Of a stretch of 64,000 nucleotides of DNA, positions 1 through 64,000 are shown one piece after another. The position numbers and the translations under genes were made by a program. The stretch is taken from contig CP136065.1 in NCBI GenBank assembly GCA_032622095.1, positions 54,059,949-54,123,948 on the forward strand, read 5' to 3'. Under the pieces are notes generated by a model that was not told the DNA's origin, searched no databases, and saw only the letters and a program-made list of their open reading frames with translations. Position 1 is the stretch's first letter; each line of letters starts with the position of its first letter. The DNA comes from Siphonodentalium dalli. Its lineage: Eukaryota; Mollusca; Scaphopoda; Gadilida; Siphonodentaliidae.

Positions 1-103
1 CCAGCTTCGCGCATGCGCAGACCAGATCTCGGAAACGGGTGGAGCTATCGACTTGAAATTTGGTTTTTGAATAGCCCGGACGAAGTCGGGTCACCTTCTA
101 GTG
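1..103 (-). repeat. End of a dispersed repeat carrying a 'CCCGACTTCGTCCGGGC' terminus
   Basis: The reverse complement of about 68-103 reads 'AGGTGACCCGACTTCGTCCG', which recurs on the plus strand near 42861-42890, 43303-43328 and 43546-43565. It is therefore one end of a dispersed repeat family, here in minus orientation and cut by the window edge. The family is not identified. No guanylate cyclase exon is visible in 1-354. Confidence 0.55.
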
Positions 104-354
104 ATATATACTCTGCTCAAGAGCAAATGGAGGGGATATTCACATAGTTCGATAACAGGGCCGTTCTGGAAAATAATGTCATATCTAATTAATAAATATA
201 TTATGATATAATTATATGGAAATTATTTGGACTCAGGACTCAAGAATTCTCTGATAATGATATTTCGCATGTCAGATCCATTGTTATTTAATCTGTGAGA
301 TCACCGTTTTTACAGGATTTTTTGTTTTTATATTTTTGTGTGTGGAAATTTCAG

Positions 355-598
355 ATTGTTGACATGTTGAATGACCTGTACACTTGCTTCGATTCAACAA
401 TCGGACATTATGACGTGTATAAGGTTGAGACAATCGGTGATGCATATATGGTTGTGAGTGGTCTCCCTTTGCGAAACAGGGATAACCACGCTGGTGAGGT
501 GGCCTCCATGTCGCTGCGCCTGCTCGATAAAATCACGTGTTTCAAGATTAGGCACCGACCGAATGAGACACTCAAACTCAGGATAGGAATACACTCAG
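355..598 (+). CDS. Guanylate cyclase exon: central catalytic domain
   Basis: The exon follows the acceptor 'tttcag' and opens in phase 0 with Ile-Val-Asp-Met-Leu-Asn. It ends in the donor CAG|GTGAGT, leaving one base of a Gly codon. It encodes the '[15 protein letters not shown]' strand-loop and 'LRIGIHSG', both hallmarks of membrane guanylate cyclases. An in-frame ATG at 364 or 295 should not be taken as a gene start. Confidence 0.93.
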
Positions 599-2552
599 GT
601 GAGTACGTGTTTAATGAGGCGCGAGTGGACAGGTCACTACGTTTTCAGATGTTTGTAGTTTTGGACCATGAACCAGTCTATTCAACAAGATACATTGAGT
701 GGGTGCAAATAAACCTACATAAGAGTCGCAGAAATAATAATAGACGACTATATATCAATTTTCATTTACTAACCAATTACATCAACTTCGATACGGAATT
801 ATGTTATTAAAATTTACTTTTACTTCCATGAAGCAGAGGGGAGTCGGAACAAATTTGCAGGCACGTATGCTGATTTCTGACTTTCGACCTTTGTTGGGAC
901 CCACCCACCCCCGCGTCCAAATTTGTTTCCGTTTTCAGCAGTATTTTCCGACCATTTTTGGACACCCACCCCCTTTTAACACTAAAACAGAGATTTGCGG
1001 GGGGAAATTCACTGTAAACAGCTGTATATGAATTTATGTGCATAATATTAGTCATGGGTGTTAACATTGACATGTAAATAGGAACAAGTCATTTTGGGGT
1101 CATTCGGTCACAAAAAACATGGCTGCCAGCAGCCATCTTGGATTTCAAAATTCAATCCATTAGCATGGGCTACAGGCTATACTGTTTGTCTGATCATCAT
1201 GAAATTTGTCATTTATGTTAATATTGACATATAGATGTGTTTTAAGCCAAACTCATTGCAAAAACAGTCAAAAAGACTTGCAGGGAAAAAAAATTTGAGT
1301 TGCGGAAAAAAAATGTGTTGGTCCTATCGACCACCCACCCACCCCGGCATACGTGCCCGGAAAAAAACTTGTTTCCACCCCCCCCCCCCCTCTGCATGAA
1401 GTAGAAAATTAGTCAGTTGTTTCCGAAGTAGCGCATTAGACTGGTCCTTGCCACAATCGAACCAGCCGCCAGATTCGTAGTAACCATAGTAACCAGCCGC
1501 CCGATTCGTAGTAACCATAGTAACCAGCCGCCCGATTCGTAGTAACCTGCACCCTTTCTGCGTTAATGGGTTCATCAACATCCCCGGTTAATTGGTACTG
1601 CTAATTTGTCATGATGCTGATTGGTCCTCTTAATTGATATGATACTGGCAGGGCAAGCTGATGCTCTTAAGAAATGTACCGTTATTATCTCTAAAGTTGT
1701 CATATTCGCGAATCGAAGAAAGGCCAATGTGTGTATGAAACATTCAAGAACTGAAACACTTTTAAATGGTTTTATAATCACAGCTGCGCTGCTGCGTGCA
1801 CAATGACAGAAATAGCCCTCTTGATTACGGTCGGTTTGCAAACACCAACACACTCATTATTAATATAATTTATGTTTTTGAATGTTTTGAAGCTTTTCCT
1901 CGATTCGTTCATATTAGTCAAGCACTATATATATCTGCATATATATAGCCCGAATCGATCGTATCCATGGGGCCTCGGTGACTCAGTCGGTAAGGAGCTC
2001 TGATCCAGACCGTCTCGCTCTCCATCGCTGGCGATATGGGTTCAATTTCCGGTGGAGTCATCGCTGACTTTGTATCATGTATCGCTATCTGGGGGAGTTT
2101 CCAATTACTCTCCGGTGGTCTATGGTTTCGCCGGGAAAAATGGATCATTCATCAAGTCAACGCACTCTCTGTCACATTACCTTATGATTGTTTATTTGCA
2201 AAGCCAACATTTAAGTTGGAACATAGCCAAACATATATACATATATACAAACAAACAATTTATACAAACAATTTATACGTTAACAATTATCATATCATAC
2301 TTCCGTAACAAATTCACCATAATATAATGACTATACACAGCACGTATACATACGATTCATAATTATGCAATTTCCAATTTATGGATGTGTCTCATATTAT
2401 ATATATACATATATATATACATACATACATATACATACATATATATATATATATACAGATTGTATACAAACATGCATACACATACATATACACACATACA
2501 TATATATATATATATATACAGATTGTATACAAACATGCATACACATACATAT

Positions 2553-2630
<78 letters not shown>

Positions 2631-5600
2631 CATCTGTATATCTAATAGTATATTAAGAAATCTTTTTCAATGCCAATTTAATAAATATGCTCAGTCTTAT
2701 AATGCTCAGTCTTATAATGCACGGTCTTTCCCTTCACCAATAAAACTGGCAACGTCGTGCTATAGACCTGACTGCTGAAAGCGACGTTAAACCCCAATAA
2801 ATAAATTAATCGTATTATACACCGCGGTATTATTATCCGATCAAGACGTTTTGACTCTAATGATGTTGTTATCAGATCATAGTTTAGCGCTGTGTGTTTG
2901 GCAAGATTCTCGCATTTCCCGACGACGAACGATTTGATTACCAATAATATAGGTAAAAACTAATGCCACATGGCGATCATAATTTAACCCTTTACCCAAC
3001 AAACCGGCCAAAAACGCCCAAATAAAGCTTCAACAGCCTAAAATACCTTCGGTCTGTCTCAATAACACCATACAAATATGGATATCATTGGAACCGGTTC
3101 ATTGACCACATTGTGATGGTTACAGTTATGCCCTGTGCCAATGCATTCTCTTATATATGCGAGTCGACCATAGGTCGCCTCGCATATATAAGAGAATTCA
3201 TTGGCCTAAAAAACACTTTTTACCATTTTTTCTTACATTCTTTAACAATTTTAGAATTTTTTCTTACATTTTTTAACATTTTTTATAATATTTTTCTACA
3301 TTCTTTGACAATTTTAGAATTTTTAATATGTGTTAAGCCAATGCATTCTCTTATATATGCGAGGCGACCTATGGTCGACTCGCATATATAAGAGAATGCA
3401 TTGGCACAGGGCCGTTCTGTTGGGTAAAGGACATAATCATCATCAACATTGAGGATCTGGGAAACAATCGATAACTTATTATATGATGTGATTGTGAGTT
3501 TTGTTGAAAATCCGAAACCGTAATCGTAACAATGACTGGGGGGAAATGACAACGATAGAAAGAACACAAATTCTAGTGACGCAGTACCCTATTCCTAATT
3601 CTTGTCTGTTGTCGTGCATTGTGCGAAAAGTGTCTAATAACGTGTTTACGTCATATACTTCTCTACCCAATGTTCCCCCAAAAAGAGAGCTATTTCAGAC
3701 CATTAATTAACTTTCCAGGTCCATGTGTTGCGGCTGTTGTCGGACTAAAAATGCCGAGGTATTGCCTGTTTGGCGACACAGTCAACACATCATCCCGGAT
3801 GGAATCTACTGGACTACGTAAGTTAGAACTACACTCTAAAAAATTAAATTTAAAGCAACCTCGATATATAACGATTATTCATTTGTCCTTTGCGTGTCCA
3901 ACATACGGACCAATGGTTTCTTACAGAGAACTAGTTGATTCTCCAAAATAGCAGTGTTTATTTTGGTTCTTCGTATAGTTAATATTTGGTTCTTCTTGCA
4001 GCTTCTTGGATAATATTCGGTTCATAAATATGACGTACATGTTTGAAGAACTAAAATTGTTCTACACTTTTGTCCCTCCCCAATCGGAGCAAGTTGGTTG
4101 CGCAAGAATAAAGTGTGGTTTGTTCTTCGTCGGTTGAAAATATTCACCATTTGTTGTTCATATCGATGTGCGTTAAAAAAAACAAAAAACATGCTCTATA
4201 GAAATGATGCAATGTCAAGTGGCATCCGTGGTTTATAACATATGCAACTTGATTTGGTGATATTTCGATCTCAGCTGTAACTGTCGTAAATAGTCCTGTT
4301 CGTATCAATTTCTTTGCATCTTATATACAGTATTATAATGTATCCATTTTAAAGTTTTAAGTGTCGTATAATATATACCTTTATAAATATTTAAACATAT
4401 ATCCATGATAGTGTTGTCATATTACTTGGTGTACCCATTATTGTTTTGCGTTGCATACAGACATATGAGGTGTTTGTACTTAATACATGTTTTGTTATGT
4501 TGTGTTACGTCATGTTATGGTATGACAAGTTGTGATCAACGAATGCTGCATTTCAGTTGAGTTAACGATTTCCTCTCTTTCAGCTCTGAAAATACATTGC
4601 AGTGGCGAATCTAAGAATATTCTTGATTCGCTTGGTGGGTACTACCTCGAGGAGAGGGGCATTATTAATATGAAGGTAAGCGATATATACAGACAACATA
4701 ATTAACTCTTCTGAATAGCGTGGGATTGTTCCCCTCAAGTGACATGGGGAGGATCGTTTTTCAAGACACTCTAGATGAGTGAAAATAATGTAGGAATTCC
4801 ATGAGAGGAGAAACAACACACGCAACACAACTCAGCTAACGGTTGTTTATTTCGCGCTACACCGCGTGTATAATGTTTCACTCATTCTTGGTATATATGG
4901 GCCATGGGTGTTTTATTTATAGAAATGGGAATTTTTGGGACGGATTAAAAGTCGAACTGCGACCCTGAGGCCGAGTCCGGTAATATGAGTGGTTGGGAAT
5001 TCTGGTGAGATGCATGAGAAGCCGTATATAGTTGTTGTAATAATTTGAAGGATTAGTTGTTTTAACGGAATTTTGAGTTGGTCATTCGGGAAACCAATAT
5101 ATTTTATATTCTATAATTACAATCATGGGTATATAATATATGATCTTATGACCTACAGCCCTTTGCTACCAACCAGACCACAGTGACACACATGGTTAGG
5201 CCTATACCACTTCCAAAAGGTACAACCTCACCAGCCTTTTTGTCTGCTAGTAAGCTGGTATTGTGATTGGCAGAAGCATGCAGTTACTGAATGAAACACG
5301 AAAAATTATGCTCAAATCATAATTGAACAAATGTATATTGTTTCAAAAAACTAACATTTAAGAGAATTATTGCGTAATGTTTGGACTATAATAGACTTAA
5401 AGGGATGTTACTCTATCTCATTTTCAGGGGAAAGGGAATAAGCTAACCTTTTTTCTGAACGGAGAGGACCAGAACCACAGACTGAAGCGTTTGGACGAGC
5501 AATCCGCTAACCACGTTGACAAATCCATGAAGAGGATATCAAGTTGTTCTTCTTGCATCATACAAAGGGACGCAACCTCATCAACAATGTGTTATGACGA

Positions 5601-5913
5601 TGACGTATCCAGTAGTTCTCATGGTAGAAATGCTTGGAACAGACATAGCGACCGTTGTTGTGCTGTCCGGGGTTGTTCTCCGACAAATCGGTATACAGAC
5701 AAAGGTTGTGGACTACGAGGGGGCTGTTCTGAATCTCTGTTTGAGATGAAATACCTCACGCCACAGCAATACTCAGACAATAACGTCAATCATTTGGAGG
5801 AGGTCTCGAATACGCCACATCCAGTTGACCCACATCATTCCAATGCTACGGAGCTAGATTCTTTACTCAAAGTGCCCGACCCTTCTGGTGTCCCGTTTGT
5901 TAATGTTTTGTGA
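355..5913 (+). CDS. Receptor-type guanylate cyclase, 3' part (four exons)
   Basis: Class III nucleotide cyclase that makes cGMP from GTP; the family is a single-pass membrane receptor with a cytoplasmic catalytic domain. Coding exons are 355-598, 3719-3817, 4584-4675 and 5428-5913, all with AG/GT borders and compatible phases. Visible motifs are '[18 protein letters not shown]' (metal-binding Asp and the purine-selecting Glu), '[15 protein letters not shown]' (guanine-selecting Cys, catalytic Asn and Arg) and '[18 protein letters not shown]' closing the domain. The Glu/Cys pair indicates GTP rather than ATP. The first metal-binding Asp ('FSDIVGFT' block), kinase-homology and extracellular domains must lie upstream of the window. 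Introns of 3120, 766 and 752 bp carry a SINE, a microsatellite and a piggyBac-like MITE. Natriuretic-peptide-receptor-like is the best guess; ligand unknown. Confidence 0.93.
1462..1546. repeat. 31 bp tandem repeat, about three copies
   Basis: Units starting near 1462, 1493 and 1524 share CCAGCCGCC(A/C)GATTCGTAG followed by TAACCATAGTAA, with a period of 31 bp. It lies in the first cyclase intron. The rest of 620-1960 in this intron holds only poly-C/G runs and 'ccaccc' rich repeat-like sequence. Confidence 0.8.
1968..2160 (+). repeat. tRNA-derived SINE, 5' part
   Basis: GGGGCCTCGGTGACTCAGTC followed by GGTAAGG resembles a tRNA-type pol III A box, and 'GGTTCAATTTCC' near 2039 resembles a B box. 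The same head occurs at 55894 in a complete copy. The 3' part of this copy appears at 2731-2812, displaced by AT-rich microsatellite sequence. Confidence 0.75.
2395..2627. repeat. TA/CA microsatellite with internal duplication
   Basis: Long (TA)n interrupted by two near-identical ~66 bp blocks containing CAGATTGTATACAAACATGC (from about 2457 and 2519). All open frames here are low-complexity Tyr/Ile strings and are not genes. Confidence 0.9.
2725..2812 (+). repeat. SINE 3' part and simple tail
   Basis: Contains TCACCAATAAAACTGGCAAC, then AAAGCGACGTTAAACCCC and an (AATA)n-type tail, matching the 3' part of the SINE at 55894-56208. It is probably the displaced end of the 1968-2160 copy. Confidence 0.7.
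2984..3434 (+). mobile_element. piggyBac-like MITE, copy 1 (double palindrome)
   Basis: Starts TTAA followed by CCCTTTACCCAACA and ends TGTTGGGTAAAGG, the inverted end, which is slightly decayed. It carries two 69 bp palindromes, 3137-3205 and 3337-3405, each starting and ending GCCAATGCATTC / GAATGCATTGGC. TTAA plus a terminus beginning CCC is typical of piggyBac elements. There is no transposase, so it is non-autonomous. It lies in the first cyclase intron. The spacer between palindromes holds repeats of TTCTTACATTCTTTAACAAT type. Confidence 0.85.
3719..3817 (+). CDS. Guanylate cyclase exon: GTP-selectivity and catalytic loop
   Basis: Acceptor 'ctttccag' at 3718 and donor GTAAGT at 3818. 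The first two bases complete the Gly codon of the previous exon. It encodes '[20 protein letters not shown]' followed by [13 protein letters not shown], with the guanine-contacting Cys and the catalytic Asn/Arg. The last base begins the Pro codon completed in the next exon. Confidence 0.93.
4584..4675 (+). CDS. Guanylate cyclase exon: end of cyclase domain
   Basis: Acceptor 'ctctttcag' and donor AAG|GTAAGC. It encodes [19 protein letters not shown] and then [12 protein letters not shown], the standard C-terminal strand of the cyclase domain. It ends in phase 0. Confidence 0.92.
5428..5913 (+). CDS. Guanylate cyclase terminal exon with long divergent tail
   Basis: Acceptor 'cattttcag' at 5427. 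The exon opens with [19 protein letters not shown], matching the family's 'GKG...T(Y/F)WLxGE' end of the catalytic domain, and continues about 140 aa to TGA at 5911-5913. The tail is rich in Ser, Cys, His and Asp and shows no domain that I recognise. Its final residues, PFVNVL, are hydrophobic. Long variable tails are usual in invertebrate receptor guanylate cyclases. Confidence 0.88.
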   Translation, partial: GKGNKLTFFLNGEDQNHRLKRLDEQSANHVDKSMKRISSCSSCIIQRDATSSTMCYDDDVSSSSHGRNAWNRHSDRCCAVRGCSPTNRYTDKGCGLRGGCSESLFEMKYLTPQQYSDNNVNHLEEVSNTPHPVDPHHSNATELDSLLKVPDPSGVPFVNVL

Positions 5914-5941
5914 ACAAGGTCCCGTTATTGACAAATTGCTC

Positions 5942-5947
5942 AATAAA
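5942..5947 (+). terminator. Poly(A) signal of the guanylate cyclase gene
   Basis: AATAAA 29 bp after the stop codon, so the 3' UTR would be very short. Confidence 0.65.
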
Positions 5948-6236
5948 GCATCTATTATTTCACCAAGTATGCAGTATATGTTTAAACCAATTATAACGTA
6001 GAGAGCTATTGAACTGTTACAATAATTATATATATATATATTTATATCATTACATAATAAGTATACTGAACAAGAGATAGGTACCGTTATAATGTCATTA
6101 TCAATGAACTTCAAAATATGGATGGATATATCCAGGTTTATTAATTAGACATTACATTTTTGTTCAGAAAAGCATGTTGTCGAACTATGTGAATATCGCT
6201 TCAATTTGCCCTTAAACCGATTTAATATCATTTTAG

Positions 6237-6305
6237 GACATCACCAATCCGAGTAATATGATTTTACGACATCACAAATCCGAGTAATATGGATTTACGA
6301 CATGC
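6237..6305. repeat. Short tandem duplication
   Basis: CATCA(C/A)CAATCCGAGTAAT-type sequence occurs twice with a ~37 bp period, between the cyclase 3' end and the next element. Confidence 0.6.
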
Positions 6306-6439
6306 CGAAATCTACTTCACTGTTAAATAACTTGTAGATATCGATTTTTGTGAATTCACTCATATGAAAGAGTTACTAAGAGGTGCCGCGAATCGTTAAA
6401 CGATAACGGTGGAAGCGACAAAAGACGACTGTGTAAAAA

Positions 6440-7037
6440 ACGTACCTTACTCGTATTTAAATTCGCGCAGTACTATTTTTCGCTCAGTTTTGAATTCGTG
6501 CACTTTAAAATTCGCGCACCTAGCTGCGCGAATTCAAAACTGAGAAAAATATTTTCGTAATATTTCTGCGATATTTTCGTATATCTTGGAGCTGATGACA
6601 GTTTCGGTTATTATATAGTCATTGCTGGATATAGTATATGTGTATAGTAAACACCATCGCGGCGGATTTACATCGCGCAGACTTTACACTAGTAATTACA
6701 TACATCATAACTTTGTGGCGACCTGGACTATTAGTATTTCTTATACAAGTATTTCAACAATGTCTATGTTACCATGATTTGTCGCTTGAATAGCGAGCAA
6801 TGGTCTTGATAGCGGTTAGCCGAATGTAAGTATATGCATACATGTATATGCTTAATTGTCTATTCAACTGTTCATAATATATGTAAACTCAGCAACAAAG
6901 CACTCTTGTATTTCCTATGGACTGTGGTTTAGATTAAACTTGGCAGACGTATTATTTTTCGCTCAGTTTTAAATTCGCGCACCGATGGGTGCGCGAAAAA
7001 TAGTATTGCGCGAATTTAAATACGAGTAAGGTATACG
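6440..7037. mobile_element. Fold-back MITE between two convergent genes
   Basis: The left end ACGTACCTTACTCGTATTTA continues AATTCGCGCA. The right end is its inverted match, ending CGAGTAAGGTATACGT. Terminal repeats run about 45 bp, with subterminal 'GCGCGAA' hairpins. It is ~600 bp with no coding capacity and separates the cyclase poly(A) site from the GPCR stop codon. I cannot assign the superfamily. Confidence 0.75.
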
Positions 7038-7206
7038 TAAACTGAATCCAGACACGAAAGGAACGTGAATTCTGTGCACAATTCAGATATATACATGTAT
7101 TCGTGATTTCAGCCCACCGTGCACTTGGTTTTAATTTTAGCATCATGCAGCATTCGCAGATAAACATTCTGTATACATGTATCAGAATGTTGTCGTCTCC
7201 GAATGG

Positions 7207-7894
7207 CTATTTTTCGATATCAACCCGGTTTCCCTGAGCTTGATCGCCAGAGTTAGTTATAACAAACACCACATTGTTTTTTCTCCGGCAAAATACTTTG
7301 ATGAACTGAAGCTGAAAGTTCCGATTGAGGAATGTATATATTATCGGATTCACGAAACAGTTTGTGTATCCGATCAGCTGAAAAATCGCAAGCTCCGTTC
7401 TGAAATCAGTCCGGTCTGGGTTGAATTCCTGGTACAGAGTTGCCGTGAAAAACGGGAACCATAACACCGTGAATGCCAACACCAGTGTTATCAACATTTT
7501 GATTATCTTCTTCCGTTCTGCAGCTTTGCGTTCATATTGCATTGGGTTTTCCAAAAGATCGCCAACCGGAATCCGGATCCATAGCCGAAACGAAATGGCA
7601 CCATAGCTGAAGATCATGATCATTAGTGGGACAATATAAATGAACACATATATTGTCGCGGTAAATATGCGGCTATCCTGCTCCCGATTGGGAAAGAATT
7701 CTCCGCACATGAACGCAAGACCTTCTATTGTGTTCTGCTCGCGATTGACCTTCAGTCGCCATTCAAGACGTTGGTATATGACTTGCGGCAGAAGAACACA
7801 AGCTGCTATTAACCAAACACATCCCAGAATAAGTTTAGCAAAGGACTTGGTGTGAATCTTTCGTGCTATCTTCGAACGGCATATAACGAAGTAC
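7207..7894 (-). CDS. GPCR exon 2 (TM4-TM7 and C-tail)
   Basis: Minus-strand exon after the acceptor 'ctattgcag'. It begins with one base completing Arg180, then Tyr-Phe-Val-Ile-Cys-Arg. It encodes TM4 to TM7 and a ~42 aa C-tail with a possible palmitoylated Cys near 'VFCRRKNN'. The stop is at 7207-7209. The internal Met at 7710 is not a start. Confidence 0.92.
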
Positions 7895-10800
7895 CTGCAA
7901 TAGATGAATGGTGTGTGTGATCGCTTAACAATTTCTTTACTAAATACTCATTGTCGAGTAGTTATAGTTCCCTTGGGAAAATATTCGGAAAATAAGTTCA
8001 ATAGTTGGGTTGTTGAACTTATTATCTGAACATTTCCCACCATTAAATAGGATTATTTCTGAACTTTCTAGTATCTGTCGTCTGCTTGTATTTACCGAGA
8101 TGAATAATACACCATTCCAATGTGGGATAATCCATTTAGTAAAGAAAGGGTTGCTTATCCCTGCCGATGAAAACATGGGACTAAATAGTCATTGGCGATT
8201 AGTTCCCTTAGGAAATGTCCATAGCATGTCCCACCAATGAATATACATTATTCTTCTATTGTCCCACCAATGCATATACATTATTCTGCTCTTGTATTAT
8301 CTGTTTTTGCTGTCTGCATGTCGTATGCTTTCATTCCCGAACACCCATCCAAACGAATAATATCCCGTTCCCATATATACTTTTTTAACCGAATGGGATA
8401 ATCCATTCAGTACAGAAAAGGTTAACCCGATCGTCACTTTATCACCGGTAACGTATTCATCGTCATCGTCGTTGTCATCGCCGCTATCGTCATTCGTCAC
8501 CACCGTCCTTGTATGCATCGTCATCACGAGCGCCACCATCACAAGCATCATAATCTTTGTCCTAACTATCGCCACAATAACATGGTGGTGAATCACGTCG
8601 TTTCGAGGTTGTTGAGTACCACTCATGCGAAATGGCCGAAGCGAGTGAAAACGCACAAAAACATAATATATGAGGAACTGACAGAAAACGTAGCATTTCG
8701 ACTGTTACGAGCATATGCTAGTATATATTTTAAACAAGTTGATACCGTATTTGTTCCGAAATACTCAGAAGTTTTCTATATTCTGACCAAAGTTTCCAGT
8801 CGGAGGTTCGTGGAATACCAGTCCGTGCATCTAGAAGAATCCTTTGACTGGCAACTTTGGTCAGAATGTTAGAGCAAACAACTGTGAGTGCGACACACAA
8901 ACTATACTTGTTTGAATATAGCACATGCTCGTATAGCTGTACAAATAGACCACAGTGAAAACAGGAGAGTTATATTGATAAGTTACATACATTACGAAAC
9001 GTTGGACACTGAATAATTAAACCTATACATGTAGGCCTATGTTTACATTCGTCAACCAATATAACAAAATTCAAAACCATTACCCAATGCCATGCGACGT
9101 GCAAATAATGGTAACGTCGACGATGTTGAAATGCTTGTAAGAAAATGCATATATTATAGATTGTATGTGCACGAAAGCACCTCTACCACCATTCGGCACA
9201 CTGGAGTGACATCGTGCAATGAATAAGGAAATGTTCCTAATTTTCAACTACCATACTACATTTGTCAGCATATTCTTTCACCGAGTGGCACTTTTAGCTG
9301 TACATATATGCCGACCATTTCCAACTTTTACGATATTACTAATACTAAGTTTACAGCATACTATTCTTGTTTCCATATTCCCGAAAACGTCTGTCGGCCA
9401 CGTGATAATTTGAGTTTACTTTACCTATATTGTGGAACCCGTCATCACGGTTTTTGGCACATCAAATGTTTACCTTATTTGGTCACTGAAACTAATCCAA
9501 GATTAGCATTTTGAAATAAAATATTGCCGTATATTCGTCGAGAATGTTTCAAATGATGTGGTTTCTTGGTGTTCGCCTTTCTTATATCATTCCGGTAGCT
9601 TATATGCTCATTGAAGTAAACACTGGAATGATTGAGTGGATATGCATGACGACTACTGTACCATAAAACACAATATCCATTATATCGGCCATCATAAACT
9701 TCACATCTTTTGCCATACACGACATAAGATGGTGCTGGGGTCCAATCTTGTAGATGCCTGTTCTTCACAATTGGAAATTCGAACATTTGATTGCATAAAT
9801 TTGTATTCACAACTAAAGTTCCAATGACACTGTAGCTCAACTTGGGGAGGCTTTAATTTTATGCTGAGCAGTCATTATAATAATAAAGAAGTAGAGTCAA
9901 ACAGTTTCAGTATATGGTTTGTATTGTGTAGATGAAATTATTTTCATTTCACCAATAAATGTGGGCTGCCGGGTGTGTCGATAGATGCACATGTGAATTC
10001 CAGAATGACTGCTGTTGGCCACGTTTGTTAACGGATTTCGGAAAAAAATGGACACCTCCCATCTATTGATCACCCAGAATATCTATATAAAGGATGTGGT
10101 CTGTAGATTGTGCCAAAGGATTTAGTCATGCAAAGAGTAAAATCCTAAATGGCTGCCGGCGGCCATGTTTTTCAACGAAATTCGAAAAAATGGATATCTC
10201 CCATCTAGAGGTGATCCTAAACACACCTGTAAAGTTTTAAAATATTTGTTCTGATAAATACGCGTGCTTCACGGTGTGCCAATTTTCTTTATTTGATCTA
10301 AATTTGACATCCGAGATCGCTGCTGGCGGCAATGTTTTTAACGAATTTCTGGGGAAATCGATGGCTCCATAGAGGTCACCCTGAAGATCCATGAAGTTAG
10401 GTGAGTATCGGTCAATGGATGTGATGTGTAGGGCGTTCCAAAGGATTTAGTCATGTAAAGAATAAAATACAAGATGGCCATGTTTGCTGGTGGCCATGTT
10501 TTGAAACGAATTTCGACAATAATCTATGGATCCCACATAGAGGTCACCCCGAAGTCCCTTATAACGTTTGGTGACGTTCGGGTGAGGGATGTGGCTGGAG
10601 GGTGTGCCGAAGGATTTAGTCATACAAACAGAACAAATCCAAGATGGCCGATGGCAGTCATGTTTTTCAACGAATTTCGGAAATAATCGATGTCTTCTGT
10701 CTAGAGCTGGCCTCGAAGATCCATATGCAGTATGGTGACGATCTGATAAAGGGTGTGGCCTGTGTTGTATGCCGAAGGATGTAAGCATGCCAAAAGTTAA

Positions 10801-12452
10801 ATCTAAGATGGAGGCTGGCAGCCATGTTTTTTTTCGGAAAAAATAGATGGCTCCCATCTAGATTCACTCTGAAGATCCGTATAAAGTTTGGTGATGATCG
10901 GTCAAGGTATGTGCTCTATAGGGCGTGCCAACGGATTTAGTCATACAAACAGTAAAATACAAGATGGTCATGTTTTTCACCGAAAATCTTTCAAATTAGA
11001 TAGCTCCCATCTAGACGTGATCCTAAAAATGTCTGTTAATTTTCAAAAACATCCATCTGATAAATGCGGGCTGCAAGGTACGTCGATGGATTCAAATTTG
11101 AAATCCAAGATGGCTGTTGACGGCCATGTTTTTGACGAATTTCTGAAGAGAATCCATTACTATCATCTGGAAGTCATCCCGAATATCCATATGAAGTTGG
11201 GTGGTGATCGGATGAGGGAGATGTGGTCTGTATGGTTTCTCAAATGATATAGTCATGCAGAGTGTAAAATTCATGATGGCTGCCGGCGGCCATGATTTTT
11301 TAATCGAAAATCATTCAAATTCGATAGTTCCCACCTAGATGTGATCCTAACCATGCCGGTAAATTTCTCCAATAAATGCGAGCTGAAGGATGTGCCGATG
11401 TATTCAAATTGAGATACAAGATGGCAGCTTGCGGCTATGCATTTCCACGAATTTTGGAAGAAAAAAACGATGACTCCCGTCTAGAGGTCACACCGAAGAT
11501 GCAGATGATGTTTGGTGATGATCGGATGAGTGATGTGGCCTGTAAGGTGTGCCAAAGGAAATTGTAAACGGGCGGATGAACGCACGCACCCACGGACGAA
11601 CGACAACCCACGGCAACAGCTCAAACTTGATTTTGTCAAGTCGAGCTAATAAACGAGGGAAATTTATTGAACTGTATACTGTTTCAAAGAAAGCAATTAG
11701 TGAGTCAGAACTACCTTACAAGTTTTTATAAAAGCTGAATTATATTGAGTTTATCAGTTCAAATAGAATCATTTTTGGTAGCAAAATATGATTCAAAGAG
11801 TCGACTATTTTGAATATGTAGCATTGTATTCCAAAATATTAGCTATTTAAATGTTAACTATGGGCAGCAATGTTGAAATAAGCCATCTCTACGTCAACTT
11901 AAATGTCACTTACCGATCCAAAGCAATCGCAGTAAGCGTAAGTATGCTTGAAACCACCGTCACGCCCTGTATGTATACATACATCTTGCATATCGCAAGT
12001 CCGATTGTCCATTCGTTCGATAATAAGAAATACAGCTGGAACGGCATGTTCAATGTGGCAATGGCTAAATCGCTGATAGCAAGTGATAAAATGAACATAT
12101 CCGTCACGGTGCGAAACATGCGACCGACGCCAATAACGGCGATTATGGTGACGTTGCCGATCACCGCCAGAATGATAACAAACACGTAGATAATGATGAA
12201 CGTCAGCTCAATGTTCTCTGGTAGCTGGTCTGGTAAAACGTCATCGTCACGTATGTTGAACCCATAATCAGTCTCAGATCCATTGTTAAGAGTCGCATTC
12301 CCCAGAAATGTTGTGTTTTGCGTAGTTTCCTGTAACTCGACTAAAGATTGCGTCACAGCTGTTAGGGACTTTGTCATTGCCTTTGTCACATGTCCATTTT
12401 TATCACGGCATATATGCTTGAACATAAATTTGGGATCACAGAAACTAGACAT
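7207..12452 (-). CDS. QRFP-receptor-like neuropeptide GPCR (two exons)
   Basis: Seven-transmembrane class A receptor of 408 aa; such receptors bind a neuropeptide at the plasma membrane and signal through G proteins. Exon 1 (12452-11914) encodes an N-terminus with three N-glycosylation sites (N46, N52, N57), TM1 with N100, TM2 with D128, TM3 with C155, and D179. Exon 2 (7894-7207) supplies R180-Y181 (DRY split by the intron), the ECL2 Cys (C243), 'LWIRIPVGD' at 284-292, the TM6 'LWFPFF' and 'NPIIY' at 362-366. The 'LW...VGD' loop and 'QLIGYTNCFVNPIIY' resemble QRFP receptors. I chose ATG 12452 because an in-frame TGA at 12468-12470 excludes an earlier start. NPFF, orexin or SIFamide receptor relatives are alternatives. 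Confidence 0.9.
7938..9950. other. GPCR intron, non-repetitive part
   Basis: No exon or known element is recognised. It contains a GTC/ATC-rich simple tract (8456-8530) and an imperfect hairpin (8780-8867). The modest open frames lack family motifs. Confidence 0.5.
8780..8867. repeat. Imperfect hairpin in the GPCR intron
   Basis: ATTCTGACCAAAGTTTCCAG pairs with CTGGCAACTTTGGTCAGAAT across a ~45 bp loop. It could be a remnant fold-back element or a small-RNA precursor; no other evidence is present. Confidence 0.55.
9955..11570. repeat. Degenerate ~160 bp tandem repeat in the GPCR intron
   Basis: About ten diverged units are marked by AAGATGGC...GGCCATGTTTTT blocks near 10005, 10149, 10318, 10472, 10641, 10805, 10961, 11107, 11271 and 11418. 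Two unit types can be told apart. One carries 'GGTGA(T/C)GATCGG...GATGTGG' and 'TTTAGTCATGCAAA'. The other carries 'GATAAATGCGGGCTGC' and 'TTCAAATTTG'. A related block occurs near 1118-1140. Confidence 0.85.
11914..12452 (-). CDS. GPCR exon 1 (N-terminus to TM3)
   Basis: Minus-strand exon from ATG 12452 to the donor CG|GTAAGT at 11914/11913. It holds 179 codons plus two bases of Arg180. The N-terminus is about 80 aa with no clear signal peptide, which is normal for this class. The TM2 segment 'FILSLAISDLAIATLNMP' and the TM3 segment 'ICKMYVYIQGVTVVSSIL' are clear. Confidence 0.92.
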
Positions 12453-12484
12453 TGTGTTGCTACTCAATCAATTTTACAAACTGA

Positions 12485-15400
12485 TCAACTGGTGGTTTGT
12501 GGACTATCCGATATGAACTTGCGATACGAAAATCGTTTTTTCTTGATCGTCAATTTAAGCAGTCCAACTTTCTCGATTAAATCACCCCTATCTCTGGAGA
12601 CATCCGTTAGTAAATTACACAGAACCGATGAATGCCTCGCGAAAGCTGAACCAAAAACCACGTCGAAGTCCTCATCCAACGGGAGTTCTATATTCCTGTC
12701 ATCCACGCTCCCTATAATTCATCAGAAATCATGGTTCTAGAGATGAAAATTTTTAATTTTCTGGAAGTGAATTCCATTTAAATCTACGGTTGCCGAACTG
12801 AAAATCACGTCATTTTCTTCACATCCATTAAGACGTGGTTCTCGTTTCCTGTAGCTATGCTGTGAACTACTTCTGCCGCTCTACTGTCCAGGAATCCTGG
12901 GTAAGATGGTGCATAATTATGCGAGCAGACGACGTCTCTGGTCTCAGAACGAGGTTGGAAATTATATTATACCGGGATGTCATATACAACTCAAACGAGA
13001 TAAACAGAAGACAGTAATTAGTTTCTGTAAGCGGATGACAAACACGGCGAAGCGATATGCATCAGACGAAAGTACCCGGGCTGACATAATGGAACTTTCT
13101 GGTAATAAGTTATTGGATGCTAGCCATGTGATCAGGTGGGTGATACCCGATAACTTCGCCAATACACAAACAAAACCGTCTGTGATAAATCGATGCCTGC
13201 GATAATTCCGATGATTCGTGACTCTGATAAATAGATGCCTTCGATAATACTGCTGATTCCTGACTCCTATCAAAAAGCCAGGCGACAGATGCATGTACGT
13301 CATTGCATCATGCAGAGGCCATACTAATAATGTACCGTTTCATGATCTTTCCTGACCATATATACCCACAGAAACTTGTCTACTCTCTAAGCAGCATAGT
13401 GTTTGCTCGACAGAGCTCTGCTAAGAATACACTCAGCTTTTTGGGGAATAAATCATCAAAAAGCTGAATAAATATAAGAAATGAAAGTATTGAGTGCAAT
13501 GTGTGTTATTAGTGGATACGAGGCCGTGGTCTTTGTGGGCACATTTAGTGAGGACCGCTTCGCGTTTGACACAATGGACCCCAACAATTACCACAGCACC
13601 GTACCCCACAATAACAAACACATACACACACCCTCACACACCCTCACACACCCACCACATTCATTTCTTAAATAATTGCAACGCTTAGGGCGTGAACAAA
13701 TATGCCTGTGTATTTGCCTGTTATACAAACGTTATACTCCGAAAAATATTACGCAATTTTGTTACTTACAACCAACGGTTGTCGATTGCTCGTGTGGGAG
13801 TGAGACAGACGCTCTTTATTCATACTATATTAGGAATAGACTGACCATTAATGCTCTTTATTGTTTCACGCTGAAGAAATCCGCTGTTCGATTTTTTTTA
13901 TAGTTTTTGTGACTTGAATAAGTCATTCTGGTGCATTTACAGTTCGTAGAAGGATAGGCCTATGTCATATAATTATCGACCTGTTTCAATTCACTAACCA
14001 GATAAAGATGTAGTACAACAAACACAGAACGAGCAGTGTGAAGTTGTGTTCGTGTGTGATTGTCTGCGGCATGCAAGTGCCGTATCGACAAACCCAAAAA
14101 TACACGTGTTGTTCTGTTGTTCATTACACGTACGCCACCCGTCCTAGAATCAGTGTATTAACTCAACAGACCACAATATTTATTCAGGCACAACCTAGCT
14201 TAGGGATACCAAGAAAAACGAAGACATTTTAACTGTGGCCCGAGTCAACCGCCATAATAGTCCCAATCGTGATGAGTCGGGATTACCGAACACGATATAC
14301 AATGAGAAGGTCGTGGTCCGCTTATATTTGTGTCCTCGTCAAGTCAATCAGCTGTCATTGATTTACATCTTGACGTGATTTCCATACATTGGGGTGGAAT
14401 GATTCTCTATACAATTGAATGGTTGTAACGTGCTTATTTTGGTGCTCGTCACGTAACATAAGTCATTGTCGCATTCATCTGATCTATATGTGCGCAAAAT
14501 TATCGCTATCAAAGACAGTTTTGCGTTGAAGCGCTGAAAGCAATAACAAACGATAATTGGAGAACGTTCTTATTGGCGGTCGCTTGTGGGCGACGGCAGC
14601 ATAAAAGACGATCATTGGAATTTTTGCTTTTAAAAGTCGATATCTGACCATCAAAACATATTTTGTTCGAACAGATAAAAAAGATTATACTAGAACTGTT
14701 CCTCCCCGACGCAGATGAAAGCCAGCATGGTCTGCGTAAGACGGGTGCATCCGGACAACAAACGTTTTGGACGGACGGATAAACGACCGACGAACACACG
14801 GTTGATTGAACGTACACCCACAGATAAACGAGTGAGGTGACCTACTTGTGATCTACAGAAAATCCATTGTGGGTTGAAGCGCCCCTAACCAGTGAAAGTG
14901 GTATTGCCAAATATGGTGCATCCCACAAATTGATATTCAATGATGTTCAAATAACGTTATTCGGTATATATTTGTCGAAAACACACCCGTGGGAAACATA
15001 AAACACAATGCATTTAATTGGATTATACCATCCGTTCGAAGACAGCCATGAATTATTGTCCATTTACTTGTGGGGTGACTGACATAATTATTTCTGCAGC
15101 TCAGAAATGCAATTTAGACGTGTATATATCAACATGGTCACCTGTGAGGTGCACCGCACAATTGAGCATGTCACCTCACAGGTCCAACTGGTACTCACAT
15201 TTATTGCATTTTCACCTCACAAGTATATCTGGTGGGCTTTATTGGGGATTTGGGGTGGACCCGGGAAGATCTGTAAGGGCAGTATGCCCTCCCCTACCTC
15301 TCACTGTTGTGGAAAGGGTCATGTAATGGTTATACATTATAGACATGAGGATGAACGATCAAAATGATCTAGACATGATTACTATTTCTTCTTGTTTTTG

Positions 15401-15640
15401 TCTTTTTCTTTTATCTTTCTATTACTGGTGATGTTGTTGTTGTCTCTTTCTGTACGTGTTCCGTTCTTGGTGTTCTTCCTGTCGTTTCCGTGTCGCGGCC
15501 CTCTGTGTGATTCTTATCGCTCTGGGGTGGGGGGGGGAGGCAGACACCGCTCATTTATATAGCCGAAAAGCTGATGCATGGAGATGAACCATTATGTTTT
15601 GTAATGTCCAGTTATTGTTCCTACTGCCCATTCGGATAAT
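12485..15640. other. Region upstream of the GPCR, no gene supported
   Basis: 12453-12740 may be GPCR 5' UTR or promoter. A minus-strand open frame at 12706-12485 resembles nothing I know. I see only short repeats: 'CACACACCCT' near 13623-13660, a small GTCACCTGTGAGGTG / CACCTCACAGGTCC hairpin at 15135-15185, and a poly-G run near 15530. Confidence 0.45.
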
Positions 15641-15649
15641 TAGAAGGTC

Positions 15650-16800
15650 GACGATTCAACAGTTCTCCAACTTACCGAAATATATGACAATATATGTCGA
15701 TCACTAGACGACGGAAAAGAGGTGCGGTGTATATTCTGCGACATAAGTAAAGCGTTCGATAAAGTATGACACCGTGGCCTCTTGAACAAACTAACGAAAT
15801 GGGTTTAAGTGGAAACTTATATAACTTAATGAAATCGTATTTAGAATGTAGGCAACAACAGGTTGTCATACACGGCACACACTCGGAATTACAAGATGTA
15901 ACAGCAGGTGTCCCACAAGGATAAGTATTATGCCCACTTCTGTTTTTAATTTATATTAATGATATAACCGAAAACATACGGTGTAACATTCGACTATTTG
16001 CTGATGATACCTCTCTATTTCTCACTATCGAAGACCCTACTATGGCCGCAAAACTAATCAATGATGACCTCGAAACTACCATGTGTTGGTTGGGCGTCAG
16101 AATGGCTCGAAGCTCTCTTAATCTCCAGGAAAGAAACACCAGTATATCACCCACATCTGACCATGGGAGCCGCGACAATTGTCGAGGTTGACAGCCATAA
16201 ACATCTGGGACTTACTTTCGACAACATGGGCTCATGGGGTATCCACATCAGATCTATGCTTAAAGCATGGAATCGAGTAAATTTAGTACGTAAACATAGA
16301 TACAGGCTATGCAGAGTAACGCTTGAAACAATACACTACACATTTATCCGACCACTACTGGAATATGCCTCCCCTGTGTGGGATAACTGCCCTGATTATC
16401 TTAGTGACATTGAAAAGGTACAGTACGAAATGGCCCGAATAGTAACAGGTGCAACCATCAGTACGAGTAATGCGCATCTTTTATCAGAAACTGGCTGGGA
16501 ACTCCTGTCTTCACGTCGTAGAAAACACAAGCTATGCCATTTTATTTTAAATGATACGTGGAACTGCTCCATCAATTTTAAGAAATTATGTACGACCAAT
16601 CCAGGCAAACAATTCCAGATATAATTTCATATTTGAACATATAAGACTACCCACGAATATTAACTATGGCGATTATATGGATTCTTTCTATACCAGCTGC
16701 AATTACCGAAAGGAACAAACTACCGGAAACTACAAAAGGCAGCACTACAATCGAAGACTTCAAAAAGGAACTGAACAGCGACAATATACGTCCACCTGTC
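15650..16800 (+). pseudogene. Decayed jockey-like LINE reverse transcriptase, left part
   Basis: Non-LTR retrotransposon RT, broken by stops and frameshifts. Readable pieces across frames are 'FCDISKAFDKV' (catalytic Asp; the usual following Trp is now TGA), 'AGVPQG', 'FADDTSLFLT' (catalytic Asp pair), 'HLGLTFDNMG', then 'RPLLEYASPVWDN' and 'KVQYEMARIVTGAT' of the post-RT domain. The piece 'WNKLPETTK'-like near 16710 is also readable. Continuity is lost at 16800, where a fold-back transposon is inserted. The remainder of the same LINE resumes at 20362. The family is inferred from these motifs. Confidence 0.85.
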
Positions 16801-16808
16801 TATTTTTA
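16801..16808. repeat. 8 bp target-site duplication, left
   Basis: TATTTTTA, identical to 20354-20361, directly flanks the inverted ends of the fold-back element. Confidence 0.8.
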
Positions 16809-17804
16809 GGGACATGACAATCTGCGGGATGGGATGGGATATGGGACAAAACGACAATCTGCGGGACAGAATTTTAAATTGCGTGGGACGGCCGATATCT
16901 CGAGGATTACATGGCGTAGGGGGCTCATTTTGGTGTCTAACGAAAGGCACACGTTCGCCCTATCCAAACATATTAACCCCACCACTAACCAAACACCAGA
17001 AGTTGCATTATTTGATCGACAACTGACCTAACATGGGGTGAAATTTGGGATAGCATGACAATCTGCGGGACAGGATTATCAAATTGCGTGGGACGGCCGA
17101 TAGCTCGAGGAATACAGCGCATAGAGGGCTACTTTTGTTGTCTAACGAAAGGCCCACATTCGCCCTATCCACACATATTAACCCCGCCACTGACCGGACA
17201 CCGGAAGTTACATTATCCGGTCGACAACTGACCTAACATAAAATGCCACAAACACGAAAAACTGCGTTCGACATTAATGTTTAGAATTTAGATTTCTCGA
17301 TGAATACACTAGCAAACAACAAGTTTTAGTAATCAAATAACGCAGTGGAATACTGTTCATTCGTTTTTAGCTACAATGTGGCTGTTTTAGTGCGAATATT
17401 GTAATGGCGAACACGCAAACACGCTCCGATAAAACAGCTAAAAATAGACTCGATGTTTACAATTACAGGATCGATTTCAGCCGGTTTATTCAATATAATG
17501 GGGCGTATAGTATATCAAAATGTAGAATTAGACACAGGGAATGTATTTTGTTCCAAATGGGTCCACCAGGCGGTGAAATTGTTGCAGAAATTCGCTCCAA
17601 GATATTCGCACTTATTTTTATTTCAGTTGTGACTAAAAGCCCAGAAGCCGGAGCACAGCGACTAAAAGCCAAGTTACAAAATAGATCAACTGGTTTCAAC
17701 GAATGAATATGTCAATGGTAAGACTATTCAAAAGAATATTCAAATCAAATAGTGTTTATAGACTTAAAAACTTATGTGTCCGCCATTCATATATGCGGTG
17801 AAGT

Positions 17805-19255
17805 TTTCATATTATCTGCCAGTAATACGCGGGGGAGGTTCTCATATGAACATATTATCTGCCGGTCATACACGGTGGAGGTTCATATTATCCACCGGTC
17901 ATACGCGAGGGAAGTTTTCTTATTATCCTCCAGTCATACGCGGGGGGAGTTCTGATATGAACATATTATCTGCCGGTCATACGCGGTGGGGGTTCATATT
18001 ATCCACCGGTCATACACGAGGGAGGTTCTCATATTATCCTCCGGTCATACGATGGGGAGGTTCTCATATGAACATATTAACCGCCGATCATACGCGAGGG
18101 AGGTTCTCATATTATCCACCGGTTATACGCGAGGGATGTTCTCATATTTGAGGGAGGTTCTCATATTATCCACCGGTTATACGCGAGGGAGGTTCTCATA
18201 TTATCCTCCGGTCATACGTGGGGGAGGTTCTGATATGAACATATTATTCGCCGGTCATACGCGGTGGGGGTTCATATTATCCGCCGGTCATGCGCGAGGG
18301 AGGTTCTCATATTATCCTTCGGTCATATGTGGGGGAGGTTCTGATATGAATATATTATCCGCCGGTCATACACGGTGGAGGTTCATATTATCCACCGGTA
18401 ATACGCGAGGGAGGTTCTCATATTAGCATCCGGTCATACATAGGGGAGGTTCTCATATGAACATATTATCCGCCGGTCATACGCGAGGGAGGTTCTCATA
18501 TTATCCGCCGGTCATACGCAGTGGAGGTTCTCATATGAACATATTATCCGCCGGTCATACGCGGTGGAGGTTCTCATATGAACATATTATCCGCCGGTCA
18601 TACGCGGTGGAGGTTCATATTATCCGCCGGTCATACGCGAGGGAAGTTCTCATATTATCCTTCGGTCATATGTGGGGGAGGTTCTGATATGAACATATTA
18701 TCCACGGTGGAGGTTCATATTATCCACCGGTCATACGTAGGGGAGGTTCTCATATGAACATATTATCCGCCGGTCATACGCAGTGGAGGTTCTCATATGA
18801 ACATATTATCCGCCGGTCATACGCGGTGGAGGTTCTCATATGAACATATTTTCCGCCGGTCATACGCGGTGGAGGTTCATATTATCCGCCGGTCATACGC
18901 GAGGGAAGTTCTCATATTATCCTTCGGTCATAGGTGGGGGACGTTCTGATATGAATATATTATATGCCGGTCATACACGGTGGAGGTTCATATTATCCAC
19001 CGGTCATACGTAGGGGAGGTTCTCATATGAACATATTATCCGCCAGTCATACGCAGTGGAGGTTCTCATATGTACATATTATCCTTCGGTCATACGCGGT
19101 GGAGGTTCTCATATGAACATATTATCTGCCGGTCATACGCGGTGGAGGTTCATATTATCCACTGGTCATACGCGGTGGAGGTTCTCATATGAACATATAA
19201 TCTGCCGGTCATATGCGAGGGAGGTTCTCATATTATCCACCGGTCACACCCGAGG
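17805..19255 (+). repeat. Minisatellite array, forward block
   Basis: Dozens of units centred on CCGGTCATACGCG(G/A) followed by (T/G)GGAGGTTC. They occur in about 31, 37 and 43 bp versions that differ by the linker TTCATATTATC, TTCTCATATTATC or TTCTCATATGAACATATTAT. The array is open in frames giving 'AGHTRWRFILSTGHTRGRF'-like strings, which are repeat artefacts. Confidence 0.92.
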
Positions 19256-19565
19256 GAGGATATGACCGGCGGATAATATGTTCATATGAGAACCTCCCCA
19301 ACGTATGACCAGAGGATAATATGAGAACCTCCCTCGCGTATGACCGGTGGATAATATGAATCTCCACCGCGTATGACCGGCAGATAATATGTTCATATCA
19401 GAACCTCCCCCGCATATGACCGGAGGATAATATGAGAACTTCCCTCGCGTATGACCGGCGGATAATATGAACCTCCATCGCATATGACCGGCAGATAATA
19501 TGTTCATATGAGAACCTCCCCCGCGTATGACTGGCAGATAATATGAGAACCTCCACCGCATATGA
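19256..19565 (-). repeat. Minisatellite array, inverted block
   Basis: Same units as 17805-19255 in reverse complement, about one fifth as long. The junction near 19256 lacks a loop, so the two blocks could form a long hairpin. Confidence 0.9.
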
Positions 19566-20353
19566 ATGGCGGGACACATAAGTTTTTAAGTCTATAAACA
19601 CTATTTGATTTGAATATTCTTTTGAATGCATTCCCTGTGTCTAATTCTACATTTTGATATACTATACACCACATTATATTGAATAAACCGGCTGAAATCG
19701 ATCCTGTAATTGTAAACATCGAGTCTATTTTTAGCTGTTTTATCGGAGCGTGTTTGCGTGTTCGCCATTACAATATTCGCCATATTGTAGCTAAAAACGA
19801 ATGCACAGTACTCCACTGCGTTATTTGATACCTAAAACTTGTTGTTTGCTAGTGTATTCATCGAGAAATCTAAATTCTAAACATTAATGTCGAACGCAGT
19901 TTTTCGTGTTTGTGGCATTTTATGTTAGGTCAGTTGTCGACCGGATAATGTAACTTCCGGTGTCCGGTCAGTGGCGGGGTTAATATGTGTGGATAGGGCG
20001 AATGTGGGCCTTTCGTTAGACACCAAAAGTAGCCCTCTATGCGCTGTATTCCTCGAGCTATCGGCCGTCCCACGCAATTTGAAAATCCTGTCCCGCAGAT
20101 TGTCATGCTATCTCAAATTCCACCCCATGTTAGGTCAGTTGTCGATCAAATAATACAACTTCTGGTGTTTGGTTAGTGGTGGGGTTAATATGTTTGGATA
20201 GGGCGAACGTGTGCCTTTCGTTAGACACCAAAATGAGCCCCCCTACGCCCTGTATTCCTCGAGATATCGGCCGTCCCACGCAATTTAAAATTCTGTCCCG
20301 CAGATTGTCGTTTTGTCCCATATCCCATCCCATCCCGCAGTTTGTCATGTCCC

Positions 20354-20361
20354 TATTTTTA
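20354..20361. repeat. 8 bp target-site duplication, right
   Basis: TATTTTTA, matching 16801-16808. Confidence 0.8.
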
Positions 20362-20540
20362 TCCGGTTAAGACTGAACTGCAGCCACCTGAGTTGTGACC
20401 CGATGGATAATCATGTAAAAATCTCCCCATTCTGTTTATGTGGGGAACTTGAGACAACTTACCACTATCTCTTTGAATGTACATTTTATCAAGAGACCAG
20501 AAGAGAACTATACGACTCCCTACTCAAACGGTGAAAACTC
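20362..20540 (+). pseudogene. Jockey-like LINE, 3' part after the insertion
   Basis: Encodes 'RLRLNCSHL' and 'CLCGELETTYHYLFEC', the cysteine/histidine motif at the C-terminus of jockey-like ORF2 proteins, ending in a stop near 20533. It continues the LINE interrupted at 16800. The frame does not join exactly, so there is at least one other indel. Confidence 0.8.
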
Positions 20541-20998
20541 TAATGTGGGGATCAAGTGAGCTTAGCCTTCCAAAAACAAACAAATATTTATTGCAGTACA
20601 GACATATATTATGAGAACAAAAAGATTTCCATGATTTGTACGGTTAACAAACTACTTTGGAAACTACTTTGGATTCCGGCCGCATGATATTCCTCATTAT
20701 ATATGTAGTATATATAAATGCCTTCCGGTAACGAATATTTTGTATGTTACTTACTTGTTATTATCCTGATACGTGAAATGATTCCACGTGAAGGATGCTG
20801 AGATATTTACAGTGAAGACCATTGAAATAGGAAATGTCCATTGTGACTTACCCCCTCCCATGGTACCTGACGCATGAATCTTACTGTGGACGAGCATAAT
20901 TTTATCACACAACAACTCAATTATCGAAAACTCCCCACCACTGTCATCATTTCGCGTTTCATCTGTCCCCTTCTGACTTTCTACTTTCTCACCCCCTC

Positions 20999-21225
<227 letters not shown>

Positions 21226-21663
21226 TGCCTATTGCTATCCCTAACAATATCTTCTCCCTGTGTACATACCTAACTCAAACTTAGTTACATATCTCCATTT
21301 CTCCTAAAACCGATATTTCAATCCCTTCCCGTCTGATCGATAACCCTCCCTCAATTATTGGGGAAGGGGCATGTCGCCAAAGAGGAGAAGACTTCATATA
21401 AACCCTTTATCTCTTCTATCTTGCATATTTGTATCATCTGTATATTATGTTATCTGTTTGGATTTGGAAATAAAAAATATGTTTACACTAGAAGGTCGAG
21501 GTAGAACAAAGGGGCAGGCGTTTTTAACAACATTTAATTGGCGGGTCGGCTAATTGGATGACTGTTTGGAAATATCAATATAAATTTCAAAAATAAATAC
21601 ACAAACAAGCTGAACTAAGCATCGCTGGAGCTCACTGTCAGATCAATACGCATGTATATTATT

Positions 21664-21938
21664 TCAGCCTGTTCTGAAAATGCAACATGTCCTCGTGCAA
21701 ATAGGTACATATTGGACCTAAATATTCACATATGTTCATATTGGACTGATTTGGTTCTGAAATAAGCCCACATTGAGCTTATAACAGTCGTGCCTTTGAA
21801 TGGCACAGCGTAAAGAGCGTGGGTCTGGTAAGTCGTGTCGATGCAAAGGGTAGATTAAATAATGCCAATACGGGCTTATGTTGTGTGGAAATAATCCCAT
21901 GCATATTAGACTGTTTTAAAAACTACATTTTAGGTCCA
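21664..21938. mobile_element. Palindromic MITE, left arm (split by Harbinger)
   Basis: CAGCCTGTTCTG, then GTCCTCGTGCAAATAGGT and ATATTGGACCTAAATATTCA. The reverse complement of 34690-34735 carries the same series, so this and 34369-34735 look like the two arms of one fold-back element separated by the Harbinger insertion. Related copies lie at 46238-46612 and 62573-62895. Confidence 0.75.
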
Positions 21939-22407
21939 TAACCCTTGGAACAAACGTCGCACTACCGACGACTCGAATTCAATTCCAATTAGACTCGAGT
22001 TTAATTCAAAATTCGTCTGTTGAAACAAACGTCGCATTTAATTCAAGACGAATCTAAAAGATTTCTTAAAAGGGCACAAATCTTTCAGAGGGGTCTTGGT
22101 CAAAACGGCTAAAATATGAAGTTATAATGTATAATACATCAATGGGACGCTTATTCAAATATATGTAAACAATTTATCTACATATAAATTAGAAAACGTG
22201 CCATTTAGTGAAAAGTACGTAACCTAATTGAGGTCAATGAGGGATAACTCTATATTACGTCACTATCTCAAACCTCGTGGTGTAAATAAACATGGCGGGT
22301 ATATATCCAAACGGGATAGCATTTTATGCATTATAAACAGGCTGCAGTTCGCGCGAAAGCGAACTTCAGTCGTATTATATCAACTTCTGACATTACTGAA
22401 GAAAAAG

Positions 22408-23526
22408 ATGGCTACACGAAGGAAATTGTTGTTGCTGTTATCAATTATTGAAGGCAGAATGATGAAACGTAAATGTCGACGACTCAAGCGAAATTCCGGT
22501 TGGCTGGACCATTTACTTGGTAACTCACCAGAACAACATTTCAAAAAAACATGCAGGGTAAGCAGAAGAACCTTTGAGTATATCCTAGAGAACGTTGGTT
22601 GTGTTCTAGAAAAAGAAACATTAACTGAATTCCCGATATCGCCACGAGAAAGGCTTGCATCGTCTCGCCAGAGGGGACTATTTCTACACGATATGTGAGC
22701 TCACCGGGTACGGGACCTCGACGGTCGGTGCCATATCACACGAGGTTAATTGTGCTATTGTTGACTGTCTGTGGGAAAAACACGTCACTTCTCTTCAGCC
22801 CAAAGATATGACCAGCTTGAAGAATAAAATGTCGTAAATGGAAGAAGCATGGCAATTTCCATTTGCTTGGGCGGCAATTGATGGCCTGCTGGAGGGGCAG
22901 AAGCAAGAAAGGACTATTATAACTTCAAAACCTTTTACTCGGTAGTGCTCATGGCGATGGTGGATGTCAAGTATCGACAGATATGTATGCAAAGCTGAAT
23001 GAGGGCGAAATGTACCCGCACATCACGAAGGAGATCGATGGAAAAGCTATATATAGGTCCAATAATCCTGGGTGATTCAGCTTTTCCATTCAAACCATGG
23101 CTTCTAAAGCCATATGGAAAGGCAATATTGACAGACGAACAGTCCAACTTCAATTACAGACTAAGTCGAGCGAGAATGGTAAATGAATGGGCATTTGGTA
23201 ATTTGAAAGGCAGATCGAGGGCGTTAATGCGGAAAAGCGAATCATCTCCAGCAAGAGTTGAATACGCCGCCTTAGCTGGTGTAGTTCTGCACAACATATG
23301 CATATCGGAAGGCGATATAGTTTTTAGGAAATTCTACCTCACCTTGGACCCGACGACCAACGAAAGGCGCCCAAGAGAGCAAATAAGATCATTACTTGAT
23401 ATGACAGAGCAACGCGGAGGTCCCGAGTCGAGAAATGTCCAGGCAGTTGAGGTGAGAAATGTTCTTTGTGGCAGGTTGTATTCAGAGAAAACACGTGCCG
23501 AGGCAAGAGCTGATCTTGGGAATTAA
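22408..23526 (+). pseudogene. Harbinger/PIF DDE transposase, broken
   Basis: Related to HARBI1-type nucleases (DDE_Tnp_4), which cut the ends of the element. Start chosen at ATG 22408 (Met-Ala-Thr-Arg-Arg-Lys). An N-terminal part with 'HFKKTCRVSRRTFEYIL' is followed by a frameshift near 22670, then 'CELTGYGTSTVGAI', a TAA at 22835, and 'FPFAWAAIDG' with the first catalytic Asp. Next come 'RKDYYNFKTFYSVVLMAM' in another frame, 'ILGDSAFPFKPW' with the second Asp, and 'NEWAFGNLKGR' with the Glu. Two internal deletions and at least three frameshifts make it non-functional, although the last 175 codons remain open. Confidence 0.9.
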
Positions 23527-23829
23527 TAGGAACAAATCTTCATGCCAGTATACATGTAGTATTTCGAATAAAATTTCTTCACTCAATCTGATATATCTTG
23601 TTTGTTGTTAACCCCCACTAAGTTCGGTATATGCAGACACTATTTCAATGCGGTTGGTATGGGGGGTGTGGAGGGAGGTTAACCCCGGGATTCTCCGGAT
23701 AGGCCCTTTACCTAGCCTAATTAAGCTCCACATTATATTCCAATCAAGATATTTCACCTTTTATATATATATAAAAAATCTTTAACTTTAATATCTTCCT
23801 TGGCTGGAGTTTCCAGAGATTTTGTGAAC

Positions 23830-24006
23830 CCTGTGCTAATGCATTCTCAAATGTATATGCGAGTCTCCCATGGGGAGCTATGCACGCATATATAAGAGAA
23901 TACACTTGCATAAACTATTCACCTAGACGGTGTAAGCCAGTGAATTGTCCTATATATGCAAGATTCCATATGGGGGACTCGCATATATAAGATAATGCAC
24001 TGGCAT
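23830..24006. repeat. Degenerate pair of palindromes related to the piggyBac-like MITE
   Basis: 'CTGTGCTAATGCATTCTC...' and 'GCATATATAAGATAATGCAC' blocks form two imperfect palindromes with different centres from the intact copies. The order resembles the double-palindrome MITE, strongly decayed, without recognisable TTAA ends. Confidence 0.6.
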
Positions 24007-24123
24007 GGGATCTACTAATAAAATATAATTGCACCAGGGCGGGACATCATGGAAAGAGAGAAAGTAACTAAATGTAAAGAATATTTATGTACGTGTTTGT
24101 AGTTTCAATTTTAAACAAACATA

Positions 24124-25505
24124 TTAGAAGTTCCGCCTTCGGTTCAGCAAATCGTTCAAAGCTGAAAGTAAGTAGGTTGGTCCGAATCTTGGCTCCGTGA
24201 GAGCTGCTAAATGCGTTGTATTGTGTGCATGGTTGTTGTGCAGACGTTTGACATACATTCTGTTAGTGATGCGGGCCGGACCGCTTTGGACCGGTCCGGT
24301 CCGCGGTCCAGGGGTGGACCGCGGTCCGGTCGGACCGGGTGTCACTGGACCGGACCGGACCTTTTTTTTGCCGCCGGTCCGGTACTCTCCGGTCAGGTCC
24401 ACTATTTTACTTCAGTTATAATAAACTATCGCGAATATTATTGCGTATTTGTCGTCATATCAATTAGCAACGATGTATTGACGCATTGAAGTGGTTAATA
24501 TCTATTAAACATTTGATGTCACGAAAACAATGTATAAATGTACATTGTACATGTCACTTTCCTTATAATGAAAGTGCCAGTGTGGGCGGCCGCCTGATTT
24601 GATGTCCGACACTATGTAGCACCCTACCAATGCGACAAACATGCAACTGCATGAATGAGTATGGAACTATTTGTCACAAACAGTGTAACATGGCATCAAC
24701 TAATCAATTTGGATGGATATCGAATTGAGTATTCTATTGTTTTTCACAGTTATAATTATCGAAGAAACATGCAAACCACATTACATAGTACATACACAAG
24801 ACAGTCACATTAATCCAATAGTATTATAGTAGTTGTACTTAGCCAAGGTATATAACTGTAATTGTCAGGACTATACAATCAGCCATCACAATCTCCAAGA
24901 CTCCAATATTAATGTAGTAGTCATATTAGTACACATTTGTATAATTGTCATCAGTATAGCTATTTCGTTTAAATTTCAATTTAATGAAAATAAGTATGAT
25001 ACGAATCATGCATACGATCAGTTGAGTGCCATGTTAGATTGGTTATAACACATTCTGGCCCTATAGCTAGCTATATATCTGTCCAATACAATTAATTAGT
25101 GCATGTTTGCATTACTAGAAATACTATTATCGTGCATCGTTCCCAGTATATCCCAACAGAGACAGACAATGATGCATACAATCGGCAAACAATGTAAGTT
25201 TTAACATGTATGGACTCATTGCAATGCACTGAACTCCAGTAACCTTATAGTGTGTACTATACAGAGTAAAAACGTTTAGAAAACAGAGAATTCATTAACA
25301 TATAGCCTATTATAGGTGGACCGGACCATTTTGGACGGTCCAAGCATGTATACCGGACCGGAATGGCCTGAACCGGACCGGACTGGACCGCCTTGGCAGT
25401 GGACCGGTGGTCCGGTCCGGTCCGGTCCGCATCACTACATTCTGTTGACTTGTATAAGAGCCACCGAATCCACCATACCGGGTGTGTGGCTGTTGTATTC
25501 CAGTA

Positions 25506-25536
<31 letters not shown>

Positions 25537-26253
25537 GAGGTAGCTGACCAATTGAAGTACTAGTACTGCTGGTGGTGTTCATCAACAACTTCACCATTTC
25601 CAATTCATGTTTTCGAGACTCTTCAAACTCATGTTTAAAAAAGTCGATCATCTTATCAGTTGGATCATCTTTAATTGACTCTTTGATAAGATGAATAGCT
25701 TCATTCATGATTGGTTTCTTTTTCTTCTTTTTCCCCTTGATGGGATTGAATATTTGTTCATCGCTGGTGGTTTCTTTGTCAAGAGTTGGATCAGTTGGAT
25801 CGACAGAAGTGCCTGGCTCGACAACAAGATCAGTGTTGCACGAATCCCGCGATAGGATGATGGGAAAGAGTTGACGAAACCAGTCACCATAACCATCTTC
25901 TTGAAAACGTTTGATCCCACTTGCAGTTTTAATGGTCATATATACTGTTTTACATGATATACATATACACTTTTTGAATCGCGTTCTCAGTTGAGCTACT
26001 GAAAAATTATATTTGGTTGTCTCACTTTTAGCTCAGTCAGAACCTTCCCATGTATTTCTCCGTTCCTCTGTTTCCTTATGTTCATGACTATGATTTTCTT
26101 TTTCATATCCTCGTCTCCACACACAATGTCAATTAAATCTTTAAGCTGATCTTCACAGTCCATTGACATTTTCGTCCTCTGGTCGACTTCTTCTTTCGCC
26201 TCCCTTGGGCAGTAGAAACCTCCTCTTCCGACTCTGAACTTGTAGATGAGTTC
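24124..26253 (-). pseudogene. Harbinger Myb/SANT-like accessory protein, broken
   Basis: Minus-strand exon after the acceptor 'gcattccag' at 26254. Readable in two frames are a basic stretch 'GRRKKKSTRGRKCQWT', then 'DLIDIVCGDEDMKKKIIVMN' and 'NGEIHGKVLTELK', 'FSVAQLRTRFKKC', 'TIKTASGIKRFQEDGYGDWF', a poly-Lys stretch, an acidic/charged helix ('FKHEFEESRKHELEMVKLL') and poly-Gln. Harbinger elements normally carry such a Myb-like DNA-binding partner of the transposase. One frameshift lies near 26160 and a deletion between the helix blocks. A hAT-like element sits in the C-terminal coding part at 24264-25437. Function is inferred by context. Confidence 0.7.
24264..25437. mobile_element. hAT-like non-autonomous element
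   Basis: Inverted ends TAGTGATGCGGGCCGGACC and GGTCCGGTCCGCATCACTA are flanked by the perfect 8 bp duplication CATTCTGT (24256-24263 and 25438-25445), the size made by hAT transposases. The subterminal DNA is crowded with GGACCGG/CCGGTCC. The interior (24430-25300) is AT-rich with no transposase. It interrupts the Myb-like ORF. Confidence 0.88.
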
Positions 26254-26456
26254 CTGGAATGCAAAAAATGATACACTTCACAGCATTTATTCAGTTTATA
26301 ACCATCAAATTTCTACTCAACACAGGGGACATTATTTTTGAAAATCCATGTTTTCAATTGATTTTAAAATGTGCAATTGTTTTAACAAACTTGATCAATT
26401 TAAATAAATAAACAAATGATCACAAATTAAATTAAAAAAATAAACAATGTTAGACT

Positions 26457-26491
26457 CGTTTGTCAAATAGATACATCTATTTGACAAACGA
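26457..26491. repeat. Perfect short palindrome
   Basis: CGTTTGTCAAATAGAT followed after two bases by ATCTATTTGACAAACG. It lies in the non-coding part of the Harbinger element. Confidence 0.8.
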
Positions 26492-27079
26492 ACCGAACAT
26501 TATTTTTTTAGTGCAGGACCTTTGGCGAGTATATTTGTTTGTAGCCCCTTCAGTGGATCTATATGAGTATAATGAGTACCGGTATATATCACACAACAAA
26601 TCTGCTTTAAAATCATATCAATAGCAATGTACTTCTTGAAATCGCGTAGAAGGATACACACTTGTTATTACTCAATATGTATATTTTCGAGTCACATCAA
26701 CACGGACTATGTGTAGGCCTACACCCCCGCCAACACCCCCCCCCCCCCCAGTTCAACATGTACATAACAAAACAATAACAAACAATATGCCAATTGCGTT
26801 AATTGGTGTGCTAAATGCTATGCAATTTCTTTTTAATTAAATAGAACTATGTACTGGTTGGAGCTTCAGTTGTACAATTCCAAATCCATCTTCATGGAGG
26901 GGGGGGGGGGGTGACAGTCAAATTTCAACTTTATTTTATTTTCCGAAAATTAGGTGCCTTTAGAAATTCTGAAGATGGCACCCCCATTCAGGACCACTTC
27001 GCCACGTCCCTGTAATTTGATGTTATTTAAATGCTAGGATATGTGGTGAGGGCCTGGTGGTCTGTAACTGCAAGTGTTC

Positions 27080-27218
27080 CACAGTTGTTGAAAATGTGTG
27101 TCAAAAACCCCTAAAAATAAATATCCCTACCTCTAATTATTATAATATTGTCAATATTATAAGTAGAGGTGGGTATATTTATTTTATCGGGTTTTTGACA
27201 CAAATGTCCAACAACTGT
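27080..27218. mobile_element. Small fold-back element (~140 bp hairpin)
   Basis: CACAGTTGTTG and TGTGTCAAAAACCC on the left mirror GGGTTTTTGACACA and CAACAACTGTG on the right, with ATAAATAT(C/A)CC...GAGGTGGGTATATTTAT between them. Nearly the whole segment can pair. No coding capacity. Confidence 0.8.
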
Positions 27219-27589
27219 GAAGTGTTTGTAAACGTGCACGAATCTGTTTTTATTATTATGCATCTTCAATGCTCACTAAATTTCGCATTTTAGAATCTCA
27301 CAGTTTATATATGAAGGTTAAATAAATGTCTAATTCAATATTCAACTCACCTGACACTATCGTCTTCAGTTCCAATTGGCATACCTGCGATATTGCATGT
27401 TATATTGCCACCCAGTGTGGTCACACTTTTCCGAGCTCCTGCTATTCGATTGTTTTCTACTATTGTTCATTGGAATATTTTTGTGACATTTGGCTTGCTA
27501 AATGTGTTAAATGTGCTGCTTCAGACCTTGTGATTTTTGTGCAGAAATTTATCATATTTTTCTGACTTTGTGAGGTTTTCTGTTGGAAT

Positions 27590-30500
27590 ATGTTGGTGTT
27601 TTTCCAATTTCTCATCCTGAGCTTTGTTCTGACATCAAGCTTGGATTACACAACCCATTACTGGATTACACCAACGACAAAGGGCCTACTACTCCAGATT
27701 AGTATAGTGTTACCAAGCACTTCTGATTTCACACCTCTAATTGGTTTTTGTAAACACCATTCCTGTCTGCCAACTACCAACATGGGCTTCATTGTGTACA
27801 CGTCTGAGGAACTTCACACCATCAACAAGACAACAAATCACAACCAACACCGGCCTAGAGCCTCCTTGTTCAAGGTGATGAAGAAACACCGTATCCTGGA
27901 TCCAAAATTCTGTCACCCTACTTTTGACTCATCAAGGACATACAAAATTCCATGGAGTACAGAACATGTTCGAAGTTCTATCCAACATCATAATTGTGCT
28001 AAATCACCAAAACACACCAACAGTACTCTTGTTGAAATAGCTACACCACATCTCCAAGAGGATCCTATAGTTATTAACATCTTAAATGCCCGATCTATCA
28101 GGAACAAGGTCCACACCATCAACGATCTTGTGGCTGATAGCAAAAGTGACTTCTTCTTCATAACTGAAACCTGGCTGATGCGTGCTGGGGATGAAGCACT
28201 GATTAGCCAAGCAACACCTGTAGGCTATAACATGATATCATCACCAAGAAAGGGCACTGGCGGGGGCATCGGGTTGTTACACAAATCAGACTTTGCTGTC
28301 AATTGGAACGTTATCACACAGTATTCAACATTCGAGGCTGCTGAATTTATTATTAGAACACCTTCTCGACCCATAACATTCGTGTGTATTTACAGACCTC
28401 CACCGAGTAAAAAGAACAAGCTAAAAACTCCGAAATTCGTCAAAGATTTCAAAGCCTTACTCACGGCATATAGTTTAACAGATGGACATTCATTCATCCT
28501 AGGTGACATTAATCTACATTTTGAATCAATATCTGACAGCAATGTAAATTGTGTAAGAGAACTCATGGATAAATTTGGCTTCACACAGATCATAACGTCA
28601 CCGACTCATCGTTCACTACACACACTTGACTGGGTGATTATAAAAGAAAACACCATGAAAATTAACAGTCTCCAGGTCTCTGATAAAGCTGTTTCTGGCC
28701 ACTTCCTGATTGAATTTTCTTTCCGGAATGTGAAACCTGTTGCACTCAAACGTAAAGTCACTTCAAGGAATCTCAAAAGCATCGTGTTAAGTAAATTCTC
28801 ATCGGAGATCCGTGAAGCATTCCTATCTTCCACAAACTTGAACTCCTGCAACGACTTGGCAGTTTATTACAATGACCAGCTGTCTTCTATTCTTAATAAG
28901 CATGCACCCACGATGACACGCGAGATTACCAACAGGACATCTGCACCATGGCTAACTTCCCAAATTTTGAATAAGAAACGAGAACGCAGAAAGGTGGAGC
29001 GCATGTGGAGAAAATCTAAATTAACTGTTCACCGCGAAATTTTCAAGGAAATGAATACATGTGTAAGCGAGTTGATAAAGCATGCGAGATCTGACTTTTA
29101 TAGTGAACAATTAGCAAATTGCAAATCAACCAAGAAACTGTTCAACATTACCAACACTATGCTGGGCAAAGGTAAATGTTCTACTCTACCTAGTGACATT
29201 CCCATGGATACACTCCCAGAAACATTTGCCACATTTTTTCAAGACAAAGTTACCAAATTTCGTGCGAATATACAACAAGTGTCTGCAGGAGAAGCTGAGT
29301 TTGAGGAATTCACTGGAACCAAATTTGTTAAGTTTGAATGTGTTACAACAGAGACGGTTAAACGTGTTCTCATGTCAATGCCATCAAAATCGTGTTCTCT
29401 GGATCCTGTACCATCACTCATTCTTAAACGGCATAGCGACCAACTAGTAACGTTTCTTACGAGGATAGTGAATACATCCCTGGAAGACGGTATAGTTCCC
29501 ACTTGCTTCAAACAAGCTGTGGTTAAACCATTGCTGAAAAAGCCAAACATGGATAGGAACAATCTCAAGAACTATAGACCTGTTTCTAACCTTCCTTTTA
29601 TATCCAAGCTTCTTGAGCGCGTGGTACTCTATCAACTCAGACAACATCTGGAGGATAATGACATGAATGAACCTTTCCAATCAGCTTATCGACGACACCA
29701 CAGTACGGAAACTGCACTTGTCCGCGTCACCAACGACTTGCTTTGTGCAGCAGATGATCCCAATGTCACTATAGCCTCATTTCTCGACCTCTCTGCTGCC
29801 TTTGATACTTTGGATCACAACATCATAATTTCACGCCTTAACAAAACATTCGGAATTTCAGGGAAAGTTCTCCAATGGTTCAAGTCATATCTATCAGGCA
29901 GAATCCAGACTGTTCACAGTGGAGAATTCTGTTCCAAACCATATGAACTATCCTTTGGTGTCCCCCAGGGATCAGTCCTTGGGCCCGTGCTTTATCTCAT
30001 GTACACTAAGCCATTGGGGCAAATCATCACACAGAGAAATCTACAATACCACATGTACGCAGACGATACACTGATTTATATGCCCAGCTCACCATCAGAG
30101 TTCGCAAACAATATCTCAGAAATGCAGCAATGTATAACGGCAGTGAAAAATTGGATGGGCGCAAACCAACTGTGTTTAAATTATGACAAAACCGAGATAA
30201 TGTTATTTGGAACAGATCACAGAATTAAGAACACCCCTTTGGACTGCATTCGTATAGGTGATTCCGACATAAAGCCATCGTCGTGTGCCAGATATCTGGG
30301 CATTCACCTGGACAGTACTCTGTCAATGGAAGTGTACATAAACAATTTATGCAGAAGTCTATTTCTGGATATAAGGAGAATTTCTCACATCAGGCCATTC
30401 ATAACCACCGATGCTGCTAAAACTCTTGTTTCGTCATTTGTTCTTTCCAAGATTGACTGCTGTAACCCACTTCTGGCTGGCTTACCAAAGACAGAAATTG

Positions 30501-30928
30501 ATAAACTTCAACGTATGATGAACATTGCTGCTCGTGTGATTCTTAAGAAGCCAAAATTTTCTGACCTGACACCAATGTTCAAAGAACTGCACTGGCTACC
30601 AATTCAAGCCCGCATTGACTATAAAATTGCTGTCTTATGTTGTAAGAAAATTGACTGTCTCTCGCCCCTCCCTGTATATATCGAATCTCTTCTTTCATGC
30701 TATGTACCTGGTAAACCAGGCTTAAGGTCAGCTGATAAAATATTACTTGCTGTCCCCAAACGTGACCTTGTTAATTATGGTCGTCGATCTTTTGAATGCT
30801 ACGGCCCAAACCTTTGGAATTCACTCCCGCTTACACTTAGGAATTTTGCTACTTTGGAATCTTTCAAAACAGAACTCAAAACGTATCTGTTTAAACTTCA
30901 CTATGGCAACGACGACGACCAAAGCTGA
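27590..30928 (+). CDS. CR1-clade LINE ORF2: endonuclease and reverse transcriptase
   Basis: Uninterrupted 1112-aa polyprotein that nicks DNA and copies its RNA into the nick. An APE-type endonuclease occupies about residues 160-380: N166 in 'INILNAR', E193 in 'TETW', 'YRPP', 'LGDINLHF'. The expected SDH triad reads S369-G370-H371, so the usual Asp is missing. The reverse transcriptase follows with 'NYRPVSNLPFISKLLERVV', 'FLDLSAAFDTLDH', 'GVPQGSVLGPVLYLMYT' and Y823-ADD. A C-terminal region with 'LHWLPIQARIDYKIAVL' is typical of CR1/L2 elements. Residues 1-150 are of unknown nature, so the true start may be the Met at residue 65. No stop codon or frameshift was seen, so the copy is young. Confidence 0.93.
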   Translation: MLVFFQFLILSFVLTSSLDYTTHYWITPTTKGLLLQISIVLPSTSDFTPLIGFCKHHSCLPTTNMGFIVYTSEELHTINKTTNHNQHRPRASLFKVMKKHRILDPKFCHPTFDSSRTYKIPWSTEHVRSSIQHHNCAKSPKHTNSTLVEIATPHLQEDPIVINILNARSIRNKVHTINDLVADSKSDFFFITETWLMRAGDEALISQATPVGYNMISSPRKGTGGGIGLLHKSDFAVNWNVITQYSTFEAAEFIIRTPSRPITFVCIYRPPPSKKNKLKTPKFVKDFKALLTAYSLTDGHSFILGDINLHFESISDSNVNCVRELMDKFGFTQIITSPTHRSLHTLDWVIIKENTMKINSLQVSDKAVSGHFLIEFSFRNVKPVALKRKVTSRNLKSIVLSKFSSEIREAFLSSTNLNSCNDLAVYYNDQLSSILNKHAPTMTREITNRTSAPWLTSQILNKKRERRKVERMWRKSKLTVHREIFKEMNTCVSELIKHARSDFYSEQLANCKSTKKLFNITNTMLGKGKCSTLPSDIPMDTLPETFATFFQDKVTKFRANIQQVSAGEAEFEEFTGTKFVKFECVTTETVKRVLMSMPSKSCSLDPVPSLILKRHSDQLVTFLTRIVNTSLEDGIVPTCFKQAVVKPLLKKPNMDRNNLKNYRPVSNLPFISKLLERVVLYQLRQHLEDNDMNEPFQSAYRRHHSTETALVRVTNDLLCAADDPNVTIASFLDLSAAFDTLDHNIIISRLNKTFGISGKVLQWFKSYLSGRIQTVHSGEFCSKPYELSFGVPQGSVLGPVLYLMYTKPLGQIITQRNLQYHMYADDTLIYMPSSPSEFANNISEMQQCITAVKNWMGANQLCLNYDKTEIMLFGTDHRIKNTPLDCIRIGDSDIKPSSCARYLGIHLDSTLSMEVYINNLCRSLFLDIRRISHIRPFITTDAAKTLVSSFVLSKIDCCNPLLAGLPKTEIDKLQRMMNIAARVILKKPKFSDLTPMFKELHWLPIQARIDYKIAVLCCKKIDCLSPLPVYIESLLSCYVPGKPGLRSADKILLAVPKRDLVNYGRRSFECYGPNLWNSLPLTLRNFATLESFKTELKTYLFKLHYGNDDDQS

Positions 30929-31140
30929 GCACACATTTCCTGCATTGTTTTATACAATACACACAGCCTTCATCCTGATTTGTATATGAATTGTTTGATT
31001 TATTTCATTGTAGTTATTGTTTGTGTGTACATGCGTATATGTGTTTAAATGTGCTGGAGCTCGGTCATCTGTTGTATCATTGAGCGCTTTGGGCCTCATG
31101 GGATAAGGCGCTTTAAAAATGCTATACATTATTATATTTA
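30929..31140 (+). repeat. CR1 LINE 3' UTR and tail
   Basis: After the stop, the sequence runs to TTGAGCGCTTTGGGCCTCAT, GATAAGGCGCTTTAAAAATG and an ATTATTATATTTAT tail. This GCGCTTT(A)...ATTATT end is a familiar 3' terminus for CR1-like LINEs. The 5' boundary of the LINE is not defined; it lies upstream of 27590. Confidence 0.75.
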
Positions 31141-31189
31141 TAAAAATCCGACTTATTTTTCTATTTTTTTGCGGCAGCAAACACCTTCA

Positions 31190-34062
31190 GTCAGATGCTC
31201 GTAGTCCGTTTATATATAACCATGGGTATATGCGAAAAATACACAACGAAAACACACTCCACAGTTTGGATCGATAAGTCTTGCCCTGTGTATTTTGATG
31301 TTGAAATTTGTGACAATCGGTCTTCCGTATCATTTCTACAACACAATTATCGTCTTACTTGCAGCACGACTTTATCGTGTGATCGTCACGGAAACGTTTT
31401 CTTTCAGAGTCTGGTTAATACATTGCCGCCGGTGAAGTGTATTCTCGGATAAGAAACAAATAGGCCTATGCTGAGGGCAGAAACTAAAGTTGCGAGAGGC
31501 ACCCCTGGTTGAGTGTGGGATATTTGGCACTCGAGACTTGGTTAGAGGGTTTTCGTTGGGGTGGTCTCCACCTTGGAATTTCCAAATGCACCCCACCCCA
31601 TTGAACGACACCAAACTCATAAGTTTGCGTAAATCAATTTGCACCCCCCCCCCCCTTTGGTTTTTCCCAAATGTTCCCTCACAGACTACCAGATGGTAGA
31701 CTATTCCAAATGAACCAGTAATATTGTGGCCACTTGTCGTGCGGGGGGGGGGGGGGTGCAAAAGATGGTTCGGCCCAGTATGAGATTAAAACATCTTAAC
31801 ATCTATATATAGTGGTATAACACCACACAAATTTACACCCCGATCTATTTTTTCTTAAATTAATTAGCGAGTAACTACTGGCAAGGACACAGAGCACACG
31901 CACGGGTCGGCCGATGGTTAGGCCCGATGTGAGAACATTTTTGAAATATGAACATGAACATTTGACAATCCTATAGCATAGACCGGCCTCAAGTTTTCCA
32001 ATTCTGAGAAATTATTAACCTGACACTCACCCATAGGTTTCAAAATTGCCAACTGATGGACATTTGAGTCCATAATTTTGCAAATGAAAGGGAAATATGC
32101 AAATGTTGGTCTAAAAACAACAAATTCGTCACTAAGAAAGTGTTGGAAAATCAAACTACGAGAACAATTTCAACCTAATTTTGGTGTGAATTTTCCAATT
32201 AATTTTGCTCGGGGTATTAGGTATGACTACAATTGGGGGGTAAAACCCCTGCATAACCACCCCTGTCGACAAGTCCCTACTTGAAACCTCATGCTAAATA
32301 ATCGATACTAAGTTATGTTGGGTGGCACCCGGGAGGAGGGGGTCAAGGGCTACACCCAACCCTGTCGGGGAGTCATAGCCATCCCCCGTCGGTGAGTTAT
32401 GTAATGGTCAACCCGGCAGCTAAAGCCCGCCCCCCCCCCTGTCGGGGATATCCTGGTGCCACCCCCGTTTGAAATCATATAAAACTTTTAAAGAAGAAGA
32501 CCACATATTGAGCAGAAATCAGGGGGAAACGAGCTCTCGTAATCACAAAAGTGCACTAAAGACATCCCAAGAAATCCAAATTAGATGCAACCGCATATTG
32601 TATATATATGGTATCGTTCTGTTTGCCTCTCTATATCCAGGGACGTGGCTATATGGTTTCCGTTAGGGGGTGTCCACCATGGGAAATTCCAACTGTACCC
32701 CCTTGAATCAGAATCACCCCAAACACAAATTCCATTTGCACCATCCCCCTTGTACATCAGTGCTCACGCCTATTATCCTATATATATATATATATATTTT
32801 TAAACATGGTTCTAAATTCCAGGTTTGAAAATTCAGATAGTTTAACCTGAACAATTGCATAAATCATAACATATAATGGTCTAACTCCAGATAAATTCCC
32901 ACGGATACGGACAAGAGGCGGGGACACACCGGGTTGATCATGGTTCTTCGGCCCGGTGTGAGAACATTTTTAAAACTATAAAAGAAAATATTAAATCCTA
33001 GCATGCATCTAGACTGGCCTCAACTGAACCTTTCCTGGTGTTGGAATTTTCAAACCTCATATTTCCCCTCAGGTTGGAAAACTCTCCAACTGATGACTAT
33101 TTCAGTCCACAAGTTTGACCAAATGAAGTAAAATATTGTTTTGTTAAACTAATTAGCAGTTTTGTATTGGCCACGGGGGAAGGTACAATGACAACGATAG
33201 TCGGCCCGGTGTGCAATTTTTTTTTAATCTGAACAAGAAAATCTCAAAATCCTAGCATCTAGACTAGCCTCAAACCTTCCTAGAGTTGGAAATTTCAAAC
33301 CCGACACTCCCACTTAGGTTGGAAATTTTCAACTGATGACAATTCCAATGACAATGTTGACCAAATGCATGACAATATTATTTTCTTAAATTAAATAGCA
33401 GTTTTTTGACTGGCCACAGGGGAGGGACCAGGACACAAATTGTCCAAGTGTTGGAAATTTCCAACCTGTCACCCTCCTAAGATTGGAAATTTCCGACTGA
33501 TGACCATTTCAGTCCAAAATATTTACCAAAAATAGGAAAATATGCAAATAAATTGTTTGAAAATCAAACTACAAGAACATTTTCAACTTAATGTTGGTGT
33601 GAAATTTCCAACTAATGTTTTGGCAGGTATGACATTTCCAACTGTTGAACATTTTGACCAAAGTTGGGGGGGGGGTGTGAGACACCCCAACCCCCGTCGG
33701 CACGTCTCTGTCTATATCATATAAATACTTTTTCTAAAAACCCTTAAACCAACTCGACGTGCGATTTCCCATGCGCTCCTGTTGCGCAAATTCTAGTATA
33801 AAAAGTGCGTCTATTTCAGACAAAGTTCAAACAGTAAATGTGACCAGACAAGACATAGAAACCGCTAATCTCATATTACCAATCTGACAACACCAGTCGA
33901 ACATGATTACCTTTCAAAGCAATAACACCGGACACCATGTTACGGACAACCACAGGCACGCACACCATGGATAAATACAGGGTAAAAAGAACGGCGTTTT
34001 TTTTGTACGGTTATATCTGGCATATACCCATGGTTATATATAAACGGGCTACGAGCATCTGA
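31190..34062. repeat. Inverted pair of ~45 bp flanking 2.8 kb
   Basis: CAGTCAGATGCTCGTAGTCC, TTTATATATAACCATGGG and TATATGC at 31190-31234 are repeated inverted at 34018-34062 with one or two differences. They may be the ends of another element inside the Harbinger, or part of it. No target duplication could be settled. Confidence 0.6.
31480..33730. repeat. Diverged repeats with poly-C/G runs
   Basis: Blocks of 'GGTGTGAGAACATTTTT', 'AATCCTAGCATCTAGAC' and 'TTGGAAATTTCCAACTGATG' recur around 31930-32270, 32940-33160, 33205-33400 and 33420-33730, and again at 48880-49260 and 52060-52450. Homopolymer C or G runs (31647, 31742, 32432, 33667) punctuate them. No gene. The family is not identified. 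Confidence 0.65.
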
Positions 34063-34368
34063 CTGCTTGTGTTTTATTGGGTATACCACCAAATTACGCC
34101 ACGCTCTTTGGGTTTTTCCAGTTTCAGCTGGAATTCCCTCATTAGCATATCATTATGCAGCTCGTTTGCATCTCTCCGATTTAAATTCGAGTCGACGGTG
34201 ATGCGACGTTTGTTTCAAACACGGATCTCAGACGCATCAGCAATTAAATTCGTGTTGCCCACACGCATTCTTCGTCGGTAGTACGTCTACTCACATTTAT
34301 TTGAAACAAACGTCGCAGTTTTTGTCGAATTCGAATCGTCGGTAGTGCGACGTTTGTTCCAAGGGTAA

Positions 34369-34735
34369 TTATATAGCGTATATTGAGGTTAAGAATGTCA
34401 ATATGAGCTTATTGCGCTCATTATAATAACACCGTTAAGTGCTTGTGTTCACTAGTACAGGCCGGAAAATAAGCTCACATTTAACTTATTTCAAATACAC
34501 AAATAAGCCGATTTCTGCATTATTAGAATCTGAATTACGCCCTATATGAACCCAAATCGACTTACGGTACCAGATGTTCGCTCTTTATAATGTGTTTTCA
34601 CTGTGGATTGCGCCATAAGACGGAATAACGGATGTATACGTCCCCCAAGGGCTTATCTCAGAATCATAAAAGTCCAATGTGAACCTACATGTGAATATTT
34701 AGGTCCAATATTAACCTATTTGCACGAGGACAGGC
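34369..34735. mobile_element. Palindromic MITE, right arm (split by Harbinger)
   Basis: Inverted counterpart of 21664-21938, ending CCTATTTGCACGAGGACAGG followed by C. It contains 'GTTCGCTCTTTATAATG' and 'GTGTTTTCACTGTGG', shared with the copy at 62573-62895. Confidence 0.75.
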
Positions 34736-34750
34736 TACAGTGGGTGATTA

Positions 34751-35603
34751 GGGTCGGGGTCGATTCGGTCCAGGGCTGTTTCGGCTGGGCTTGTTCGGCC
34801 GGGCTTGTTCGGCCCATGGTTTGGGCCGAACAGTCTCACCTAAAAATGTTTTTATCAGTAGGATATTTGGATGTTTATATATATTTTTCTTTTGTATGTT
34901 ATTTTATTATTATAATAAAGCGTTTAATATTTTGATTAAAGTGTATAAAAGGGTAGCATTGCTCTAGTTTATATTATATATATTGATCTTATGATTTGAT
35001 TTAATATTCTTACCTGTGATTTGTCTGTGAGAAAGATGATAATAAAGTTGTAGATATATGTTACTATATAGATTGTATCTACCTTTTTTACACTCAGAAC
35101 GGCTTCTGGCATGTTTGTTTGGACAAGATAAAACGGTGATTGATCTGAGTTGAGAATCACTCAGTTGGTGAGTTGAGACTTGTTCATGCAATCACAACAA
35201 GAGTATTATTATCAATTTATATAAACCAAAAATTTCTTCTTCTTCACCATATTTTTATTGAACTACAAAAGTACAAACAAATTTAATGAAATTTCGTCTT
35301 CTTCACCATATTTTTATTGAACTACAAAAGTACAAACAAATTTGCAGTGTTAATTACTATGTGTGTATACCCATTACTATTGTTGCGAATAAAACGTTAA
35401 TTGCAAACATAAATCTCCATTGTCACCAAAAGACCGGTCCCAAATCAAAGGCAATTAACATGCCGTCCAATTAACACCCACACTACCTAATTACCCGAAT
35501 TGAATAGGGGCCGAACAAGCCCGGCCGAATAAGCCCGGCCGAAATAGCCCTGGACCGAAAAGTCGAAGACCGAAAGAGCCCTGGACCGAATCGACCCGCT
35601 CCC
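34751..35603. mobile_element. Non-autonomous element with TTCGGCC-rich inverted ends
   Basis: Left GGGTCGGGGTCGATTCGGTC and right GACCGAATCGACCCGCTCCC are inverted matches, followed by GGGCTTGTTCGGCC-type subterminal repeats on both sides. The flanks GGTGATTA (34743-34750) and GGTGATTC (35604-35611) look like an 8 bp duplication with one change. The interior is AT-rich and non-coding. Confidence 0.8.
35232..35345. repeat. 59 bp tandem duplication
   Basis: TCTTCACCATATTTTTATTG, then AACTACAAAAGTACAAACAA, appears twice with a period of 59 bp inside the 34751-35603 element. Confidence 0.85.
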
Positions 35604-35829
35604 GGTGATTCGACCTCGTTTCTTCTCTAAAAATCACCCCTAGACGTCACATGGTCGGTCCGGGCTGTTTTAGCTTTATTCGATCGCGACAAACATATTG
35701 GTGATGTCGGTATTTTGAGAGTTAATTGCCAGGCCTTGGTGGTCGATTCGTCCTTGTTTCTAAAGTCCCGGAGCAATAGGGGTGAAGTAAAAATTCTGTT
35801 AAATTTGTTTTCTCTATGGATTGTGATTC

Positions 35830-38800
35830 TGGGTTGTGTGTACACCAATTTCTAGGCGGATGTATAGTTCTCACCATTGCCGTAGTATAGAATATGAACT
35901 CAGTCAGTTTAATTTGTTTTGTTGGGAACTATATTTCATCAAATGCACACAAATTTTTATAGTATTTCGGTGCTATTACATTATACTACTGTTTGTAGGA
36001 AAAATTGGCACGCCATTAGAAAGATGGCTGCCAAAATGACGACCGGAGTGTGAAAATATGATTTTTTCACTGATATCTCCTATATCTGTTCCTGCTGTTT
36101 TGGACAGGTTGCAAATTGTAGCTTAAATTTTTATTATTATTCATATAGTATAACCATTATCTCAGTACTATACAGGTTGTTCTTTAGTCTCAGCCAATTC
36201 CAATCCCTAACAAAGTTGATCTTACAGAACGAGGTATGAATTTCCCCAAAAAACTCAATATTGGTTCCTGGCCATATGTTAATGTGAATTATACAGATTT
36301 GAAGGAATTAAGCGAGTGTGAGTATTGTCTATAAATGTAATCTCATTATGGCCTGAAACGGTTACTATGGTTTATGGTGGCAGTCAAAATGGCAGAAAAT
36401 GTATAGAAAATTCAACATTTTTTCATTATGCACTTGAATGTCGTAACTGATAGATGCATGGAGTTGACTAATGTGCATTAGATACATTAAAAAGAAACAC
36501 TTTAAATAGTACACAATAGAAGACAATATGAACATGGGAAATTACATGCACGTACGGTGTGAGATATATATTGCAGAAGACCAGAGACTCTCGCGCTATA
36601 TTTCATTTATTCAAGATACAACCTTTGTATAATTTAGTGCCTTGACCTCAACTGTGTGGAGAATGCACACTCAATGTATGACGATAATAGGATTGTTGCA
36701 TACTGACGTGTTAAGCTTAGTCCTATTTACACGCCAATGTTGTCATACTTCTCTGTTGGGCAATGATATCATGATATTAATAAGTATCAGACTAATTGAA
36801 ATGGATATTTCCAGAGTTCCAAAAGAGTTACAACATAAATTGTTTCCATGCCCTAGTAGATCAGGGAGATAATTTGATCACAACATCAAAGGAAGATACG
36901 GTGAGCTGCCGGTACAATGTAACGGTGCTTTCGTGACAATCAATTATCACTTACACACGTTCAGATGACAGCATCGAGCCTTGTGTTAATTTATATATCA
37001 GCGTATACCGGGTATCGTTCATATGTTGACCATATGACCATGAACTAACATTTATTCAACATCCTCTTCGTGCACGAAGAACAATATAATTTCCGTGTGC
37101 AATATACGATTAGAGGGGATTCCACGAATCATGGTTTCACGTATACAAATCAACATATACCTTGTGAACAAGATACAATGGCATTTTGGCGACATTTGGA
37201 AGACAAAACTTTCCCAAATGAATAAAACACGATTACAAAAGTGAGCATGGTCAAAATATTGGCAGCTGGTTAGTTCTCAACCCACTGGCTTAAGCACACA
37301 GTTGGTTGAATGCAGGCTAGCTCAGGTCATTGAAGTGTGCACATTTGTACTATAGTCAGTGAAATATATATCGCACTGTGTCGATTACTGCCAATCGCTA
37401 GCGGTTGAGAAATTTCAAAGTATGCAATATTTGCGGATAAAATCGGGTCACGGTGAAATAACTTGAAGATATACAGGAATAGACTAGGATATCAGTTTCT
37501 CTGAATCAGTTGTTCGTCCATGGCATATCCCAAACTGGGGTGTACTAAATCAATTGTGATCATAACATTCACGACACTGGCACCAAATGACTAGCTTCAC
37601 TGTGGTAGTATATTGTAATACTCAACTATAAGTGGTGATGGAAACAATGCCGGAATGAGACTTTGGGCTTAGGAGCGAATGCATTCTATGACTTAATTTG
37701 ATATTCTAAGTGTGGATGCCTATAACAGCTTTTGTTGTTTTCATATTTGAACCTCTGTCCGTGCTCTTTATGAAATATAATTGTTCCTGGCTAAATGACG
37801 GCATTTAATTGTATTGCACATCCGGTTATCAAAGATTGCGGTAGATATAAAATTACAAATTTACCAAGAGAAAGCTTGCAACTTTGAAGAGTCAACGTGA
37901 ATATGCATGCACAGGGTTTTGCTTGCCATTGTTTATAATGTTATATGACCTGTCGAAACAAGCATTACCACAGTTGGACCCCGTCTCCACTATATAGATA
38001 ACATGGTTATGCTTAATTATATTTTCCGACCCAGTACACCACACTTGGCGTAGAAAGATGCGCACTGCGTATATATGCAAATAACTCACCAAAACTCAAC
38101 AAATTTATGAATTTGGTGGGACGTATCAGACCCAAAAAGACCGGAGCGCAGATTCAAGACAAAAACTCAACTCGTATGTCCTTCAAGTGAAGCATGAGTT
38201 CAGTCGGTTCTACTTCGAGGGTTGGTGATAGTTACTTTTCATGGGATGATCATGTTACGGTGCTATCTCAATGTTCTGAAAATGTTCAAATGTGAGAAAT
38301 CATCAGCCACTTAGAATTATTCGATAGTCACTACGGCTTTCCATGAACTATTTAGCATAAACAAGAATGTCACCGGAAGCAGTTAAGTTACTGTTGAGTT
38401 TTTGTTTGGTTGTTTCAATCGATAGACCATATCACGACTAATACCACACCATTCTCGCAGCCAGATTATGTTGAAATTTGACCATGATTTTGTTTTATTT
38501 CCGTAATATTTGAGCTATTTGATGATGATTTAATTCCCGAGCAGATGCGCGAACTGCATTGCTTCTATGAAGAGGTGTCAACATTTGCGTCACTGCTTAT
38601 AAACATAGATGATGTCTCAATCGTTTAAGGCTAAATACTGATTTTGGCAGCCATTTTGAACAATACTTTAGGTATTACAAAATGTGTTCAAGTGTGTTCC
38701 ACCAAGCTAACACCTTTGATTCATTTGCCGCAATTTTTACTATCATGATTGATTATATTGACCATCTCACATTTTCAATATCTTCAAGCACCTATAGGTA

Positions 38801-39600
38801 ATAATAGCCTATGCTTAACTCCCTCAGTTCTGGTTCCTTTCACATTGTAATATGGCTAGATATAGGTTATACTGAGATACATTTTCTTTTGGGACTGAAA
38901 TGGACTGAGACCAAAGAAATAACAAGTGTAAAGTCTCCAATGAAGATTAGTCAACATTACGCATCAACCACAACATATAAACGAATAAGGATAAACCATA
39001 GAATTTTCTATAAATTTGCCGCCATTTTGACTGCCATGTCATAAACCATTGTAACCATTTCAGGCCCTAATGAGATTACATTTTGTCGGTAATGCTTGCA
39101 TTGGCTTAACTCCTTCAGATATGCTCATTTCATATTAAAATATGACTAGAAACCGAAAGTGAGTTTTCGATGATATATCATACTACGTTCTTTTTAAAAA
39201 AGAGTTTAAGGATTGGAAGTAGCTGAAAACAAACAAACAACAAATTTCACTGCCCAAATAATCGTAGGACATGAATAATAGGAAAACAAACAACAACGCA
39301 TTGTCAGTACCAAACGGTAGAAACGGATATAGAAGATATGAGTGAAAATGTGTCAATTTTCCTATTCAGGTCACCATTTGTGGCAGCCATCTTGATATAG
39401 GAGAACCAATTGTCCTGTAAAATCTAGTACAATGTAATAGCATCACAATAATGTAGACAAATGTTGCCTCCAACAAAATGGATTAAACTGATTTAGTTCA
39501 TATTTTGTAACACGTCGGCCATGTTGGATGCCATGTTGGTTCTATGAATTGAGGGTTAATAGCAGCACTTCTGTGTGGCCTCCACCCCCGTCCGTGCGTG
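35830..39600. mobile_element. 3.7 kb element with long degenerate inverted repeats
   Basis: 35880-36490 pairs with the reverse complement of about 39000-39500. Examples are GAACTCAGTCAGTTTAAT against GAACTAAATCAGTTTAAT, AGATGGCTGCCA on both sides, and TGTAATCTCATTATGGCCTG against TGTAATCTCATTAGGGCCTG. The right arm is internally duplicated (38640-38880 and 39000-39150). The interior 36490-38600 has no recognisable gene. The exact ends are eroded. Confidence 0.75.
36490..38600. other. Interior of the inverted-repeat element, no gene supported
   Basis: AT-rich, with only short open frames and none with a recognisable motif. I see no transposase remnant. Confidence 0.5.
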
Positions 39601-39816
39601 GGTGTTTCCGAGACCCCATCTCGCACAGTTATTGCCACTAAAATCTCGATTATGGTCGGTTTGCATCAACCAACAAACCCGTTATTAAAGTGATGTGAAA
39701 CACTCCGGTATGGTGATCAAATAGAAATGGATAATAATCTTGCTCAAAGTAGTTATTTTTTACAAATAGTACATCCAAATTGACAACACACACCGTCATT
39801 CTTATTTATTAATTAT

Positions 39817-40050
39817 ATGTAGTGACTCTCGATGGCGAAATCGTTTTCGTTAGCTTATCGCTGATAGATGCGTCCCGAATCGAGTAGTAAATATTTACAA
39901 TTGAGCGTAGTTCTGACGATGTTTTCTATGGAGTGGTTCGGCCGATTTGCTTAAGATTTTCGGCGATGTTAGTAGAATGTTACATTCCTCCAGTTGGCAT
40001 AGCGCCTGAATACTAACTTATCAATTTCACGCACCCGAACAAGTACATAA
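39817..40050 (+). repeat. Dispersed repeat, copy 1
   Basis: About 235 bp matching 44887-45125, with shared GCGAAATCGTTTTCGTTAGC and AGTAAATATTTACAATTG, TTTTCGGCGATGTTA and CGCACCCGAA. Roughly 80% alike by eye. Family unknown. Confidence 0.75.
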
Positions 40051-40087
40051 TATGTCTTTAAACTATGTTTTTGAATATTTTATATAC

Positions 40088-40611
40088 TTAAAGGCACGGG
40101 CGGAGTTCGTTGCAGAAATATTCATGTTTGTTCAAATCGCCATCCACAGAAGGAATATTAAAAAATATATAGTTTTGTTCATATGCCAAACATAATCAGC
40201 GAGTGAATAGTACATTGTCGTCAAGACGTACGATGGTGTACTAAACACCTGCTCGTGTTACAGAAGTTTTGCTTCTGTTTGCATAACATAGCGCAATTCT
40301 ATTTGTTAATCACAAACAAATGATATAAACGCTCTTTATTATTTCCTTATCAGGAAAACAGTAACAAAAAACGCTCTTTATGTTTACCATATCCGGATCT
40401 AAACAAAAGCCAGGTTCTGTAAGGTTTTTTGCTTTTGTTTATATACATAACACAAAAACAATTGACAATAACATACTGTTTATGCCATATTTCTGATTGG
40501 TATAAGAACAAGATCTGTCTATATTTTACTATTCTTTCTGTTTATGGCGGTTTTTGACGGAGGTGAATATTTTAACAGCATACCCACCACCAACGCCGCC
40601 CGTATCTTTAA
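40088..40611 (+). mobile_element. TTAA-flanked MITE family 2, copy A
   Basis: TTAA at both sides. The ends AGGCACGGGCGG and CCGCCCGTATCT are inverted. The 516 bp body carries two CGCTCTTTAT motifs (near 40330 and 40371) around a TATCAGGAA. Non-coding. Confidence 0.85.
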
Positions 40612-40656
40612 ACTATAACATATGTCTTTTCCTCGATTCGTTCAGATTAACAAAAC

Positions 40657-40765
40657 GGGTGCAGGACGTTTCGGCACGTGGATTTTCGGCACTTGGTTGT
40701 TTCGGCCCAGGTACTAGGACGTTTCGGCACTTCATCGAAGACGTTTCGGCGCTTATCTCATTTTC
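40657..40765 (+). repeat. GTTTCGGCAC-rich repeat fragment
   Basis: Five 'TTTCGGC' repeats (ACGTTTCGGCAC types) resemble the subterminal repeats of other elements, but no inverted partner was found. The flank CCTCGATTCGTTCAGATTAA recurs near 41390, where the 'TTTCGGC' block is absent. Confidence 0.5.
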
Positions 40766-42003
40766 TTTTCTTTTCATATATAATATTGTCTTTGTTGTTG
40801 CATTTATATTCGCCATTTGTTATGATTCGGTAGTACGTACATACTAAAGCGTTTGATGTTCCGTCACACCACCCAACCTGACACGTACGTCTCAGTGGCA
40901 TATCAGATGGTGTGTTATCATTATCCCATCTATAAAACAGGGAACCGTCAGCGAATTTTCAATTCAATTCTTTAATCTCAATAAATCAATAATCATGATA
41001 TATGAGATATACAAGATTCAAATACAAATATATGACAAAAGCACATTTAACAGGTACATAAATATATTTTATAGTATATGTAATATTAATGTTAATGCAT
41101 ACATTGAAGGCACATCCACCCAAAAACAGGGTGGATGTGCCCGATACTATATATAAGACTATCTATTTATTTGATACTTTGATACTCGCGTCATTTACAC
41201 AGGAATACTGTCATAGCGACATTCAAATATCATTCTCTCAACCATTTCTTCTGACGATAGTGTTATCTGCATCGATTGTTCCTCAGAAATCGTCGGCCGC
41301 CAACAACGTCTGCATCAACCAACAAACCCATTATTAAACTGTTTTTGAATATTTTACACACTTAATATTTTATACACTTAATTGTCCTCGATTCGTTCAG
41401 ATTAACAAAACACTGCGAAAATGACAAATTTAGAAAAGTAACGGTACTTTTTCTTAACAGCATCAGTTTGCCCTACCAGCAGATTAGCAGTGCCCACCAA
41501 CATCATAGCAGATTAGCAGGACCGCTTGACCAGGGGTGATATTACTGTCATTGACATTGAACCCAATCGCCTCTCATGATATCAGCGTATGTTATTCGCC
41601 GTAAGAAATTAGTTCGATAGAGTTGTTCCTCTTTGATTTTGCTCGCTTCTCTGTGTCATGTGTTCCACAACTGGTAATATATTTTGTACCAGTTACAACG
41701 TTATGTTATGATATGCATAATCTATACATGTGTGATGGAGAAAGAATCGCGGTGCTTGCAAATAGATATGGGTTCGAAATTTCTAAATCACGATTTTAAA
41801 GTCATGAACATTAAATAATTTCTTCTCATACGAACTTTAGGACCCACCCGCGAAGTTTGATGAAAATTGTGAAAATACCAGGATAAGCTAAAGGCAAACA
41901 AAGGGTGTGAAATGTTTTAAATAACCATGCTGATGAAATTCCAATAATGTAAGCTTATTTAGAAGCGCCAGATATCTCGGAAAATCACCAAAACACTCGA
42001 CAA

Positions 42004-42540
42004 TTAAAGATAAGGGCGTCGTTGGCGGTGCATATGCTGTTAAAAATTCACCTCCGTCAAAAACCGCCATAAACAGAAATAATAGTAAAATATAGACAGA
42101 TCTTGTTCTTATACCAATCAGAAATATGGCATAAACAGTATGTTATTGTCAAATGTTTTTCCTTTGGTATGTAAACAAAAAACGTTACAGAACCTGGCTT
42201 TTGTTTAGATCCGGATATGGTAAACATAAAGAGCGTTTTTTGTTACTGTTTTCCTGATATGGAAATAATAAAGAGCGTTTATATCATTTGTGTGTGATTA
42301 ACCAATAGAATTGCGCTGTGTTATGTAAACAGAACCAAATCTTTTGTAACACGAGCAGGCTCTTGTTTACGTACACCAGCGTACGTCTTGACGACAATAT
42401 ACTATTTACGCGTTGATTATGTTTGGCATATGATCAAAACTATATATATATATTTTTAATATTCCTTCTGTTGATGGCGATTTGAACAAATATGAATATT
42501 TCTGCAACGAACCCCTGCCCGTGCCTTTAAACTTTTCAAA
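42004..42540 (-). mobile_element. TTAA-flanked MITE family 2, copy B
   Basis: Reverse orientation to copy A. TTAA at 42004-42007 and 42537-42540; ends AGATAAGGGCG and CCCGTGCCT. The body is 529 bp, with ATAAAGAGCG motifs near 42228 and 42270. Between copies A and B (40.6-42.0 kb) I see no gene. Confidence 0.85.
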
Positions 42541-42924
42541 TAAGGTTCAACATCCAGACCCATGCATGCATAGGTTACCCACACCATGCACCAGTATGCG
42601 AAAAAGATGTGAATGCATTCTCTGCGTAATGACTCTTCCCGGCAAGATGACAAAATGGTCGCACAGAATCTGTTTTAATTACATAATTTTTCCATCTGTA
42701 TAGCCTATTTCAATAACCACTAACAGGTAGAATATTGATGAACACGCCGAAAAAATACATGTATTCTTTGAGACAGTAGAAACGGAATCTCGAAATCCAA
42801 AGTGGTTATCCTCAAATAGATGAATATTTGTTTTGAAATAATGAACTAGTTATGTTTAACTAGCTGATGTGCCCGACTTCGTCCGGGCTATTTAGGGATT
42901 TCTTTGTGATCGCCTCAGACTGGG

Positions 42925-43230
42925 CAGAATATACAGAGTCTGGACAAACTATTCTTTGATCGGTCCAGAAACATGACTATATGAGCGTGTATGAGCGAGG
43001 TCACGGTCATGGCCAAGAACACGGTCGCATGTGAAATTGGACCCGCCCATATTGTCCCCGGGATCAAAGTAGGCCTACATACCAAAGTTGAGTCGGATCG
43101 GTCGAGGTCGATAAACATGCTTATATGAGCGAGGTCAAGGTCAAGGACACCGTCGCACGTGAAATTGGAACCGCCCATATTGTTCCCGGGATCAAAGTAG
43201 GCCTACATACCAAAGTTGAGTCGGATCGGT
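42925..43230. repeat. ~145 bp tandem duplication
   Basis: GTGAAATTGGA(C/A)CCGCCCAT, CCCGGGATCAAAGTAGGCCT and TGAGTCGGATCGGTCGAG occur twice (from about 43030 and 43160). The repeat contains GAGGTCAAGGTCAAGG. The flanking CCCGACTTCGTCCGGGC copy at 42873 links it to the window-start repeat. Confidence 0.75.
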
Positions 43231-43302
43231 CGAGCAGTGTTCGAGTCTATAACACGTGTACATGCATACAGACGGAAATTCCAAAATATATAATAGACTA
43301 GC

Positions 43303-43660
43303 AGGTGACCCGACTTCGTCCGGGCTTTGACCTTGAATTTACTATTTTGAAGGTCAAGGTCAGGTCGGGGTAACGATTTGACCCGTCCAAAACACTCCCC
43401 GGACAAAAGTACCCCTATGTATAAAAGTTCGTCGAAATGCGTCCGCTTTACCCGATTTGACCTTGAATTGACCATTTTGAAGGTCAAGGTCAGGTCGGGG
43501 TCACGATTGACCCGTTGAAAACACTCCCCCGACAAAAGTATCTATACCCGACTTCGTCCGGGCTTTGACCTTGAATTGACCATTTTGAAGGTCAAGGTCA
43601 GGTCGTGGTCACGATTTGACCCGTCGAAAACACTCCCCCGACAAAAGTATCCCTAGGAAA
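43303..43660. repeat. ~110 bp tandem repeat, three copies, with AAGGTCA half-sites
   Basis: Three units share TTTGACCTTGAATT(G/T)AC(C/T)AT followed by TTTGAAGGTCAAGGTCAGGT, then ACGATT(T)GACCCGT and AAAACACTCCCCCGACAAAA. Each has an inverted TGACCTT/AAGGTCA arrangement. Two units start with CCCGACTTCGTCCGGGC. Confidence 0.85.
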
Positions 43661-44886
43661 TCCGTTAATTTTTTAATTTAATTTGAGTTAATTCTGCCTT
43701 TTTAATCAAGAGAAATGATGGTACCCGTCCCTAAAAGAGGTACGTTTGTGGGTACCCGTTTCAAGGTGAAGATCACCTCGGGCGGAAAAACTTACCCGAT
43801 GAAAATCTCCCCCGTTCCTTGGAACCCCTAAGTACGAAGACATACATAAGAATCACACAACACGCTCATATCTGGATACAGACACACTCACGTCTGGCCC
43901 CAGACATAAGAATCACACTACACTCATACGCTCTTTATCAACGACAATGCGGATACGAACGCTCTTTAACTATCAACGCGATTAAACCCACAGTGCCAAG
44001 GACGGTCATTTTGGTGACTGGTAGTGGAGAATGGGATTAGATTACTCAGCTTTTTATTATATGAGTAGGTCCCAGAAATCCAAACATCTACCCAAGGATG
44101 AACATCATACAATCATAAAGGAATATTTCAATATTCATACCATTTAAAGTACTAGAAGAATTAAATGAACCGACATTTTTAAAAAATCTTCACAACGGAA
44201 ACCTGTGAGAACTGATGGGATTGCTTTTTATATATAAATGCATTATTTTCTTTAAAAGCTGGGTTTACCCCATGTTATCTTGTTATAAAAGAACTAATAG
44301 TTGTTGAATCTTGAAAGTGGGAGCCCAAGTTTTGGTTCAGTTTATAAGCCAGACTGGACATTTAGATCCATTTTAGTAGTCATATTTTTCCATTAAACAT
44401 GGATTTGGAACAGGATTAACGTGACTGCGTGACATTGGAATAATCTGCGATGGGGGGCTACGACCCACCGGACCTTGTCCTCTGGATTTGTTTCGCACCC
44501 CCCCCCCCCCCACCCCCATGGTGATTGTCAAGTTTTTGTATAGTATAGCTTGTGGATATATATTTCGTATATTTTATCCTTCTTCCAAGTAATTTGAAGG
44601 TTCAAATGAGCCATGTCCGTTTAATTTGATGGTTTCATTATCAAGGGCCACTCTGGTAAGCTACAGAGCCACTCCCTCCCCCGCTCCCTAAAATTTATTT
44701 TGGTCTGAGAGAGCGATTACGGATCTGAAGAGTGAGGTTCCAGTTGGAAAGTTCTAACCCAAGAGGTGAAAATGGATTTTCCCAAACCTGGTCTGGTTCA
44801 AGGGACGCATTTTGTAAATTTAATGGTGGTGTATACCACCAAACTTAAACCCTCTAGTCACGTCGCTGACTTATTTATTAATTAAA

Positions 44887-45125
44887 GACAGTGACTCTCG
44901 ATTGCGAAATCGTTTTCGTTAGCTTACCGCAGATAGTTGCGCCCCGAATCGAGAAGTAAATATTTACAATTGCGCATAGTTCATATATGATGTTTTCTAT
45001 GGAGCGGTACGGTCGATTTGTTTGAAATTTTCGGCGATGTTACTAGAATGCTATATTCATCCACTTGACATAGTTTCTGAATGCTAACTTATTAGTTTCG
45101 CGCACCCGAATAATACATAACATGT
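44887..45125 (+). repeat. Dispersed repeat, copy 2
   Basis: Second copy of the 39817-40050 repeat in the same orientation, 5 kb downstream. Confidence 0.75.
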
Positions 45126-45468
45126 CAACTACCATCATCTTAATATTCATGTTGGCTGTCGTTGCCGCTAACCCCGCACACATGTGAAATGAATCAACGT
45201 CTTCCCTCGCTCGCTTCAGATATTTCAAATATCTACTCACATACAAACATCTGCATAACATGTTTGTGGTATACAATATTTCACCATATCTATTACAAGT
45301 TTGCCGTCGGCGACAGTGTGCTTGTCAATTTTGATAGATCCGTATCAGTATGGGATATAAGGTGAAATGCTTGTCAAAAGCACCAAGGTGGGGGTCGCGA
45401 ATTGATTTACACCTCATGTTTGAAGTCAATTGGACTTTTTGTCACATCATCTTCAATATTCACATGTA

Positions 45469-45868
45469 TTAACCCTTTACCCAACAAACCGGCCAAAACC
45501 GGCCAAATAAAGCTTCAACAGCCTAAAATATCTTCGGTCTGTCTCAATAGAACCATACAAATATGGATATCATTGGAACCGGCTCCTTGACCACATTGTG
45601 ATAGTTACAGTTATGCCCTGTGCCAATGCATTCTCTTATATATGCGAGTCGACCATAGGTCGCCTCGCATATATAAGAGTATGCATTGGCCTAAAAAAAA
45701 TCTTTTTTTAACAATTTTTACCATTTTTTCTTACATTCTTTAACAATTTTATAATTTTTAATGTGCTAAGCCAATGCATTCTCTTATATATGCGAGGCGA
45801 CCTATGGTCGACTCGCATATATAAGAGAATGCATTGGCACAGGGCCCTGATGTTGGGTAAAGGGTTAA
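45469..45868 (+). mobile_element. piggyBac-like MITE, copy 2 (intact)
   Basis: TTAA at 45469-45472 and 45865-45868. The body is 392 bp with inverted ends CCCTTTACCCAACA and TGTTGGGTAAAGGG. The palindromes are 45622-45690 and 45770-45838. This is the cleanest copy in the window and equals copy 3 in length once the insertion in copy 3 is subtracted. Confidence 0.9.
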
Positions 45869-46237
45869 GGTATACCTTAAGGCATGCCTTCATTGGTTGA
45901 TCTAACTAACTTTCAAGACATTTAACGGATATTTTTATACAAATTAGATTTTAAACGCCGGTGGCGTAGCGCGTGGCCGATTGTAGCCTCAAATTATACC
46001 TAATAATTCATTGAGTAATTCTTGCTTTGTGTTACATTCCTGCCCCGTCCGGGTGATCAAATGAGTACGCGTGTACACAGAGGCGATTTCGGAATTATTC
46101 CCCGCAGGTACATGAATATGTTTTTATATCAATTTGGATATATTGGTAAAATATAAATATGGATCTAAGGAGGACAAATGAAAAAAAATATTATATGCAA
46201 CCATGTCAACCTGCGTCAAGGGGAGCTCCAATAACAT

Positions 46238-46612
46238 GCCAAATATGTATCATATCCTCGCGCAAATAGGTTCATAGTAAGTCGACCTATAATACTAACA
46301 TATAGGTTCAAATTGGATTATTCTAGAATAAGCCCTTATATAGTGGACATATATATATCCGTTATTCTGTTTCATGGCGGAGCCCGCATGCAGTGTTAAA
46401 CACATTTAAATATATAGCGCACATCTGGTAAGTCGTGAGTTGGTTTATTCGAGTTATTTTCCGCTCATAGTGAACCTATAATAAGTCATTATTAGTCGAC
46501 AATGGCACTAAATTACTATAATTTTGAGTTCGTTATGGACTCAGAATGAGGCGATTCTAAGCCGATTATGAACCTAAAACAAATCCCATTATAAGCCCAT
46601 GACGTGCTGATT
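46238..46612. mobile_element. Palindromic MITE, uninterrupted relative of the Harbinger host
   Basis: CCTCGCGCAAATAGGTTCAT and AATAAGCCCTTATA at the left mirror ATAAGCCCAT...TTTTCGGGAGAACA at the right. It includes 'CATCTGGTAAGTCGTGAG', shared with the arm at 21834. It gives an approximate view of the element before Harbinger insertion. Confidence 0.65.
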
Positions 46613-47131
46613 TTCGGGAGAACAACTGATATAGTACATGTACGAACGATATATAGTACAGGTACGAAGATGTACGAATATTTTCTATTGAAATGACTGA
46701 AAAAAAAATGCCAGACAAATTTGCGAGTGCATCATATATTAATATATATCACGTTCAGGTGATTGTAACCCGTTCAATAATAAGTGGATGCTCCCATTCA
46801 GTTATAAAACTATATACATTGGAATGGTCTATTATTCATTTGGAATGATAAGGATATATGAGCAGACGAAGTCATACAAAATGATAATATATACAAGTGC
46901 AGAAGAATTCATATCCATTGGTTGTAAATATTTATATAATAAGTTCAACAAACGACATATATATATCTGAACATGTCAAAAAGAACTACCCGTCAAGATA
47001 GGTCGATTTGAAAAGGAAATATGTATTTATTTATGCAGCCTTTATTAAGACAAGCTGCGTGTAGTTTATGACACCGAAGATTGCGAGTCGGTGTAAGGCT
47101 AGTAATATCTTACTTATGTCATAAAGAGCGT

Positions 47132-47570
47132 TTAAAGGCACATGCTGCCTTAATTGTCGAAAATATTCATATTTGTTCCAAACACCGTAAACAGAAAAAC
47201 ATTAAAACGCATACAGTTCCGTTCATATAAACCATGACCATCGCGTAAACAGCATGTTATCATAAAGACATACTATATTTTACCTAAGCAATAGCCTGAT
47301 TGTGTTACAGAAGACAGCACAATGCTACTGGCTAATCACACACAAATGGCATAAACTCTCTTCATTAGTTCCATATCAGTAACTTTTTACGCTTTTGTTT
47401 ACATAACAATGGTCAAACATATGACCATAACATACTGTTTATGCGATATTTCTTATTTGTATGCGGACAAAGTCTATCTACATTTTGATGTTCTTTCTGT
47501 TTGTGGTGGTTTTTGACGGGTGGAGATATTTTCACAGGATACCCACCGCCAAGGCCAACCGTGTCTTTAA
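47132..47570 (+). mobile_element. TTAA-flanked MITE family 2, copy C
   Basis: TTAA at both edges; ends AGGCACATGCTGCC and AACCGTGTCT; 431 bp. The internal CGCTCTTTAT motifs are decayed and a segment between them is missing relative to copy D. Confidence 0.8.
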
Positions 47571-47825
47571 TTGTTAGGCTATTCCTTGTAAGGTAAAAAG
47601 AAAGAACGGTTGCTTCAAGTCTATTCTTTTTCACATAAGGATGGGCATACGATAAATATTTATCAGATGAATGGATGCACGCGCGGATTCAGTAGGAATG
47701 TTCATTGTTTCAAATGTGCTTGTTTCAGTGAGCGTGTCTAGGTATTTCGTGTATTTATCGACCTATATAACCCCTCCTTCCAAATAACATTAGAGGTTAA
47801 AATGAGCCATGTCCGTGCACACTGT

Positions 47826-48370
47826 CCCTATTCATATTAGACCATGCCATGAATCTCTATTCTGGCTAACGTCCGTAGAGATAATATTTCACCAGTATAA
47901 AACATTGGAACTTTTTGAAGTTTTGTCAGGGAACCTTATAAAGTCGAAGAAATAAAGCGGAGAATTTCTTATTTATTATCTGTTCCATAATAATGTACTT
48001 CATTGTAGGTGAATGTCCCAACTCAAAATTGCATGGTTTTTTTCTGACTTTTGTGAGCCGATATCTAAATAAACATCAAATTAATTATCCAGGCGAAATT
48101 CCACAATTGTAAGCCACACAAAGCAAAATCGCTCACAAATTAATTAAATCGTGAAATTTTGAGTTGGGACCTTCACTTACAGTGAAGTACATTATTAAGG
48201 AACAAATCGTAACTAAGAAGTATATTCCCCGCGTTATTTTTCGACTTTAAAATGTTCCCTGTCAAAACTTTTCCAAAAAGTTCCAAGGTTTTGTACTAGT
48301 GGAAAATTATCTCTTCGGGCGTTAGCCAGAGAAGAGATTCATGCTATGATCTATATTCATATAAGCAATG
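47826..48370. mobile_element. 545 bp fold-back element
   Basis: The left part (GCATGAATCTC-like, CTGGCTAACG, TTGGAACTTTTTG) is mirrored at the right (CAAAAAGTTCCAA-like, CGTTAGCCAGAG, GAGATTCATGC). The inner part repeats AATAATGTACTTCA...GTCCCAACTCAAAAT in both orientations. Almost the full length can fold. A relative occupies 55.85-57.1 kb. Confidence 0.85.
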
Positions 48371-48399
48371 AAGTGATACCGAATTGTGTCTATACATGT

Positions 48400-50800
48400 A
48401 TTATTAAATTAAAGGCATATAAACGTATAATATACACAAGTCCGTAGCTAGCCACTAGCAAAGACAGTTCGTCATATATTATGAGGGCATTGGACACGAG
48501 CTGTGAAGCGACGAGAGGGTGCGTCCCCTATCCCATTGAGGGGGGGTCCGGGGTTTCTCCCCCGGGGAAAATTTTTGAAAAATACGATGCAAATGGCGTA
48601 CTTTAGATCCGCCCTGAAACAAAAAAGTTGAGCTTTGATTTTTCCAAGTTTTCTCTCACAGGCCTGAATCTGAACGGTATCTATATAGCCTAGCTGCTCT
48701 AAATGAACCAATTGTCTTGTGCATGGGGGAGTAACATAATCCACTGGGCCTGACCATGGATCGAACCAGTATCAGACAAGTTTGTGACATGAACCTGAAA
48801 AGTCCTAACATCTATAATAGTCTATCTGCAGGGAATATCACCTCCCCCGATTTGTTTTTCTTAAGTTATTTATAAGTTTTTAACTGACCATATGGGAGGG
48901 ACCAGGACACACTGGGCCGACCATGGATCGGCCCCGTGTGAGAAAATTTTGAAATCTGAACATACAAATTACAAAATCCTAGTATCTATTGAATAGCCTC
49001 AATGTTTCCAAATGTTAGAAACTTTAAACCTGACACCCCCTATAAAGTTGGAAAATTTCCAATTGATGGTCATTTCAGTCAAAAATTTGGACCAAAAGTA
49101 GAAAAATATGTAAATGATGGTCTAAAACAAAATATTCCCCACCAATAGATTGTTGGAAAATCGATCTACGAAATCGATTTTAACCTATTGTTTCGTGTGA
49201 CATTTCCAACTATTGTTATGTCGGGCATGATATTTCGAACAGTTTTGACCAAGGTTGATGGACATAGCTTAATTGGCACTCTGTGGTATTTTCGTGTATA
49301 CTGCCTCTGCCCGGCTATGTGCTTTACATGACACCCTTTCTGCATGAAATGCACCGCAACCCCAGTGATATATATGTATGGTTTGAAACGTTGTGCCTAT
49401 ATAATCCGATAGCCGCATGCATCAGCAGCATGTCAGTGAAAGCAGCTTTATAGTTTATACCCACATGTGTTGGCGGTCTATATGTGTTGAATTGTGTGCA
49501 CCAGTCTCTATTTGCCGTTTGGTCAACTGCTGCACATAACACGTTCCCCCGAACAGCGAACAGGCAATTACCACCACCGGGCACATGCAGGCAGAAGGGC
49601 CGTTCGATAGAAGGGTACGAACCCCCTTGGCTACGGGCTTGATACACCTCAAAGATTGGCCAATTGAATTGTGTTACTTTCTTTATCAATGAAGTCAACA
49701 CGAATTGTGTCTACATTATTTAATTAAAGGCACAACAGTGTAACCCATTACCACTAATTAGTTAAATTTTAGGACTTTATTTTAGCGGCTGAGGTTCCTA
49801 ACTTCTGGACATCTGTCTCTTATGTAAAGTCTGGAGATTTGCACATAACTCGTTCAAAATTGACCTTTAAACATATAAAATATATAATAATATAAAACAA
49901 GTTTGAAATCAACTTAGAAAAGCTCCTCTCCAACTAGTGGGGCCTTTCTAGATCTTTCTAAGTTAATTAAACTGTTTTGTATATAATAATCTATTTTAAA
50001 TGCAAGCTAGTTTCTATCAAAAAATAATTATCCCTGCTACAGTATCTTGTACATGTAGTTGGGTACAAGCAGGAGCTTCCTTGGCAATCCAGACCAAATT
50101 CTAAAAGTAAAGGTTAAAACACGCGCGTTCGAAATCCGTGGCCCGTGTCGTCTGCTGTTTAAATCAGTGTTTGGTCGTCTGTTGTCTTGATCTAATTTAT
50201 TAAGTGTATCAAATTGTCTCCCTTAGCTGCGCGACAAGACAGACGGCGCATCGATCGATTGTTTATATTCCTTATATGGAAAGCTAAATCAGGTCGAGCA
50301 TGATAAACCGCGATGACGAAACAATAAATTCCTAAACTGATTTGAATGGAGTCCGATGTGCAGCAATTCGCAGATGAGATACAACATAATTATCAGCGCA
50401 TTGCATGTATACTACATGTCGGGTTGTAAATGAAATTCAACACCTGATAAAATCGCCAACCACTGCTCGCCAGCTGCCGCCGTGTGCTTTATTTACTTGA
50501 GAGAGTTCGTGGAGGTTAGCTGTGTTGGAGCAGTGTGAGATTCGTCAAAATCAGTGACATTTACGCTGGACGTGTTAACGGGTTCGCAGTTTTTTCGTAC
50601 CTTCCTGTTCTTTCGTCTTCTTGCAATCAGGCATATGTAAACAACACGTTCAGTTATGTGACAAAAGGACTTAGTTGACGCTATTGTTTTTAATCCGTCT
50701 GCTTTCGGTGCATGCAGGTGTCAGGATTAGCGTGCACTCAATCAAGGAAATGAAAAGACCGACTTATTGACAACTTCATTTATTCTATGGACACAGTGCA
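48400..50800. other. Region upstream of the ARL4-like gene
   Basis: 48880-49260 belongs to the repeat family of 31.9-33.7 kb. The remainder has no gene that I can support. 50450-50873 may be promoter and 5' UTR of the GTPase gene; 'ctaattttcaag' just before the start could be a splice acceptor of a 5' UTR intron. Confidence 0.45.
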
Positions 50801-50873
50801 TACATGTAAGTTCATGGTTAAGGTAACAGACGCTTTAGTGATGTTTTCTAGCTAATTTTCAAGTTATCCTGAT

Positions 50874-51455
50874 ATGGGAGGAGGAAATTCTATAAATGGA
50901 GGATCTACCGTGTCGCTAGTCATGCTAGGGTTGGACGAATCCGGCAAAACAACAATCCTATACAGACTCAAATTCAACCAGTACACCAACGCTATTCCAA
51001 CGGTTGGATTCAACTGTGAGAAAATAAAATACTCAAGTTCGGATGGGAAGTTTAAAGGTGTTACGTTGAACATTTGGGATATTGGTGGTCATGATAAAAC
51101 GAGGCCTTTGTGGGCCTCATACCTCAAATCTTCCGAAGGAATAATTTTCGTCGTAGACAGTTGTGACAAGGAACGGATCGAGGAGGCCCGTGTGGAACTT
51201 CTTAGGTTATTTCGGTGCTGTGACAGTTCTGGATTACCGTTGCTTATTCTTGCAAATAAACAGGACTTACCTGAATCAATGGACCCATCTCATGTTGAAA
51301 AGTTGTTGACTTTGAATGAGCTTCCTCCTGGTCATTTGTGGAAAACTTTACCCGTGTGTGGAATAACAGGGGAAGGTCTCGATGAAGCAATAGACTCCAT
51401 GTTTGATTTGTTGATCAAGAAGAAAAAGACAAAGAAAACGAAGAAGAGGTGGTGA
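50874..51455 (+). CDS. ARL4-like ADP-ribosylation-factor-like GTPase
   Basis: Complete intronless 193-aa ARF-family GTPase; in animals ARL4 proteins act at the plasma membrane and recruit ARNO-type exchange factors. Gly2 (MGGGNS) fits N-myristoylation. P-loop 'GLDESGKTT' at 19-27, switch I 'IPTVGFN' with T43, switch II 'WDIGGHDKTRPLW' at 68-80, 'ANKQD' at 127-131, and the guanine loop 'CGITGEG'. The C-terminus is polybasic (KKKKTKKTKKRW), as in ARL4A/C/D, where it serves membrane binding and nuclear localisation. The catalytic Gln of switch II is His73 here (codon 51090-51092). ARL14/ARL11 are less likely because they lack the basic tail. Confidence 0.93.
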   Translation: MGGGNSINGGSTVSLVMLGLDESGKTTILYRLKFNQYTNAIPTVGFNCEKIKYSSSDGKFKGVTLNIWDIGGHDKTRPLWASYLKSSEGIIFVVDSCDKERIEEARVELLRLFRCCDSSGLPLLILANKQDLPESMDPSHVEKLLTLNELPPGHLWKTLPVCGITGEGLDEAIDSMFDLLIKKKKTKKTKKRW

Positions 51456-51536
51456 TGTCTGTAACTGATTATAGACTAATTCGTTGTTTCATTTGTTTTG
51501 TTGATGATATTATGCAATTTGTTTCTGATCCTTCTG

Positions 51537-51542
51537 AATAAA
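51537..51542 (+). terminator. Poly(A) signal of the ARL4-like gene
   Basis: AATAAA 82 bp after the stop codon at 51453-51455. Confidence 0.65.
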
Positions 51543-52059
51543 TCTCAGGTGCACTTATTTGGCAACGGCCGATACTCACATCGCACATTTCCTCAATGTA
51601 AACCAATTTCAACTTCAAGTTGCAGCACCTAAAATGAGATATTTCATGTCTTCCAACATTATGTCTTGTGTTTTTATGCAAATTTGTTTTCATCGATGTA
51701 CACTTAAGGTTCAGTCTACTCGTTATTAAAATTAAATATATGTTGACGATATGAAATGAAGTCCTGTTAATGATAATTATTTATTGGGCAAAATCTTGGT
51801 GAAAATGTCATGGAACAGATGAAGAACCATCCAAGAACAGCCCCTGCCCAAATGGCATAAATGTTAATATCCGCACTGCATATTGTCACAGTCTCCCCTT
51901 GTCCAGGTGGTGCAGATACCAGTAGTGAAATCTAGACTACAGCTTGCCGCTGTAAGTAAATATAAGTATCTTTTTTGGGTCTTCAACTATTAACTTCATT
52001 GCTCTATCTTCACACAGACAGACTCACTCATAAGCATGGCCTACATGCAGATGGTCTCC

Positions 52060-52450
52060 ATTGTGGTGGGATGGGCTGTGTCCAGCTTGCAATTTCAATT
52101 CGACCCCTCAAACTATACCAAAATTTCAAATTCTTTGAAATTCCATTCTATTTTCATCTACGACCTATTTTAATACCCTATACACGTAGTCACTTCAAAT
52201 ACGTGTTACAGGTATTGTCCAACTGATTGCTATTTCGGTCCCAAAAAAAATGACAGAATTTGGAAAGTATACCGATATATATGTGTCATTTTTGTCTGAA
52301 AACAACAAATTGCATACTAAAAGAATACATGTATTACCGGAATCAGATATGTTTCAACCTATATTGGGTCTGAAATATCCAACTAATGTCAGACATGAAA
52401 TGAAATTCCAATGTCGCCACTTCTTGGACCATCTTTACTCTATTAACTGA
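52060..52450. repeat. Copy of the 'TTTCCAACTGATG' repeat family
   Basis: Contains CCAACTGATTGCTATTTCGG, TCTGAAAACAACAAATT and TTTCAACCTA(T/A)(A/T)TTGG blocks shared with 31.9-33.7 kb and 48.9-49.3 kb. Confidence 0.6.
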
Positions 52451-52619
52451 AGCCAGTCCTCCCTCCCACCATCTAATGTCAACGCATCTCCAGGTTAAAT
52501 CAACGAAGGCTCAATAACTGTACTCCCTATTCCAAACATACATTGTTGCGCATTTTATAATTGACTTTAAACGGACATGGCTCACTCCGGTGTCACTCGA
52601 GCTTCCAAATTGTTTATAT

Positions 52620-53121
52620 TTAAAGGCACGCGAGGCCTTAGTTGTCGAAAATATTCATATTTGTTCCAATCGCCGCAAACCGAAAAACATTAAAATGCAT
52701 ACAGTTTCGTTCATATATACCATGACCATCGCGTAAACAGCATGTTATCATAAAGACCTACTATATTTTACCTAAGCAAGAGCCTGATTGTGTTACAGAA
52801 GACAGCACAATGCTACTGGCTAATCACACACAAATGGCATAAACGCTCTTTATTAGTTCCATATCAGGAATTCACCAACAAAGAACGCTCTTTATGTTTA
52901 CCATCATAATATAAACAAACACCAGAAAAGTTACTTTTTATGCTTTTGTTTACATAACAATGGTCAAACATTTGAAAATAACATACTGTTTATACGATAT
53001 TTCTTATTTGTATACGGACAAAGTCTGTCTACATTTTGATGTTCTTTCTGTTTGTGGCGGTTTTTGACGGGCGGAAATATTTTCACAGGATACCCACCGC
53101 CAAGGCCAACCGTACCTTTAA
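52620..53121 (+). mobile_element. TTAA-flanked MITE family 2, copy D (nested)
   Basis: TTAA at 52620-52623 and 53118-53121; ends AGGCACGCGAGGCC and GGCCAACCGTACCT; 494 bp, equal to copy F. It lies in the left arm of the family 3 element. Confidence 0.88.
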
Positions 53122-53600
53122 TTTGGAAGGAGGTAAAAGATATGTTGACAAATACACGATATTTATGCACGAGATTTACCGACTTCGATATGTTCTGAAA
53201 AATAGTTACCACGGTCGCCGTCAAGCTGTTTTAATTTTTTTTGCACAAAAGTTAAATAAACGCTCTTTAATTTTACCATATCAGGAATAGACCAACACGG
53301 AGCGCTCTTTTCTGTACCATGGATATCGTGCAAATGGCTGTTTTGTGTTTCCGACCCAAACATCGTGTTCAAAGTTGTATTTTGTATGACTTCAATGCGT
53401 CTTTCTGAGACATATAATACTCGTAGAAAGGTACATATAGTTCAAGTAGTTACATGTGTACCGACCTATATTTCGATACCGGGAACATTATAAAGCGAAT
53501 ATTATAAGGTGTAGTTTGGAGCGCAAACCACCAAGTGGCTTTAATCTACGGTATCTTACACACGCTGTCTATGGAAGTCTATCTACAAAATATAAACTAA

Positions 53601-53638
53601 GTCGAGGTTGAATATATATGATATATATTCAACCTCGA
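53601..53638. repeat. Perfect short palindrome
   Basis: TCGAGGTTGAATATATA followed by TATATATTCAACCTCGA, inside the family 3 element. Confidence 0.8.
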
Positions 53639-54419
53639 TTGTGGCGCACAAGAGACAGATAAATGTTTCAGCTAAACTGTTTGCATTTTGATACCTTGTT
53701 ATTCTTACTCCAAATACCCGCTAACACTGCACACTCGGAGAATTCTACCAGATGTATGTTGTATATATACTGCTGCCATACAGCACAATGTCGACACTAT
53801 ACCGGTACGTCCCTGGTTACATTGTAAGTGGTCCTGCTAATTTGATATAACGTTTTTGGCGGATCCTGCTGAATTGCTATGATGTTGGTAGGAAAACATG
53901 TATTAAGAAGTGCCGCTATGTTTCATAAATTGTCGTATTAATGGTATTTGACCAATCAGAACGATTATAAGACAACTCAAAAGCCAGTATCTGTTTAAAA
54001 CATTAAAGAACATGGGCCCCTATAAATATCGGTATCGAACTAATTTCTTATGCTAGCTTTCTGCGGGCGTTGCTATGTATGTATGGCACAGAAAGACGCA
54101 TGGTTGTCATACAAAAATACAACTTTGAACACGGTGTTTGGGTCTCAAACAAACAACAGCCGTATGCACGGCTTGACACAGAAAAGAGCGTTACGTGTTG
54201 GTGTATTCCTGATATTATAGAAATAAAGAACGTTTATTTCACTTCCCGTGCGAAAAATGAAACAGCCGGAAAACGCTGTGATCGTGGCAAGTATTTTTCA
54301 GAGCACATGAAGCTTATATGTCAATATTTCTTGTATTTATCAACCTATATCTTATATCTCGTTCCAAATTACGAAATTTGGAAGCTCGAATGAGCCATGT
54401 CCATTTAAAACAAAATTCG

Positions 54420-55850
54420 TACCGGTATGTAGTGTATGCGTAAACAAATAAATGGCAGGTGTTCGATTTTTTGTACACGTACCGATAGTCTGCCGGTATA
54501 TTTGAAATGTTCGAAGTAAATGGGTGGTTATGTATCTTTATTGGCTGATCTTGATCGAACTATTCACAAACTGTTCAATCGATACCGGTAACTTGAAACC
54601 CGACGAAGCTTCTGATACACGACATGTCAGTGTACCATACATATAGACTTGTCATTCTCTGCAGAATATATTCACACATACCGATGCACACCGCGGCTGC
54701 TGAAAATATGACTCAGTGATGACAACCCGACCTTGGTACAGTCGACATAAATTTCGACTCAGTATATCATATAAATTATAATTATTACGGAGATGTTATT
54801 GTTATTCGGACACAGGACATGTTTATAGTGTGGGTTAATTTCCCTCATTTATGAGTCAATGCGAGGTGTTCCATAACTGTCACGAATTTATAAACTCGAA
54901 CCGCATAGCCACATATATTAAGCCTTTGTGTGGTTCAAGTGACGCGTGCAAGGGAACCTTTATCGCCCCAGGCTCTGTTTTTCATTTGCATAGATCTGCC
55001 ATATGTGGCATTCCACTCCAGCATAAATTCGAATTTGCCGACATTACTTCCACGTGTCGAAGATTACCTCATTCGCCGGACGAAAGTAACCATCAAACGA
55101 TTGACCCTATTAAGTTTCACCTTTATTATGATTAATCAAGCATGTCATAAATCGTTACATGCGTCTGGAGATGATGGCCCAGACAACACCAACCTTGTTT
55201 CAATTATAGCGATTAGTTATTATTCCCACGCCTTTAAGTCCCTCCGGGCCCATGTCGCTTAAGACAAGGCACGTGGGGCAGGGGGTTGTAAAATAGACGG
55301 TGACTAAAAACCGACAAAAAATCACATCAGAGGAATTATTTTAAGCGAAATGGTACCTGAAATAAAAGAAGTCTTTGACAGCGGTGACTTATGTTACTTA
55401 TTAGGCAATCGAATGACATAATTTGAACTCAGAGTTGTAGGTCTTGAACAGTTAAATTCGCCGACGATCTTGTAGTATCCGGTTATCTGGTTCAATATAT
55501 ATGGAGGGGTGCATCATACCATAACCATGATCACCCCCTAATTATGATCAAAATGTTCAACATATTAACATTTCATGCCTGACGCACGAGCAGTTGGAAA
55601 TATTTCAAACTAATATATGATTGAATTTGTTCTGATGCCGGTAGTTGACTCTCTCCAATATGCAGTGGGAATTGTGAACATTGTTTTTTGCAACAGAAGT
55701 CTAATATTTTCAACCAATTTTTTAGACTGAAATGGCAAGTTTGAAAAGTTTCAACCATAAGGGGCCTTAGATTGGACATTTCTAAGAACTGCGCATCGAA
55801 CCCTAGAGTATCTACTAAAAAAAACAGTGCAGCTGATATATTTCTTAGTT
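54420..55850. other. Intergenic, no gene supported
   Basis: Open frames at 54851-55262 lack motifs, and I see no splice-consistent coding signal. No clear repeat. Confidence 0.4.
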
Positions 55851-55893
55851 TATACTAGTTTTCACAGTAGGTGAAGGTCCCAGCTCGATATGG

Positions 55894-56208
55894 GGGCCTC
55901 GGTGGCTCAATCGGTTAGGGGTACAACTCCAAGCCGTTTCGCCTCCCAGCGCTGGCGATAAGGGTTCAAATCCACATGTTTCCATCGTGGAATTTGTAAC
56001 TCGAAATCGTTATCTGGGAAAGTTGTCAGTTACTTGCCGATGGCCGGTGGTTTGCCGCACATGGTCGACGAGTTTATCAGCCATTGAAATCACTGTTAGA
56101 TTAGCCGTAAGTGTGCGGATTTCCTCCACCATTAAAACTGGCAATGTCGTGATATGGCCTTAGTGGCTAAAGCGACATAAAACCCTAATCAATCAATCAA
56201 TCAATCAA
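55894..56208 (+). mobile_element. tRNA-derived SINE with perfect target duplication
   Basis: The head GGGCCTCGGTGGCTCAATCG, then GTTAGGGG (A box), and GGGTTCAAATCC (B box) near 55970. The conserved 3' part is TTTCCTCCACCATTAAAACT and AAAGCGACATAAAACCC, then an (AATC)n tail. The 15 bp duplication CCCAGCTCGATATGG flanks it (55879-55893 and 56209-56223). It interrupts a fold-back element. The 3' part is of a type I associate with molluscan SINEs. Confidence 0.9.
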
Positions 56209-56377
56209 CCCAGCTCGATATGGCATGGTTTAGGTGACTTTATTGAGCCGATATTGATTTGCACTTCTTAGAATCATGGAATTTCTCTTGGGTAAATCTA
56301 TTCAGTGGTTATTGCGATATCGACTCAGAACAGTAAAAACAATCATACAATATCGAGTTGGGACAACTCCCTGCTGT

Positions 56378-57112
56378 GAAATATATTATTATGGAAGGAA
56401 CAAGTGCTAACAATGAAATATATATCCCTTGCATTGTGTGTTCAATGTTATCAAGATTCCCGTCAGAATGGGTCCGAACATCAAACAGTTACCATTTTGA
56501 ATTGGCGGACTATGATATCAATATATCGGGCGTAGCCAGAGTGTAGATTCATGGCATGATTTGCTGGAACCCAAGCTTGAGGTACCTGTTGAAAAATCCA
56601 CTGTCATGAAATTTTCAGACTGATTAAAATCGGTGCTGCAGTTGGAAATTCTAAATCGGACACAAAACAAAGATAATCTAACCACTTCCCTGTGTGCATT
56701 CTCTCTTATACACACTTCACTATTATTCAGCGGCGCAACATTAAAGTGCAATATATTATTATGGAAGGAACAAGTGCTAATAAAGAAATATATATCCCCT
56801 GCATTGTGTGTTCAATGTTATGTCAGCACAGGTCAGAACATCAAACAGTTCCCATTTTGAATTGGCGGACTATAATATCTATATATCGGGCGTAGCCAGA
56901 GTGTAGATTCATGGCATGATTTGCTGGAACCCAAGCTTGAAGTACCTGTTGAAAAATACACTGAATGAAATTTCCCCGGATTTTGGAATTTCAGACTGAT
57001 TGAAGACGGGGCAGTTGGAAATTCTAAATCGGACACTAAACAAAGATAATGTAACCACTTCCCTGTGTGAATTCTCTCTTATAAACACTTCATTATTATT
57101 CACTGGTGCAAC
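56378..57112. repeat. ~367 bp tandem duplication
   Basis: Two copies starting AATATATTATTATGGAAGGA (about 56382 and 56750), each holding GGGCGTAGCCAGAGTGTAGA and GGAACCCAAGCTTGA. The units resemble the arm of the 47826-48370 fold-back element. Confidence 0.85.
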
Positions 57113-57117
57113 ATTAA

Positions 57118-57867
57118 AGACCCTGTGCTAATGCATTCTCTTATATATACGAGTCGACCATAGGTCATCTTTTTTTTTATCATTTGTTCTCAATTTTTCT
57201 TACATTCTTTAACAATTTTTTATCAATTTTTATTATTTATTCTTACATTCTATAACAATTCATTTTTTCTTATATTCTTTAACAATTTTATCATTTTTAT
57301 ATTTTTTCTTGCATTCTTTATTAATTTTAATAATTTTTTTCTTACATTCTTTAACAATTTTTATCATTTTTTTAGCATTATTTCATACATTGCATAACAA
57401 TTTTTTATCATTTTTAAAAAGAAAATTCTTACATTTTTTAACTATTATATAGAGGATCTCACATGAGTTTCTATTTTATACGGAATTTATCAACCGAGTT
57501 CACTAAATTCGATTTGAGCCGAGGTTTACCGAGGCTCAAATATAATTTAGAGGACGAGGTTGATAAATTACGTATAAAATAGGACGAGTGTGAGATACCT
57601 TTTATCACATGATCAAATAAACCCGAAGCAACGCGAAATATTCATCGAAACAACAATCAACTACAGCGATCGCAAGTTATTTGAAGAACGCCGTGACGTC
57701 ATCGCACGCGCTGATATTAAACGTGTCTATTACCGATAATTATGAAACTGCTTTTATGGCCAAATTATGAGATAAAAAAATATATATAAATATTGTTAGG
57801 CCAATGAATTCTCTTATATATGCGAGGCGACCTACTCATATAAGAGAATGCATTGGCACAGCTAGGG
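57118..57867 (+). mobile_element. Degenerate piggyBac-like MITE with expanded spacer
   Basis: A truncated left palindrome (57121-57172) and a right palindrome with its centre deleted (57799-57859) flank a long spacer. 57175-57450 holds about eight diverged TTCTTACATTCTTTAACAAT repeats. A separate hairpin at 57454-57598 follows. No clean TTAA ends. Confidence 0.7.
57454..57598. repeat. ~145 bp hairpin inside the degenerate MITE
   Basis: CTCACATGAG, CTATTTTATACG, AATTTATCAACC and TTTGAGCC at the left pair with GGCTCAAAT, GGTTGATAAATT, CGTATAAAATAG and CTCGTGTGAG-like at the right. Confidence 0.8.
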
Positions 57868-58346
57868 TTTTGGCAAAAAATCAGGAAGCTCCCGTCATGA
57901 AAGGGTTAAAGGAGACTTCTCTCTCATACACACTTCACTATTCTACTCCATTTGCATTTCCTTGTGTAACGTACATGCGTCCCTATCCAGTCCGGCGAAC
58001 ATGCATGGTGCCGGACACTTGCAGCATGAGATCCCCAGACGGTGAATTTAGTGACGCTACCCCAAAGTCATCCTCTGGGGACCTCATTCGGCATTTCCTC
58101 AGCTGCTATGGGAGACCAAGACTCAGATTTAAGTTCCCACATGGTGAATATTGTGATTTGCACCCGGGCACCTCGATTATGCAATATGCCGTCAGTCAAT
58201 TTTTGGGATATAGAGAAACTATACCAAAAACGAAAAACATCTTTGTGAAAAAATTTCTAAAGAAACTAAAAATCTTGTTAATTTGATAATAATAAAGATA
58301 CTATTTATAGAATATGAGGCCTAAGCAGAATGAGGTCCACATGGTG

Positions 58347-58877
58347 TTAAAGATACGGGCAGCGTTGGCGGTGGGTATACTGTTAAAATATTCACCTCCG
58401 TCAAAAACCGCCATAAACAGAAAGAATAGTAAAATATAGACAGGCTTTGTTCTTATACCAATCAGAAATATGGCACAAACAGTATGTTATCGTCAAATGT
58501 TTTTCATTTGTTATGTAAACAAAATAAAAAAAACGTTACATTTCCTAGCTTTTGTTTCGATCCGGATATGGAAAAAACATAAAGAGCGTTATTTGTTACT
58601 GTTTTCCTGATATGGAAATAATAAAGAGCGTTTATATCATTTGTGTGTCATTAACCAGTAGAATTTCGCTGTGTTATGTAAACAGAAGCAGAACTTCTGT
58701 AACACGAGCAGGCTCTTGTCTACGTTCACCATCGTACGTCTTGACGACAATATACTATTTACGCGTTGATTATGTTTGGCATATAAACAAAACTATATAT
58801 ATTTTAATATTCCTTCTGTTGATAGCGATTTGAACAAATATGAATATTTCTGCACCGAACGCCGCCCGTGCCTTTAA
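58347..58877 (-). mobile_element. TTAA-flanked MITE family 2, copy E
   Basis: TTAA at both edges; ends AGATACGGGCAGCG and CGCCCGTGCCT; 523 bp, close to copies A and B. ATAAAGAGCG motifs near 58579 and 58621. Confidence 0.85.
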
Positions 58878-59598
58878 TTAAGTGGTGATAGTGCATGTGA
58901 GGTAGAGTCACTAAATGTTCACCCTGGGGTCCTCATTCTGCAAATGTCCATATTATAAGGCCTGGGCCTATCCGATATGACATATTATAAGGCCTCGGCC
59001 TATCCGGTATGACATATTATCCTGTATCTTCAATCTTGTCTAGTCACGTTTCGTGAATGTCGGTTAATATATGGAATGCGCTTGATTGCCTTTACCTACC
59101 TATATTGACACACATGAACACGTCATTGGTAATGAATTATGTCACACATCCGTACTTATATCTGATAGCATAATATGCCAGATCAAATGTTGATGACCCA
59201 TTAGAATGTAAATTTATGTCGATGATAACGCCGTAACATTATTGGTGTGTAATTCTGGGTGACTCGACTGCGGTAATGTACTTTAATATGGTGGGTGCAT
59301 GACTTATTTAAAGGGGTACTATACACTAAATCCAGTCATTTATGGGACCATCTCCTTTTATACTCAACAGAATCTTCGCAACAAATTGATGAATTTGAGT
59401 TATGGATTAGTACAAAATATACTCATGTGATCTTTGAACGATGCGAACAACATGGTAATTATAATGAACATATAATGGCTGTAGTTAATTAATTTTCATT
59501 ATAATTACCATGTTTGCATCGTTCATAGAGCACACGAGTGTATTTTGCACTAATCTATTGCTCAAATTCATTAATTTGTTGCATATATTCTGTTGAGT

Positions 59599-60496
59599 TT
59601 AACCCTTTACCCAACAGAACGGCCCTGTGCCAATCCATTCTCTTATATATGCGAGTCGACCATAGGTCGCCTCGCATATATAATAGAATGCATTGGCTTA
59701 AAGACACGGCTGGCCTTGGCGGTGGGTATCCTGTGAAAATATCTCCACCCGTCAAAAACCGCCACAAACAGAAAGAACATCAAAATGTAGATAGACTTTG
59801 TCCGTATACAAATAAGAAATATCGCATAAACAGTATGTTATGGTCATTTGTTTGACCATTGTTATGTAAACAAAAGCATAAAAAGTTACTTTTCTGGTGT
59901 TTGTTTATATTATGATGGTAAACATAAAGAGCGCTCTTTGTTGGTGAATACCTGATATGGAACTAATACAGAGCGTTTATGCCATTTGTGTGTGATTAGC
60001 CAGTCGCATTGTGCTGTCTTCTGTAACACAATCAGGCTCTTGCTTGGGTAAAATATAGTAGGTCTTTATGATAACATGCTGTTTACGCGATGGTCATGGT
60101 ATATATGAACGGAACTGTATGCGTTTTAATGTTTTTCTGTTTACGGTGTTTGGAACAAATATGAATATTTTCGACAATTAAGGCCGCACGTGCCTTTAAC
60201 ACATTAAAAATTATAAAATTGTTAAAGAATGTTAGAAAAAATGGTAAAAAGTGTTTAAAAAAGTTTTTTTTTAGGCCAATGCATTCTCTTATATATGCGA
60301 GGCGACCTATGGTCGACTCGCATATATAAGAGAATGCATTGGCACATGGCATAACTGTAACTATCACAATGTGGTCAAGGAGCCGGTTCCAATGATATCC
60401 ATATTTGTATGGTTCTATTGAGACAGACCGAAGATATTTTAGGCTGTTGAAGCTTTATATGGCCGGTTTTGGCCGTTTTGTTGGGTAAAGGGTTAA
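59599..60496 (-). mobile_element. piggyBac-like MITE, copy 3, interrupted by MITE copy F
   Basis: TTAA at 59599-59602 and 60493-60496; ends CCCTTTACCCAACA and TGTTGGGTAAAGGG. Palindromes at 59629-59697 and 60275-60343. The inserted family 2 element plus one TTAA accounts for 498 bp, leaving 392 bp, exactly the length of copy 2. Confidence 0.9.
59698..60199 (-). mobile_element. TTAA-flanked MITE family 2, copy F (nested)
   Basis: TTAA at 59698-59701 and 60196-60199; ends AGACACGGCTGGCC and GGCCGCACGTGCCT; 494 bp. The pre-insertion site reads GGCTTAACACAT in intact MITE copy 1 (reverse complement near 3328-3339), with a single TTAA. Confidence 0.92.
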
Positions 60497-60499
60497 CAG

Positions 60500-62560
60500 G
60501 AGATGGCCCCATAAATAGTGGGATCTAGTACAGTCCCCTCTGGACCGCAATCTTTCCGAAATATAGTTTCGTCTAAAAGGGACCCAAGGCCTTCAAAATG
60601 GGTCCATGCGAAATAACAGAAAAGTTTATAAAACAATTATCATCAACAAGTATACATGAACCCATATGTTGACTTCGTTTTGGTTTCCATTGTTAATAAC
60701 TCTCCATTAATGGTATTTTGCAATTCAACCCATTGTTATGTGAACATTACTGTGAAAGAGAAATTATACCGATAAATGTCTAATTAATCCAATAAGACAC
60801 CAAAGTTTAATAAAAAACTTGATGGTAAACATTGGAAAAATCAAATGATTCCGAAAATCATATTAGTGATGTTTGTTGACACATCACTGTAACAGTTGTG
60901 TTTACTTTCAATGTTTTCAACACGCGAAATACGTTATTGGAGAACTACATGTATCAATAATGAATATAAGACCAATGTTGATCTATTTCTTCTCAGTGGT
61001 GATGTTTCTCAGACTCTCATATTTTGTTCACATTTACCGACTGAGAATACCTTGGGTTCCTTTAACCTAATGGATTTGTGGCAAAGCTAGCATGAGAACA
61101 GTCAATTAATGAAAGCAATGAATTATATCCGGTCCATGTTCCAAACAAATCAATCAGATAAATATATGTGGTGTACATGTATGTCATATTGCACCAATTA
61201 AGTAGCAACCTGGATAACTTTTCTTTAGAGATTTTCAAGTCCGCAGTCGAAATCTATCTCTTGACCACACTCTCATTCTTAACATGTCATTGTGGGCACC
61301 ATAAATAATATTACATTGCTTTTAAAAAATCATATATGTGCTTGTTGTATACATAATTGTCGTAAAACGTAACCTGGAAGTTTGCAATGCTTATATGCTT
61401 TTAATCGATACATCATAAAAGCTTATTGGCAATTCGTCATACAGTATTTATGAACACCACGGTTTCCCGATATTAAGAACTTTAGAACACCGCATTTCCC
61501 GATATTTAATGGGGAGGTCAAGTGTTCAATTTTGAATGGGCTGTTTGATGAAAATCTGCGGAGCAAAAGTTACAGAGTTGCAAATATTTCTAGGTTTGAC
61601 TTGATACGGTATTGAAAACAACGGTTATTTATCTGGTGGGTCGGCTTGGAACTTGTTCCATGTATTATAATGTTGGTTGGTGTATTTTTTTATTTTATTT
61701 TTTATTGATTTCTCAAACGTAGCGAGGCCCATAGTGTGTTCTAATTCCAAAACAAAAATTATTCTCTCTAAAGAATATATAATTTACCTAGCGCACCAGC
61801 CAGATAAATGTTATGACTGTTCAATGATATTCTTGCTTCGGTTCCCGGACAACTGCTTCATATATAACTTTTGCCCTGAATATTTCCATTGAAATCACCA
61901 TTCAAAATTGGTCAATTCACCTCCCCCCTAATCCTTGTTTTGAACGTAGTCTGGCTTGAGTTGGCATGCTAATCCCTTTTACTCTAGTACGGAATGTATA
62001 CTCGTGTATATGTGCTCTCTGCATTATAACAGCCGCAGAAAAAGCAAACAAGATATGCATGTACCGGTATCTTCAAACTGGAGGCTTGCAGATAATTCGA
62101 CATTATTACTATTTTACCTGCGGATTATACATGTACTTCGTGGTCTCATTGTGTTTCGTCATTTGACTATTGACGAAGAAGTACTCGAAGTTTCTCCCGT
62201 TCACGCATGAATTGATCAAATACAAATGGTCCATTGTCGTCGGTATCTAAATTTTATACCCATAAAAGGTCACGGCCTCAAATGACCACAGGGAGCATGG
62301 AGTCACGCGTGTTTTTATTGTTGTGGACATAATAGATTGGAGATTTTGTGTAAACTTCGGTTATGTTCTGCACGTGCATAGTTTATGCGTTCCCATAACT
62401 ACACATAAGGTAGGGTCGAGTTCAAATCCCAGGTCCGCAGATAATTGACCCTATAACTCTCAATAAAGTTAAACATAGTTTGTTACGTATTTAGAGAGGG
62501 GTTCAGTTCCCTATACAAGTATGTGTCACCATGATGCTCATAAAAAGGCTAAATATATGC
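60500..62560. other. Intergenic, no gene supported
   Basis: AT-rich DNA with short open frames only. No motif, repeat or splice-consistent exon was recognised. Confidence 0.4.
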
Positions 62561-62572
62561 GAGATATGATAT

Positions 62573-62895
62573 TTCAGCCTGTTCTCGTAAAAATAAGCAC
62601 ACTACGGGCTTGTTTTAGAATTGCGTGAAATAAATAAGCTCATATTGGCATTATTTGAAAATTCAAATGCGCTCTATATAATGTGCATAAACGCACCATT
62701 TTCGGATATATTTAAATGTGAAATAAGCCCGTATTCTGCTTATTTTCACGAGAAAAGGCTGAAAAAAAACACAAATAATTCAACTCACAAGTTACCAGAT
62801 GACGTACGCTCTTTATAATGTGTTTTCACTGTGGCCCGCGCCATCGGTGGGCTTATTTCAGTATCAAATAAGTCCAATATGAACATATTTTCACG
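62573..62895. mobile_element. Palindromic MITE, relative of the Harbinger host
   Basis: TTTCAGCCTGTTCTCG at the left and CGAGAAAAGGCTGAAA near 62750 form an inner inverted pair. The sequence beyond it shares CGCTCTTTATAATGTGTTTT and CACTGTGG with 34590-34615. Confidence 0.65.
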
Positions 62896-63365
62896 ACGAT
62901 CTGCATGCTGTGTACTTAATCATATTTTATTGTAAATTAATTTACAACGGGATTGGGGAAACAAACAACTTACAATGCATATTCGATATGACGGTTTTAT
63001 GCAGGTATAATATATCACGTCTGGGATGGTTTTTTGAAATTGCTTTTGACTTATTCGTTTACAGATTTACAGCAAGTGGAATGTGTCTGCGGCGAAATCA
63101 AATCGTGCTACAACTTGTGTCCATGAATGGTATAAAACCTATCAGAATGCCCACACCCCGCACTCGATATATCCACATTACTTGGTGCAGGATATGTTAC
63201 TGCTTTAATCCTTTCTGTACTAAATGGATTTCCCCACTCAGTTATAAAGGTATACACTGGAATGGTCTAATATTCATTTGGAGGGGTTTTCAGGAAAAAT
63301 AATCAGACGACAGATAATACGAAGTACAGAGCTATTTACATGTATCGCAAAGAAATGTTCAGATA

Positions 63366-63693
63366 TTAACCCTTTACCCAACAAAACCGGCCAAATAAAG
63401 CTTCAACAGCCTAAAATATCTTAGGTCTGTCTCAATAGAACCATACACATATGGATATCATTGGAACCGGCTCCTTGACCACATTGTGATAGTTAAAGTT
63501 ATGCCCTGTGCCAATGCATTCTCTTATATATGCGAGTCGACAATAGGTCGCCTCGCATATATACGAGAATGCATTGGCCTAAATTTTTTTTTAAGCCAAT
63601 GCATTCTCTTATATATGCGAGGCGACCTATGGTCGACTTGCATATATAAGAGAATGCATTGGCACAGGGCCCTTCTGTTGGGTAAAGGTTTAA
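63366..63693 (+). mobile_element. piggyBac-like MITE, copy 4 (short spacer)
   Basis: TTAA at 63366-63369 and 63690-63693; ends CCCTTTACCCAACA and TGTTGGGTAAAGG. Palindromes at 63510-63578 and 63595-63663 are separated by only 16 bp. The spacer repeats seen in other copies are absent. Confidence 0.88.
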
Positions 63694-63699
63694 CTGAAC

Positions 63700-64000
63700 A
63701 TTTCCTTCGGGATATCTACACGACAATGAGTGTTTAGTATAGACATGCCATGGTTAAACAAGTTATACAAGTGACATTGACCCAGTGAGAACTGGACATT
63801 GCCAAATGATATCTCTATAACTGATATAATGAAAAGTGATTATCTATTCCTTCCCATAATAATTTTATTGCAAAATTTAAGGACCCATTGGCGTTTATAT
63901 GTCGTCAAAAAGGCTCACTGCGCAGAGAGGCTTGGTTAGTCCACAAATAGATCGCGAATCTATTATAGGTAGTGTGATTATACAACGCAGTTTTCACCGG
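63700..64000. other. Window end, nothing recognised
   Basis: No gene or known element is visible in the final 300 bases. Confidence 0.4.

Follow-up and report, generated by a model that had tools for sequence, protein, structure and literature searches.

A TTAA-flanked MITE that appears to carry another MITE whose ends are palindromes

Introduction

Why should a short transposable element contain two long palindromes, each the reverse complement of the other, and does anything keep their arms alike? Long near-perfect palindromes are expected to disappear from genomes, and against this expectation the element at 45469-45868 of our window carries two of 69 bp. The window is the whole 64,000-nt stretch that was analysed, C5:54059949-54123948 of a 2.23-Gb eukaryotic assembly in 9 contigs. 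The first-pass annotation of this stretch had described a miniature inverted-repeat transposable element (MITE) built from palindromes, and had proposed recent spread, correction between arms or a role in transposition as reasons for their near-perfection. We followed the element and its palindromes through the genome, and here set out what their boundaries, abundance and patterns of change indicate about their origin and possible function.

Family A elements in the window

The element at 45469, assigned to family A, carries a perfect inverted repeat of 18 bp, TTAACCCTTTACCCAACA, at both tips (Table 1), and this 18-mer matched the window seven times at up to three mismatches, against 0.04 matches expected. 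Each palindrome consists of 33-nt arms around a 3-nt centre, and the pair is placed asymmetrically, 153 and 30 bp from the tips with the TTAA counted. That the second palindrome is the reverse complement of the first was borne out within two 79-nt stretches, 45615-45693 and 45767-45845, which are mutually 97% complementary. A single palindrome strand is predicted to fold at -32 kcal/mol (z -12.4). Palindromes of two types were distinguished, type I with the centre TCGACC-ATA-GGTCGC and the older type II with TCTCCC-ATA-GGGAGC.

The four copies named in the first-pass annotation, with two 69-bp palindromes each, are real. Its claim of a single arm mismatch kept in all copies stands for the family, in that a T.C mismatch is found in all eight palindromes of these four copies, but it fails for individual copies, which have extra arm mismatches (for example at 45680, 3198 and 63542). 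Two older, damaged relatives had been overlooked at ~23680-24040 and 57060-57910; in the latter, one palindrome is half lost (57127-57166) and the other has its centre deleted (57800-57857). The 898-bp copy contains ~490 bp (59702-60195) absent from the other window copies, with no ORF of 100 aa lying wholly within it. No Rfam family matched the window at the gathering threshold, and a search of viral contigs for an exact 27-mer returned no match.

Table 1. Family A elements, their parts and older relatives in the window (positions in the window)
Feature	Position	Strand	Details
Family A element, TTAA-flanked MITE	45469..45868	+	~53,000 genome copies by end counts
Left terminal inverted repeat including TTAA	45469..45486	+	
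Unique region, left subterminal, of family A	45487..45615	+	
Putative nested S element, internally deleted (palindromic ends and shortened spacer)	45616..45844	+	S alignment; boundaries CCCTGTGCC/GGCACAGGG shared with solo S
Palindrome 1	45622..45690	+	T at 45649 (outer arm), C at 45663 (inner arm)
Spacer, AT-rich	45691..45769	+	
Palindrome 2, reverse complement of palindrome 1	45770..45838	-	
Right terminal inverted repeat including TTAA	45851..45868	-	
Second family A copy	2984..3430	+	Palindromes 3137-3205, 3337-3405; right tip altered
Third family A copy	59599..60496	-	898 bp, interior ~500 bp longer; palindromes 59629-59697, 60275-60343
Fourth family A copy	63366..63693	+	Spacer nearly gone; palindromes 63510-63578, 63595-63663
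Older element, family C-like ends, type I palindromes	57060..57910	.	Boundaries approximate
Old family C-like element, type II palindromes	23680..24040	.	Palindromes 23835-23910, 23936-24004; boundaries approximate

Genome-wide abundance and age of family A

At no more than one mismatch, TTAACCCTTTACCCAACA was found at 52,983 + 53,058 places in the genome, whilst a reversed control pattern gave 1 and 4; these ends correspond to about 53,000 family A elements, tandem arrays included. The palindrome stem, TATGCGAG-N15-CTCGCATA, occurred at 146,476 places genome-wide (control, 1), and palindromes were present in 6 of 10 random 5-kb stretches drawn within the first 150 Mb of contigs. Three tandem arrays (G000:C1:735542-785877, 825885-915866 and 262720272-262855851) were also seen, with spacings of ~14.5 kb, 11.2 kb and 6.8-15.7 kb and with a palindrome or an element copy in their units.

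The family A sample consists mainly of copies from the initial 6 Mb of contig C1, with their ends intact. The 30 best copies, taken from 40 scored out of 2301 candidates, were 0-4 bases in 400 off the majority sequence, and TTAA stood at both ends in all 30 of the fetched best copies (L004 and L013 have common flanks). Copies L083-L090 were fetched without flanks, and some of them may be duplicates. With so few differences among the best copies, and ~1% private changes outside the spacer in copies not selected on their palindromes, family A is young, which upholds the recent spread proposed earlier. Its tip, CCCTTTACCCAACA, combines a CC[C/T]T start with a 12-19 bp inverted repeat, as specified by the definition in the available text of PMC2872659.

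A separate TA-bounded element whose palindrome module recurs in four MITE families

The palindromes also occur in a second element, S, of which two complete solo copies of 368-371 bp were recovered, bounded by TA, starting with CCCTGTGCC and ending with GGCACAGGG. The 368-bp copy, in L114, reads GTAATT-TA-CCCTGTGCC...GGCACAGGG-TA-ATAGTAG, and the 371-bp copy, at 1119-1489 of L061, lies between TTCTT-TA and TA-AAAAAA. Their flanks are unrelated, their two ends are the same, and neither has any of the ends of the families A, B, C and E described below. L112-L114 were found by a pattern demanding TA at one end (L112 and L113 are half copies), which gave 1334 + 1306 ends with T at -13 in many different contexts. 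Because the pattern demands TA, only the second TA of L114 and both of L061 are independent; Each complete solo copy has TA at either end, but the search itself imposed one of these four TAs, and no empty site was seen. A query with the empty site of a family B copy gave no match and is uninformative.

Solo S copies were 96-98% identical to the S inside family B (L024, L069, L096 and L098). Aligned to the window, the S of L114 matched 45616-45757 at 88.7% over 142 bp, covering a palindrome and part of the spacer, and 45764-45844 at 97.5%. Given the boundaries of solo S and this alignment, the window element is best read as a TTAA element with an internally deleted S. Judged by sequence, its palindromes are most readily understood as the terminal inverted repeats of S, which would be why they are mutual reverse complements. 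A TTAA MITE that contains a second, palindrome-ended MITE is a better description than a MITE built from palindromes. The position of the palindromes at the very ends of a separate element between TAs also lends indirect support to the role in transposition suggested in the first-pass annotation.

In most outer flanks read across the four host families, the palindrome is preceded by a constant boundary, CCCTGT or a form of it differing by one base. Family A has the ends TTAACCCTTTACCCAACA. Family B (TGTGACCCGCCATATC) has TGTGACCC ends and TA flanks, the TA being present at either end of 4 out of 6 copies. Family C ends in TTAACCCTTYCATGACTGGAGC, with 41,311 + 40,658 ends at up to three mismatches from TTAACCCTTCCATGACTGGAGC, and in family E, with ends TTAACCCTTTGAGTGCCAGG, each of the three copies read from end to end (L020, L099 and L102) had a single palindrome. 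TTAA and CCCTT ends are common to families A, C and E, which share the palindrome module despite different ends, and copies of families A and C have no TA at the S boundary. This distribution suggests that one palindrome-ended MITE rides in several MITE families. Twelve of the loci were picked from the stem matches listed, mostly outside family A pairs, and their mix is no census.

Partial copies were also encountered: L112, L113, L101, L103, L108 and the family E copies keep one palindrome or have S cut off within the spacer, for which either deletion or one-ended movement may be responsible. Separately, a family E copy (L020 2862-3351) and a family A copy (L078) occupy an identical TTAA within copies of a single repeat, where the left flanks agree at 93% over 54 bp; either the target received an element twice or the elements swapped ends.

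Changes within the palindromes after insertion

Decay after insertion was followed in 27 copies not chosen on their palindromes, comprising copies with matching ends on C1, bystanders in fetched loci, copies in random stretches and those of the window. L072 (a segmental duplicate of L071) and L086 (mis-oriented) were dropped from the counts, and the 898-bp copy at 59599 was left out of the alignment. Private substitutions amounted to 31/3292 (0.94%) in the arms and 40/3322 (1.20%) in the left unique region (Fisher p = 0.34), and to 1.22% in palindrome 1 and 0.66% in palindrome 2 (p = 0.11). The AT-rich spacer exceeded the arms (48/1753, 2.7%), although badly aligned T-runs may inflate its divergence; its better aligned part still stood at 26/1319 (1.97%; p = 0.007 against the arms). 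Free divergence of the arms, at the pace of the rest of the element, had been named in the first-pass annotation as evidence against its reading. The arms do diverge as freely as the left unique region but not as the spacer, and the excess in the spacer counts against fully free decay of the arms.

Mirrored changes are absent from the arms of young copies. Ungapped type I palindromes had 37 arm changes (32 in 63 unselected palindromes and 5 in 60 selected ones), not one of which had its counterpart in the opposite arm, a count that omits palindromes gapped or cut by a locus end, low-scoring type II palindromes and loci L099-L114. This omission drops palindrome 1 of the element at L061 2639, whose two outer arms share one change. 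In that element (L061 2639-3003), an identical C>A lies in the outer arms of both palindromes and is absent from the intact inner arm of palindrome 2, which suggests either an exchange between palindromes or an inherited variant. With no mirrored change among 37, and arms resembling the left unique region, correction between arms after insertion, the second of the original proposals, is not supported.

The T.C site allows a further comparison, since a change of C to A here makes the palindrome perfect. C>A was found at 562 places genome-wide and C>G or C>T at 1037, with C>G accounting for ~18 of 100 among the matches listed. The resulting A:G ratio of ~3:1 is near the 13:3 (C>A:C>G) of the background in the same copies, so correction is not in excess. 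The mismatch was kept in 77 of 78 palindromes among the matches listed (72 type I and 6 type II), many of which lie in tandem arrays.

More than 3 nt were missing from a palindrome in 7/27 elements, compared with 4/27 for a 110-bp stretch of the left region, and the earlier description of this DNA as very unstable was therefore overstated. This lesion count leaves aside two insertions, of 33 nt in L077 and of 6 nt in L080, both of which lie in palindrome 1. Several break points, identified by reading the alignments, lie within short repeats (L071, L075 and L089). As to whether copies with a damaged palindrome cease to spread, a palindrome junction occurred at 39 places, with 18 contributed by two tandem arrays of C1, and a control junction outside the palindrome at only 12, a comparison that does not discriminate. 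Overall, the near-perfect look of the palindromes seems to be due mainly to the youth of the copies, without sign of cellular repair.

Palindrome changes in lineages that spread

A different pattern was found among changes carried by several copies. Defining a subfamily-diagnostic site as one with a change common to at least 3 of the 27 copies, we found none among 132 arm sites compared with 8 among 110 sites of the left region (37-146; p = 0.0016), and at a threshold of two copies the left region had 12 and the arms 1 (p = 0.0007). The conservation of the palindromes in lineages that spread is a further indirect point in favour of a role in transposition.

Types I and II differ by two pairs changed on both sides, 30/40 and 31/39, whilst the T.C mismatch is kept, with one exception among 16 type II palindromes. 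Type II also varies internally: A5G with T65C was mirrored in six palindromes and one-sided in at least two (L009 and L093), C24T with G46A was mirrored in three and one-sided in two (L063 and L095), and a frequent change at position 62 was one-sided. Mirroring thus characterized 4/5 of the fixed changes classified and 0/37 of the private ones (Fisher 4e-5), a post hoc comparison drawn from 16 old palindromes. The old single copies L015 and L019 have mirrored pairs as well. Together, the conservation of the arms and the mostly mirrored fixed changes among those classifiable suggest a dyad-symmetric function, which is probably transposase binding.

Discussion

S keeps constant boundaries in unrelated contexts, and its palindrome module is found in four families. 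To account for this, we propose that the window element, of family A, is a TTAA-target MITE with an independent MITE, S, inside it in internally deleted form. In this reading S is an element of ~370 bp flanked by TA, presumably its target duplication, with a 69-bp palindrome bearing CCCTGT on its outside as each terminal inverted repeat. Its palindromes would have risen to high copy number within several MITE families (A, B, C and E) whose ends differ, having entered A and C by insertion of S; of these families, A expanded recently. Each palindrome may serve as a dyad-symmetric binding site for the S transposase, in which each arm provides one half-site and the T.C pair marks orientation. A requirement for binding, acting only in lineages that spread, could then keep the arms alike and cause fixed changes to be mirrored. 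As piggyBac-type dimers bind short palindromes, a dyad site for the S enzyme is by analogy the most economical reading. We assign the explanation as a whole, in which A carries a deleted S and the palindromic ends are dyad transposase sites, a probability of about 0.6.

The near-perfect arms might instead be maintained by copying from arm to arm, through template switching in hairpins or conversion, making a function unnecessary. Such a mechanism has been described for other inverted repeats, according to the accessible part of PMC8604942, and the mostly mirrored differences fixed between subfamilies would fit template switching equally well, as would the C>A shared by the outer arms of L061 2639, the mirrored pairs of L015 and L019 and the lower divergence of arms than of spacer. 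We nevertheless regard it as unlikely, since the changes in type I arms are unmirrored, perfect centres are no more frequent than the background spectrum predicts, and arm copying should erase a T.C mismatch that was in fact kept almost throughout the matches listed. Also unlikely, in our view, is that no separate element is involved and the palindrome pair is simply an internal part of TTAA (piggyBac-type) MITEs to which the transposase of these MITEs binds. The TTAA and CCCTT ends throughout A, C and E would be expected of such elements, and the asymmetry of the family A palindromes recalls that of the 19-bp piggyBac palindromes described in the available portion of PMC11707139. However, identical module boundaries in family B, with its TGTGACCC ends and TA flanks, and solo S between TA in unrelated DNA both argue for an element of its own.

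A plainer account holds that these are ordinary young MITEs whose core folds back by chance, with palindromes devoid of function. It draws on the recent burst and on post-insertion arms that diverge like the left unique region, but it leaves unexplained the lack of diagnostic changes in the arms beside those of neighbouring sites, and old type II elements that retain palindromes of different arm sequence with the same T.C mismatch; we hold it to be quite improbable. Two further mechanisms were considered and found unsupported. Site-specific inversion of the loxP kind, between two asymmetric inverted cores, had a single apparent case, the inverted spacer of L086, which proved to be a mis-orientation of the alignment. 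Parvovirus-like hairpin transfer is expected to mix centre orientations, and among the palindromes read T lies on the inner arm only in the damaged L074 and L027.

Several known systems resemble parts of this arrangement. Coral CMITEs, as presented in the available text of PMC2872659, measure ~100 bp and are estimated to number 1600 in A. millepora. Like family A, they lie between TTAAs and have CCCTT-type ends, and their interior is common to families whose ends differ. The shared interior here differs from theirs in being a mutually inverted pair of 69-bp palindromes that also occurs solo between TA. Tc1/mariner (Stowaway) MITEs, which target TA, share the TA flanks and terminal inverted repeats of solo S, but unlike them each S terminal repeat is itself a 69-bp palindrome. 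The ends of piggyBac contain identical 19-bp palindromes, asymmetric from the tips and bound by a transposase dimer, and those of piggyBat contain imperfect ones (PMC11707139, text available in part). Both systems are similar to ours in having asymmetric palindromes near the ends, theirs being short (19 bp in piggyBac). No eukaryotic MITE recognised as having long palindromes for terminal repeats, nested in several families, was encountered among the papers listed in the literature searched.

Bacterial REPINs offer a further parallel. As set out in the accessible sections of PMC3116915, they consist of two palindromes in inverted orientation and, like S, form a doublet able to fold into a hairpin, with a one-sided motif next to the palindrome. 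A conserved stem mismatch is required for the activity of E. coli REPs, and the mismatch of one REP group resembles the conserved T.C described here (PMC8266576, in the part available). S differs from the REPINs of that first account in its eukaryotic host, longer stems and carriage inside TTAA and TA elements; that the host is not a bacterium is clear from the 2.23-Gb genome and from window ORFs in which GPCR, Arf and guanylate cyclase domains were recognised. A bolder idea than the dyad site would make S a eukaryotic counterpart of REPINs, in which single-strand hairpins, with T.C and CCCTGT, would be read by a doublet-moving enzyme, hitch-hiking through cut-and-paste families to more than 100,000 palindromes. 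We think this idea very unlikely.

In a search for an enzyme that might move family A, 128 stretches of the genome matched PF13843 (piggyBac-type). The family A end was not found within 1.5 kb on each side of the 30 of these loci that were fetched, whilst TTAACCCTTTATCTGCT, of which only the first 11 bases are common with the family A end, was present at 9/30.

The contrast between unmirrored changes in young copies and conserved, mostly mirrored palindromes in spreading lineages points, at the level of sequence, to a function in movement. Set against the expected loss of palindromes, one genome has an intact inner stem at 146,476 places, and with tens of thousands of differently aged copies of one palindrome the rates of decay, of arm correction and of inversion of the centre can be measured. 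If S indeed rides inside several families, it also complicates the naming of MITE families from internal sequence.

Other features of the window

Three further features of the window were recorded. At 16853-20309, a 205-bp tandem pair lies on either side (16853-17239 and 19922-20309) of a 1.8-kb array of CATATTATCCGCCGGTCATACGCGG-type units, which flips to the reverse complement near 19260-19570; the whole is possibly a large foldback element. An uninterrupted ORF of 1112 aa at 27590-30928 contains a reverse transcriptase domain of the non-LTR retrotransposon type, together with a weak endonuclease-like match slightly below the Pfam cut-off. A second uninterrupted ORF, of 193 aa at 50874-51455, encodes an Arf GTPase domain (E 4.5e-52).
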